Positions 1 to 45,957 of a DNA stretch of 45,957 nt are shown here, in pieces (position 1 is the stretch's first letter; each line of letters starts with the position of its first letter). Source of the stretch: Deltaproteobacteria bacterium (GTDB lineage: Bacteria > Myxococcota_A > Polyangia > JAAYKL01); the NCBI GenBank assembly GCA_028713995.1, contig JAQTNF010000024.1, positions 1 to 45,957 on the forward strand, given 5' to 3'. Made by a program: the position numbers and the translations under genes. The notes beneath the pieces were generated by a model. It saw only the letters and a program-made list of their open reading frames with translations, had not been told where the DNA came from and made no database searches.

Positions 1-1
1 C

Positions 2-2152
2 GCGGAGGCCGCCGCCCGGAGGAGCGGGCTGCTCCACTCCTATGGTGCCCTGTCGCAGTCCCGGGAAAAGAAGGCCTCCGCAGATCTCCAGTGGGAACAC
101 AAGACCATTCATCTGTGGCTGGCAGAAAGGCTCACCGACGGATCAGATCCTCTGCATCGAGCGTTGGTGTGCACCGGTGGTGAACGCCTAGTGGCCGAGA
201 CCATTCGGCGGATTCGGGAGCGCTACGCCGTCTGCCCGCCAATGCGTCTCTTCAGACGAAATGAAGCGGGCGGAAGAGAAACTATAGAACTGCGCGGAGA
301 GTGGCTCACTGAAGAACTCATCGACGTGTGTCGCACCCGTGCCCCTGGCCCCATCTCTCATACTCTTGCGGCGCGAGCAGCCAACTACCACCTTGCTGTC
401 GGTAACCGAGTCGCCGCTTCTCAGGCTGTAGAGACTGCCTGCCGGATCGCCGCCAAAGCCGAGCCCCAAACGCAGCTTGAAACCTTGATGGTCGCTGCGC
501 ATGTCCATCGTGAGATTGGACTACCGGAACGGGCGATCGAGTTCTGCCAGCAAGCATTCGATGTCGCACAACCGCTCCTCTCGAGCATCGCTACACCGGA
601 AGCCGAGAGTACGTTCCTGAACCACCACATGCTTCTATTTGAGACGATGCAGGATTCTCTGGTGGAGCTTCTAGGCCGTGCTCCTGACGACCGGCTCGCC
701 GCCAAGCTTTTAGTAGCCTGCGAACGCCCCAAGGGGTATCTGGTGCGACACCTCGCGCTCGAACGGCAAAACCATGCTGCTCCCCCAGAAGGGGTCGCTG
801 AGAAGCTCTCCACCTTCCAAGAGCTTCATGCACTTACGCACCAGATTGCAGAGAGCGAGTCTGAATTATTAAGAGGCCAGGATTGCAGCGGAATGAGTGT
901 CCTCCCGGTCCTTGATGCACCCCAGTCGACGGAAGCCATCGACCGCATGGACAAGCTCGTACGGCTGCGCAGGGAGCTTAGGACCCTAGAGAATCCTCAC
1001 ATGCCCGACTCTTCTCTGCCAGATCCGGCTCGGATTACGGAATCACTTCGGCGTTTAAGGAATCCAGGGAACGGGCGAACGGGCTTCCGTCGGGTGCTGT
1101 TGATCGAGATCGTTCCGCGTGGCGACCGGATGCTTTTCGTCGGGTTGGGAGACGACGGTCGGGCCGCGCTACGGGTATCTTCGGACGGTGTCGCAGACTT
1201 GCGCTGCCAGCTCTCAGCCTTCGTCCATTCGAAAAGCCGCAAATGGGAAGAGCTGGCGCCACTGCTGCGCAAAGCCATAGCCGCGGCGGCACCGGCAGCG
1301 AACGCTTTCGTCGCGCTTGGAAAGGACCTTGGAGTCCGCGCGGACACCGACGAAGACGTCCTCGTTTATCTGGTTCCCCACGGCTGGGCGACACATCTGC
1401 CGTGGCATGTAGTGAAACCGGACATACGAGGATATCCGGCGCTCGGAGATGTTCTCGCAGTCTCCTATCTGCCAACCGCTGGGTTGATCGGTTCTCCTCC
1501 GGTTCCACTTGCCCGCGCGTCCACCGCTATGGCAGTGAATCTGCACCCTGAACTGGACGGAACGGAAGGGCGGGAACCCTCCCCGCAGCTTTCAGCGCTC
1601 TGTGAGGTCCTCGGTCGCGCCCAACTTGATCTCGATGCCGACCAGACGTCCAATGAGGCGGTTCTCAACCTGCTTGAGAGCTGCCGGGGCGGCACGGTCC
1701 TCCTAGCTTTCCATGGAGTTTTCCTGCCTCGGCATCCATTCCTCTCACATCTGCTCATCAACGGGCATGAGATCCTGACGGCAGACGCAGTTCTACGCAA
1801 CGGAGGGCTTGACCTGGATCTGCTAGTATTACTGGCCTGCAAGACCGCTCTGAGCGTTTCCCAGCCGGGCGATGACCTACTCGGATTCGCGCAGAGCTCT
1901 CTAGTCGCGGGAGCGCGATCAGTGGTCGCAGCGCAGTTCAATATCCCGCTCTATCCGACTCTCGTCCTGGCGCATGAGTTTCTTCAACGTGTCGTGCATC
2001 AGGGCCAAGACAAGGCGCGGGCGCTCCGCGATGCTCGACGCATGTTCCGTGATCAGCCGAGAAAGCTTGGGTGGGACGAAAGCTGTGCGGAGAACTGGGC
2101 GGCTGAGCCATTTTGCCATGGCGGACTAATTCTGATGGGCGGGCCATACTGA
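2..2152 (+). CDS. CHAT-domain caspase-like peptidase with helical repeats (5' end missing)
   Basis: The reading frame is open to the left edge, so the true start lies outside the window; at least 716 residues are visible. Visible residues about 120-200 look like TPR-type helical hairpins. The last 230 residues match a CHAT (caspase HetF-associated with TPR) domain: a His in an AFHG context (codon at 1712) and a Cys in an LACKTA context (codon at 1838) have the spacing and surroundings of the CHAT catalytic dyad, and the segment after the Cys (DDLLGFAQSSLVAGARSVV) is the usual substrate-pocket helix. CHAT proteins are cysteine proteases, often in defence or signalling modules with partners encoded next door. 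Here the downstream neighbours are convergent, so any partner is more likely upstream, outside the window. An alternative TTG start at 164 is unlikely because coding continues upstream. Confidence 0.85.
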   Translation, partial: AEAAARRSGLLHSYGALSQSREKKASADLQWEHKTIHLWLAERLTDGSDPLHRALVCTGGERLVAETIRRIRERYAVCPPMRLFRRNEAGGRETIELRGEWLTEELIDVCRTRAPGPISHTLAARAANYHLAVGNRVAASQAVETACRIAAKAEPQTQLETLMVAAHVHREIGLPERAIEFCQQAFDVAQPLLSSIATPEAESTFLNHHMLLFETMQDSLVELLGRAPDDRLAAKLLVACERPKGYLVRHLALERQNHAAPPEGVAEKLSTFQELHALTHQIAESESELLRGQDCSGMSVLPVLDAPQSTEAIDRMDKLVRLRRELRTLENPHMPDSSLPDPARITESLRRLRNPGNGRTGFRRVLLIEIVPRGDRMLFVGLGDDGRAALRVSSDGVADLRCQLSAFVHSKSRKWEELAPLLRKAIAAAAPAANAFVALGKDLGVRADTDEDVLVYLVPHGWATHLPWHVVKPDIRGYPALGDVLAVSYLPTAGLIGSPPVPLARASTAMAVNLHPELDGTEGREPSPQLSALCEVLGRAQLDLDADQTSNEAVLNLLESCRGGTVLLAFHGVFLPRHPFLSHLLINGHEILTADAVLRNGGLDLDLLVLLACKTALSVSQPGDDLLGFAQSSLVAGARSVVAAQFNIPLYPTLVLAHEFLQRVVHQGQDKARALRDARRMFRDQPRKLGWDESCAENWAAEPFCHGGLILMGGPY

Positions 2153-2174
2153 CGACAAGCATAGCGCCAGGGAC

Positions 2175-2399
2175 TTACGCCGCAAGGGCGCGAATTCGCG
2201 CGCATTCCTGATTGTGTCGGGCGAAATAGAAGGAACAGAAGAGATCGAGAATGCGGCAGTTATCTTCATCATCTCGCCGCGCCGTAAAAGCGTCAAGCAC
2301 AGTCTCAGTACTGTCTCCACTGTTATAAGCCTCCACTGTCTCCTTCTTCGCTACATCGATCTCCTGATCGCCCCCCCTGTAGTGCGCTCCTTTGTTCAC
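2175..2399 (-). CDS. small hypothetical protein, third gene of the AT-rich operon
   Basis: A 74-codon frame starting at GTG begins 29 bases after the stop of the OmpA-like gene, a gap like the 32-base gap between the two genes above it. The product is acidic and mixed in composition (AKKETVEAYNSGD near the N-terminus, CSFYFARHNQEC near the C-terminus) and reads like a real soluble protein, not a shadow frame. The frame is open upstream into the end of the OmpA-like gene, so a non-standard earlier start or a frameshifted extension of that gene is possible. There is no clear Shine-Dalgarno site. I recognise no family. It ends 22 bases from the convergent CHAT gene. Confidence 0.45.
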   Translation of the reverse strand: MNKGAHYRGGDQEIDVAKKETVEAYNSGDSTETVLDAFTARRDDEDNCRILDLFCSFYFARHNQECARIRALAA

Positions 2400-2428
2400 G
2401 AGAACGTTCCACTCTTTGTCAACTCCAT

Positions 2429-3148
2429 TCAGCGGGGATTTCTTTCATGGAGTATTTCGCGGCAGTCTATCTTGCCTGGACATTTCGCCTTTAGTCGTTC
2501 TATGATTCGTTCTTCGGACAAACACCCTTGGGGTATTTCGCTGCTGACAGTACAGTTTCTTGAGGAGTCGCTGTCCGGCATGTTCCCCAATTCGCCGCAG
2601 CTATAGAGAGCAGTGCTTTTACGGGAGATTTTCTTGTCTGGATATTGCGACTCCAGAAAGCGTTCTCTGGCCGTTCGAGCTCTTTCTAGACCAAGACAAT
2701 AATTGTAAAAGCGGCGACCTTCTTTGTCTGTGTATCCAATAAATACAACGAGGCCAGCGTTCGCGAGGAAAGTTTTCTCATCCTTGCGGTTGAATACCTT
2801 GTCAGTTTGGGAATCTGACGCGCCATTGATAGAAGCTTGGGGACAGGTATTAATAAAAGGATTTATATAGTCGTCAAAACAGAAATAGACCCGAAGGGGC
2901 GTGTGAGTATCGGTGTCGGTGTCGGTGTCAGTATCGGAGTCAGTGTCAGTGGATCCCCCATCTAGCATGGGAGGCGGGAGTGGTGTCCCTCGACTTTCCA
3001 TTGGGCCACCAAAGGAGTACGGCAATATTGTGTAGTTCTCGAATGATCCTGAAAAGTAAACGTCTGCGATAGCGTATGCCGCACTTGTAGATAATACCAG
3101 AATTGAGCAAACGATGAATACTTTTGGCCTAATTCTGGTACTTTTCAT
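2429..3148 (-). CDS. secreted OmpA-like peptidoglycan-binding domain protein with Asp-Thr linker
   Basis: 239 residues. An N-terminal signal peptide (residues 1-26, ending SAAYA) is followed by a short domain, an Asp-Thr/Asp-Ser dipeptide linker (about 67-82) and an OmpA-like C-terminal domain (about 86-210). That domain shows the family landmarks in order: a GYTD equivalent of GHTD near 138-141, YNYCLGLERARTARE matching the YNxxLSxxRAxAV helix, SCGE near 183-186, and SRNCTVSSE in place of the GRNRRVEI ending. OmpA-like domains bind peptidoglycan non-covalently, so the likely role is anchoring in the periplasm or envelope. It has several Cys residues unusual for the family. It sits 32 bases after a lipoprotein gene on the same strand and is probably co-transcribed. 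Base composition is lower in GC than the rest of the window. Confidence 0.7.
   Translation of the reverse strand: MKSTRIRPKVFIVCSILVLSTSAAYAIADVYFSGSFENYTILPYSFGGPMESRGTPLPPPMLDGGSTDTDSDTDTDTDTDTHTPLRVYFCFDDYINPFINTCPQASINGASDSQTDKVFNRKDEKTFLANAGLVVFIGYTDKEGRRFYNYCLGLERARTARERFLESQYPDKKISRKSTALYSCGELGNMPDSDSSRNCTVSSEIPQGCLSEERIIERLKAKCPGKIDCREILHERNPR
2906..2951. repeat. hexanucleotide repeat encoding Asp-Thr/Asp-Ser linker
   Basis: Imperfect six-base units of the type GTGTCG/GTATCG/GTGTCA repeat about eight times and encode the acidic linker of the OmpA-like protein. Unit changes would keep frame and change linker length only. Confidence 0.7.
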
Positions 3149-3180
3149 TCCGCAGGTTAGTTAGAAGCAGATGTTCTTTA

Positions 3181-4383
3181 CTATTTGTGGTCTACTGCCT
3201 CTTGCACTCCCTCCATTACGTAACACACATCGGTCTTCTGCTTCTGGCACTCGTCAACAACGGCGTCGTAGTCTCCTGCTTTGACTAGTGTTTCAACGAT
3301 GTCCTTCTTGAGCTGGGGTGCAAGAGAAGCGGTATCTTCGTCGGGGGCGTCGTGATTGTATCTTCTTTCTGCTATTCTGTTTCTGGCGAAGTGTTGACCG
3401 ACTAGTTTCCAGTATTCGTTCTCACAGCTAGGTCTTGGTGCCGTGCTGTAGGCGATTACACCTGCGTAGTAGTTGGTTTTAACAACATTGACGAACTCTT
3501 CACCTTCCTCGAAGCCAATTCCTGCGCCTAATCCAACTCCGCTTTCGCCGTAAGGGAGAAGTGTTTTTGCGGTAAGGTACATGCTGTCGGCATTTCTTTT
3601 GCCGGTGAACGTGGTGATGCTCATGTGGCCAACATATAGTTTATTAATGATGTCGGGGAAATTGGGATCTGTACACGTTATATTTGTATCTTGAGCTACT
3701 TTCGGAACTTGATTCTTGGAGATTCTCTCTTCTCTAATATATCCTTGTACGAGAATGCGTAGGTTATCGGTTGATTCTTCGCGGTTGGTGTAGCCTAGTC
3801 CTAGCATCTTGAGTGCCGCGTCGAAATTGCCGACGCTTTGATAGAATTGAGTGAAGTTCATGTGCCACGAGAAACCGTAGCCCTTCATTTGGCGGCAGAT
3901 CTCGGAGTCGCTATCATAATAGTAGATGAGAGATTGGAGTTTAGTATCTTGAGTGGCACTACTTTGAAGTTCACCGTCTTCGTGCTTTGCTGTGCAGGAA
4001 ATAGGTTGGCACCATATAAGAATTGAGCCGTCTACATCGAGGTCGTTGGGTTCTAGAGGCACAGTTCTGGAGACCATTTCGTTGTATGGTCTAAGACCAA
4101 GATCTTTATTTTTTTGGAGGTCAAGCTGGATCGGTTGTACCAAGCAGTCTTTTAAAATTGGGGGAGATTTGCTTTCCGGGTCTAGCTGTTCGGGGTTGTT
4201 GCCGATAAGACCGTTGGGATTTTTCGTGATGTAGGCGTTGATAAAAAAATTGTTACCAAAGAGGTGTGGTTGAACGTTTTGGATATCGAATCTCTTCAAC
4301 GGTGGTCTGTGCTGACAAGATAATGACAGGAGAGCAATCACCGCAATACGAATGGCGACTAATGCCGTTCTGGGTTGGCTCAT
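3181..4383 (-). CDS. hypothetical lipoprotein (400 aa)
   Basis: The start is supported by an AAGGAG site seven bases upstream of ATG. Residues 1-22 form a lipoprotein signal with lipobox LSLSC (Cys23), so the product should be acylated and envelope-anchored. The rest is soluble, with scattered Cys residues (for example a CLVQP segment and a CQPISC segment), and shows no family I recognise. It is the first gene of a minus-strand operon with the OmpA-like protein and the small protein. Codon use is AT-rich compared with the bulk of the window (many TTT, ATA, AAT codons), suggesting transfer from a lower-GC donor. Function unknown. Confidence 0.75.
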   Translation of the reverse strand: MSQPRTALVAIRIAVIALLSLSCQHRPPLKRFDIQNVQPHLFGNNFFINAYITKNPNGLIGNNPEQLDPESKSPPILKDCLVQPIQLDLQKNKDLGLRPYNEMVSRTVPLEPNDLDVDGSILIWCQPISCTAKHEDGELQSSATQDTKLQSLIYYYDSDSEICRQMKGYGFSWHMNFTQFYQSVGNFDAALKMLGLGYTNREESTDNLRILVQGYIREERISKNQVPKVAQDTNITCTDPNFPDIINKLYVGHMSITTFTGKRNADSMYLTAKTLLPYGESGVGLGAGIGFEEGEEFVNVVKTNYYAGVIAYSTAPRPSCENEYWKLVGQHFARNRIAERRYNHDAPDEDTASLAPQLKKDIVETLVKAGDYDAVVDECQKQKTDVCYVMEGVQEAVDHK

Positions 4384-4683
4384 TCTGCATCTCCTTGATT
4401 AGTCAATTTTGATAGTATTGACGAGTGTAGCATAGAGAAATTCAATAAAAAAGAATGTCACAGCGTCAGAGAAGCGACTAGCGCTGGCAACAATCAGTCA
4501 AACCATCTGAAGCAGTTACAACCGCCTGCGACCACCCAAGATCATAAAAATTCGCGGGTTGGGTCTCATTTATTTAGACTAGGAGTTTTTCCTGACATCG
4601 TTTGTGCCGTCGCTGATGTATTCCTGCGGCCTCAACGGTTCGGCGCAGGAGAGTAGTTTCCCAGCGCTGGAAAACTGACAGAT
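4384..4683. other. AT-rich intergenic region, no gene seen
   Basis: 300 bases between the lipoprotein gene and the GNAT-like gene. It must hold the promoter of the lipoprotein operon, but I find no convincing -35/-10 pair. A TACACT-like element lies about 40 bases upstream of the start codon (minus strand). No coding frame or strong hairpin is evident. Confidence 0.5.
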
Positions 4684-5265
4684 TCAAACAACAGGCCTGC
4701 CCACCATCATCTTCTTCCGGTCTCCAACACCAGTTATCAACCGTGAGTAGTGGTACCCATCCGCGTCTATATCCAGCGCTTTTTCGGCAAGTATCTTCTC
4801 GGCATCACTCGCCAGAACCCTTGGGACACTTTTCTTTATAACAATGCGCTCGAGCGCGTCTGACACCTCTGCGTAAATTCCCTCAACAAAGAAGGCTTTC
4901 TCGTGGAATTCCCTGACGGCCTTCCTGCCTTCTGCTGACTGGTCACTACTGGCGAGACCGATCTTCAAACCGAAGGCGGTGGTCTTGAGAAGAACGAAGC
5001 CCAACAGGTTGTCGTTCGCGTCAAGGACCAGAAGCCAGCGGTTGTACTCGAAGAGGCCGTACTTGTCCTTGATGTTGAGTCGGTTGTCGATTTTGCCGTA
5101 GGTTTTTACGTACAAATTATAAATCGCCTCGAGCTCCTCCTCATCGAAGTCAATAGGGTCGACGGGCTGGTAGGGGCTCTCGGTTGAAGTGATCCATTCG
5201 AGATCATCCTCAATGAGAGCATCCACGCGGACACGTGCAACGAGGAAAGAGCTGTCCGAGTCCAT
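4684..5265 (-). CDS. putative toxin-like GNAT-fold protein coupled to a Phd-like antitoxin
   Basis: 193 residues. The ATG abuts the stop of the upstream gene with no gap (TAAATG), the tight coupling typical of toxin-antitoxin pairs. Residues 76-95 (a hydrophobic strand, a DANDN turn, then a second strand) resemble the central beta-strands of a GNAT acyltransferase. The segment 105-120 (DQSAEGRKAV) resembles a degenerate acetyl-CoA pyrophosphate loop. The tail holds a DGYHYSR motif (169-175) and a basic KKMMVGRP end. GNAT assignment is an inference from strand pattern and the loop, not a certain family match. If correct, a tRNA- or protein-acetylating toxin is the simplest role. GNAT toxins are usually paired with ribbon-helix-helix antitoxins, so a Phd-type partner would be unusual. 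Confidence 0.6.
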   Translation of the reverse strand: MDSDSSFLVARVRVDALIEDDLEWITSTESPYQPVDPIDFDEEELEAIYNLYVKTYGKIDNRLNIKDKYGLFEYNRWLLVLDANDNLLGFVLLKTTAFGLKIGLASSDQSAEGRKAVREFHEKAFFVEGIYAEVSDALERIVIKKSVPRVLASDAEKILAEKALDIDADGYHYSRLITGVGDRKKMMVGRPVV

Positions 5266-5823
5266 TTAGCTGGCACTCCGCGAAGCGTCTTCGGTGGTGT
5301 TTTTCGTCTTTAAGTCGATGCTGCTCGTCAGGTGCTCGGCTGCCTCGTACAATCCTTCTTTCTGAGCAGAGGCGATGGCGCCCGCGATCTGATGCCGCTT
5401 TATCAGCCTGTCCAGGACCTTAGACTCGGTCAGGCTCTCCCGAAGCTCCTTCTCTTGGGCTTTGCCCAAGGGTAGCTTCTCGATGCCTGCCAGAAGGAGG
5501 AGGTCGTCCTTGTCCAGTTGCGTGAGTTCTGCGAGCTGAGGGTTACGGATGTGGAGCGGAGCATCACCCAGTAGGTTCTCTACGATCATGAAAGCGAGCC
5601 TCAGCTTGTAGTCTCTGCTGAAAATGGGGTTGTAGCGGTCGTAAGGAACCAGCAGGGTCGTGGGCACTTTTCTGCGGCCCAGCGAGAAAATAGAGGAGGA
5701 GTTTTCCATTCCGTTTACGAGACTACTGAGCCTTGCCCGGGCATCGCGGATGTTGAGGTGCACGACTGCGACTCCGTCCTCAATCGTGCTCATGTTCCCT
5801 TCTTGTGCGGTGTTCTTTTTCAT
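5266..5823 (-). CDS. Phd/YefM-like antitoxin with long C-terminal region
   Basis: 185 residues from ATG at 5823, chosen because GAGGAG lies seven bases upstream; the frame extends further upstream but without a ribosome site. Residues 20-64 follow the Phd/YefM pattern: a strand leading to NIRDARARLSSLV, then SIFSLGRRKVPTTLLVP and an aromatic-rich YDRY. Known family members use this N-terminal domain to dimerise and bind operator DNA and use the C-terminal tail to neutralise the toxin. Here the tail is about 120 residues, much longer than the roughly 20-30 of ordinary Phd/YefM, and predicted mostly helical by composition. Two TGTACA palindromes just upstream support autoregulation. The next gene is the coupled GNAT-like protein. 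Confidence 0.7.
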   Translation of the reverse strand: MKKNTAQEGNMSTIEDGVAVVHLNIRDARARLSSLVNGMENSSSIFSLGRRKVPTTLLVPYDRYNPIFSRDYKLRLAFMIVENLLGDAPLHIRNPQLAELTQLDKDDLLLLAGIEKLPLGKAQEKELRESLTESKVLDRLIKRHQIAGAIASAQKEGLYEAAEHLTSSIDLKTKNTTEDASRSAS

Positions 5824-5851
5824 AGCGTTTTCTCCTCGATGCCCACCGAAT

Positions 5852-5877
5852 GTGTACAATGTGGTCACCGTGTACAA
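5852..5877 (-). promoter_or_regulatory. paired TGTACA operators of the Phd-like/GNAT-like cassette
   Basis: Two identical TTGTACAC octamers (minus strand) each contain the palindrome TGTACA, at 5853-5858 and 5871-5876, 18 bases centre to centre, about 30-55 bases upstream of the antitoxin start. TGTACA is the core recognised by YefM-type antitoxins in E. coli, where two copies lie 12 bases apart. The upstream copy could also serve as a -35-like TTGTAC. The operator role is inferred from the match plus position. Confidence 0.65.
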
Positions 5878-6130
5878 GTTGATCATAAGCCTCGTTCCAC
5901 CGACCGTCAAGAAGAGCCTGTCATCGCGGAGTTGTTGCCTGTCGCCCGCATGCAGCGGACGGCTAAAGTGCTTGAGCATTGGTCGGGCTACGAAAAGTCG
6001 TCGCCGCTATGTCGCCGTAACTCGACGCTTCGAGACGAAAAAGAAGTGAAACGGCGACAAGAGACGAAACGGAGATTCGGTGGTGCTTTCGGGAAGATAG
6101 GGGGCAAGTCTCCGTCATCGCACAGTTTTT

Positions 6131-6170
6131 CGGGGTGGCGCTTTTCTCGGTTCAAGTCCCGTCCACCCCG
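6131..6170 (+). pseudogene. tRNA 3'-end remnant (acceptor stem plus T-arm)
   Basis: CGGGGTGG (6131-6138) pairs perfectly with CCACCCCG (6163-6170), as a tRNA acceptor stem would, enclosing a T-loop-like TTCAAGT at 6151-6157 followed by CCCGT. The D and anticodon arms are absent and the T-stem pairs poorly, so this is not a functional tRNA. It is followed at once by a strong terminator hairpin, as expected for the end of a former tRNA gene. A second T-arm-like piece (GGAGTTCAAGTCCCGT) lies at 6214-6229. A related degraded copy is at 9450-9510. Confidence 0.55.
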
Positions 6171-6171
6171 C

Positions 6172-6205
6172 CGAGACCCCTGAGGAGAAATCCTCAGGGG
6201 TCTCG
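6172..6205 (+). terminator. stem-loop terminator, 15 bp stem with GAAA loop
   Basis: A perfect inverted repeat, 6172-6186 against 6191-6205, closed by the stable tetraloop GAAA. It is followed by TGTTGTT, not a run of T. It sits directly downstream of the tRNA remnant and is repeated, with one mismatch in the stem, at 9479-9506. Confidence 0.7.
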
Positions 6206-6342
6206 TGTTGTTAGGAGTTCAAGTCCCGTTCACACTCACCCCCTTTTCCCGAGCGTTGCCGCAATGTTGCCGTGACTTGTGCGCTCGCGAACCGCCACCT
6301 CTTCGAGCCCTACGGCTGATACTCGCAAAACCCCGCGCCGCG

Positions 6343-7687
6343 TCAGTCCGAGAGCTTGAGAACGAAGATGTCTTGCTCCCCGGAATATGCGTGGAGTGGG
6401 CTCTCTCCCCCAGGACCGACCCAGGATGCAGGAGAGAATCCCGTCGCGTGGATGTCCACGCTTTCGTCCACAGCAAGAGAGTAGCCGTAGTCGCCATCGG
6501 CCCCGCCATAGAAGGTGTGCCACTGATACGCACCGCTCGACGACAGTTTCAGTATGAAAATGTCTTCCCCCAACGAATATGCGTGGAGCGGGCTCTCTCC
6601 TCCGGAGCCAGTCCAGGACGCCAGCGAACTCCCCATTGCGTAGATGTTCCCGCCCCCGTCCACGGCGATGGCGTCGCTGGTGTCGCTGCTGGAATCCCCA
6701 TAGAACGTGTGCCACTGGTACGCGCCACTCGATGAGAGCTTTAGAACGAACATGTCGTATCCCCCGGCGTGTGCGTGGAGCGGGCTCTCTCCCATAGGCC
6801 CCATCCAAGGCACGTTGGAGACACCCGTCACGTGGATGCTCCCGCTCCCGTCCACAGCGGTGGAGACGCGATTATCGGTGCCGGAACCCCCGTAGAAGGT
6901 GTGCCACTGATAGGCGCCGCTCGACGAGAGCTTCAGTACGAGAATGTCGCTTCCACCTGAGTGGAGGTGGATCGGGCTCTGTCCCCCGGGGCCCATCCAG
7001 GCCACGCCGGAAGCACCTGTCACGAAAATGCTGCCGCTCCCGTCCACGACAAGTGAGCTGCCCGCATCGTCACCGGAACTCCCGTAGAAGGTGTGCCACT
7101 GGTACACACCGCTCGGCGATAGCTTCAGTACGAAAACGTCGCTCCCTTCGGAGTATGCGTGGAGCGGGCCCTCTCCTGCGGGCCCCACCCACGACGCGTC
7201 GGAGTGACCCGTCACATGAATGTTCCCGCTCCCGTCCACGGCTATTGAAGCGCCCCAGTCGAAGATGGCCCCCCCGTAGAACGTGTGCCATTTGTATGCG
7301 CCGCTCGATGAGAGCTTCAAAACGAAGATGTTGCTCCCTGTGGAATGCGCGTGAAGAGGGCTTTCTCCGGCGGGACCTGTCCAAGACTTCCAGGAGTAAC
7401 CTGTCACGCAGATGTTCCCGCTCCCGTCCAGGGTAAGGAAGAAGCTGCCGTTGTCTGCGGAACTCCCGTAGAAGGTGTGCCACTGGTACGCGCCGCTCGA
7501 TGAAAGTTTCATTACGAAAATATCCTCTCCCCCCGAATATGCGTGGAGCGGGCTCTCTCCGCCGGGGCCCATCCAGGATGCCCTGGACGAGCCTGTCACG
7601 TAGATGCTCCCGTTCCCGTCCATGGCGATGGAGTGGCCGAAATCGCCGGACGAGCTCCCGTAGAACGTGTGCCACTGGTACGCGCCC
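6343..7687. repeat. seven tandem repeats of about 192 bp
   Basis: The motif GTAGAAxGTGTGCCA (encoding WHTFY on the minus strand) recurs roughly every 190 bases from 6515 to 7675. Each recurrence marks one propeller blade. High DNA-level similarity between units makes blade gain or loss by recombination possible. Confidence 0.75.
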
Positions 7688-8040
7688 GCGCCGGTGTCCG
7701 TGTCGCTGTCGGCATCACCATCGGTGTCGCCATCGGTGTCCGTGTCCGCATCGGTGTCAGCATCCGCGTCCGCATCGGTGTCGGAATCCGAATCCGAATC
7801 ACCGTCCGTGTCTCCGTCCGTATCCATGTCGCCGTCTGCGTCAGAATCGGCGCCGGAATCCGAGTCCGTGTCCGAGTCCATGTCCGAGTCCGTGTCCGAA
7901 TCTGTGTCCGTGTCCAAATCCGAGTCGGCATCGCCGGACGAGTCTCCCGCAGCATCCACGACTTCGTCGAGCGGACCCACGTGCCAGCATCCGCACACTG
8001 CGAGCGCGAGGAGCAACGCGAGAACACGGACCATGATCAC
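6343..8040 (-). CDS. SBBP-type seven-bladed beta-propeller lipoprotein with Asp-Ser linker
   Basis: 565 residues. A lipoprotein signal (lipobox VCGC, Cys18) is followed by an acidic linker of about 90 residues made of Asp-Ser, Asp-Thr, Asp-Ala and Asp-Gly dipeptides (about 28-118). Then come seven tandem copies of a unit of about 64 residues, each beginning Tyr-Gln/Lys-WHTFYG, then [13 protein letters not shown]-like, WxGPxGESPLHA and [11 protein letters not shown]. The pattern VDGSGNIYVTG with a DIFVLKL strand is the SBBP beta-propeller repeat, and seven copies would close one propeller. The likely site is the cell surface, held away from the membrane by the charged linker; the ligand is unknown. 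It is divergent from the winged-helix/nucleotidyltransferase pair and lies between the two tRNA scars. A decayed copy of its signal-peptide region lies at 17.6 kb. An upstream in-frame ATG pair makes the exact start uncertain by two codons. Confidence 0.8.
7689..7955. repeat. hexanucleotide-period tract encoding an Asp-X linker
   Basis: About 40 six-base units of the kind GTCCGA, GTCGGC, GTCCGT and GTCTGC encode alternating Asp and Ser/Thr/Ala/Gly. Codon choice varies between units, which argues for some age, but the strict period makes in-frame length variation likely. Confidence 0.75.
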
Positions 8041-8107
8041 CTCGATGCTCCGAAGTGTATCACAGAGGATGCCGCCCCTCTCGCCGACCTCGGCAAAAGA
8101 CTTTCGC

Positions 8108-8126
8108 CTTTCGCGAATCGCGAAAG
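8108..8126. promoter_or_regulatory. perfect palindrome, likely operator of the nucleotidyltransferase cassette
   Basis: CTTTCGCG-AAT-CGCGAAAG, arms of 8 bases with a 3-base centre, 17 bases upstream of the winged-helix gene start. A further CTTTCGC half-site lies just left at 8101-8107. A TAGGCT box at 8133-8138 is only five bases before the ATG, so the message may be leaderless. Binding by the winged-helix protein is inferred from position. Confidence 0.6.
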
Positions 8127-8143
8127 CCTGCTAGGCTCTCGTC

Positions 8144-8677
8144 ATGACGCTTCGACCTCAAGATGTCGTGGTGGCCCTCGTGATCGCCCTGCGCCCGGAG
8201 GAGCGCTGGTCGTTCCCGGCCATCGCGAAGTCCGCGGGGCTGAGCCTGTCCGAGGCCCACGCCGCGGTGAAACGGGCCGTGCAGGCTAGGCTCGTCGCCC
8301 AGCCGCAGGGCGGCTCGGGGGCGCTCGCGCCGATGCGAGAGAACCTGCTCGAGTTCCTCGTGCACGGGGTCGGATATGCGTTCCCCGCCGAGCACGGCGG
8401 TGTGACGAGAGGCATGCCCACCGCGCACTCGGCGCCCGTCCTGGCCTCGGAGATGTCCGGGTCCAGCGAGGCGCCCTGCGTGTGGCCGGACCCGGAAGGT
8501 CGCGCGCGAGGCGAGGCTCTCCGCCCGCTCTACAGGACGGTCCCGAGGGCCGCGCGCAACGATCCTCGGCTCTACGACGCCCTGGCCCTCGTGGACGCCT
8601 TGCGGGCCGGAAACGCCCGCGAGCGTACGCTGGCCGCGAAGCTGCTGCGCAAGCTGATCTCGGGGAGGAAGCGTTGA
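8144..8677 (+). CDS. winged-helix partner of AbiEii-type nucleotidyltransferase (putative antitoxin)
   Basis: 177 residues. Residues about 18-55 (WSFPAIAKSAGLSLSEAHAAVKRAVQ) form a winged helix-turn-helix. The middle holds FLVHGVGYAFPAEHG and RGMPTAHSAP, and the C-terminus VWPDPEGRARGEALRPLYR and LYDALALVDALRAGNARER. I recognise these segments as conserved in the proteins that precede AbiEii-like nucleotidyltransferases in many bacteria. The likely role is transcriptional autoregulator and antitoxin, by analogy with AbiEi. Its stop overlaps the next start by one base (TGATG), so translation is coupled. A 19-base palindrome lies just upstream. Confidence 0.75.
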   Translation: MTLRPQDVVVALVIALRPEERWSFPAIAKSAGLSLSEAHAAVKRAVQARLVAQPQGGSGALAPMRENLLEFLVHGVGYAFPAEHGGVTRGMPTAHSAPVLASEMSGSSEAPCVWPDPEGRARGEALRPLYRTVPRAARNDPRLYDALALVDALRAGNARERTLAAKLLRKLISGRKR

Positions 8678-9369
8678 TGCGGAACGTCGAGATGATCGAG
8701 ATCGTCGCGCACCATCTCGGAGACCTGCGCGACGAGGTCGTGTTCCTCGGCGGCGCCGTGGCCTCGCTCCTCGTCACCGACCCGGGTGCCGCCGCCGTCC
8801 GCTTCACCGCCGACGTCGATGTGATCGTCGATGTCGGGTCCAAGGTCGCCTACGACCGGCTCGCGCGGAAGCTGCGGGACAGGGGGTTCAGGGAGGACAT
8901 GTCCGAGGGCGCGCCGATCTGCAGGTGGATCGCCGCGGACGTCAAGGTGGACGTGATGCCCACCACGGCCGACGTGCTGGGCTTCGGCAACCGTTGGTAT
9001 GCGCCCGCGATCCGGCACGCCGAGACGCGCGCCGTCGGCACCCAGACCATCCACGTCGTGTCGGCGCCGTTCTTCCTGGCGACCAAGCTCGAGGCCTTCG
9101 ACGGCAGGGGGCGAGGCGACTTCCGCGGCAGCCACGACATCGAGGACGTCATCGCCGTCATCGATGGCCGAGAGGAGATCGTGGAGGAGTGCCTGCGCAG
9201 CCCTGCCGACCTGCGGGAGTACCTCGCCGAGCGCATCGGCAGGCTGCTCGCCTCGCAGCGATTCATCGAGGCGCTGCCCGGCCATTTGCCGGGCGACGCC
9301 GCGAGCCAGATGCGAGTGCCGATCATCTTGCTCAGGCTGAAGGCCATCGCGACGGGGGAACTGTCTTGA
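8677..9369 (+). CDS. AbiEii-like nucleotidyltransferase (putative toxin)
   Basis: 230 residues from an ATG overlapping the preceding stop, with GGGGAGGAA as ribosome site. The polymerase-beta-type active site is visible: GG at 25-26, TADVDV at 44-49 (metal ligands Asp46 and Asp48), and a third Asp in VKVDVMP (Asp92). Further family marks are GAPICRW (78-84), GFGNRWY (102-108), ATKLEAFDGRGRGD (135-148) and SHDIEDVIAVIDG (152-164). Related MenT/AbiEii toxins transfer nucleotides to tRNA 3' ends or other targets and are controlled by the adjacent antitoxin. All catalytic residues appear intact. Substrate is not determinable from sequence. Confidence 0.8.
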   Translation: MRNVEMIEIVAHHLGDLRDEVVFLGGAVASLLVTDPGAAAVRFTADVDVIVDVGSKVAYDRLARKLRDRGFREDMSEGAPICRWIAADVKVDVMPTTADVLGFGNRWYAPAIRHAETRAVGTQTIHVVSAPFFLATKLEAFDGRGRGDFRGSHDIEDVIAVIDGREEIVEECLRSPADLREYLAERIGRLLASQRFIEALPGHLPGDAASQMRVPIILLRLKAIATGELS

Positions 9370-9626
9370 TGGTGCTCACCCCGCCCTCCTCCACTCCTTG
9401 ATCCTCTCGAACAGCACGCGCACCTCGTCCGGTGGATCGAGGCACAGAGTTCTAAATGAGTCCACTTCACCCCGCCGGAAGCCCTGAGGAGAAATCCCCA
9501 GGGCTTTCGTGTATTTGGGGGATCGAAAAACTTTCTTCTCTCCCCGTCACGAACCTTTCATGGAAAGTCGCAATCATATCGAATAGTTGGGAGTTCTAGT
9601 CCCGTGCAGGGGCAGGGCGAGCGTCG
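9370..9626. other. non-coding region with second tRNA/terminator scar
   Basis: Around 9450-9510 the sequence repeats, in direct orientation, the 6150-6210 scar: a decayed GTTC-type T-loop, CACCCCGCCG, a hairpin with GAAA loop, then TTCGTGT. A second shared piece, GGGAGTTCTAGTCCCGT at 9590-9606, matches GGAGTTCAAGTCCCGT at 6214-6229. No gene is evident. A short minus-strand frame ending at 9376 looks protein-like but is unassigned. Confidence 0.55.
9479..9506 (+). terminator. stem-loop, second copy of the scar hairpin
   Basis: AAGCCCTGAGGA pairs with TCCCCAGGGCTT around a GAAA loop, with one A-C mismatch. It is a direct repeat of the 6172-6205 hairpin and probably still acts as terminator for the nucleotidyltransferase operon. 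Confidence 0.6.
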
Positions 9627-10175
9627 TCAGTGGACGATCTTCACTTCGACCACCTCCGCATCGGGAGCGGTCTGGAACCACTTGACGATAACGGCCATCT
9701 CCTTCTCGATGTCCTGTCGCTCCTTCGATCCTTCCGGCAGCGCGCGCGACTTGCCCTTCATTACGCGGAAGGCGGCACCTTTGTCGTCGGCGAGCTTGGT
9801 CAGCTTCGCCTCCACCTGCTTGCCGTTGCCCTCGGCGGTGAGCACGAGGCGGTGGTCGTCCCGATCCTCCACCGTGAGAGTACGGCCGCCGTACGTCGTC
9901 CCCACGGCCACCTGGATGCCGTCCACCGGGCAGGAGAGATCGTAGTACGCGGCCATGAGCTTGCCCTCGCCGCCCGCCTTCAGCAGCGCAGCCTTTGCGG
10001 CGAGCCCGATCCTCGCACCCATCACGGAGCCGAGGCAAAGATCTCCGTGAAACGCCTTGAGCCGCTCCCAGAGATCGGGCGACGGGTCTGCGCCACGGGC
10101 AGGAGCCGCGATGGCGGCCATGAACACGAGGCCCGCGAGGGCGGCGAAGGCGCGTGATATTCTGGTTCGAGACAT
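9627..10175 (-). CDS. exported FmdE-domain protein
   Basis: 182 residues. The start at 10175 is preceded by GGAGG five bases upstream. A Sec signal peptide (residues 1-29, ending APARGA) precedes an FmdE-like domain: WERLKAFHGDLCLGSVMGARIG matches the FHGHxCPGxxxGxR entry motif, with Asp replacing the second His, and DLSCPVDGIQVAVGTTYG matches the CxxDxIQxxTGCTxG segment. FmdE-type domains bind metal (zinc in known cases) and often lie beside molybdate or tungstate transport and molybdopterin enzymes. The exported location suggests a periplasmic metal or cofactor role, which is an inference. An ABC-transporter ATPase stump lies upstream on the opposite strand. Confidence 0.75.
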   Translation of the reverse strand: MSRTRISRAFAALAGLVFMAAIAAPARGADPSPDLWERLKAFHGDLCLGSVMGARIGLAAKAALLKAGGEGKLMAAYYDLSCPVDGIQVAVGTTYGGRTLTVEDRDDHRLVLTAEGNGKQVEAKLTKLADDKGAAFRVMKGKSRALPEGSKERQDIEKEMAVIVKWFQTAPDAEVVEVKIVH

Positions 10176-10233
10176 GGGACCTCCAGTAAGTCGGACGGAT
10201 TGGACTATCCTCCATTCACAGCCGAGCCTCAAG

Positions 10234-10407
10234 GCTGGTCGGTCTGTCATCTATGTCGCCCACGATCCGCGCGAGGCGGCGGCGCTGGCGGATCGAGTCG
10301 TGCTGTTGGAGGCTGGCCGGGTCACGCAGACCGCCGATCTCGCGACGTTCATCCGCGAGCCCAAGACGGCATTCGGGCGATTGTTCGCTACGGAGTTCTC
10401 CGCTTGA
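10234..10407 (+). pseudogene. 3' stump of an ABC-transporter ATPase gene
   Basis: 58 codons survive, reading SVIYVAHDPREAAALADRVV then LLEAGRV and ending with a typical ATPase tail. The H-loop His in VAHD and the D-loop-to-C-terminal signature are those of ModC/TupC/PotA-like import ATPases. Walker A, Q-loop and signature motifs are missing, and the frame upstream runs antisense into the FmdE gene. The stump is therefore non-functional. Its stop overlaps the -35 box of the next operon. Confidence 0.75.
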
Positions 10408-10456
10408 CCTCTCAACGACCCCGACATATATAAGCAAGTGCTCACTTTATGTGAGC
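10404..10456 (+). promoter_or_regulatory. sigma70-type promoter with overlapping dyad operators
   Basis: TTGACC (10404-10409), 17 bases, then TATATA (10427-10432): one of the best -35/-10 pairs in the window. Immediately downstream lie AAGTG-CT-CACTT (10436-10447) and the overlapping GCTCAC-TTTAT-GTGAGC (10440-10456). Dyads at the transcription start are typical TetR repressor sites, and a TetR gene is second in the operon. Confidence 0.7.
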
Positions 10457-10473
10457 CATATCGGAGGCAACCA

Positions 10474-11223
10474 GTGGGACGAGCGGAGGAGAAGGCGCGC
10501 TACGGCTATCACGTTCCCCACATGATCCTCGCCGGTTTCGCCGGGGCAGCGGTTCTCGTTTTCGGAGGAGTTCTCCTGATCGCCACGACGGTCAGCTCTC
10601 CGTGGTTCGTGGCCGTAGCCGTCACATGTTTCGCGGCGGGCGCGGTGCTCATCGCGCTCACGTCGAGCCTTCTTTGGCTGGTCGTCCTCGGGCGACCGCT
10701 CGCCATGGAACACATGCTCGACGCAATCACCTGGACGGGCAACGAACGGATCCTCGACGTCGGCTGCGGTCCTGGGCTCGCCCTCGTCGGCGCCGCCAAG
10801 CGGCTCACAACGGGCCGGGCGGTCGGCATCGACAAGTGGATGGTGATCCACGGCGAGCGCCACAACTCCAGGGAGATCGCACTGGAGAACGCCCGTATCG
10901 AGGGAGTCGCGGACCGCGTCGAGGTCCAGGACGGCGACGCGAGCGCGATGCCGTTCGATGACGGCTCGTTCGATGTCACGATGTCGAGCTTCGTCTTCCA
11001 CCATATGACGAAGGAGGTCCGCCTCCGGTCGCTCCGGGAGATGGTGCGGGTGACCAAGCCAGGCGGGAGAATCCTGATTGCCGATGATCGCACCGGAGAG
11101 CTGGCAACCGCGCTCCAGGATCTCGACGTGGCCTCCGTCGTCAACCTGAGGCTGATCTTCCCCGTGTACCTGGTCAGCGCGCGCAAGGAGAAACGCCATG
11201 GGACGCAACAAGCAGGTCACTGA
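10474..11223 (+). CDS. membrane-anchored SAM-dependent methyltransferase 1
   Basis: 249 residues from GTG at 10474, chosen for the GGAGG six bases upstream; an earlier ATG lies within the operator. Two transmembrane segments (about 17-38 and 45-72) precede a class I methyltransferase domain with motif I ILDVGCGPG (93-101), an acidic motif II region (VGIDKW), an MPFDDGSFDVTMSS motif IV region and VRVTKPGGRILI as the post-motif strand. The substrate is unknown; small-molecule methylation at the inner membrane is the simplest reading. Its end overlaps the TetR gene by 26 bases. A second, non-identical membrane-anchored methyltransferase follows the TetR gene. Confidence 0.85.
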   Translation: MGRAEEKARYGYHVPHMILAGFAGAAVLVFGGVLLIATTVSSPWFVAVAVTCFAAGAVLIALTSSLLWLVVLGRPLAMEHMLDAITWTGNERILDVGCGPGLALVGAAKRLTTGRAVGIDKWMVIHGERHNSREIALENARIEGVADRVEVQDGDASAMPFDDGSFDVTMSSFVFHHMTKEVRLRSLREMVRVTKPGGRILIADDRTGELATALQDLDVASVVNLRLIFPVYLVSARKEKRHGTQQAGH

Positions 11224-11800
11224 CGAAGCCGTGCTGAAGGCCGCGAGGGAAGCCTTCGTCGAGTTGGGGTTCGGAGCCTCCACCCGCGAGATTGCGCGCC
11301 GTGCCGGGGTGTCCGAGGCGGTCCTCTTCCAGCGGCACAAGACCAAGCTCGATCTCTTCTTCGCGGCGATGATCCCGCCGCCGATAGCGTTCGCGGATGA
11401 GCGGGGCACCGGACGGAAGCGGAGCGCCACGACGGAGGTCGAAGCGCTGGCCGTCCAGATCATGAAGTACTTCCGAGAGGCGATGCCCGTGCTCATGCAG
11501 CTCGTCATGCACCCTTCGTTCAACCTCGCCGACCTCGCGGATCGCGAGACGCGCCTGCCGCTCCATCGACTCGGCGAGGCGGTCTCGGCGTGCCTCGAAC
11601 GGCACCGGGTTGCGGGCGCGATCACGGCGGACTCCAGGCGTGTCCGGACGGCGACGTTGACGCTCCTCGCGACCCTGCACAGCCTGGCGCTGTTCGAACG
11701 CATGGGGCTCCACGGCGGATCATTCCCGAACACGGCGATCAAGAACGTCGTGGGCCTGGTCGTCGATGGACTGTCCGCGGAGAAAGGGCGTGGGAGATGA
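11198..11800 (+). CDS. TetR/AcrR-family transcriptional regulator
   Basis: 200 residues, ATG with AAGGAG upstream. The N-terminal helix-turn-helix occupies about residues 10-55 (FGASTREIARRAGVSEAVLF), with the family's usual VSEAVLFQRHKTKLDLFF transition to the ligand domain. The C-terminal ligand-binding domain is all-helical. It lies inside the operon it probably represses; the dyads at 10436-10456 are the obvious target. It overlaps methyltransferase 1 by 26 bases and methyltransferase 2 by four (ATGA), so all three are translated as a unit. Confidence 0.9.
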   Translation: MGRNKQVTDEAVLKAAREAFVELGFGASTREIARRAGVSEAVLFQRHKTKLDLFFAAMIPPPIAFADERGTGRKRSATTEVEALAVQIMKYFREAMPVLMQLVMHPSFNLADLADRETRLPLHRLGEAVSACLERHRVAGAITADSRRVRTATLTLLATLHSLALFERMGLHGGSFPNTAIKNVVGLVVDGLSAEKGRGR

Positions 11801-12762
11801 AGACCAAGGCACCGCACAGCCACGGGTGGCTCGTCGGAATCGTGGGGCTCGCCGCCGGGATCAGCCTGATGGTGCTCTTCCCCAAGCTCAAGGCGGTCGC
11901 TGGCGTCGTGCTGCTCGTCGCGCTGTTCCACCTCGTCGGGATCGCCGTCGTGCTCGGGTCGCTCGCCTCGTTCGCGCCGCGGAGGTTGGGCCGCTTCATG
12001 GAGAACCCGCGCGGTCGCACCTCGGATGAAAAGGGGTACGACTTCGGCTGGTCGCAGGTAGCGATGAACGGCCATTGGCTCGCGGCGGTGACGCTCTGGA
12101 CCGTTGCGTTCGGCTTGCAGCTCCAGTGGCCCGGGCTCTGGCCGGCCTGGTTCGCCATGGCGCTGATCGGGGTCAACTGCTTCATCGGTGGGCTTCTCCT
12201 GCGCACGTCGAAACGGACAGACTTCGCGTCGCTGCCTCTCGTCGACCTCCTGAGGTCGGACAAAGACCTCGTGCTCGATGCCGGGTGCGGTGGCGGGCGG
12301 ACAACCCTCGCGCTCTCGAAGGTGCTCGGGGGCGGTCGCATCGTCGCGGTCGACCGCTTCGACGCCTACTACATCGACGGCGGCGGGCGCGCCTTGCTCG
12401 AAAGGAACCTGCGCATCGCCGGTCTCACGGAGCGCGTGCAGATCGAGCAGGGAGATCTGACGGCGCTCCCGTTCCCGGAGGCGCACTTCGACAGCGCCGT
12501 GAGCGCCCACGTCATCGACCACCTGAAGCAGCATAAGAGGACCGGGCTCGCGGAGATCTTCCGCGTGCTCAAGCCCGGCGGTCGCTTCCTGATGGTCGTC
12601 TGGGTGCCGGGCCTCGCCACGTTCTCGCTCGCGAACGTCTTCTGCTTCCTCCTGACCTCGAAGGCGGGCTGGCGGAAGCTCGCGCGGGAGGTCGGGTTCG
12701 AGATCCGTGACGAGGGGACGTTCAACGGGATGTGGTTCGCCGTCCTCGAAAGGCCGCGGTGA
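11797..12762 (+). CDS. membrane-anchored SAM-dependent methyltransferase 2
   Basis: 321 residues from ATG at 11797, overlapping the TetR stop (ATGA). Four probable transmembrane segments (about 11-27, 34-58, 94-110, 113-135) precede a class I methyltransferase domain: motif I VLDAGCGGG (159-167), IVAVDRFDAYYIDGGG, TALPFPEAHFDSAVSAHVIDH and IFRVLKPGGRFLMVVW. An N-terminal HSHGW may bind metal. It is related to but clearly distinct from methyltransferase 1 (different number of membrane spans). Two membrane methyltransferases with a TetR switch and a DMT exporter suggest modification and extrusion of a small hydrophobic or metal-containing compound; this is an inference. Confidence 0.85.
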   Translation: MKTKAPHSHGWLVGIVGLAAGISLMVLFPKLKAVAGVVLLVALFHLVGIAVVLGSLASFAPRRLGRFMENPRGRTSDEKGYDFGWSQVAMNGHWLAAVTLWTVAFGLQLQWPGLWPAWFAMALIGVNCFIGGLLLRTSKRTDFASLPLVDLLRSDKDLVLDAGCGGGRTTLALSKVLGGGRIVAVDRFDAYYIDGGGRALLERNLRIAGLTERVQIEQGDLTALPFPEAHFDSAVSAHVIDHLKQHKRTGLAEIFRVLKPGGRFLMVVWVPGLATFSLANVFCFLLTSKAGWRKLAREVGFEIRDEGTFNGMWFAVLERPR

Positions 12763-12769
12763 GCCGGAC

Positions 12770-13819
12770 ATGCCGATGAACCCCATCGCCGTCGGCACCG
12801 CGCTCGCCGCGCTGGCCGCGCTCGCGTTCGGTGTCACGACGCCGTTCATCCAGCGCTTCGGCGAGGGGTTGGGGCCGTTCTCGACCGCCGCGCTGCTGTA
12901 CCTGGGTGCGGCCATCGGCGCCGTCGGCTGGCCCCGTCGCGGAGCGGAGCGTCGTGAGGCGGCCGTTCGCCTGCGGCACCTCCCGCGCCTCCTCACGGTC
13001 GCCTTCTTCGGCGCGGCGCTGGCGCCCACGCTGTTCGCCTGGGGCTTGCAGCGCGTACCCGCGACGTACGGCTCTCTTCTTCTGAACGGCGAGGCGATCT
13101 TCACCGTGGGGCTCGCCGCGCTCATCTTTCGCGAGCACGTCGGCGTCCGCGTCGCGGTGGCCGTGCTGCTCATGTTCGCGGGCGGCGCAGTCACCGTGGT
13201 CGGCGCCTCGTCCGACGGCTCGGTCGGGCTCCTCGGCTCCCTCGCCATCGTGGCCGCAGTCTTCGCCTGGGCGCTCGACAACGTGCTGACGCGGTCGTTC
13301 GCCGATCTCGATCCGGCCGTCGTCATCCGCGTGAAGGCGCTTTGCGGGGTCGTGCTCACCGGTGCGCTCGCCGCGATACTCGGCGAGACCCGTCCGAGCT
13401 GGACGCAGATGGGCGGCCTGCTCCTGTGCGGAGCGACCGGTTACGGATTGAGCCTGCGCCTCTACCTGCTCGCGCAGCGGCGCATCGGCGCGGGCCGGAC
13501 CGGCTCCGTGTTCGCCGTCGCTCCCTTCGTCGGGGCGACGGTCGCGATCCTCCTCGGCGACAAGAGCTTCGGCATCGTCATGGTGGCCGCCACGATCCTC
13601 TTCGCCGTAGGGGTGGTGCTGCACCTGACCGAGAAGCACAGGCACGAGCACGCCCACGACGAGATGAACCACGACCATGCCCACTCCCACGACGACGGCC
13701 ATCACGACCACCACCACGATGTCATGCCGGACGGCCCCCATGCGCACCCGCACCAGCACGATGTCCGAGTGCACGCGCATCCGCACGGGCCCGACGCCCA
13801 TCACGGGCATCGCCACTGA
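12770..13819 (+). CDS. EamA/DMT-family transporter with histidine-rich C-terminal tail
   Basis: 349 residues from ATG at 12770, seven bases after the preceding stop. Ten hydrophobic segments in two EamA halves follow the drug/metabolite transporter layout (AALAFGVTTPFIQRF in TM1, PATYGSLLLNGEAIFT and later GSVFAVAPFVGATVAILL). Residues about 285-349 form a cytoplasmic tail with 25 His and many Asp, including DHHHD and HAHPHQH clusters, a plausible Ni/Co/Zn/Cu-binding sensor or buffer. His-rich tails are common on metal transporters but not typical of DMT permeases. It is last in the methyltransferase-TetR operon and is the likely exporter of that system. Confidence 0.85.
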   Translation: MPMNPIAVGTALAALAALAFGVTTPFIQRFGEGLGPFSTAALLYLGAAIGAVGWPRRGAERREAAVRLRHLPRLLTVAFFGAALAPTLFAWGLQRVPATYGSLLLNGEAIFTVGLAALIFREHVGVRVAVAVLLMFAGGAVTVVGASSDGSVGLLGSLAIVAAVFAWALDNVLTRSFADLDPAVVIRVKALCGVVLTGALAAILGETRPSWTQMGGLLLCGATGYGLSLRLYLLAQRRIGAGRTGSVFAVAPFVGATVAILLGDKSFGIVMVAATILFAVGVVLHLTEKHRHEHAHDEMNHDHAHSHDDGHHDHHHDVMPDGPHAHPHQHDVRVHAHPHGPDAHHGHRH

Positions 13820-13867
13820 ACTTAGTTCCCTATTGCACTTGGTGATGACAACTCGATACGAAATCAG

Positions 13868-16579
13868 ATGATGGGGACGACCTCAACCAACCTTCGGCTC
13901 ACCCCCCGTCTGACGCCCCATGGCCGCCTGCTGCTCTCGTCGTCGGACGACGCTCCCGAGCTCGAGCGGGCGCTCGGCGAGCGCCTCCGAGAGGCCTTTG
14001 ATCGCGGACACGGGCATGGGCTGCTCAGGCTGGGAGCCGCCGAGGTCGGCCAGGTCCTCCCGCCGGTCTTCGCCTACTGGCGCGAGCTCGGCGGCCGCTT
14101 CGCCACGGCGCTGTGCACTCGGCCCGACATCGAGGAGCGTGAGGTCGAGCCGCCGCCGCCGCCGGAGGACCTGGATGCGCTCGCCGCCGCCGCTCCGTTG
14201 ATGCCCGGCGCCGAGTACCTGACGGTCGATGTCCTGCGCGCGCTCTGGACGGGAATCGGCGAGGCCTTCACCACCGAGCTGGCCGACACCAAGACCACGG
14301 TTCAGGACTTCCTCAAGCGCCTGAGCCCGGCCTGGAACGTCGTCGGGCGGGTGCACTTCAACCTCGCCGAGAACCGCAAGGACGAGCAGGCGCCCTTCGC
14401 CTTCCTCGCGACTTACACCCATCGCCTCTCGGCGCACGGCAAGGCCCAGCACATCCCGCTCGGTCAGGCCCTGCGCGAGTACGCGGGCGCGGCGAACAAG
14501 GAGCGGCTTCTGTCGCTCCTGCTCCCGGTGCAGCGCGCGGCCGAACGCTGCGCGTGGCTTAAGGCAATGGTCGACGCGGGCGAGGTCTTCCATCCGCTGC
14601 GCTGGTCGCCACAGGAGGCCTTTCGTTTCCTCGGTGACGTATCGGAACTGGAGCGCGCGGGGGTCGTGGTCCGCATGCCCACGAGCTGGAAAGCGGGTCG
14701 GCCATCCCGGCCGCAGGTGACGGCCACCGTTGGAGCCAAAGCCCCGTCCGCGCTGGGGAGAGATGCGTTGCTCGACTTTCGTATGGAGGTCACGCTCGAC
14801 GGTGGCCGGCTGACCCCCGGCGAGGTGAAGGAGATCCTGGCCGGCACGAACGGTCTCGCCCTCATCCGCGGCCAGTGGGTCGAGGTCGACCGCGAACGGC
14901 TCGAACGGATGATGGATCGCTTTGAGGAGGCCGAGCGGCTCGCGGCCGCGGGTGGGCTTTCGTTCGGCGAAGCCATGCGAATGCTCGCCGGAGCGGACGT
15001 CACAAAGCGCGGAGCCGCGACCGGCGTCGATCCCGACTGGTCCCGCGTCATCGCGGGGACGTGGCTCGCCGAGACCCTGAAGGGGCTTCGCTCGCCCGAA
15101 GAGCTCGAAAAGATCGATCCGGGGCGCAAGCTGCGCGGCACCTTGCGGCCCTACCAGCATGTCGGGGTTCGCTGGCTCCACCTGCTCTCAAGGCTCGGCC
15201 TCGGGGCCTGTCTCGCCGACGATATGGGCCTCGGCAAGACCATCCAGGTCCTGTCGCTGCTTCTCGTTCGGCAAGGCGAGCCGGATGGCAGGCGACAGCC
15301 GAGCCTGCTCTTGGCTCCGGCCTCGCTGCTCGCCAACTGGGCCGCGGAGATCGAACGGTTTGCACCTGGGCTCAAAGCCGTGATCGCGCATTCCTCGGCC
15401 ATGCCGGCCGACGAGCTCAAGACCATCGACCCCGAGAAGCTCGCCGGGGTGGATCTCGTCATCACGAGCTACGGCTCGCTCCTGCGCATCCCCTGGCTGG
15501 CGACCACCTCGTGGCGTCTCGTGGTTCTCGACGAGGCCCAGGCGATCAAGAATCCCGACGCAAAGCAAACGCGAGCGGCAAAGAATCTCAAGGCGCAGGC
15601 GCGGATCGCGCTCACCGGCACACCCATCGAGAACCGGCTCGGCGACCTGTGGTCGATCTTCGACTTCATCAATCCGGGGCTGCTCGGTTCGGCCAAGGAG
15701 TTCACGGGGTACACCAAGCACCTCGCGGACAAGCCGCACAACCCATACGGCCCGCTGCGCGACCTCGTGCGTCCGTATATCCTGCGGCGCCTCAAGACCG
15801 ACAAGACCGTCATCTCGGATCTGCCCGACAAGACCGAGGTCAAGGCCTTCTGCCAGCTCAGTCGCAAGCAGGTCGCGCTCTACCAGCAGGCCGTCAAAGA
15901 CCTGGCCGAACAACTCGGGGACGCCGATGGCATCAAGCGCAGGGGGCTGGTGCTCGCCTTTCTCATGCGCTTCAAGCAGATCTGTAACCATCCCTCGCAG
16001 TGGCTGGGCGACGGAGCCTGGGCCGAGGACGACAGCGGCAAGTGGGCCCGCCTGCGCGAGCTCGGCGAGGTGATTGCGGCCAAGCAGGAGAAGGCGCTCG
16101 TCTTCACCCAGTTCCGCGAGGTGACTGCGCCCTTGGCATCTTTCCTCGGCGGCGTGTTCGGCCGCGCCGGGCTCGTTCTTCACGGCGAGACCGCGGTCAA
16201 GAAGCGCACGGATCTGGTCAAGCGCTTCCAGGAGGATGAGTCGGTGCCGTTTTTCGTGCTGTCGCTCAAGGCCGGCGGCTCGGGGCTCAACCTCACCGCG
16301 GCCTCGCACGTGATCCACTTTGATCGCTGGTGGAACCCGGCCGTCGAGAACCAGGCCACAGACCGCGCGTTCCGCATCGGGCAGACGAAGAACGTGTTGG
16401 TCCACAAGTTCGTCTGCCGGGGCACCGTCGAGGAGAAGATCGACGCGCTCATCGAATCGAAGAAGCAGCTATCCAAGGAGATGCTCGAAGGCGGCACCGA
16501 GCTGAACCTGACCGAGCTCAAGGACGAGGAGCTGCTCAAGCTCGTCGCTCTCGACCTCAACGCAGCGATGAAGGAGTGA
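13868..16579 (+). CDS. SNF2-family DNA-dependent ATPase/helicase
   Basis: 903 residues. The N-terminal half carries the bacterial SNF2-associated region (about 255-380; FLGDVSELERAGVVVRMP, then LALIRGQWVEVD). The ATPase core has Walker A DMGLGKT (452-458), DEAQ box (555-558), the TGTPIENRLGDLWSIFDF segment, and helicase C motifs ending in RAFRIGQ (833-839). All catalytic motifs are intact. Bacterial SNF2 proteins translocate on DNA or remodel transcription complexes. The immediately following SWIM zinc-finger gene, three bases away, is a frequent genomic partner. No strong ribosome site precedes the ATG at 13868, and the second ATG (13871) is an equal choice. Confidence 0.9.
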   Translation: MMGTTSTNLRLTPRLTPHGRLLLSSSDDAPELERALGERLREAFDRGHGHGLLRLGAAEVGQVLPPVFAYWRELGGRFATALCTRPDIEEREVEPPPPPEDLDALAAAAPLMPGAEYLTVDVLRALWTGIGEAFTTELADTKTTVQDFLKRLSPAWNVVGRVHFNLAENRKDEQAPFAFLATYTHRLSAHGKAQHIPLGQALREYAGAANKERLLSLLLPVQRAAERCAWLKAMVDAGEVFHPLRWSPQEAFRFLGDVSELERAGVVVRMPTSWKAGRPSRPQVTATVGAKAPSALGRDALLDFRMEVTLDGGRLTPGEVKEILAGTNGLALIRGQWVEVDRERLERMMDRFEEAERLAAAGGLSFGEAMRMLAGADVTKRGAATGVDPDWSRVIAGTWLAETLKGLRSPEELEKIDPGRKLRGTLRPYQHVGVRWLHLLSRLGLGACLADDMGLGKTIQVLSLLLVRQGEPDGRRQPSLLLAPASLLANWAAEIERFAPGLKAVIAHSSAMPADELKTIDPEKLAGVDLVITSYGSLLRIPWLATTSWRLVVLDEAQAIKNPDAKQTRAAKNLKAQARIALTGTPIENRLGDLWSIFDFINPGLLGSAKEFTGYTKHLADKPHNPYGPLRDLVRPYILRRLKTDKTVISDLPDKTEVKAFCQLSRKQVALYQQAVKDLAEQLGDADGIKRRGLVLAFLMRFKQICNHPSQWLGDGAWAEDDSGKWARLRELGEVIAAKQEKALVFTQFREVTAPLASFLGGVFGRAGLVLHGETAVKKRTDLVKRFQEDESVPFFVLSLKAGGSGLNLTAASHVIHFDRWWNPAVENQATDRAFRIGQTKNVLVHKFVCRGTVEEKIDALIESKKQLSKEMLEGGTELNLTELKDEELLKLVALDLNAAMKE

Positions 16580-16582
16580 CGG

Positions 16583-17581
16583 ATGTCGCGATACGACTAC
16601 TATAACTACGGTTGGAGGCCCTACGTGTCCGTGGCCGAGCGGCGGCGCAAGGCCGAGCGCGAGATGCAGAAGCTCAGGAAGAAGGGCCACCCGGTGTCGC
16701 CGGTGGAGATCGAGGGCCGCACCATCGCCCGGACCTTCTGGGGCAAGGCCTGGTGCGACAACCTCGAGCGCTACAGCGATTACTCGAATCGCCTGCCTCG
16801 CGGCCGCACATATGTACGCAACGGTTCGGTGGTCGACCTCCAGATCGCCCCCGGCGAGGTCAGCGCCCTGGTCAGCGGCTCGGAAATCTACAAGGTCTCG
16901 GTGAAGGTATCGACCGTGCCAAAGGCGCGCTGGACCTCGATCTGCACCGATTGCGCGGGCGCGATCGACTCGCTGGTGGAGCTGCTGCAAGGGCGCTTCT
17001 CCAAGGGGGTCATGGAGCGCATCTGCCGGCAGAAGACCGGACTGTTCCCTCAGCCTTCCGAGATCCGGTTCTCGTGCAGTTGTCCGGACTGGGCCTCGAT
17101 GTGCAAGCACGTCGCGGCCGTGCTCTACGGCATCGGCGCCCGGCTCGACGAGTACCCCGAGCTGCTCTTCAAGCTGCGTGAAGTCGATGAGAAGAACCTC
17201 ATCGCCAAGGCGGGCAAGGGGCTGCCGTTGTCCAAGAAGGGACCAGCGAAAGAGAAGGTTCTGGCCGGCGACGACCTGTCGGAGCTGTTCGGGTTGGAGA
17301 TGGGCACAACCGAGCCCCGTCGCGCCAAGCCGAACCGGGCCGCGGAAAAGAACCCGCCCAAACGCGCGGACAAGAAGCCGGACCGCGCACCGAAGAGAGC
17401 CGAAGCCGCCGCGCCCGCGAAGAAGAAAAAGCGCGTGGTGAAGGACTATCCCAAATGCGCCTATCCGGGCTGCGACCGGAACCGCTTCGTCCGCGGCAGG
17501 GGCTTCTGTGGCCTTCACTGGAAGATGTGGATGGATGGCCGGATCAGTGACGCGAGTCACTACCACAAGCAGGAATGCTGA
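16583..17581 (+). CDS. SWIM zinc-finger protein, partner of SNF2 ATPase
   Basis: 332 residues beginning three bases after the SNF2 stop, so surely co-transcribed. The conserved N-terminal half includes ARTFWGKAWCDNLERYSDY and SRLPRGRTYVRNGSVVDL-like segments common to bacterial SWIM proteins. The SWIM motif CxCx6CxH is at Cys165, Cys167, Cys174 and His176. A Lys/Arg/Pro-rich linker (about 235-285) leads to a second Cys/His cluster (CAYPGC at 292-297 and FCGLH near 310) that probably binds another zinc and resembles small DNA-binding fingers. Likely role: DNA or nucleic-acid recruitment factor for the SNF2 motor. Confidence 0.85.
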   Translation: MSRYDYYNYGWRPYVSVAERRRKAEREMQKLRKKGHPVSPVEIEGRTIARTFWGKAWCDNLERYSDYSNRLPRGRTYVRNGSVVDLQIAPGEVSALVSGSEIYKVSVKVSTVPKARWTSICTDCAGAIDSLVELLQGRFSKGVMERICRQKTGLFPQPSEIRFSCSCPDWASMCKHVAAVLYGIGARLDEYPELLFKLREVDEKNLIAKAGKGLPLSKKGPAKEKVLAGDDLSELFGLEMGTTEPRRAKPNRAAEKNPPKRADKKPDRAPKRAEAAAPAKKKKRVVKDYPKCAYPGCDRNRFVRGRGFCGLHWKMWMDGRISDASHYHKQEC

Positions 17582-17629
17582 GCCGCCCCCCGAGGGCGTG
17601 GAGTGGATCGATGCCTTGTCCTCGGAAGG

Positions 17630-17735
17630 CCCATCGCCCGCCGCATGACCTGCAGTGTCCGTCACCTCGTCGAGCGGCCCACATGCCAGCGTCCGCACAC
17701 GAGCGCGAGGAGCACGGAAAGGGCACGGGCCGATT
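17630..17735 (-). pseudogene. fossil of a lipoprotein leader related to the beta-propeller lipoprotein
   Basis: Minus-strand sequence encoding LLALVCGRWHVG then, after a one-base deletion, PLDEVTDTAGHAAGD closely matches the leader of the 8040-6343 lipoprotein ([24 protein letters not shown]). DNA identity is high over about 70 bases. The lipidated Cys codon TGC has become CGC (Arg), one T is lost, and nothing of the linker or propeller follows. It is a non-functional remnant of a paralogue or of a duplication. Confidence 0.65.
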
Positions 17736-18139
17736 CCCACGGGACACGACGCGGGCCTACGGTTGTATGGGGAGCGCAGGCCCCGTTTTGCCGGAATAAT
17801 CGCGTCAGGGCGTTTTCGCCCCAATCCGCAGGGATCGATACAACTGCCCGACAATATTTGACAAAACGGGACAGTGCCTATTGGCGTGGAGATTGCCTAA
17901 CGTTGAATTTGAAAGGCGTGGTTCAAAACAACCGCTTGTGTGCGGCGCACGAGGGAACAAGACGTGGAAACGGCGGCCATTGACAACATATACAAATTGA
18001 GGTTGGATGCCGTGCATCCCCATGAGTAAGAAAACATGCTTTTGAACCGTTTTATTCCATGAAGCTGGTTGAGAAGGGAACAAAAGCACCGTTGACGGTG
18101 CATAAGCCGGAAGATTCGGCAAAAACAGGAGGAATTGAG
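17736..18139. other. intergenic region with structured leader upstream of the metzincin gene
   Basis: No gene. A GGGCG-TTTT-CGCCC hairpin is at 17808-17821. A TTGACA hexamer at 17980-17985 could be a -35 box, but the matching -10 position (TTGGAT, 18003-18008) is poor. Two adjacent hairpins occur just before the ribosome site: GCACCG-TTGA-CGGTGC (18086-18101) and GCCG-N7-CGGC (18106-18120). Confidence 0.45.
18086..18120 (+). promoter_or_regulatory. tandem hairpins in the 5' leader of the metzincin gene
   Basis: A six-base-pair stem with TTGA loop and a four-base-pair stem with a seven-base loop lie back to back, ending seven bases before the AGGAGG site. They could protect the message or control translation. 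They do not match a riboswitch I know. Confidence 0.35.
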
Positions 18140-21100
18140 ATGAGACGAAGGTCATTGGGAGTGACGCTGGTGTTGGCTCTCCTCTCGACCGCGCTCGTCA
18201 TGAGCTGCGCCGAGGAAAGACAACCCATCAACCGCGTCCAGCCGAATGTTGTCAAGAAAGCGATGCTCAAGGGTGAATGGTATTTTACCCAGCGCACGAT
18301 CGACGTGCCCGGCGGCAAGGTCGTCTCTCACCCCTTCTTCGGTCCGTCCGTGGTCGGGGCCGGGTACGACGTGCAGCGGGTGCGCTTCGACATCCAGGAA
18401 GATTTCCTGTATGTGCGGCGCTCCACGGAGAAGCTCATCGGCGGTGAGACCTATAGCAAACCCGAGCAGGATGATTGGTCGTCCTACGTCATCATGGCGG
18501 CGTACCGCATCACGAGCCACTTCGACATCCAGCGCGACTACAACCCGGTGACCGGTGAGAGCATGAACGTGCTCTCCGAGAACACCTACGACCGACCGTG
18601 GTGGGAGCGCGAGTACATGCGCGTAGACTGGTCCCAGAACCTGGCGCCCGGTTACACGTATACCTTCGCGCAGATCCCGTCGGATCCGGTTCCGTACTAC
18701 GTGCAGGACTCCTGCACGCCGGATCTCGAGTTCGCGTCGGATCCCGCGGACCGGTGCGTGCCGGACGACAAGGCCCCATTCTTCGACATCGTATGGAATG
18801 AGGACGGCAGCGATCTCGTCCAGGGCTATTTCGACATCACGAACGCATCGGTCGTGAAACCCTCCATCGTGTACCTCGAGGGCTACGGCGAAATCCCCAG
18901 CTGCTACCTCAACTCGGATGCGGACATCGCGGAGTGCGACGACACCTTCTACTTTACGCGCACCTCCTTCTGGAAGCTCGACCCGAACCACGACTACGAG
19001 CCCATGCCCTACTCGGGGCCGGTGAGCTCGCAGTTCGGGTACTTCAGCCAGGATCGGCTCAAGTTCGACGACCAGGTCGGCGTCGTCGAGTCGCAGCGCC
19101 AGTACTATGCCAACCGCTACAACCTCTGGGAGCAGTCGCACGACTACGCCAAGCTCTGCCGGACCGACGAGGACTGCTGCGACAAGGCCGACCCGTGGGA
19201 GTGCAACAGCATCTGCGACGTGTACACGGGCCTGCGCGACACGGACAAGGACCGCATCGAGACAGAGCAGGACTGCAAGTTCCACGTCACCCCCTCGAAG
19301 CTCGAGACCGAGTGCGAGCCCCAGTACTACTGCACGCTGCCTTACAACCAGAGGCGCGTGCGCCCCATCGTGTACTACGCGAACAAGGAGTGGCCCGAGG
19401 AGCTCGTGCACAGCCCCCGCGACTATCAGGGGCAGGACATCGAGCCCGCCTTCCTCGACTCGTGGAAGTGGGCCATGGCGGACCAGGACGGCGAGGAACG
19501 CCCCGTGATGGAGCAGATCTCCGACCAGTGGAGCGCGCCGTACGTGCGCACCATCAACATCCTCAAGATGAAGGCGGCCGGCAAGTTCAACGCCGATACC
19601 CAGGCGAACGTGCCGTACGTCAGCGACGACATGAAGCGCGACGAGCCCGGCAAGGGCAAGTTCACCGCCATCGGCGTGGTCGAAAAGGACGCGAACGGCA
19701 TCCCGACCGGCCAGAAGGGCGCGGACGAGAACTGGTACGACCCGGAGCGGCCGCCCTACGTGATCTGCCGCTTCGCCCCGGTGCTCGGACCGGACAACGA
19801 TCCGAACAACGTTGAGCCCGACGTTTGCTGGGAGCGCGTCCAGGAGATCAGCCATTGCGTGTTCAACCCGGCCAAGCCGGGCGTGAACCCCAAGACGGGC
19901 GATGCGTGGACCGAGGCCCAGGGCTGGCCCATCTGCTCCACGCGCGAGGCCACGCCGCGGCTCGGCGACATCCGCCAGAGCTTTGCGTACTGGGTCGACA
20001 AGTTCAATCCGGGCGGCGGATACCTCGGCCTCGGCCCGGGCCTGCCCGATCCCGTCACGGGCGAGATCCTGTCCGGCACCGGACACATCTACCAGGCCAA
20101 CGACAACGCCACCCGCGGCCTGAGGGACGTCGCGCTGCTCATCACGGGCGACCTCGACGCGAAGAAGTACATCGACGGTTACAACCTGAGCGGCTGGCTC
20201 AACAAGTACACCGGCAACAACGTCAACCCGACCGGGTACAGCCTCGCGCAGATCGCGTCCACGGGCGCGGGCATGAGGGCCAACCTGGACAGCAACCCGA
20301 CCGCGATCCGCCTCGATGCGAAGGCGATCAAGGCCATGAAGGACGCCCTTCCGGCCCACGGCGCGACCACGGCGCCCAAGAACGACCTCGTCAGCTCCTT
20401 CCGGGTGGACGACCTCATGAAGGCGGCCGCGGCCAACTTGGAACAGGTGGGCCCGGACAGGGATCCGGACGACATGCTGCACTTCATCAGCACCGCTCCG
20501 GAGGGCTCCGCGATCGAGTCGGAGCTCCTGAACGATTCCAATGCGAAGCTGACGTTGCAGGCGGCCACGGGCGTGGTGCCGGGCAGCCGCGACGAGGACG
20601 GGATGATGAAGGCCCTGCTCATCACCCGCGACGGGCCGATCAAGACGGCCCGGGCGATCGAGAAGGTCAAGGATTTCATCCGTTCCGAGCTCTCGGGCGA
20701 CTTCGCGGAGACGGGCGATGACGCCGCGATCTCGACGGCCGCGGAGATCCAGGAGCTGCGGCGCCAGGGCAAGCTGCCCGAGGGCAGCGGCGATGAGTTC
20801 GAGAACGCCGTGTGGCGCCTCCTGCGCAAGAAGATGCTCCACGGGGTCGTGGCCCATGAGATCGGCCACTCGGTCGGCCTGATGCACAACTTCGGCGGAT
20901 CGCAGGACTCGATCAACTATCAAGAGGAGTACTGGAAGATCCGGACCAACGGCTGCGCGGATCAGCCGTACGACTCCATGGCGCCGGACATCAATGACCC
21001 GGCCAGCCAGCCGAGCTGGGACGAGGCCAACGGCTGCAACAACCCGAACCCGCGCGTCGGGCTCAGGTTCATCAACTGGGCGGACGGCGGCGATCCTTTG

Positions 21101-23476
21101 TCGCAGTACGAGATCTCCAAGAAGCTGTACCACTGGGGCTACGGCTCCATCATGGACTACACCGCGAACGTGGACATGGACTCGTATGGTCTGGGCCGTT
21201 ACGACTGGGCCGCGATCCTGTTCGGCTACGGCCACCACTTCGAGGTCTACAAGGAGACCCCGGCGGACACGAACTGGAAGTTCCATGAGACTCTGCGCCC
21301 CGGACGCGCCACGGCGGACTCGCCCAACGCATCCACCATTATCGATACCGAGGGTGTGTTCATTGATTCCAACGGCAACCCCATGGTCCAGCCGGGCGCC
21401 AAGGTGATCAATACGATGACGGGCGAGACGAGCACCGTGGCAACGGTCACGGAGACCGAGATCACGCTCGCCACGCCGTTCAATACGCCGCTCGCCAAGG
21501 GCGACAGGTACTCGGTGTGGGGCTACCCGGTCGGGCTCAACTCGTTGGGCCTGAACGGGCTCTCGTTCAAGTTCATGCTCGACCAGTACATGGCCGGCCG
21601 CGGGTCGCCAATGGTCACCCTGTACCAGTACTTCTACCAGCCGCATTACACGGAGTGGTACCGCAACTGGGTCGGCGCGGACGGCAAGCCCAACCTGGGG
21701 TTCAACCTCCAGTCCAACCGCGACGTGCGCGACATCCGCGCCTTTGACTGGCGCGTGCGCTCCGAGGGCAACGCGGAGTACTCGCCCGGCTTCAGCATGA
21801 AGAAGGAGGCCAAGATCCGCGTCCCGTACGTGGACTGCAACGACTACTCGGCCAACATCTCGAACGACTGCCGCACGTGGGACTACGGCGCGGACGACTA
21901 CGAGCGCATGCACAACCAGATCACGAAGTGGGAGAAGTGGTACATCTCGCGCTCCTTTGTCCGGGGGAGGGTGGGCTACTCGCCGGAGAACTACTACTCG
22001 AATTACTATGATCGCTTTTACAAGTGGCCGAAGAACTTCAACGACATCTTCGCCCTGTACGTGGAGCTCTTCTCGAGTCTGTACAACGAGCGCGAGCTCG
22101 ACGCTATGGTCCAGGATCCGTACAACTCCTGGGGCGGTTACGCGGTGGCCCTGCACGACGGCTTCAACATGCTGATGCAGACCCTCGCGACGCCGGACGC
22201 GGCGTCATCCTACCAGTTCGAGCACCGCGCGCAGAACGGCGAGCTTGGCATCACGGCAGACACCGTGGACAGCCGAAAGGAAGCAGGCTTCGACATCTCG
22301 GGCGGCAGCCGGTTCTTCCAGACCAACTACATGAACGCCGACTACGACGACACCTGCGGCGTGAGCTTCTGGCGCTGCCTGTGGAACGTGGGTTGGTATT
22401 ACGACAAGATCATGGCGCTCAACGCGCTGTCCGAGTCCTCGACCTTCTTCATCGCCAGGGACACGGCGTACGACGTGCGGCTGTTCCGGATCAGCTTCTT
22501 CGACAACTTCAACTGGCAGCTCAAGCGCTACTTCGCGGGCATCATGGGCGAGAGGTGGTACGACTGGGCGCCCATGACCGTGGTGAACACCGCGACCGGA
22601 GCTCCGCACTATCCGCAGCTCAACCCGGACCAGCCGATCATTCCGAACGGCAAGCAGCAGCCGCCGATCCTGTGGCGCGACTGGGCCAACCCTGCGGCCG
22701 ACATCACGCAGGAGGCCGTTTACCGCAACGACCCCCGCATCAATCCGTCCCTGCGCGAGGTCATCAACAACCCGGATCCGCTGGAGAACCCGTTCCTCAC
22801 GTCGCTCGTGCCGATCGATCCGGTGATGGGATTCACCACGCAGATCTACGCCATGGTGCTCGGCATGTCCCGGTTCCAGCACAACTACGACCTGTCCTTC
22901 TACAACGCCTCCCGCATGTGGACCAAGATCGGCGAGACGATCAATACCGCGAACGAGGATCCCGACGATCCCAATTACGCGTACGTCCACTACTTCGATC
23001 CGGATTCGCAGACGACCTACACGGCGATCCGCTACTTCGGGGCCAACGACCTGTTCCATCCGTACAAGAACATCTTCGGGTACAAGCAGACGAGCGTGGC
23101 CGGAGCAATGATCGAGTTCGCCAACAAGCTGCGCTCCAGGTCGGATTCCTGCGACCCGCTCGGCGCCCAGGTTACGGCCACCACGGCGGACAACTGCTGC
23201 GACGATCCGTACATGGCGAAGTACGAGGACAGGCCCATGCTCACGGTCACCACGACGGACGACTGCCCGGCCGAGTATGGCGATCCGTCCACCATGGATG
23301 AGGCCGCGCTCAAGACAACGATCGACGCCATCGCAGCGCGCACCAAGCTCGCGAACGACTACCTGGCACGGTACCGCGGCTTGCTCGACTTCCAGGTGCG
23401 CCTGACGAACGTGTACGACATGTACATGGGCATGGTTGGCGCTCCGGACAATCCGGGCAATACGCCCGGCGAGTGA
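18140..23476 (+). CDS. giant zinc metalloprotease lipoprotein (metzincin-type, 1778 aa)
   Basis: The start at 18140 has a strong AGGAGG site upstream. Residues 1-22 form a lipoprotein signal with lipobox VMSC (Cys23). The zinc site HEIGHSVGLMH is at 906-916 (ligands His906, His910, His916; catalytic Glu907), preceded by a helix and followed by NFGG. A candidate Met-turn SIMDY lies at 1003-1007, a longer gap than in small metzincins. A Cys-rich stretch (LCRTDEDCCDK and WECNSICD, about 335-360) looks like a disulfide-bonded module, and a CNNPNPRVG segment follows the zinc site. Likely an outer-surface or periplasmic protease acting on large proteins. A strong hairpin follows the gene, which appears to be monocistronic. 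Subfamily not certain. Confidence 0.8.
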   Translation: MRRRSLGVTLVLALLSTALVMSCAEERQPINRVQPNVVKKAMLKGEWYFTQRTIDVPGGKVVSHPFFGPSVVGAGYDVQRVRFDIQEDFLYVRRSTEKLIGGETYSKPEQDDWSSYVIMAAYRITSHFDIQRDYNPVTGESMNVLSENTYDRPWWEREYMRVDWSQNLAPGYTYTFAQIPSDPVPYYVQDSCTPDLEFASDPADRCVPDDKAPFFDIVWNEDGSDLVQGYFDITNASVVKPSIVYLEGYGEIPSCYLNSDADIAECDDTFYFTRTSFWKLDPNHDYEPMPYSGPVSSQFGYFSQDRLKFDDQVGVVESQRQYYANRYNLWEQSHDYAKLCRTDEDCCDKADPWECNSICDVYTGLRDTDKDRIETEQDCKFHVTPSKLETECEPQYYCTLPYNQRRVRPIVYYANKEWPEELVHSPRDYQGQDIEPAFLDSWKWAMADQDGEERPVMEQISDQWSAPYVRTINILKMKAAGKFNADTQANVPYVSDDMKRDEPGKGKFTAIGVVEKDANGIPTGQKGADENWYDPERPPYVICRFAPVLGPDNDPNNVEPDVCWERVQEISHCVFNPAKPGVNPKTGDAWTEAQGWPICSTREATPRLGDIRQSFAYWVDKFNPGGGYLGLGPGLPDPVTGEILSGTGHIYQANDNATRGLRDVALLITGDLDAKKYIDGYNLSGWLNKYTGNNVNPTGYSLAQIASTGAGMRANLDSNPTAIRLDAKAIKAMKDALPAHGATTAPKNDLVSSFRVDDLMKAAAANLEQVGPDRDPDDMLHFISTAPEGSAIESELLNDSNAKLTLQAATGVVPGSRDEDGMMKALLITRDGPIKTARAIEKVKDFIRSELSGDFAETGDDAAISTAAEIQELRRQGKLPEGSGDEFENAVWRLLRKKMLHGVVAHEIGHSVGLMHNFGGSQDSINYQEEYWKIRTNGCADQPYDSMAPDINDPASQPSWDEANGCNNPNPRVGLRFINWADGGDPLSQYEISKKLYHWGYGSIMDYTANVDMDSYGLGRYDWAAILFGYGHHFEVYKETPADTNWKFHETLRPGRATADSPNASTIIDTEGVFIDSNGNPMVQPGAKVINTMTGETSTVATVTETEITLATPFNTPLAKGDRYSVWGYPVGLNSLGLNGLSFKFMLDQYMAGRGSPMVTLYQYFYQPHYTEWYRNWVGADGKPNLGFNLQSNRDVRDIRAFDWRVRSEGNAEYSPGFSMKKEAKIRVPYVDCNDYSANISNDCRTWDYGADDYERMHNQITKWEKWYISRSFVRGRVGYSPENYYSNYYDRFYKWPKNFNDIFALYVELFSSLYNERELDAMVQDPYNSWGGYAVALHDGFNMLMQTLATPDAASSYQFEHRAQNGELGITADTVDSRKEAGFDISGGSRFFQTNYMNADYDDTCGVSFWRCLWNVGWYYDKIMALNALSESSTFFIARDTAYDVRLFRISFFDNFNWQLKRYFAGIMGERWYDWAPMTVVNTATGAPHYPQLNPDQPIIPNGKQQPPILWRDWANPAADITQEAVYRNDPRINPSLREVINNPDPLENPFLTSLVPIDPVMGFTTQIYAMVLGMSRFQHNYDLSFYNASRMWTKIGETINTANEDPDDPNYAYVHYFDPDSQTTYTAIRYFGANDLFHPYKNIFGYKQTSVAGAMIEFANKLRSRSDSCDPLGAQVTATTADNCCDDPYMAKYEDRPMLTVTTTDDCPAEYGDPSTMDEAALKTTIDAIAARTKLANDYLARYRGLLDFQVRLTNVYDMYMGMVGAPDNPGNTPGE

Positions 23477-23492
23477 TCCCTCCTTCTTGCAA

Positions 23493-23517
23493 GGCCCGCC
23501 CGATTCCCGGGCGGGCC
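23493..23517 (+). terminator. GC-rich terminator-like hairpin after the metzincin gene
   Basis: GGCCCGCCCG (23493-23502) pairs with CGGGCGGGCC (23508-23517) around ATTCC, 16 bases after the stop codon. No T-run follows, as is common in very GC-rich genomes. Confidence 0.7.
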
Positions 23518-23584
23518 GGACTCTCCAGACACACGTGACCCTCCTGGACTGGCGGCGACCCGTGTGTTATGGCAACCGGCGATC

Positions 23585-24082
23585 ATGACCGCAACGTGGA
23601 ACATGGAAGACAGGGTGCGCGGCAAGGGGGGCTTGCGCGTGGTGGCCCGCTTCCGCGACCGGTCCGCCGCGGACGCCGCCCGGCTGACGGTCGATGGGCT
23701 CCTCGCGCAGGCCAAGGCCGAGGTTCGGGCCCTGCTCGAAGAGCGTGGCGGCGTGGCCGAGAGCCGCGACCTCTCCCGCATCTACGCCCGCGTCGGTCTT
23801 CGCAACGACGTGGGTTGGGAGCAGGAGATCGATCTCACCGTGTGCGACCGGGACCTCACCTGGCACCTGCCCACGGGCGCACATGCGGAGGACGCGGAGT
23901 CCTTGCTCTGGTCGCTCGGGGCGGCGGAGATCGCGATCGACGAGGGCGACTCGCGCGCGCCCTGGCACGACGCGCCCCACCCCATGGCCCTGCCCCTGCC
24001 GGACGAAGAGGCCGCACCACAGGGCCTCGACGACGAGGAGATTCAGTCCCCGCTCCCCTCCTACAAACGCATCCTGCACTGA
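23585..24082 (+). CDS. hypothetical protein (about 165 aa)
   Basis: A frame with clear GC-rich coding bias. The start is uncertain: GTG 23564, ATG 23585 and ATG 23603 are all possible and none has a good ribosome site. The product is soluble and acidic, with a GGLRVVARFRDRSAADAARL opening, a long helix (LLAQAKAEVRALLEE), and a WHLPTG followed by a Pro/Glu-rich tail ending SYKRILH. No signal peptide or membrane span. I recognise no family. It is convergent with the VIT/VWA gene, 36 bases away. Confidence 0.55.
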   Translation: MTATWNMEDRVRGKGGLRVVARFRDRSAADAARLTVDGLLAQAKAEVRALLEERGGVAESRDLSRIYARVGLRNDVGWEQEIDLTVCDRDLTWHLPTGAHAEDAESLLWSLGAAEIAIDEGDSRAPWHDAPHPMALPLPDEEAAPQGLDDEEIQSPLPSYKRILH

Positions 24083-24118
24083 GCGTCGAACTGGGAAGGG
24101 ACTCGTTGAATCGAGCCG

Positions 24119-27100
24119 CTACTCCGCGAGCCGCGGGGAGATCGGCATGATCTTGCGGTAGCTCACCTCGGCCACGATCGCGTCCGCGCCGACGAGAGTG
24201 AACGGGATGGTGCGCGCCGTGCCGTGGCATCTCACGGTCACGGAGCCGCTCACGGGCCCCTGTCGCGTGGCCTCGTTGCGCGAGACCGAAATCCGGTACC
24301 TGCCGTTCACGAGCGAGCCGATGGCAAGGACCTTGCCGTCGCCGCGGTCCACGTCGCGGCTCGTCGCTCCGCGCGGCCACAGTCCCGAGACGCGGTGACC
24401 CGCGGGATCGAGCACGGCCATGTCCAGGTCGTCGCCGCGCGCGACGGCTTTGACCACCAGCTCGCCGCTCACCGGCGGATCGGGCCACGCGGGCAGCACG
24501 CCAGAGGCAGCCCCACGCTCGAGCTCCCGGGCGTCCTCGCTCAGGCGCGCGTTCCCGGGTTCCGACAGGACCTGCGCCGTTTCGTAACGGAAAAGAGCGG
24601 GCTGTGCGGCCGCCGCGAGACATCGCAGGGCCTCGTACCGGTCGTCGGACGATCCGGTGATCGACGCCGCGGCCAGGAGATGTCCGGACGCGGCCGCGTA
24701 GAGCCCGAGGCCGCGCATGGCGAGCGCCAGCCTGCGGTGGAGCTGGGCCGACCCGGGCTGCACCTCGGCCTGGGACGCGTACGCGCGCAGGGCTCCGAGC
24801 CGATCGCCCTTCCTGGCCAGCTGATCGGCAAAGGCGGCGAGCGCCTCTGCGCTCATCGGATCCGCGGCGACCCATGTCGTGGCCGCGTCCATGGCTTCGT
24901 CTACGCGCCCGAGCCTCGCCAGCAGGCCCACCAGCCTGCGGTGGGTGGCCCGCTCGAGCGGCCGCGACCGGACCGCGAGCACGGCATCCTCAACCCTCGA
25001 GTCGAAGCCCGCGGGTGCGGGGCCGACTGCCGTGATGCGAACATCGTAGGTGGGGCCCGCGGTCCCGGGGCCGCCGTATCCCGTGGCGAGGCTCGCGCCG
25101 CCGCCACCGAGGCCCTGTCCGTTCGAGCCCGGGGCTCCCGGGAGGCTCGTGTCCTTCGCGATCTCCTCGCGGCCCGCGCGCTTCTCCTTGGCCGGAGCCG
25201 GAGCAACGGCCTCGGCCTTGGGCGCGGCCATCGGGCTCGCGGAGCCGGACCCCCAAGGCGCCCGCGACCTTCCGGCCGCGTCGTCGGGCGTATCGAGCGC
25301 GTCGTCGATCGGGGTGGCCTCGTCCAGTCCGAGCGGCTGGTTCCGTTCGTCCTCCTTCGCGTCGGAGCCGTCGAACGCCGGCTCCTCGCCGGGCCCGCGC
25401 CACGCCGTCCCGTCCGTCCGCTGGATCCCGAAACGCTCGTACATGCGTTCGCTCTCGAGGACGAGCCAGCTCGTCAGGCGGCTCGCCACCCGCGCTCTGC
25501 GCGAGAGCTCCACGATCTCGGGGTCGCGCCCCCCTTCGAGGGTGAGATCGTCGATGCGCGCCTTGGCCCACAGCTTCGCGATCGAGCCGCCCTCGGCGGG
25601 CTGTGCGGCGGCGAGGGATATCCCGAATCTGCGCTCCACGGGCTTGCCTCCCAAGAAGCCGCGCAGGACCACGTCGCCTTCAACCGATGGCCGATCGAGC
25701 CTCGCGACCACGGCGATCTCGGAGCCCGGCGGGATCGCGCCGATGCGCTGCGGATAAGCGAGCGAGATCCCCTCGGGCCACTCGAACGACACGCGCTCGA
25801 GCCCTTGCGCGCCGATGCGACGGGCCACGCCCGCCGCGGCCTCGACCGGGGACTCGCCGATCGACAGCCGGTGGCTCGAGCCTCCGAGCCTGGACGCCAC
25901 CGCGTCGAGCAGCAGGTCGTCCGCGTTCGCGCCCGCGCCCACCGTGTGCACGACCGCATTTTTCGGGGCCACGGCCTCGAGCGCCTTGACCACGTCGCCG
26001 GCGGTGAGCTCCCCCGATGTGGGGACTCCGTCTCCCACGTAGACCACGACCGGGAACGCCGCGCCGCGCACGGCCTCGAAGGCCGCCTCGAACGCGCCCG
26101 TGACGTCGCTCGCCCCGCCCGGGGGAATGTCCTCGAGGAAGCGTGCGGCCTCGGCCAGCGACGCGGCCGAGGGGCGTAGAGGGCCGCCGGGCATGGCGCG
26201 GCAGCCGCTGTCACAGGCGAGCAGCGTGAACAGGTCGTCGCCGCGCAGCCCGGCCAGGAGCTCGATCACGACCGCATTCGAAAGGGCTCGCACGTCGGCG
26301 GGCACGCCGTACGACGTGTCCGCGACGATCGCGACGCGGGAAGAGGGTCTCGGCCCGGCCGCGGCGGTCTCGGGACGCACGAGGAACACGCCGTACGTCT
26401 CGCCGTTCACGGAGGTCTCTGCGCGCGCCCGCAACGGTGCGGGCCGGTCCCGCGTCCCGTACTCCAGGACGAAGTCGGCTGTGGGGGAGAAGCGCGTGGC
26501 CTCGAAGGAGACCCGCGCGCCCCTCCCGTCGAGCTCGATCCGGGTCGGGTACAGGGGCGTGGTCACGTCGGCCGCGCCCTGCGCGCTCTCGATGCGCGCG
26601 CGCACCGAGAACATCCCCGCGGGCGCCGCGCCCGCAGGCGCGCTCAAGGGATAGACGTAGCGGTAGCGTCCGTCCGCGGCGGTCATGGGCTCCACGTACG
26701 CGAGCAAAACGCGCCGTTCTTCGCCCGGCTTGATGGGAAAGATCTTCATCGAGAAGGAGCTGCCGCTCACCCACTCGAGCAGGGCCGGATCCCTGGGCGC
26801 CACGGAATCGTCCACGATCCGCTTGAAGATGCGCCGGGCCCGCGCCTTCTCGAGCACCTCTCCTTCCATCATGCGGCCGTTCACCTCGAGCGCCAGGCGC
26901 ACGATGCTGGCCCGTTCGGGCAGGAGGAAGCGGTACGTCGCTTCCACCGTACGGCCCGACCGGTTGGCGAAGACCTCCTCCACCTGCGTGATCGCCGCGC
27001 CGTCGCGCAAGGTGGCGTCGACGGTGTGCGAGACGAGGTCGAGCGCGGTCTCGCTCCTCGCGTCCGAGCCGGGCGCGCGGGCCGTGAGAGTCCCGATGCC

Positions 27101-27292
27101 GCGCGGCGCCTCGGGCAGCGCCGCTTCGAGCGCGGATCTCGGGGCCTTGCGCTCGAGGCCCGCCGCGGGCGACGCGACTTTTACGACCTCGGCGGGCGAG
27201 GGTCCCACGGGCGGCTCCTTCTCCTGCCTGCCGCAGCCGAGAGCCGCGGCGAGCGTCGCCATCGCAAAGACGACCTTGAAACTCGCTGTCAT
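24119..27292 (-). CDS. VIT and von Willebrand A domain lipoprotein with TPR-like region
   Basis: 1057 residues from ATG at 27292, selected for GGAGGAGG upstream; the frame extends further but without a site. Lipoprotein signal with lipobox AALGC (Cys20). A VIT domain (about 85-203) contains EVFANRSGRTVEATYRF and the LEKARARRIFKRIVDD helix. A VWA domain (about 317-480) starts VAIVADTSYG. The metal-site motif is degenerate: DxSxS reads DTSYG, so metal-dependent adhesion may be lost. A Gly/Ala/Pro-rich spacer (about 640-730) leads to TPR-like helices (about 760-900) and a C-terminal beta domain (ELVVKAVARGDDLDMAVLDP, about 950-1030). Likely an envelope-anchored adhesion or scaffold protein. It is divergent from the kelch-like lipoprotein, so the two may share regulation. 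Confidence 0.8.
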   Translation of the reverse strand: MTASFKVVFAMATLAAALGCGRQEKEPPVGPSPAEVVKVASPAAGLERKAPRSALEAALPEAPRGIGTLTARAPGSDARSETALDLVSHTVDATLRDGAAITQVEEVFANRSGRTVEATYRFLLPERASIVRLALEVNGRMMEGEVLEKARARRIFKRIVDDSVAPRDPALLEWVSGSSFSMKIFPIKPGEERRVLLAYVEPMTAADGRYRYVYPLSAPAGAAPAGMFSVRARIESAQGAADVTTPLYPTRIELDGRGARVSFEATRFSPTADFVLEYGTRDRPAPLRARAETSVNGETYGVFLVRPETAAAGPRPSSRVAIVADTSYGVPADVRALSNAVVIELLAGLRGDDLFTLLACDSGCRAMPGGPLRPSAASLAEAARFLEDIPPGGASDVTGAFEAAFEAVRGAAFPVVVYVGDGVPTSGELTAGDVVKALEAVAPKNAVVHTVGAGANADDLLLDAVASRLGGSSHRLSIGESPVEAAAGVARRIGAQGLERVSFEWPEGISLAYPQRIGAIPPGSEIAVVARLDRPSVEGDVVLRGFLGGKPVERRFGISLAAAQPAEGGSIAKLWAKARIDDLTLEGGRDPEIVELSRRARVASRLTSWLVLESERMYERFGIQRTDGTAWRGPGEEPAFDGSDAKEDERNQPLGLDEATPIDDALDTPDDAAGRSRAPWGSGSASPMAAPKAEAVAPAPAKEKRAGREEIAKDTSLPGAPGSNGQGLGGGGASLATGYGGPGTAGPTYDVRITAVGPAPAGFDSRVEDAVLAVRSRPLERATHRRLVGLLARLGRVDEAMDAATTWVAADPMSAEALAAFADQLARKGDRLGALRAYASQAEVQPGSAQLHRRLALAMRGLGLYAAASGHLLAAASITGSSDDRYEALRCLAAAAQPALFRYETAQVLSEPGNARLSEDARELERGAASGVLPAWPDPPVSGELVVKAVARGDDLDMAVLDPAGHRVSGLWPRGATSRDVDRGDGKVLAIGSLVNGRYRISVSRNEATRQGPVSGSVTVRCHGTARTIPFTLVGADAIVAEVSYRKIMPISPRLAE

Positions 27293-27448
27293 GTGCGCCT
27301 CCTCCGTTCCGCTTGAGGCCTCTCCCGTTCCGACGGACCGGGCCGAAAAAGGATCTCGCCCGCTGCGGCGTTTCACGTTCCGTTCGCCGGGATGCTATCA
27401 TATGATCCAGGGTCTTCTACGGGTGAGACATGCGGAGGAGAACCGCGC

Positions 27449-30277
27449 ATGCAGGACTCAAAGAGGCAAGGACAGGCGGACGGACGGTCCTCGCGTCGGC
27501 GGCTCATGACGGCGATGCTGGGCTGTCTCGGGGTCGCGGGGTGCGTCAGCGCGCCCGGAATCGACCTCGTGCCGGTCTTCCCGGCCGACGAGCCCGACCT
27601 GCTGAAGAGCGCGGGCGTGGCGCGCCTCGACGTTCGCGCCGAACCGATCGGCCAGGGTCCCGCGGTCGCGCCCGTGGTGGAAATCGTCGAGGAGGGCCGG
27701 AGCCTCTCGATCGATGGCCTCGCCGCTGGGCTGTGGGCGATCTCGATCCAGGGGCTCGACGCGGACGGCCGGGAGGTGGTCTACGGAAGGACGCGGCCGT
27801 TCGCGGTGAAGCCGGGCGCGCGCGGTCAGGTCAGCTTCTTGATCGGCCGATCATTTGCGTTCAACAAGGTCGCTCTTGCCCCCGCGGACGCCGGCAAGTC
27901 CGTCGCGGACCTCGTCGACCTCACGGCCACTCCCTTTACCGACACGGACGGCGTGCAGCGCATCCTCGTGGCCGGCGGACGGCGCAGCCGGGACGGGGGG
28001 CCCGTGGGGCAGGCCTTCCTCGTCGATCCGTCGTCGTTCACGGTGGAGAGCCTGCCGGTGCTCTCTTGCCCGAGGGCCGGCCACGCGGCGTTCGCGGTGG
28101 AGACCGACGAGGGGACCCGTGTGGTCCTCGCCGGGGGGCAGAGCAACTGCGAGCCGGGCCTCGAGGTGTTCGATCCCGTGCGTCGAGCGTTCTCAAGCGT
28201 TCCGGTCGCATGCCCGGGCGTGTCCTCGAGCCGCACCGCGATCCCGGAGATCGTCCGCCTCGGAGCCGACTCGCGTCAGACCGGGCGCGTGATCGTTTTT
28301 GGCCGCACGCGGTGCGCCGTCGACATCCTTACGGGCAAGAGCACGACGCTCGGCGAGGCGGACGGAACCGCGCCGGACAACCCGCAGCTCGCGGCGGGCA
28401 ACTCAAGCGGGCAGGTCCTCGTGGTCGACGGGCGCTCGATCTTCGTCGACGCCGCGGACGAGGGCGAAAGCTGCATCCCGGGCGGCGAGTGGCTTTCCGA
28501 GGCGGAGTGGTCCGGCCTCGATGACCTGAACGGGCGGCGCATCGCGGCGCTCGGCAACGACCGGTTCCTTCTTGCGGGCGGGACGCCGGTCGAGGGAGTG
28601 ACGCAGAACTACGCCTGGTCGCTCGTGTCCGTGCGCGACTGCGCGATCGATTACGTGCTCGAGGGGCCGCCCGCATCGCAGGTCCCGGTGTCGGGCTTCG
28701 TTCCGATCCATGCGGATCAGGGCACCACCACGGTCGTCCTCTTCGCGGGAGGTTTGCGGAAAGGATCGGCAACCGACGCCGTGAGCGCCTTTTATCAGCC
28801 CGTCGACGCCCTGGCGCCGACCTGGCACGACCTGTCGTCCGCCGGTCGCGAGCGCCCGGTTCGCCTGCGTGAGCCACGCGCCGGTCATGCCGCGGCCGCG
28901 CTCGACGACGGCACAACTTGGATCATTGGCGGCGGCGGCACGTCCGCCGAGGTCTTCGTGGCGGGCACGCGCGGGCTCGACACGGCCAGCCACAGGCCCA
29001 TGAAGCTGCGCTCGCCCATGCTCACGTCCATGACCGTCGTCGACACGACCTCCTTTGCCGAGCAGCCCATGAACACGATGCTTGCGAAGACGTATCCGGC
29101 CGGCCTGTACGCCGAGGCCGACGACTTCGTGACCGTGTTCTTCATCGCGGGCAACGCGGACCGCGGCATCGGCGACGACCTCTTCGGCGACACTCTCTAT
29201 GATCGCCAGGGTTGCAAGACGATTGACACCTCCAGCCCCACGCAGCTCGGCGGCGTGATCTCGGGCAGCGTCCTCAACACGAGCTTCGACGATTCGTGGG
29301 CCGTGTTCGGTTCGCAGGGCGGCAGCACGACGTACAGCAAGAATGCGCAGGCCAAGGCCGAGACGCTCCTCGACGGGTACGCGGCGGGCAAGAACGCATG
29401 CTCGTGGCGGCAGCTCCTGCGCGTGGGGCTCGACGGGCTCGAGATCGGGCCGCCCGTCGATCCGGGCCAGCCCAAGGTTGATACCTGGAACGGCGTGAAC
29501 GTGCTCCTCATTGCGGGCCGGGCAGACGACTGCAGCCAGGGCCTCTACGACGACCCGCGCACGGACCTCCTTCCGGACGCGTCGGTGCTGTCGGGCAGGC
29601 CGTGCACGGACAAGAAGTTCGACCCGTACTTCGGCGCGCCGCCCTTGACCGACGAGGACCGGGCCGCGTTCGAGGCCAAGCTGGACGGCATCGTCTGGGA
29701 CCGGGCGGATCTCATCGTGGCCACGCTCGGCAATCCGGGGACCGAGTCCTGCACCTCGGGTGCGTTCGGCGACATGGGCGCGGAGCGCCGGCTCGGCGCG
29801 ACCGCGGACTGGATCGGCGGGCGCGGTTCGTCCGCGAGCAAGATCGACCTGTGCGAAGCCGCGGACGAAAAGCCGCTCGCGACCGGGATCGCCGGGCTCG
29901 TGGACCGCATCGTGGAGCGCAACCCCTTGCAGGCGTGCGTGCCCGCCGGGATCGTGGCGGCGCCGGCGCTGGTCGGCTACAGGGACGACACTCGCCTGTA
30001 CCTGCCGATCGACAGGCAGGGCGCGGCCGCGCAAGCCGCGGCCAAGGCGGTCTCGTCCGCGTGCCAGGTGATGTACGTCGAGAGCGACGACCTGACCAAC
30101 GGGATCCATTCGACGGCGAGGCCGGTTGCGGAATCGGCCGCGGGCTTCACGCTCGCCACGGACACGGACGGGCGCGGCGGTTGCGACGACGGCTGGCTCG
30201 TGAGATTCAACCGGGTGGAGAACGCCCGCAAACAGGGGCTGGAGTTCAAAGGTGCGGCTCTCATGTGCGTGCGCTAG
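27449..30277 (+). CDS. kelch-like secreted lipoprotein (942 aa)
   Basis: ATG at 27449 follows GGAGGAG by eight bases. A basic n-region (RSSRRR) and lipobox VAGC (Cys32) predict a lipoprotein. Repeated strands such as RILVAGGRRSRDGG, RVVLAGGQSNCE, RFLLAGGTP, VLFAGGLRKG and TWIIGGGGTSAE are spaced 50-70 residues apart, as in kelch-type beta-propellers (about 150-560). The C-terminal 350 residues form a separate Cys-containing domain (TLYDRQGCKT, NACSWRQLLR, VQ/CVPAG segments) without a recognised family. Its end overlaps the next gene by 26 bases. A TATCAT-like box at 27395 and the palindrome ATCATATGAT are the only upstream signals. Confidence 0.7.
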   Translation: MQDSKRQGQADGRSSRRRLMTAMLGCLGVAGCVSAPGIDLVPVFPADEPDLLKSAGVARLDVRAEPIGQGPAVAPVVEIVEEGRSLSIDGLAAGLWAISIQGLDADGREVVYGRTRPFAVKPGARGQVSFLIGRSFAFNKVALAPADAGKSVADLVDLTATPFTDTDGVQRILVAGGRRSRDGGPVGQAFLVDPSSFTVESLPVLSCPRAGHAAFAVETDEGTRVVLAGGQSNCEPGLEVFDPVRRAFSSVPVACPGVSSSRTAIPEIVRLGADSRQTGRVIVFGRTRCAVDILTGKSTTLGEADGTAPDNPQLAAGNSSGQVLVVDGRSIFVDAADEGESCIPGGEWLSEAEWSGLDDLNGRRIAALGNDRFLLAGGTPVEGVTQNYAWSLVSVRDCAIDYVLEGPPASQVPVSGFVPIHADQGTTTVVLFAGGLRKGSATDAVSAFYQPVDALAPTWHDLSSAGRERPVRLREPRAGHAAAALDDGTTWIIGGGGTSAEVFVAGTRGLDTASHRPMKLRSPMLTSMTVVDTTSFAEQPMNTMLAKTYPAGLYAEADDFVTVFFIAGNADRGIGDDLFGDTLYDRQGCKTIDTSSPTQLGGVISGSVLNTSFDDSWAVFGSQGGSTTYSKNAQAKAETLLDGYAAGKNACSWRQLLRVGLDGLEIGPPVDPGQPKVDTWNGVNVLLIAGRADDCSQGLYDDPRTDLLPDASVLSGRPCTDKKFDPYFGAPPLTDEDRAAFEAKLDGIVWDRADLIVATLGNPGTESCTSGAFGDMGAERRLGATADWIGGRGSSASKIDLCEAADEKPLATGIAGLVDRIVERNPLQACVPAGIVAAPALVGYRDDTRLYLPIDRQGAAAQAAAKAVSSACQVMYVESDDLTNGIHSTARPVAESAAGFTLATDTDGRGGCDDGWLVRFNRVENARKQGLEFKGAALMCVR

Positions 30278-31238
30278 CCTGGTCGCGGCGCTCCTCGCCC
30301 CGATCGGCGTCGTGGCCCAGCCGGTCAAGGCGCCTGAGCCGGCCTCCTTGCCGCGGAAGGTCATGGTCCTGCCCTCGCAGGCGCCGGTCGGGTCCGGGGT
30401 CGACACGTCCACGATCGACGTGCTGATGGCCTCGGCCTTCCAGGAGCTCGGCTTCGAGGTGGTCGACGAGCGCGAGGTGGCGACTCGGCTCGCGGGCGCA
30501 TCGAAGGCCGTCGAGGAAGCGCGCGAGAGCTACCTGAACACGGACTTCGAGGCGGCGCTCGCCACCCTGTCCGCCCAACGCGAGATCGATCTCGCGAACG
30601 GCGGAGGTCTTCTTGCCTTGCCGCGCCTCAGGGACACCGAGATCCTCATGGCCCAGGTGCTCGTGGATCTCGGCCGGGATACGGAGGCCGCCGCGCTGGC
30701 CGACGGGATCCTCGCGCGGCACCCTGGGCTGCGACTCGACCCGGCCGAGTTCTCGCCGGCCATGCAGGCGGTCTGGGCCGCGGCGGTGCAGCGATGCTCA
30801 GGCATCCTGCCGCCCGACCCGGCCCCCGCGGTGCTCGCGGATCTCGGCCGCAGGGCCGGGGTCGATTGGGTCGCGCTCGCGGCGTGGTCTCCATCGCTCG
30901 ACGAGGGCGGACGCCTGTCCGTGACGATCACGCCGGTTACCCCGTCGAAGCAACCGTCGCGCCACGCGGCGCCGCTCGGCCCACCGCCGAAGTGGGCCCA
31001 GGGAGTCAAGGCGCTCCTCGCCCAGAGGTTCCCGCATCCTTCCCCGGTCGCGTCCGGAGACGCGAAGGCTGGTCCCGCCGCGGCGAAGGCCGAGGAGGAC
31101 ACGCCCTGGTACGAGACATGGTGGTTCTGGACCGTGGTGGGCGTAGCCGTGGCCGGCGGTGTGGCCGGCGGCGTGGGCGGCTACTATGGCACGCGCGACA
31201 ACGAGCGCAGCGGGGTCGACATGGATCCCGGCTGGTAG
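30252..31238 (+). CDS. exported TPR-like protein with C-terminal transmembrane helix
   Basis: 328 residues from GTG at 30252 (GGAG eight bases upstream), overlapping the kelch-like gene. The signal peptide ends near residue 22 (PIGVVAQ). The N-terminal part (KVMVLPSQAPVGSGVDTSTIDVL then GFEVVDEREV) looks like the receiver fold of a secreted two-component-like or TolB-N-like domain. Helical residues 85-190 are TPR-like. The C-terminus has TPWYETWWFWTVVGVAVAGG (about 283-303), a membrane segment with Gly-rich continuation, seen often at the C-termini of Myxococcota envelope proteins. Function unknown; translational coupling suggests a complex with the kelch-like lipoprotein. Confidence 0.7.
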   Translation: MRLSCACASLVAALLAPIGVVAQPVKAPEPASLPRKVMVLPSQAPVGSGVDTSTIDVLMASAFQELGFEVVDEREVATRLAGASKAVEEARESYLNTDFEAALATLSAQREIDLANGGGLLALPRLRDTEILMAQVLVDLGRDTEAAALADGILARHPGLRLDPAEFSPAMQAVWAAAVQRCSGILPPDPAPAVLADLGRRAGVDWVALAAWSPSLDEGGRLSVTITPVTPSKQPSRHAAPLGPPPKWAQGVKALLAQRFPHPSPVASGDAKAGPAAAKAEEDTPWYETWWFWTVVGVAVAGGVAGGVGGYYGTRDNERSGVDMDPGW

Positions 31239-31244
31239 TGACGG

Positions 31245-32687
31245 CTACTCGGACAGCACTTCGCGGATGAGCTTGTCCTCGCCGGGCTTCACCGAAAAAG
31301 AGAGCGTGCGGGACAGGCCGAGGACCGGATTGGTGAGCACCACCTTGTGCTTGCCCGCGGGGATCTTGAGGTCGCGGATGGGGGTCGCGCCCGCTGGCTT
31401 GCCGTCGAGGGTCACGTTCGACCACGGTTTGGAGTTGATGCTGACCTCGGCCGTCTTCGGTCGGTTGGCGGGAGCCGCGGGTTTGGCCTCGGCCGTTTCG
31501 ATTGGAGCCGGCGCAACCGGAGCGGGCGCCGGGGTGGGAGCGGATACAGGGGCAGGACGCGCGGGAGCGGGCCGCGCGGCGACCGGCGGCGCCGGCTTGG
31601 CGGTGGAGGACTTTCCGGCTCCGGCGGGCCACAGGAGCGCGATCGCGACGCCCACGGCCGCGAGCCCTGCGGCCAGGCCGAGCCACTGCGCGGACTTCGG
31701 GCGGGACGGCGGAGCGAGCCTGTGCGTTCCCAGCAGCTCTGCGCCTGTCTCAACCGGCGCGGGCTTGAGCGCGGCGGCCACGTGCTCCTCCACCGCATGG
31801 GAGCTCATGTCCCAGTTCTCGCCGGGCGCCGGTGCCTCCTCGACCCGACCGATGAAGGCCGCGAGCCCCCCGGCGCTCGCCCGCAGGCCGCGTGCCGTCA
31901 GGATGTCCGCGAGCGCGTCCTGCATCTTTCGGGCGGTCTCGAACCGGTTGTCGCGGTTCGCGGCCAGCGCCTTGTCGAGCACCGCGTCGATTTGCGGATC
32001 GCCCACCCTGCGGCGACCATCCTTGAGCCGCATGTCACACACGAGCTCGTGCAGGACCGCGCCGCAAGACCACACGTCGGCCCGCGCGTCCACGACCATC
32101 CCGGCGGCCTGCTCCGGGCTCATGTAGCCGGGCTTGCCCTTGATGACCCCGGTGCGCGTCTCGAACTCCCGGGCGTGCGATCTCGCGATCCCGAAGTCGA
32201 GCAGCTTCACCTCCCCGTCCCTGGAGAGGAGGATGTTCGACGGGCTTACGTCCCTGTGCACGAGCTCGAGGGGCCGGCCCTCCCCGTCGCGCTTGTGGTG
32301 CGCGTACTCGAGGCCCTCGAGCACCTCCATCACCACGTGGAACGCCGCGTCGAGGGGCCACCTGAGCCCGACCACCCTGGCCCGCCCGTTGAAGCCTGCG
32401 AGATCCTGGCCCGAGACGTACTCCATGGCCAGGAAGTAGTGGCCGTCCACGCAGCCGAAATCGAACACCGGGACCACGTTGCCGTGCACCATGGACACAC
32501 CGAGCCGCGCCTCGTCGATGAACATGGCCACGAAGTTCCGATCCGCGGAGAGCGCCGGGTGGATGCGCTTGATGCAGACGGTCTTCTCCACGCCGCGGCC
32601 GTGGGTGGCGCGGGCCTTGAAGATCTCGGCCATGCCGCCCACCGCGATCTTCTCGAGGAGCTCGTAGTTGCCGAAGCGCTCGCCCAT
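31245..32687 (-). CDS. membrane Ser/Thr protein kinase with PEGA domain
   Basis: 480 residues. Kinase landmarks: glycine loop IAVGGMAEI (14-22), Lys40 in CIKR, HRDVSPSN (144-151, catalytic Asp146), DFG (164-166), GYMSPEQ (187-193). The catalytic loop HRDVSPSN is the form common in Myxococcota kinases. Between DVWSCG (204-209) and DAVLDKALA (234-242) only about 25 residues remain where typical PknB-type kinases have 45-60, so part of the C-lobe is missing, although catalytic residues are intact. One transmembrane helix (334-354), an Ala/Pro linker and a PEGA-type beta domain (about 410-480) would lie outside the membrane. It is divergent from the HEAT lipoprotein and RHH-FHA genes, a plausible signalling pair. 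Confidence 0.85.
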   Translation of the reverse strand: MGERFGNYELLEKIAVGGMAEIFKARATHGRGVEKTVCIKRIHPALSADRNFVAMFIDEARLGVSMVHGNVVPVFDFGCVDGHYFLAMEYVSGQDLAGFNGRARVVGLRWPLDAAFHVVMEVLEGLEYAHHKRDGEGRPLELVHRDVSPSNILLSRDGEVKLLDFGIARSHAREFETRTGVIKGKPGYMSPEQAAGMVVDARADVWSCGAVLHELVCDMRLKDGRRRVGDPQIDAVLDKALAANRDNRFETARKMQDALADILTARGLRASAGGLAAFIGRVEEAPAPGENWDMSSHAVEEHVAAALKPAPVETGAELLGTHRLAPPSRPKSAQWLGLAAGLAAVGVAIALLWPAGAGKSSTAKPAPPVAARPAPARPAPVSAPTPAPAPVAPAPIETAEAKPAAPANRPKTAEVSINSKPWSNVTLDGKPAGATPIRDLKIPAGKHKVVLTNPVLGLSRTLSFSVKPGEDKLIREVLSE

Positions 32688-32738
32688 GACCGGCGCATTC
32701 TACCACGCGGAAGCCCTTTGCCCACGGGCCGCCTTTAC

Positions 32739-32753
32739 AAAACCCCGGGTTTT
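32739..32753. promoter_or_regulatory. palindrome AAAACCC-C-GGGTTTT between divergent genes
   Basis: A perfect seven-base-arm palindrome lies 52 bases upstream of the kinase start and 78 bases upstream of the HEAT gene. In a divergent promoter region an operator is more likely than a terminator. The binding protein is unknown; the neighbouring RHH-FHA protein is a candidate. Confidence 0.4.
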
Positions 32754-32779
32754 GCGGAAAACACCGTTGGGATTGGCAG

Positions 32780-32807
32780 TTGACCGCGTCAGGCGGTTCG
32801 CTAGGAT
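32780..32807 (+). promoter_or_regulatory. promoter of the HEAT lipoprotein/RHH-FHA operon
   Basis: TTGACC (32780-32785), 16 bases, TAGGAT (32802-32807), then AAAGGAG and ATG at 32831. Good -35, acceptable -10. Confidence 0.55.
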
Positions 32808-32830
32808 GTGGGACTAAAGGAGATTCGACC

Positions 32831-34156
32831 ATGAAGGATCCCGTCTTCAAGCGCCTGCTGCTCGTGCTCCTCCTCACCGTCGCCGCGGGATGCGAGGTCA
32901 CGGCCGAGAAGATCGAGCTGTGGAAGGGCACGCAGAACGGGCCCCAGAAGCTCTCCGCCGCGCTCGTGGACCCTGGGCTGGCCGTCGATCTGCGGGCCAA
33001 GGCCGCCTTGGCGCTGGTGGAGATCAACGCCTGGGACATCTTCCGGGAGTCGTTCCAGAAGATGGAGAAAGCGGACGCCGAGAAGGTGGTCGACGCCGTG
33101 GCGCCCATTCTTGCCAAGATGGTGGAGAGCGCCCCGGCCGGAGCCGACAAGATCTCCAAGCTGCAGATGGACGCCAAGGATGCCCTGTTCATGCTGCTCG
33201 ACTACGCGAGCGCGGGAGGTAGGGCGGCCGTCGAAAAGCCGCTCATCGACTGGTGCACGACCGACTACAACACGCGGGCCATGGCCGGACAGTTCAAGAT
33301 CAACATCATGGTCAAGAAGATCGGCGCGCGTGCCGGCGAGGCGCTCGTGCCGCTCCTCACGCTCGACCAGCTCGCGATCCAGTACATCGCGGATCTGATC
33401 GTGGAGTTGAAGGACGATGGCGTGGCGCAGAAGGCGTCGGCCCAGATCGCCAAAGTCCTCAAGGCGAGCGTGGGCAAGATCCAGGAGATCCACCTGGTGG
33501 CCGCCGCGACCATCGGCGGGAACCCGGTCGCGGACGCGCTCATCGGCTTCGCGACCGACCCCAAGCTCGACGCGGCCTTGCAGCGCTTCGCCCTGCGGGC
33601 CCTTTCGCAAGCCGTCGACAAAAAACGTGTTCAGCTCGACGACGCGCGCATGGCGCGGCTTCTGGCCCTGGCCGAGAACCCGGACACGGACAAGTTCCAG
33701 CGCGAGGAGACCTTCTACCTCGTCGCCCAGGCCGGCCGGCCCGCGGACGTGCCGCGGATCATGAGGCTCCTTGCCGACAAGGACTCCTTCTTCCGCGCCG
33801 TGGCCCTGCGCTGCCTTCTGCGGACCGACCCCGAGACCCATCTCGAGCCCGCGCTCGCGGAGATCGCCCGGCTCGGGCTGACGACCTCGGCCGAGGACGT
33901 GAACGAGGTCATCTCCCGGGTCGACTCGTTCCCCAAGCTGCTCCCCAAGGCGCGCGGGCTCGTGGAGTCCAAGAACCCGTTCGTCAGGGCCGTCGCCGTG
34001 TACGTCCTTGGCGACATCGGGCAGGCTTCGGACAAGGCGATCCTCGAGAAGCTCGCCGCGGACAAGACGCGCCTGCCCAAGGGCTTCGAGGATGCGACGA
34101 TCGGCGCGGCGGCCAAGAAGGGCATTGAGAAGATCTCGATGAAGCGAGGGGTATGA
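32831..34156 (+). CDS. HEAT-repeat lipoprotein
   Basis: 441 residues, ATG with AAAGGAG upstream. Lipobox VAAGC (Cys21). The whole mature part is helical, with HEAT/PBS-type pairs such as VPRIMRLLADKDSFFRAVAL and NPFVRAVAVYVLGDIGQASD. HEAT solenoids bind other proteins, so a periplasmic scaffold role is likely. The stop overlaps the RHH-FHA start (ATGA). It is transcribed divergently from the Ser/Thr kinase. Confidence 0.8.
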   Translation: MKDPVFKRLLLVLLLTVAAGCEVTAEKIELWKGTQNGPQKLSAALVDPGLAVDLRAKAALALVEINAWDIFRESFQKMEKADAEKVVDAVAPILAKMVESAPAGADKISKLQMDAKDALFMLLDYASAGGRAAVEKPLIDWCTTDYNTRAMAGQFKINIMVKKIGARAGEALVPLLTLDQLAIQYIADLIVELKDDGVAQKASAQIAKVLKASVGKIQEIHLVAAATIGGNPVADALIGFATDPKLDAALQRFALRALSQAVDKKRVQLDDARMARLLALAENPDTDKFQREETFYLVAQAGRPADVPRIMRLLADKDSFFRAVALRCLLRTDPETHLEPALAEIARLGLTTSAEDVNEVISRVDSFPKLLPKARGLVESKNPFVRAVAVYVLGDIGQASDKAILEKLAADKTRLPKGFEDATIGAAAKKGIEKISMKRGV

Positions 34157-34854
34157 GCATGACGACGCGATCGACGGGCAAGAAGACGCTGCAAAATTTT
34201 CACGTGCGCAACGCCCTGTGGAACCTGTTCGTCGAACGGGCGGAGGAGATGGAGTGCTCGGTCGACTACCTCATCAATGAGGCGATGCGGCTGTACGCCT
34301 CGAGCCACGGCTTCCTCGAGATCGATCCCGATTTCGACGACGACGAGCGCCCCTCGCTGCCCGTCCCTCAAGGTCCGCCGGTGCCTGCGCCGCGCATGAA
34401 ACCGACCGTGCCGGGGCGGGCCGTCGGCGTTCCGTCGGGCCCGCCGCTACGGCGGACCGGGGTCCCGGCCCCGTCGACCCCGCCGCCCCTGCCGCCCGCG
34501 CCGAGGTCGTTCGCACAGGGGATGCACGCCTCTACGGATCCGGGGTTCATGACCGGCACGGCGCCCAAGCGACCGCCTCTCACGCTCATCTTCCAGGGGA
34601 GCAAGGTTCCGATCACGCAGGACCAGTTCATCATCGGCCGCGGCTCCAGGTCGTCGGATCTGGCCATCAAGGACGCGAATATCTCGCGCAAGCACGCCGC
34701 GGTCATCTACCACAACGGCGCCTACTACATGAAGGATCTCGGGAGCACGAACGGCGTGGAGTATAAGGGCAAGCCCGTGGACTCCAAGCGTATCGACGAG
34801 GGCGACGTGTTCTCCGTGTGCGGCTACGAGCTCCACTTCACCTACAACGCATAG
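34153..34854 (+). CDS. ribbon-helix-helix/FHA fusion protein
   Basis: 233 residues, start overlapping the HEAT stop. Residues 12-50 (LQNFHVRNALWNLF, then CSVDYLINEAMRLYA) look like a ribbon-helix-helix DNA-binding unit. A Pro-rich linker (about 65-140) leads to an FHA domain (about 145-232) with the phosphothreonine-binding landmarks GR in IIGRGSRSSD, SRKHA, and DLGSTNGV. FHA domains bind phosphothreonine. A kinase gene next door suggests that the kinase controls this putative transcription factor. RHH-FHA pairings are known in Myxococcota; the link to this kinase is inferred. Confidence 0.8.
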   Translation: MSMTTRSTGKKTLQNFHVRNALWNLFVERAEEMECSVDYLINEAMRLYASSHGFLEIDPDFDDDERPSLPVPQGPPVPAPRMKPTVPGRAVGVPSGPPLRRTGVPAPSTPPPLPPAPRSFAQGMHASTDPGFMTGTAPKRPPLTLIFQGSKVPITQDQFIIGRGSRSSDLAIKDANISRKHAAVIYHNGAYYMKDLGSTNGVEYKGKPVDSKRIDEGDVFSVCGYELHFTYNA

Positions 34855-34872
34855 CCGTTCGACGGTTTTCCC

Positions 34873-35814
34873 TCAAAGCAGCCCGGCCGTGCGCATCTCC
34901 TCGGCCGTCGGCAGATCCGCGAGGCCGAGATCGAGCATGCGCCTCAGGTCCGGCGTGTCGCCGTGGCGTTTGAAGTGTCGCCGCAGGAGCTTGCGCTTGT
35001 TCGCGGCGCGGGCCAGCGCCTCGATCCCGGTCGGGTCGAAGCGGGAGAGCTCCTCGCCCGAAGGATCGGCGAGCGCGCGCCGCGCCATCTCCACGGACAG
35101 GCCGCGCCACAGCTCGATCTCGTCCTGCGAAAGCGGTATGCGCGACCTCGCGTCGATGCGGCCGAGCGCCGCGCGCCACGGCCCACGGCGCTGGATCTTG
35201 AGCGCCCCGCGGTAGATGCGGGTCGACAGGGGCGTGGAGAAGAGCGTGGGCACGAGGCGGTCGGCCAGCAAAGCGTCGTGCTCCTTGAAGCAGAGCTTCG
35301 ACACGTCGCGCCACGCGCCGCGCGTCTGCGGGCTCATCGCGAGGAGCTTCTCGTCGCAGCGAGCCTCCCAGTACAGGTGCCCCAGGCCGCGCGTCCGGTA
35401 GCAGGCGATGAGCCGTTCGGGCACGAAGTGATTGTGGGCCACCACGTCCGCGGCCAGGTGGGTGAGATACCCGTAAGCAAAGGCGCGCAGGTGATCGCCG
35501 CCGCCTTGCGCGTCCGAGAGCAGGCCGCGCGCCACGTCCCAGTCGTGACAGTGATCCGCCCGATCGGCCAGGTTCTTGCCGACCACCGCGTCCGCGGCGA
35601 GAGAGCCGTAGATGAAGTCGAGCGGATGGCGGCCGAGCAGGCGGCGCAGGGCGGGCGCCAAAATCGCGGCCCCGGACAGGAGCTGCATGCCGAAATCGAT
35701 GTGCGCGACCGGTCCCCAGGCGAACGCGTCGAGCGGGAAGAGCAGGAGCCCCACGGCCACGAGCAGGGCGTCGAGGACGTATACGTTGCGGACTCTTCGG
35801 GAGCGGAAGAACAT
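34873..35814 (-). CDS. zinc-dependent phospholipase C family protein
   Basis: About 313 residues from ATG at 35814 (an earlier TTG at 35850 is possible). A signal peptide ends in PLDAFA directly before Trp33-Gly, so the mature protein would begin with Trp, the residue whose amino group binds zinc in Bacillus cereus phospholipase C. Family ligands follow: AHIDFG (36-41), GSLAADAV, DHCHDW and AYGYLTHLAADVVAHNHF, supplying His and Asp ligands. The basic C-terminal third is helical. Likely a periplasmic or secreted phosphodiesterase acting on phospholipids. Last gene of a minus-strand operon; 57 bases after PCMT. Confidence 0.8.
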   Translation of the reverse strand: MFFRSRRVRNVYVLDALLVAVGLLLFPLDAFAWGPVAHIDFGMQLLSGAAILAPALRRLLGRHPLDFIYGSLAADAVVGKNLADRADHCHDWDVARGLLSDAQGGGDHLRAFAYGYLTHLAADVVAHNHFVPERLIACYRTRGLGHLYWEARCDEKLLAMSPQTRGAWRDVSKLCFKEHDALLADRLVPTLFSTPLSTRIYRGALKIQRRGPWRAALGRIDARSRIPLSQDEIELWRGLSVEMARRALADPSGEELSRFDPTGIEALARAANKRKLLRRHFKRHGDTPDLRRMLDLGLADLPTAEEMRTAGLL

Positions 35815-35871
35815 CGCAGGGAAGGGTACCCCATCGCCGGGCACAAGCAAGCCCGCCCGTCCGGCGGCTCC

Positions 35872-36546
35872 TTAACCGCCTTGCACCTTTCCGGTCATGG
35901 GGACGAAGCGCACGGGCAGGGTGTTTACGAGCTCGAGCCCGTGGCTCGACTTGCGGAAGACCTTCAGCTCCTGGAAGTTGCGGCCGACCGGGATGACGAG
36001 CCGCCCGCCCTCCTTGAGCTGCGTTTCGAGCGGGGCCGGGACGCGCTCGGGCGCGGCGGTGACCATGATGCCGTCGAACGGCGCGGCCGTGGGCCAGCCG
36101 TCGTAGCCGTCGCCCACGCGCGCGTGCACCTTGTACCCGAGGCGCTTAAGCAGCGCGGCCGCGGTCCGCCCGAGCGGCTCCACGATCTCGATCGTGTAGA
36201 CGTCCGCGCCCATCTCGGCCAAGACCGCCGCCTGGTAACCCGAGCCGGTGCCCACCTCGAGCACCTTGTGGCCGCGCCTCACGCCGAGCGCCGCGGTCAT
36301 GAACGCCACGATGTAGGGCTGGCTGATGGTCTGGCCGTGGCCGATGGGCAGCGGATGGTCGGCGTATGCCTCGCGGCGCCCGTCCTCGGGCACGAACTCG
36401 TGGCGCGGCACCTTGCGCATGGCCGCGAGCACTGCCTCGTCCTTCACGCCGCGCGCCGCGATCTGCTCCTCGACCATGGCGAGCCGCATCGCCGCGAAAG
36501 GGTCCGCGTCCGAAGCCGCACCGCCCGCCACCAGCATCGCGATCAT
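35872..36546 (-). CDS. pcm: protein-L-isoaspartate O-methyltransferase
   Basis: 224 residues from ATG at 36546, preceded by GGGAGG. The PCMT signature is complete: MVEEQIAARGVKDEAVLAAM, PRHEFVPE, DHPLPIGHGQTISQPYIVA, SAM motif I VLEVGTGSG (95-103), and GGRLVIPVG. The enzyme methylates isoaspartyl residues in damaged proteins as the first repair step. The N-terminal MIAMLVAGGAASDA is short and hydrophobic; a periplasmic form is possible but the segment is too short to be sure. It is 41 bases after the transporter fusion gene. Confidence 0.9.
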   Translation of the reverse strand: MIAMLVAGGAASDADPFAAMRLAMVEEQIAARGVKDEAVLAAMRKVPRHEFVPEDGRREAYADHPLPIGHGQTISQPYIVAFMTAALGVRRGHKVLEVGTGSGYQAAVLAEMGADVYTIEIVEPLGRTAAALLKRLGYKVHARVGDGYDGWPTAAPFDGIMVTAAPERVPAPLETQLKEGGRLVIPVGRNFQELKVFRKSSHGLELVNTLPVRFVPMTGKVQGG

Positions 36547-36587
36547 GATCACCTCCCGCCGAACGGTCCGGCTGCGCATTGCCCGGC

Positions 36588-39500
36588 TCACGCGGAGTGC
36601 GCGGTCTCGCGGTTCGCGTCCCGCAGGCGCCGCGTCAGCATGCGGATGATTCCCTCGGCGATGTCCACGCGCTCGCGGAGCACCTCGTAGAACTCCTCGC
36701 TCCCGATGCGCAGCACGTCCGTGTCCTCCACGGCCACGGCCGAGGCGCTGCGCGGCGACGCGTCGAGCACCGCCATCTCGCCGAAGACCTCCTGCGGCCC
36801 CAGCTCGGCGAGCCGCTCCCCGCCCTTCCTCACGTCCACGCGCCCGCGCACGACGACGTAAAGGGCGTCGCCCATGTCGCCCTCGCGGAAGATGACCTCG
36901 CCCTTCGGGTGCGTCTCCATCTCGGCCACGCGCGCGAGCGGCGAAAGGTCGTCGCCGGGCAGCCTCTCGAAGAGCGGGGCGCGCTTGAGCAGCAGGATCT
37001 TCTCCACCGTCGAGTACATCGTGTCGTCCTCCTCGGCCGCACCGCTCAAGGCGGTGAGCGCGGCGCGCACCTCGCGCGCCACTACGGGGTCCGGGTCCGG
37101 CGCCAGGGCTCCGAGCAGCTCCTTGGCCGCCCCGGGATCGCCGGCCACGAGCGCGCGCACCGCCCCCTCGCGCACGAGCGGATCCGGGTGCCCGAGGAGC
37201 TCCTGTCCCATCTGCGCCGCGAGCGCGTCCCTCCGGCCCGCGAGGGCCTCGAGCGCGAGCAGGGCCACGTAGGGGTTGGGGTGGCGGCACTGCGATCTCA
37301 TGAAATCCGCGGGCAAAGGCACGGGCCTCCCGAGCGTCCAGTTTCGGGGCCTCTCAGCAACCTGGCGCTCGTCCATGAACGGCATGACGAGGCCCCGCAT
37401 CGACGGATCGAGCGCCGTGTCGAGCACCTCGAGGGCGTTCGCCTTGAGCGCCGGATCCTCGATGCGGCTGCGCACGAGCCGGATGGTCAAGGCCGGGTAG
37501 CACGTCTCGAGAACACGCAGCACGCGCCGCACGCAACCCTGGTAGCGGAAGGTCGTCTCCTCGTCGAAGAGGGGGAGCGCGTACGCCGCGCGCGCGTCCT
37601 GCCAGGCGGCCATGTTGACGCTGGTCTCGGCCGTCTCGACCTCGATCCACGCGCGCACCTTCAAGGCGGGCTCGGGCGGCAGGTCGAGCGCCTCGCGTAG
37701 GCTTCCGAGCGCCGCGAAGACGCGCAGGCGAAGCCGGCTGTCCGGGAAACCCGCGGCCGCCTTGAGGGCGTCGTAGCTCGCTCGAACCGGGATCTCGCGC
37801 AGGATGCGCGGGACGAGCAGGCGCACGGGTCGCGGCGTGTCTCCGGCCACGAGGAGCGCCGCGAGCGGCGGCACGGCAGGTGCGCCGACCGCACAGAGCG
37901 CCCCGGCCGCGGCGGTGCTGGAGCGACGATCTGCGAGCAGATCGACGAGGCGCGGCACGAGCCGGGGATCGGCCACGCCGCGTGCGGCTTTGAGCGCGGA
38001 CAGGCGCACCTCGAGCTCCGGGTCGGCGAGCAGGGTTCCGAGCAGCCGCGCCCCGCCGCGTCCCATGGCTCCAAGCACGTCGGCCGCGTCGCAGCGCTCG
38101 CGCGGATCCGCGGACTTGAGCAACCGCACGAGGCGCGCGCCGGCCATCAGGTTGCCCTCGAACCCGCCGTGGCCCAGCATGGCCGCCAGCGCCGCGGTAC
38201 GCACGATTTCCGACGGATCGTCGAGCAGCGGCGAGAGGAGATCGAGCACGTCGTCGCGGCCGATTGCGGCGCAGGCCATGGCCGCCGCGGCGCGCACCTC
38301 GGGCACAGGATCCGCGAGGATCGGCGCCACAGCCGCGAGCGGCACCCCGCCCGCGCCACCCATGCGGTTCAAGGCCGCCACACGGATGGAAGGCTCCGGA
38401 TCGGCTGCGATGCGGGCGAGCGCGGCTCCTTTGTCCTGCGCGCGCACGTCGCCCAGCTCCTCGAGCGCCGCGAGCACGATGCGGGGGTCGGGGCTCGCGA
38501 GCGCCTGCACCAGGACCCGGCGTCCCGCCCCGTCGAACACGGGCTCCTCGTCGAGGGCGAGCCTCCCGCGTGCGCTCAAGGTGGCCGCGAGCTTGCGCAT
38601 GTAGCGGCGACGCACGAGCGGGATGGTCGCGAACCAGGCCGCGACGAGCACGACCGCCACGATCGACAGCCTCTCGACGGGCACGCGGCTCGCGAGCACG
38701 ATGAGCAGGCCGCCGCCCGCGCCGTACGAGAGGGGCTTGACCACCGCGTCGAGGAAGGCGCGCGTACGCGCCTTGACCCGGGCCGCGAACGGGACGTAGA
38801 GCGCCTGGAGCGTGGTCTCGTGGACGGTGTACTGGAGCCCGTTGTCCGAGAACTTCATGATCGTGGCCACGCCCAGGTGCGGCACGAAGAGCAGCACCGC
38901 GCTCGCCGCGCCGAACACGGCCGGCATGACGCTCGCTCCTACGCCCACGCCGAAGCGGGCGAGCAGCCTCGGCGTCGCGAGCACCTGGAACACGAACGAG
39001 ACGATGCCCGTGCCCGCATAGAAGAAGCTGAAGAAGCGCGCGAGGTCGTCCTCGCGGAACGTGGCCCTCGCGATGGCCTTGAACTGGTAGTCGCCGAGGG
39101 TGAGCGCCATGAAGGCGAAGAGCAGCATGAGCGCCAGGGCGTTCACGTACGGCTCGCCCAGGATGCGCTCGTCGCGCACGGGGCGAGACGGGGCGGCGCA
39201 GGTGGCCGTGACCTTGCACGCGCGCGGCTCGCGCCCCAGGACGGCGGCAATGACCGCGATGACAGCCATCATGGCCGCGAGCACGAAGATGAGCTGGGCC
39301 GTGCCGACGAGCGTCACGATCGCGCCGGCGGACAGGCCGACCGCGATGACGCCCAGCACGCGCGCCGAGGCGATGGTGCCGAACAGGCGCTTGGCCGAGC
39401 GCGCGTCGTGCAGGTCGCCCGCGAGCGTCCAGAACTGGGAGATGAGCAGGTTCGCGAAGACCTCGGCCCACACGTAGAAGACGGGATAGATCCAGTCGGC

Positions 39501-39878
39501 TTTTGCCTGCACCGCGCCCCAGGTGCCCAGGTACGTGACGATGCCGAGCGCGGACCAGATGATGATCATGCGATCGCGCGGCAGCCGGTCGGCGAACTTG
39601 GCGTAGAAGGCCACGGTGATGGCCGAGGCCACGCCGTAGCACACGAACATCCACGGCAGGGCGGAGAGCGAGTAGCGCGAGAGGAAGAGCGTGTCGCGCA
39701 CGGTGCGGCCCATGACGAACACGGCCGAGGCCAAAAAAAGGTGCGCGAACAGGAGCGCGGTGCGGCGTCCCTCGCCCGGACGCACCATGAGCACGCTCTC
39801 TGAGAAGGCAGAGAGCGCGGAGCGGGCCCGGTCCGCGATCAGGGCGTCGAAGGTCAGACGCTCGTTGGGGGTTGCCAT
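36588..39878 (-). CDS. ATP/ADP-type transporter fused to HEAT repeats and cyclic nucleotide-binding domain
   Basis: 1096 residues. Residues 1-430 hold about twelve membrane segments and resemble the Npt/TLC nucleotide transporter family (FLASAVFVMGRTVRDTLFL, FWTLAGDLHDARSAKRLFG, DYQFKAIARATF). Residues about 440-950 are HEAT repeats (DPRIVLAALEELGDV, DPEPSIRVAALNRMG, DPVPEVRAAAAMACAAIG and so on). Residues about 980-1085 form a cyclic nucleotide-binding domain with phosphate-cassette FGEMAVLDASPRSASA. The fusion suggests transport or a membrane sensor gated by cyclic nucleotide. Transport activity is unproven. It lies between a beta-barrel gene and PCMT, all on the minus strand. Confidence 0.85.
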   Translation of the reverse strand: MATPNERLTFDALIADRARSALSAFSESVLMVRPGEGRRTALLFAHLFLASAVFVMGRTVRDTLFLSRYSLSALPWMFVCYGVASAITVAFYAKFADRLPRDRMIIIWSALGIVTYLGTWGAVQAKADWIYPVFYVWAEVFANLLISQFWTLAGDLHDARSAKRLFGTIASARVLGVIAVGLSAGAIVTLVGTAQLIFVLAAMMAVIAVIAAVLGREPRACKVTATCAAPSRPVRDERILGEPYVNALALMLLFAFMALTLGDYQFKAIARATFREDDLARFFSFFYAGTGIVSFVFQVLATPRLLARFGVGVGASVMPAVFGAASAVLLFVPHLGVATIMKFSDNGLQYTVHETTLQALYVPFAARVKARTRAFLDAVVKPLSYGAGGGLLIVLASRVPVERLSIVAVVLVAAWFATIPLVRRRYMRKLAATLSARGRLALDEEPVFDGAGRRVLVQALASPDPRIVLAALEELGDVRAQDKGAALARIAADPEPSIRVAALNRMGGAGGVPLAAVAPILADPVPEVRAAAAMACAAIGRDDVLDLLSPLLDDPSEIVRTAALAAMLGHGGFEGNLMAGARLVRLLKSADPRERCDAADVLGAMGRGGARLLGTLLADPELEVRLSALKAARGVADPRLVPRLVDLLADRRSSTAAAGALCAVGAPAVPPLAALLVAGDTPRPVRLLVPRILREIPVRASYDALKAAAGFPDSRLRLRVFAALGSLREALDLPPEPALKVRAWIEVETAETSVNMAAWQDARAAYALPLFDEETTFRYQGCVRRVLRVLETCYPALTIRLVRSRIEDPALKANALEVLDTALDPSMRGLVMPFMDERQVAERPRNWTLGRPVPLPADFMRSQCRHPNPYVALLALEALAGRRDALAAQMGQELLGHPDPLVREGAVRALVAGDPGAAKELLGALAPDPDPVVAREVRAALTALSGAAEEDDTMYSTVEKILLLKRAPLFERLPGDDLSPLARVAEMETHPKGEVIFREGDMGDALYVVVRGRVDVRKGGERLAELGPQEVFGEMAVLDASPRSASAVAVEDTDVLRIGSEEFYEVLRERVDIAEGIIRMLTRRLRDANRETAHSA

Positions 39879-39929
39879 GGGTTCAATAGATAACCCAGTT
39901 GGCCGGGAAGCGGTATCCCCCGCGAGGGC

Positions 39930-40982
39930 TCAGAAGTAGAACCCCGCGCCGATCGAGAGGTTCCAGAATTCCTGCTGGTCGTGGTGGTCGAGGGCGAACA
40001 TGACCGTGGCGGAGATCGTGGCGGGACCGAGGTGCACGCCCACGGTCGGGCCCGCGTAGTTCCAGCTGTCCTGGTCGGGCCACAACCAGGCGGTGCCGAA
40101 GATCTCGGCCACGAGGAACAGCCCGAAGTCGAAGTTGAAGATGACCGGCAGCCCGTAGTCCACGCCGCCGGGCGACTCGTCGAGGAAGTAGCTCTGGCGC
40201 CGGTTCGGCGGCAGGGACGGATCGTGCTTGTCCGCAGGCTCGCCGTAGTGCGTTTTGCTGAACGTGCTCGAGCCGCTGTACGAGACCATGTACGGCCCGC
40301 CCTGGCTGCCGGGGGTGGTCGGCACGTTCTTTCTGTAGAATGTGGGATCGTTGCCGCCGTTGGTGTCGAAGAAGAGCGGGATGCCGAAGTACGGCACGAT
40401 GGCGATCGTGAGCGCGCCCAGGCCGAAGATCGGGCCGCCGGTGATGTATGGACGGATGTGGAACACGTCCATGCTGAACACGTCCATGTACGACTGGGAC
40501 AGGAAGCGCATGCTCAGGCCCGCGGCGAACACGAGCGGCGAGTCGTTGTAGAACGTGTACTGGCCGCCCACGGCGAACGACTCGATGACGAAGGTGTTCG
40601 GCATATCGCTGTCGAACAGGATGCCCATCTGGAGATCGCCGTAGATGTCCACAAGATCGGGCACGACCGCCAGGCTGAACTTGGGGATAAGGCTGATCTC
40701 GCGCGTGAAATACGGGCCATCCACATATCGGTCCGCGGAGGCATCCTCGAAATTGGCAGTCTGCTCGTCGGTCCGGTAGTAGAGGCCCAGCCCGAACGAC
40801 CACACCGGCAGCGGCAGCGGGTGGCGCATGCCGCCCTGCACCGACGCCAGCTTGTCGCCGTCCACCGTGTCGCCTCCTTCTCCGGCCATCGCGGCCGCGG
40901 GCGCGAGCAGCACCGCGCACACGGCCACGGCCCGGCCGAGGCGGAACGCTTTCAATGTGTCGAGGCTTCCTGTCTTCTTCAC
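39930..40982 (-). CDS. outer-membrane beta-barrel protein
   Basis: 350 residues from GTG at 40982, chosen for AAAGGAGG upstream and because MKKTGS is then followed by a normal signal peptide ending APAAAMA. The mature chain alternates aromatic/hydrophobic strands (WSFGLGLYYR, GGQYTFYN, LVFAAGLSMRF, GPTVGVHLGP) and ends in Phe (GAGFYF), the C-terminal signature recognised by the BAM complex. First gene of the operon with the transporter fusion, PCMT and phospholipase C. Ligand unknown. Confidence 0.75.
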   Translation of the reverse strand: MKKTGSLDTLKAFRLGRAVAVCAVLLAPAAAMAGEGGDTVDGDKLASVQGGMRHPLPLPVWSFGLGLYYRTDEQTANFEDASADRYVDGPYFTREISLIPKFSLAVVPDLVDIYGDLQMGILFDSDMPNTFVIESFAVGGQYTFYNDSPLVFAAGLSMRFLSQSYMDVFSMDVFHIRPYITGGPIFGLGALTIAIVPYFGIPLFFDTNGGNDPTFYRKNVPTTPGSQGGPYMVSYSGSSTFSKTHYGEPADKHDPSLPPNRRQSYFLDESPGGVDYGLPVIFNFDFGLFLVAEIFGTAWLWPDQDSWNYAGPTVGVHLGPATISATVMFALDHHDQQEFWNLSIGAGFYF

Positions 40983-41106
40983 AACGACCCCTCCTTTTTT
41001 CGCGCACGATCCCACGCAATCCAATCACTGGAGCTTAGCCCTCGTCCAGTTTTCGACAACGCCGCTTCTTCACTTGAACGACCCGGCGTGGTAGCCCTGT
41101 AGACGA

Positions 41107-42033
41107 ATGGCAAGCAGCGGCACACCCCTCGAGTGGTTCGTCTTCGGCGCTGTCGTTCTCGCCGTCTTCATCATCGATTTCGGCATCTTGAACCGCAAGG
41201 CCAAGAAGCAGTCGTTCAGGAAGGCGGCCGTCTGGAGCGCGTTCTGCATCGGCGTGGCGCTGGCCTTCAACGCCTACGTCCTTTACGGCCACGGGCTCGA
41301 CAAGGCGACCACCTTCCTCACGGCCTACCTCGTCGAGGAGGCGCTCTCGATCGACAACCTGTTCGTCTTCCTGGTCATCTTCACCTACTTCAAGGTGCCC
41401 GACGAGTTCCAGCACCGGATCCTGTTCTGGGGCATTCTGAGCGCCATGGTCATGCGCGCGATCTTCATCGTGGCCGGCACGGCGCTGCTCGCCGCGTTCC
41501 ACTGGACCATGTACGTGTTCGGCGCGTTCCTGGTCTACACGGCGATCAAGCTGGCGCTGCAGAAGGAGGAGGGCGTCGATCCGGAGAAGAACCCGATCCT
41601 CAAGTTCGGCCGCAAGCACCTGCGCATCAGCCCGGACGTGCGCGGCGGCCATTTCTTCGTCAAGCACGACGGCAAGCTCATGGCCACGCCGCTCTTCCTC
41701 ATCCTGCTCGTCATCGAGTTCACGGACCTGCTCTTCGCCGTGGACTCCGTGCCCGCGGTGCTCGCCATCTCCAACGACGTGTTCATCATCTACACGTCCA
41801 ACATCTTCGCCATCCTGGGCCTGCGCGCCTTGTACTTCGTCCTCTCGGGCATGGTGGGCAGGTTCCGCTACCTGCGCTACGGGCTCGTGGTGGTGCTGCT
41901 CTTCATCGGCGTGAAGATGCTCCTCATCGACTTCGTGCACCTGCCGACGTGGGCGTCGCTCGCGGTCATCGCCACGGTGCTTACCGTGTCCATCTCGCTG
42001 TCGTCGATCATCCCCGAGAGGAAGGAAACATGA
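41107..42033 (+). CDS. TerC/Alx-family membrane protein
   Basis: 308 residues with seven to nine membrane segments. The acidic family motifs are present: FIIDFGIL (21-28), LVEEALSIDNLFVFLVIF and LLFAVDSVPAVLAISNDVF. TerC/Alx/MeeY-type proteins export manganese or load it onto exoenzymes in the membrane, and some confer tellurite resistance. Its stop overlaps the (now decayed) aminotransferase start (ATGA). I see no yybP-ykoY manganese riboswitch in the 124-base upstream space. No clear ribosome site precedes the ATG. Confidence 0.9.
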   Translation: MASSGTPLEWFVFGAVVLAVFIIDFGILNRKAKKQSFRKAAVWSAFCIGVALAFNAYVLYGHGLDKATTFLTAYLVEEALSIDNLFVFLVIFTYFKVPDEFQHRILFWGILSAMVMRAIFIVAGTALLAAFHWTMYVFGAFLVYTAIKLALQKEEGVDPEKNPILKFGRKHLRISPDVRGGHFFVKHDGKLMATPLFLILLVIEFTDLLFAVDSVPAVLAISNDVFIIYTSNIFAILGLRALYFVLSGMVGRFRYLRYGLVVVLLFIGVKMLLIDFVHLPTWASLAVIATVLTVSISLSSIIPERKET

Positions 42034-42283
42034 GCAAGGAGCCCGCGTCGCCAGGGCCTACCGGCCCTTCGGCACGTCGATCTTCACCGAGATGAGCGCG
42101 CTCGCGGCGAGCTGCAAGGCCGTCAACCCGCGCACGAGGCTCGTGGTGATCAACAACCCGCAGAACCCGTGCGGCAAGGTGTGGAGCCGCAACGACCTCG
42201 CCTTCATCGCGGGCCTGTGTGAGAAGCACGACGCGTACGTGCTCGGCGAGGCCATCGCGAGGCTCGAGCGGTGGCGCGGATGA
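42030..42283 (+). pseudogene. internally deleted class I/II aminotransferase gene
   Basis: The ATG at 42030 overlaps the terC stop. A one-base shift near 42058 leads into RPFGTSIFTEMSALA, the N-terminal signature of methionine/glutamine-type aminotransferases (YbdL-like GTTIFTEMSALA). The frame then jumps to NPRTRLVVINNPQNPCGKVW, the mid-domain region, and then to a C-terminal GEAIARLERWRG. About 85% of the gene, including the PLP lysine, is missing through two internal deletions. The end still overlaps the amidase start (ATGA). The partner amidase is intact, so the operon lost only this enzyme. Confidence 0.7.
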
Positions 42284-43041
42284 GGGTGGCGCTCGCGCAG
42301 ATCGACGTCGTGACCGGGGACCGGGCGGCGAACCACGGGACCGCCGAGAGGATGGCCGACGAGGCGCGCGCCTCGGGGGCGGATCTCCTCGTGCTGCCCG
42401 AGATGTTCGCCACGGGGTTCGTCATGGATCCGGCCGCGACCGCGGAGCCGCTCGAAGGCCCCACGCCCGCACTCCTGCGGCGCCTCGCGCGCGAGCACCG
42501 CTTGGCGGTGGTGGGCGGGTTCGCGCAGCAGGCGGCTGGCGGCAGGGCGCGCAACGTGGCCCTGGCCGTGGACCGGGACGGTCGCGATCTCGCGCTGTAC
42601 GCCAAGACGCACCTCTTCGCGTTCCTGAACGAGCACCTGCACCACGAACCCGGGGACGCGCCCGCGCCGTTCACGCTCGACGGCGCGAGGATGGCCTGCT
42701 TCATCTGCTACGACCTGCGCTTCCCCGAGCTCTTCAGGCTCGTGGCGGACGAGTGCTGCGTCGTGATCGTCATCGCCTCGTGGCCGCGCGAGAGGCAGGC
42801 CCATTTCGATCTGCTGCTTCGGGCGCGCGCGCTCGAGAACCAGTGCTTCGTGCTCGGCGTGAACCGGGTGGGCGAGGGCGGGGGGCTCCCGTTCGCGGGC
42901 GGGTCCGTGGTCGTGGATCCGCTCGGCCAGGCGATCGCCTCGGGCGGCGAGCGCGCGGGACTGGTGGTGGCCGACGTGGATCTCGGGCGCGTGGACGAGG
43001 TGCGGCGCGCCATGCCGTTCCTCGCGGACCGCAGGTTTTAG
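42280..43041 (+). CDS. nitrilase-superfamily amidase, omega-amidase-like
   Basis: 253 residues from ATG at 42280; an in-frame GTG lies three codons earlier. The nitrilase triad is intact: Glu41 in LPEMFATGF, Lys109 in YAKTHLF, Cys143 in CFICYDLRFPELFR. The sequence and the upstream YbdL-like aminotransferase relic fit an omega-amidase (YafV/Nit2 type), which hydrolyses alpha-ketoglutaramate or alpha-ketosuccinamate made by glutamine or methionine transamination. With the aminotransferase lost, it must now use substrates from another source. It is tail-to-tail with, and overlaps by four bases, the small outer-membrane protein gene. Confidence 0.85.
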   Translation: MRVALAQIDVVTGDRAANHGTAERMADEARASGADLLVLPEMFATGFVMDPAATAEPLEGPTPALLRRLAREHRLAVVGGFAQQAAGGRARNVALAVDRDGRDLALYAKTHLFAFLNEHLHHEPGDAPAPFTLDGARMACFICYDLRFPELFRLVADECCVVIVIASWPRERQAHFDLLLRARALENQCFVLGVNRVGEGGGLPFAGGSVVVDPLGQAIASGGERAGLVVADVDLGRVDEVRRAMPFLADRRF

Positions 43042-43562
43042 GAACCTCCGAAGTACCAGCGCCCGCCCACGGCGCCGAAGATGTCCCAGTCCCAGAACGG
43101 GTAGAAGCGGCTCGCCGGGCCGAACTGGACGAACGCCTCGACCGGCACCCTGTCGAACAGGAACGAGAATCCGAAAGGCGCGCGCACCCAGAAGGCCGGG
43201 TTGGGGTCCCAGCCCCGGTCCTTGCCCTTGCCGGACTCGTGCCAGGGCGCGTCGATGCCCGTGCCTGCGCCCACGCCGAAGTACCACAGGAGCAGGAAGT
43301 ACCTGTTCTCGGTGACGACGGCGGGGTGCCACACGAAGTCGATGAAGCCCACGAGCGCCTGGCGGTTCAAGAGCATGAAGGCCGCGTCGAACTGGAACGC
43401 GAGCGTCTCGTTCAGGAACAGCTTGCCCGTGAGGCCCGTGGGCTCCGGGAAGACCACGCCCAGGCCGAAGACCTTCTTGTTTCCCGCCCCCGCGGCCTCC
43501 GTCGGCGCGGCGAGCAGGACGAGCGCGGCGACTGCCGCGAGGACGACGTTTGCGCGTTTCAT
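43038..43562 (-). CDS. small exported beta-barrel-like protein
   Basis: 174 residues from ATG at 43562. Signal peptide ends near APTEAAG. The mature part has about eight amphipathic aromatic-rich strands (FGLGVVFPEPTGLTGKLFL, FMLLNRQALVGFIDFVWHP, FSFLFDRVPVEAFVQFGP, GAVGGRWYFGGS), suggesting an eight-stranded outer-membrane barrel. Hydrophobic loops rich in Trp suit lipid or membrane contact. No family recognised. No strong ribosome site. Confidence 0.6.
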   Translation of the reverse strand: MKRANVVLAAVAALVLLAAPTEAAGAGNKKVFGLGVVFPEPTGLTGKLFLNETLAFQFDAAFMLLNRQALVGFIDFVWHPAVVTENRYFLLLWYFGVGAGTGIDAPWHESGKGKDRGWDPNPAFWVRAPFGFSFLFDRVPVEAFVQFGPASRFYPFWDWDIFGAVGGRWYFGGS

Positions 43563-43703
43563 GTGAGCGATCATACCAGAAGCGGCGGGCGAGAGGTAAG
43601 TCGGGAAAGTTCTTGAGGGTCATCGGTAACGGCGGTACGAACAATCGTCGTTCCATGGTGAAATCGGGGTAGCAGGCGGTAGCGGCCGCGTACGGAGGAT
43701 GCG

Positions 43704-44810
43704 ATGGCAGACCGACGGTTCTTTCCCGGGATCGGCCCGCTTCTGACATGGGCTTTTGCGCAAGGGATCGGCATGGTCGTGTTCAGCGGTTGCAATGGCG
43801 ACACCGAACCGAAGGAGTATCAGGCGGCCTGCTGCGTCGCGGATCCCGTTCCGCATGGAGTGACATTGCTCAACTGCCAGGACGACGCCATGTGCCCGTC
43901 CGGCACGGCCTGTATCGACGTGTCGAATCTCGACAGCGACAGTGATTGGCCCCGGGCGGATGACGAGGCCGGGGAGCCGACAAGGTGTCGTGGGACTCGC
44001 GGGGACAAGGTCTGCGGCATTCCCGAGACCCGATCGGGCGCGCGGCAGGCGTTGACCCAGGGCTTCCACGTGCAGGCTTTCCGGCTCGAACCCGTGACGG
44101 ACGACCGGTTCAAGGATCGACCGGCGTTCACCTGGCACGCACCGAAAGGCACGAGAATCGTCCACTGCGCCCTGTTCGCGTGTCGCCCGGCGATCCGCGA
44201 AGCGCGCGACGGCCTCGAGATCGCCAACTACGACAGCTGCGTGCTCGCCTCCGAGCTGTACGAGCCGGGATCGGGAATCTTCGATCTGACCAACCCGGAC
44301 CTGGAGTATCGCCCCGTGACCGAGAAGGTCGCCGGGTGCTTTCCGGTGAAGCAACGTCGCATTTCCGAGCTCGCCGTGGGGTGCTGGGCCTACGACACGA
44401 CCCATCTGTTCGCCGCCACCCCGCTGGAAATCATCGACGGCAGAGGCCTGTACAACTACCAACAGGCATTCGTCGAGGACTGCGTGTTGGAGCAGCCGCC
44501 CGACGGAGGCAAGAGCGAAGACAAGGAGGCGAAGGCCTGTTTCGTCGATGGGACGGACGTCATAGGAGCGTGCCACGACGGTGCGTGCCTAAATATCTGC
44601 GTCGACAACTCCGACTGCGCGCCATCCGATGTCGTGGGCGGGTCCGAGCAGGAGCCGGACGCGGCCGTTGATGTCGCGGACGGAACCGACGCGATGGACG
44701 GAGGCGCGACGGGAGCGGATGCCGGTCCGAAGCCGCTGTCCGTTTGCGTGAAGGATCATGATTACATCGGCTTCTGCATGCCTGCCGAGGGCTCCGAGGT
44801 GCGGCCATGA
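43704..44810 (+). CDS. Cys-rich lipoprotein
   Basis: 368 residues; the ATG has CGGAGG upstream. A signal with lipobox FSGC (Cys30). The mature chain is rich in paired Cys (AACCVADP, LNCQDDAMCPSG, CLNICVDNSDC, DGACLN), typical of disulfide-stabilised Myxococcota surface lipoproteins, with an acidic Asp/Ala-rich stretch near the end. The stop overlaps the next start (ATGA). No family recognised. Confidence 0.7.
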   Translation: MADRRFFPGIGPLLTWAFAQGIGMVVFSGCNGDTEPKEYQAACCVADPVPHGVTLLNCQDDAMCPSGTACIDVSNLDSDSDWPRADDEAGEPTRCRGTRGDKVCGIPETRSGARQALTQGFHVQAFRLEPVTDDRFKDRPAFTWHAPKGTRIVHCALFACRPAIREARDGLEIANYDSCVLASELYEPGSGIFDLTNPDLEYRPVTEKVAGCFPVKQRRISELAVGCWAYDTTHLFAATPLEIIDGRGLYNYQQAFVEDCVLEQPPDGGKSEDKEAKACFVDGTDVIGACHDGACLNICVDNSDCAPSDVVGGSEQEPDAAVDVADGTDAMDGGATGADAGPKPLSVCVKDHDYIGFCMPAEGSEVRP

Positions 44811-45957
44811 AACGGATCGCCTTCGTCGCGTTCGCGTTGTCGATGTTGTGCGCACGGCAGGGCCTCGCCCAGAAGGATTTCATGGTCGAGCTGGTCGGGC
44901 CGAACGACACGCTGCCCGCGGTGGTCTGCATTGCGTCCCGCACAATCGAGAAACCGACGCTCGAATGGCGGGGCGTATCCGATGTGCTGGGACAATCGCC
45001 GGATCCGTGCCGTCGCTCGGTTCGGTCCGTCGATGCAGGATGCGGGGACGGCAAGTCCTTGAGCGCTCCGTCTTCGTGCACGTGGCGGTATCGACGGTGC
45101 GGGGGAAAGGGCCCGGCGGAGGCGAAGGCCGAGGATCTTGCGAATAAGCTGCTTCGTGAGGCGCCGGATGTCACCGTGGCGTTCACCGACAACGGCGCTT
45201 GCGCCCCGAAGGTCGTCCTTCCGAGCACCCACAAGAGCATGATGTGCAGACGCGACGGCCTCGCCCGGAAGGACGCAACGGGTGTGGCGGTGCTCGATAT
45301 CGAGTTCGGAACGGGCAACGTCCGCGATATCGAGTCGTTCAACGTCGATGGGAACCTCGTGACGTTCCAGGTCGCCGGCAAAGAGACCCGGGGCACGCTC
45401 AACGTGCGGTTGGCGGGGGGGCACTATCAGGAGACTTCGGTGCAACCGGTCGCCGGACAGCCGGTGAAGCTCGCGCTCGAGCCCGTCTGCTACAAGAGAC
45501 AGCTCACATGGCCGGCACAGGAGGGATGGGCCTCAAACGGCAAGGTGGTGGTGAAATATCGTCGCGGGAACAAGAACAAGGAATGGAAGAGCGGAAGGAT
45601 CCGCCTGTCGGCGGGTGTCGTGAGCGTTGCGTTGCCTCCTTCGCCGTCGGGGGAGGAGTCGACGTTGACCCTCGTGGGGCTCGCGACCTACGAAGTCAGA
45701 TGGACGGCCGAGACACCCCCCATCGAGCTTCCTTTGCGCGCCAAGAGGGTCGGCTTCAAATGGCAGATCCCCTGCGAGTTCCCTTACGCGAGCGAGTGTC
45801 CTGTCGCCCGTCTGACCGATTTCGGCCTCGAGTCGAAGGGAACGTTCGCCGCGGCCCGACCGAATGGATATTGCAGCTACGTGGTGGAAGGCGTGAAGGG
45901 CACGGAGACGTTCCAGCTTCCCGCGGACGTGGTGTTCGTGATGCATGATCTTCCAAC
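44807..45957 (+). CDS. secreted protein, right end of window (3' end missing)
   Basis: ATG at 44807 overlaps the preceding stop, and the frame stays open to the last base, giving at least 383 residues. Signal peptide MKRIAFVAFALSMLCARQ then GLAQ cleavage. The mature part contains several Cys residues, beta-rich segments and no membrane span. It is coupled to the Cys-rich lipoprotein and probably acts with it. No family recognised; the start is well supported, the end is not visible. Confidence 0.65.
   Translation, partial: MKRIAFVAFALSMLCARQGLAQKDFMVELVGPNDTLPAVVCIASRTIEKPTLEWRGVSDVLGQSPDPCRRSVRSVDAGCGDGKSLSAPSSCTWRYRRCGGKGPAEAKAEDLANKLLREAPDVTVAFTDNGACAPKVVLPSTHKSMMCRRDGLARKDATGVAVLDIEFGTGNVRDIESFNVDGNLVTFQVAGKETRGTLNVRLAGGHYQETSVQPVAGQPVKLALEPVCYKRQLTWPAQEGWASNGKVVVKYRRGNKNKEWKSGRIRLSAGVVSVALPPSPSGEESTLTLVGLATYEVRWTAETPPIELPLRAKRVGFKWQIPCEFPYASECPVARLTDFGLESKGTFAAARPNGYCSYVVEGVKGTETFQLPADVVFVMHDLP

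Follow-up and report, generated by a model that had tools for sequence, protein, structure and literature searches.

A TetR-controlled operon of Myxococcota with membrane-anchored methyltransferases and a histidine-tailed DMT exporter: a possible methylate-and-export module

The 45,957-nucleotide stretch of DNA analysed here (the window) contains four overlapping or abutting open reading frames in one direction, which encode a class I SAM-dependent methyltransferase (MT1), a TetR-family regulator, a second class I methyltransferase (MT2) and a DMT/EamA-family protein with a histidine-rich C-terminal tail (Table 1). Their sequence strongly supports a single transcription unit, and we tentatively interpret it as a self-regulated, TetR-repressed resistance module that methylates a compound and exports it, a reading to which we give slightly less than an even chance. 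The tight coupling described in the original prediction is present in full, with overlaps of 26 nt between MT1 and TetR and of 4 nt between TetR and MT2, and a gap of 7 nt before the DMT gene. The start of MT1 had been placed at 10438; it is most likely the predicted GTG at 10474, which follows a GGAGG ribosome-binding site.

Table 1. Positions of the operon, its control elements and neighbouring features (window coordinates unless a locus is named)
Feature	Position	Strand	Details
Asp/Ser/Thr/Gly-rich protein	6343-8040	-	long stretch, then ~60-residue repeats (AYQWHTFYG... units)
FmdE-family protein	9627-10127	-	PF02663 1.2e-22; signal-peptide-like start; divergent from operon
ABC transporter ATPase C-terminal end (KAGRSVIYVAHDPREAAALADRVVLLEAGRV...)	10231-10407	+	rest of gene missing
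Promoter	10404-10432	+	-35 TTGACC 10404-10409, 17-nt spacer, -10 TATATA 10427-10432
Predicted TetR operator TAAGCAAGTGCTCACTTT	10431-10448	+	overlaps end of -10; 15/16 to consensus
Second dyad GCTCAC-5-GTGAGC	10440-10456	+	from the original prediction; no conservation
MT1 ribosome-binding site GGAGG	10463-10467	+	6 nt upstream of GTG 10474
MT1	10474-11223	+	249 aa class I SAM-dependent methyltransferase; PF08241 2.3e-18
TetR-family regulator	11198-11800	+	200 aa; PF00440 1.1e-9
MT2	11797-12762	+	321 aa class I SAM-dependent methyltransferase; PF08241 1.1e-17
Predicted His-tailed DMT (EamA) exporter	12770-13819	+	349 aa; PF00892 3.5e-25
His-rich C-terminal tail of DMT	13625-13816	+	24 His in 64 residues
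SNF2-DUF3670 helicase and second gene	13868-17581	+	directly downstream of DMT
MT2 C-terminal stump before intact His-tailed DMT	L126 4860-4968		remnant in G084

The linkage of these genes is not private to this genome, since a single scan across 84,980 species genomes with MT1 as query recovered one relative, in a groundwater Myxococcota MAG (locus L017), where all four genes stand in the same order with identities of 62% (MT1), 72% (TetR), 82% (MT2) and 83% (DMT). Upstream of the operon, L017 has other genes than the window, so that conservation of the unit does not depend on its neighbourhood. Searches with MT2 in a sample of 284 Myxococcota genomes revealed TetR-MT2-DMT without MT1 in two members of a different family, G117 and G243 (loci L028 and L029), whose products are respectively 67 and 69% (TetR), 80 and 79% (MT2) and 37-38% (DMT) identical to those of the window. 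TetR-MT2-DMT is therefore the predicted core and MT1 an accessory gene. The expectation that the genes would co-occur in other genomes is thereby borne out, for all four in L017 and for the core in G117 and G243. In the searches as run, which lay nearly all inside Myxococcota, the operon was recovered in just four genomes, with one additional remnant. The latter is found in G084, a sister of G117, where the DMT gene is preceded by LPIRDEVAFNGSWFAVLERPR-stop, matching the MT2 C-terminus IRDEGTFNGMWFAVLERPR; this stump implies that the DMT was retained after the loss of TetR and the greater part of MT2, and hence that it does not need MT2 in order to persist. G047 has MT2 and TetR as a diverged pair (31 and 36% identity) and no DMT with them.

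A tree of 48 His-tailed DMTs falls into two groups (support 100/100), one holding the proteins of the window and L017 and the other those of G117 and G243. The same TetR-MT2 pair precedes DMTs of both groups, which implies that MT2 either stayed with, or re-joined, a His-tailed DMT. This bears on the alternative of a loose assembly, in which TetR and MT2 would form a self-contained pair and the DMT would be a co-transcribed passenger exporting metal. While the G047 pair and the absence of MT2 from most genomes having a His-tailed DMT favour such an arrangement, in operons with DMTs of either clade the gap or overlap at each junction amounts to a few bases, and we consider it quite unlikely.

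With regard to the origin of the operon, searches of further genomes from the family to which the window belongs returned no MT2, and the family's relatives of the downstream SNF2 gene are not accompanied by the operon. These patterns fit a putative horizontal gain beside the truncated end of the ABC ATPase gene. A plasmid origin was rejected, as no match among plasmid records reaches 80% coverage of MT2, and a phage origin likewise, as the DMT has no match in phages. The ABC ATPase fragment adjoins the promoter on its upstream side and overlaps the -35 element with its stop codon, and the nearest other genomic copies are just 36-40% identical to it. On the downstream side, the gene following the SNF2 helicase reads as SWIM-type zinc-finger-like, with no Pfam match. 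Relatives of this SNF2/SWIM-like pair were also observed in G092 (L102), where a half-length outer-membrane efflux gene and a His-tailed DMT follow closely downstream; their proximity to such a DMT in both genomes may be coincidence or may reflect a shared island.

The control region was originally described as a near-ideal promoter with two overlapping dyads. The -35 element matches five of six consensus positions and the -10 element four of six, with a 17-nt spacer, and a strict consensus promoter scan did not call it. Footprinting of the three related operons (L017, L028 and L029) nonetheless shows TTGAC[ACG] followed 17-18 nt on by a TATA-like box in all three, and this recurrence supports the promoter despite the scan; we regard it as acceptable, short of near-ideal. 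One of the two dyads is conserved, namely that with the consensus TAAGYnnGTGCTyrCTTA, which overlaps or lies directly behind the -10 element in 4/4 operons and scores 14-16 of 16 positions in the three related ones, shuffled controls reaching at most 13. The other, GCTCAC-5-GTGAGC, is absent from L017, L028 and L029 and was rejected as an operator. The conserved motif was additionally found at 13-15/16 upstream of eight relatives of the regulator elsewhere in Myxococcota (L131, L132, L133, L136, L139, L140, L145 and L148), several times as a near-perfect palindrome (e.g. TAAGTGTGTGCTCACTTA), and was absent from four others examined (L030, L135, L137 and L142). Together with its TetR_N domain (PF00440), the dyad operator predicted at its own promoter identifies the regulator as a TetR-family member. 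In the 4.98 Mb genome containing the window the 17-base core pattern of the operator has a single exact match, and sites with two mismatches are rarer than those of a reversed-pattern control; the TetR is therefore most likely a predicted local autorepressor of the operon. The proposal of an inducible-type, TetR-controlled operon thus gains from a predicted operator conserved in four operons and from linkage outside this genome. Elsewhere, relatives of the TetR adjoin OEP-HlyD-RND operons or FtsX/ABC exporters, and the RND pumps among these match general multidrug-type RND models wherever a model passed its limit.

Both methyltransferases contain a PF08241 domain with an intact SAM-binding motif I (LDVGCGPG in MT1 and LDAGCGGG in MT2), which places them in class I, and each is the best other match of its partner within the genome (33% identity). 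Two membrane helices had been predicted for MT1 and four for MT2. Hydropathy agrees for MT1, which has two hydrophobic N-terminal helices, and gives three strong ones for MT2; four long helices ahead of the Rossmann domain appear in an AlphaFold model of MT2 of low confidence (pLDDT 53 on a 5-sequence alignment), which is too poor for comparing folds. Beyond the generic class I core neither protein reaches any curated function model. Their top NCBIfam profiles are ArsM-type, at 62.6 and 48 bits against a cut-off of 510 (NF041537) and at 45.2 bits against 263 (NF008823), and these models rank high because of the shared class I core. ArsM enzymes have three or four metalloid-binding cysteines. 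MT1 has two cysteines and MT2 three, one in each lying in the SAM motif, which is too few for such a set, and no TehB or TPMT match was obtained in Pfam at E<=0.01. Accordingly, metalloid methylation by MT1 and MT2 was rejected on curated scores and cysteine content, and the direct methylation of a metal or metalloid put forward in the original prediction finds no support. The corresponding reading of the whole operon, in which a metal or metalloid is methylated in an ArsM-like manner and exported in that form, retains the rank of the ArsM-type models and the metal-associated neighbourhoods of the DMT in its favour, and ArsM operons likewise associate a class I SAM methyltransferase core with metal(loid) resistance; given the unmet ArsM cut-offs and cysteine content, and the N-terminal membrane helices that set MT1 and MT2 apart from ArsM, we judge it very improbable. 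An anti-phage role was also rejected, as MT1 and MT2 match only the methyltransferase part of mad2, and the TetR and DMT match nothing.

Further weak matches of the methyltransferases include UbiE/MenG profiles, far under their curated cut-offs, and PDB structures of phosphoethanolamine and phosphatidylethanolamine N-methyltransferases, which again reflect the generic class I core. Also among the PDB matches of MT1 is Rv0560c of Mycobacterium tuberculosis, which to our knowledge has no membrane helices. Metal-stress membrane remodelling could account for the lipid- and quinone-enzyme matches: the methyltransferases, both predicted to be membrane-anchored, would modify a native lipid or quinone, and the DMT, whose family is linked to metal pumps, would separately export a metal ion or complex in response to the same stress. 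As these matches are generic, and relatives of the TetR adjoin exporters and not lipid genes, we take this to be unlikely.

The exporter belongs to the EamA/DMT family, with two PF00892 repeats scoring 89.3 bits against a cut-off of 28.2. It contains 27 histidines, 24 of them within the last 64 residues, in a tail of the type that defines its relatives (about 23-28 His ending in HxHxHxPDxHHxHxH). The L017 orthologue, at 83% identity, has almost the same tail, and such a tail occurs in nearly all of the 46 loci of the family, the exceptions being one truncated and one frame-shifted read-out, and such conservation places it beyond chance. The originally noted tail of 25 histidines is thus real and conserved, with the count corrected to 24. 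Such DMTs occur in 42 of the 284 Myxococcota genomes sampled, and most of those in the genomes examined lack accompanying methyltransferases. Eleven of 45 copies lie within 5 kb of a CusA/CzcA pump (TIGR00914) where 0.52 would be expected given the number of pumps and the size of the genomes (Poisson P 1e-11). The calculation assumes random placement of genes and independence among related loci; as the latter does not fully hold, this P overstates the surprise. In L110, L107 and L103 the DMT gene has a 4-nt overlap with the pump gene or with the outer-membrane gene belonging to it.

Relatives at about 50% identity, named only 'DMT family transporter' and having the same membrane core and tail ending, are encoded on plasmids of Variovorax, Acidovorax and Ideonella. 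In the first two the neighbouring RND pumps pass the TIGR00914 cut-off, and in Ideonella the DMT lies beside DmeF and a metal-sensitive repressor. Chromate genes also neighbour plasmid-borne His-tailed DMTs, and a more distant relative is found among arsenic and copper genes on a Legionella plasmid. A metal-efflux neighbour is frequent and not universal in the family: none was recognised among the scanned genes flanking the operon in the window, whereas L017 has, downstream of the operon, genes for a membrane protein, a BlaI/CopY-like repressor, an M48/M56 peptidase, an OEP, an adaptor and a CzcA-type pump. The pump proximity, the metal-resistance plasmids and the L017 neighbours together uphold a metal connection of the His-tailed exporter. 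While the metal-linked members of the family are accompanied by RND, DmeF, chromate or P-type ATPase genes, that of the operon is predicted to be co-transcribed with methyltransferases and a TetR gene. The L017 membrane protein (211 aa, L017 9383-10018) stands right behind the DMT and has no Pfam or NCBIfam match. In G259, two His-tailed DMTs about 4 kb apart (L115 4847-10873) lie close to a CusA-type pump and a P-type ATPase, possibly a metal-resistance island.

Precedents for the separate activities are available. In M. tuberculosis, the class I SAM methyltransferase Rv0560c N-methylates a toxic small molecule and so inactivates it, under the control of the ligand-released repressor Rv2887 (PMC5526998); this pair demonstrates that a methyltransferase governed by such a repressor can disarm a toxic compound. 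Unlike the TetR of the operon, Rv2887 is a MarR protein encoded elsewhere, and that system has no DMT. Export of a metal chelator by an EamA protein is exemplified by CntI of Pseudomonas aeruginosa, an EamA/DMT protein ending a metal-linked operon, which exports pseudopaline (PMC5719457). By extension, the methyltransferases could finish a metal-binding molecule, a methylated metallophore, which the DMT secretes. However, the CntI operon is Zur-controlled and includes the biosynthesis enzymes CntL and CntM and no class I methyltransferase pair, while neither CntL/CntM-type nor any other backbone-building gene was recognised in the four-gene operon or the scanned flanking genes; the operon is controlled by a TetR and not by Zur or Fur, and the pumps linked to its DMT family serve efflux and not uptake. 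A metallophore is thus improbable.

Returning to the methylate-and-export module, we propose that the TetR would bind the 18-bp operator overlapping the -10 element and repress its own operon, a step for which there is sequence support, until released by a toxic, lipophilic compound that partitions into the membrane. MT2, anchored via its N-terminal helices, would then methylate the compound at the inner membrane, as its fold and intact SAM motif suggest, joined in some genomes by MT1. The His-tailed DMT, whose tail may bind a transition metal, would export the methylated product or its metal complex. In favour of this reading are the conserved gene order and core, the operator, the exporters beside relatives of the TetR and the ties of His-tailed DMTs to metal pumps; against it count the recovery of the operon in four genomes plus one remnant, the many His-tailed DMTs that come without methyltransferases, the retention of the DMT alone in G084 and the lack of recognised metal genes next to the operon in the window. 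As the most economical way of joining methylation with a metal-associated exporter, our guess is that the compound could be a lipophilic metal chelator or ionophore, methylation masking a metal-binding O, N or S atom. This specific version, in which the methyltransferases mask the chelator or ionophore group and the DMT exports the product, giving resistance to chelator and metal in one regulated unit, we hold to be unlikely as it stands.

No paper naming an arrangement of the TetR-MT2-DMT type was found in the open-access literature, in line with the original view that the combination is undescribed; the operon as a unit is new to the literature searched and its parts are of known kinds. The same literature yielded no functional study of His-tailed DMTs and no relevant paper connecting His-rich EamA proteins to metals or to methyltransferases. 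These DMTs represent an exporter family recurrently tied to CusA/CzcA pumps in Myxococcota and on proteobacterial plasmids, and the operon, with its predicted operator and three-gene core, offers a compact case for finding their substrate. If its methyltransferases act on a chelator or ionophore, it would defend against chelator and metal together, an unusual combination.
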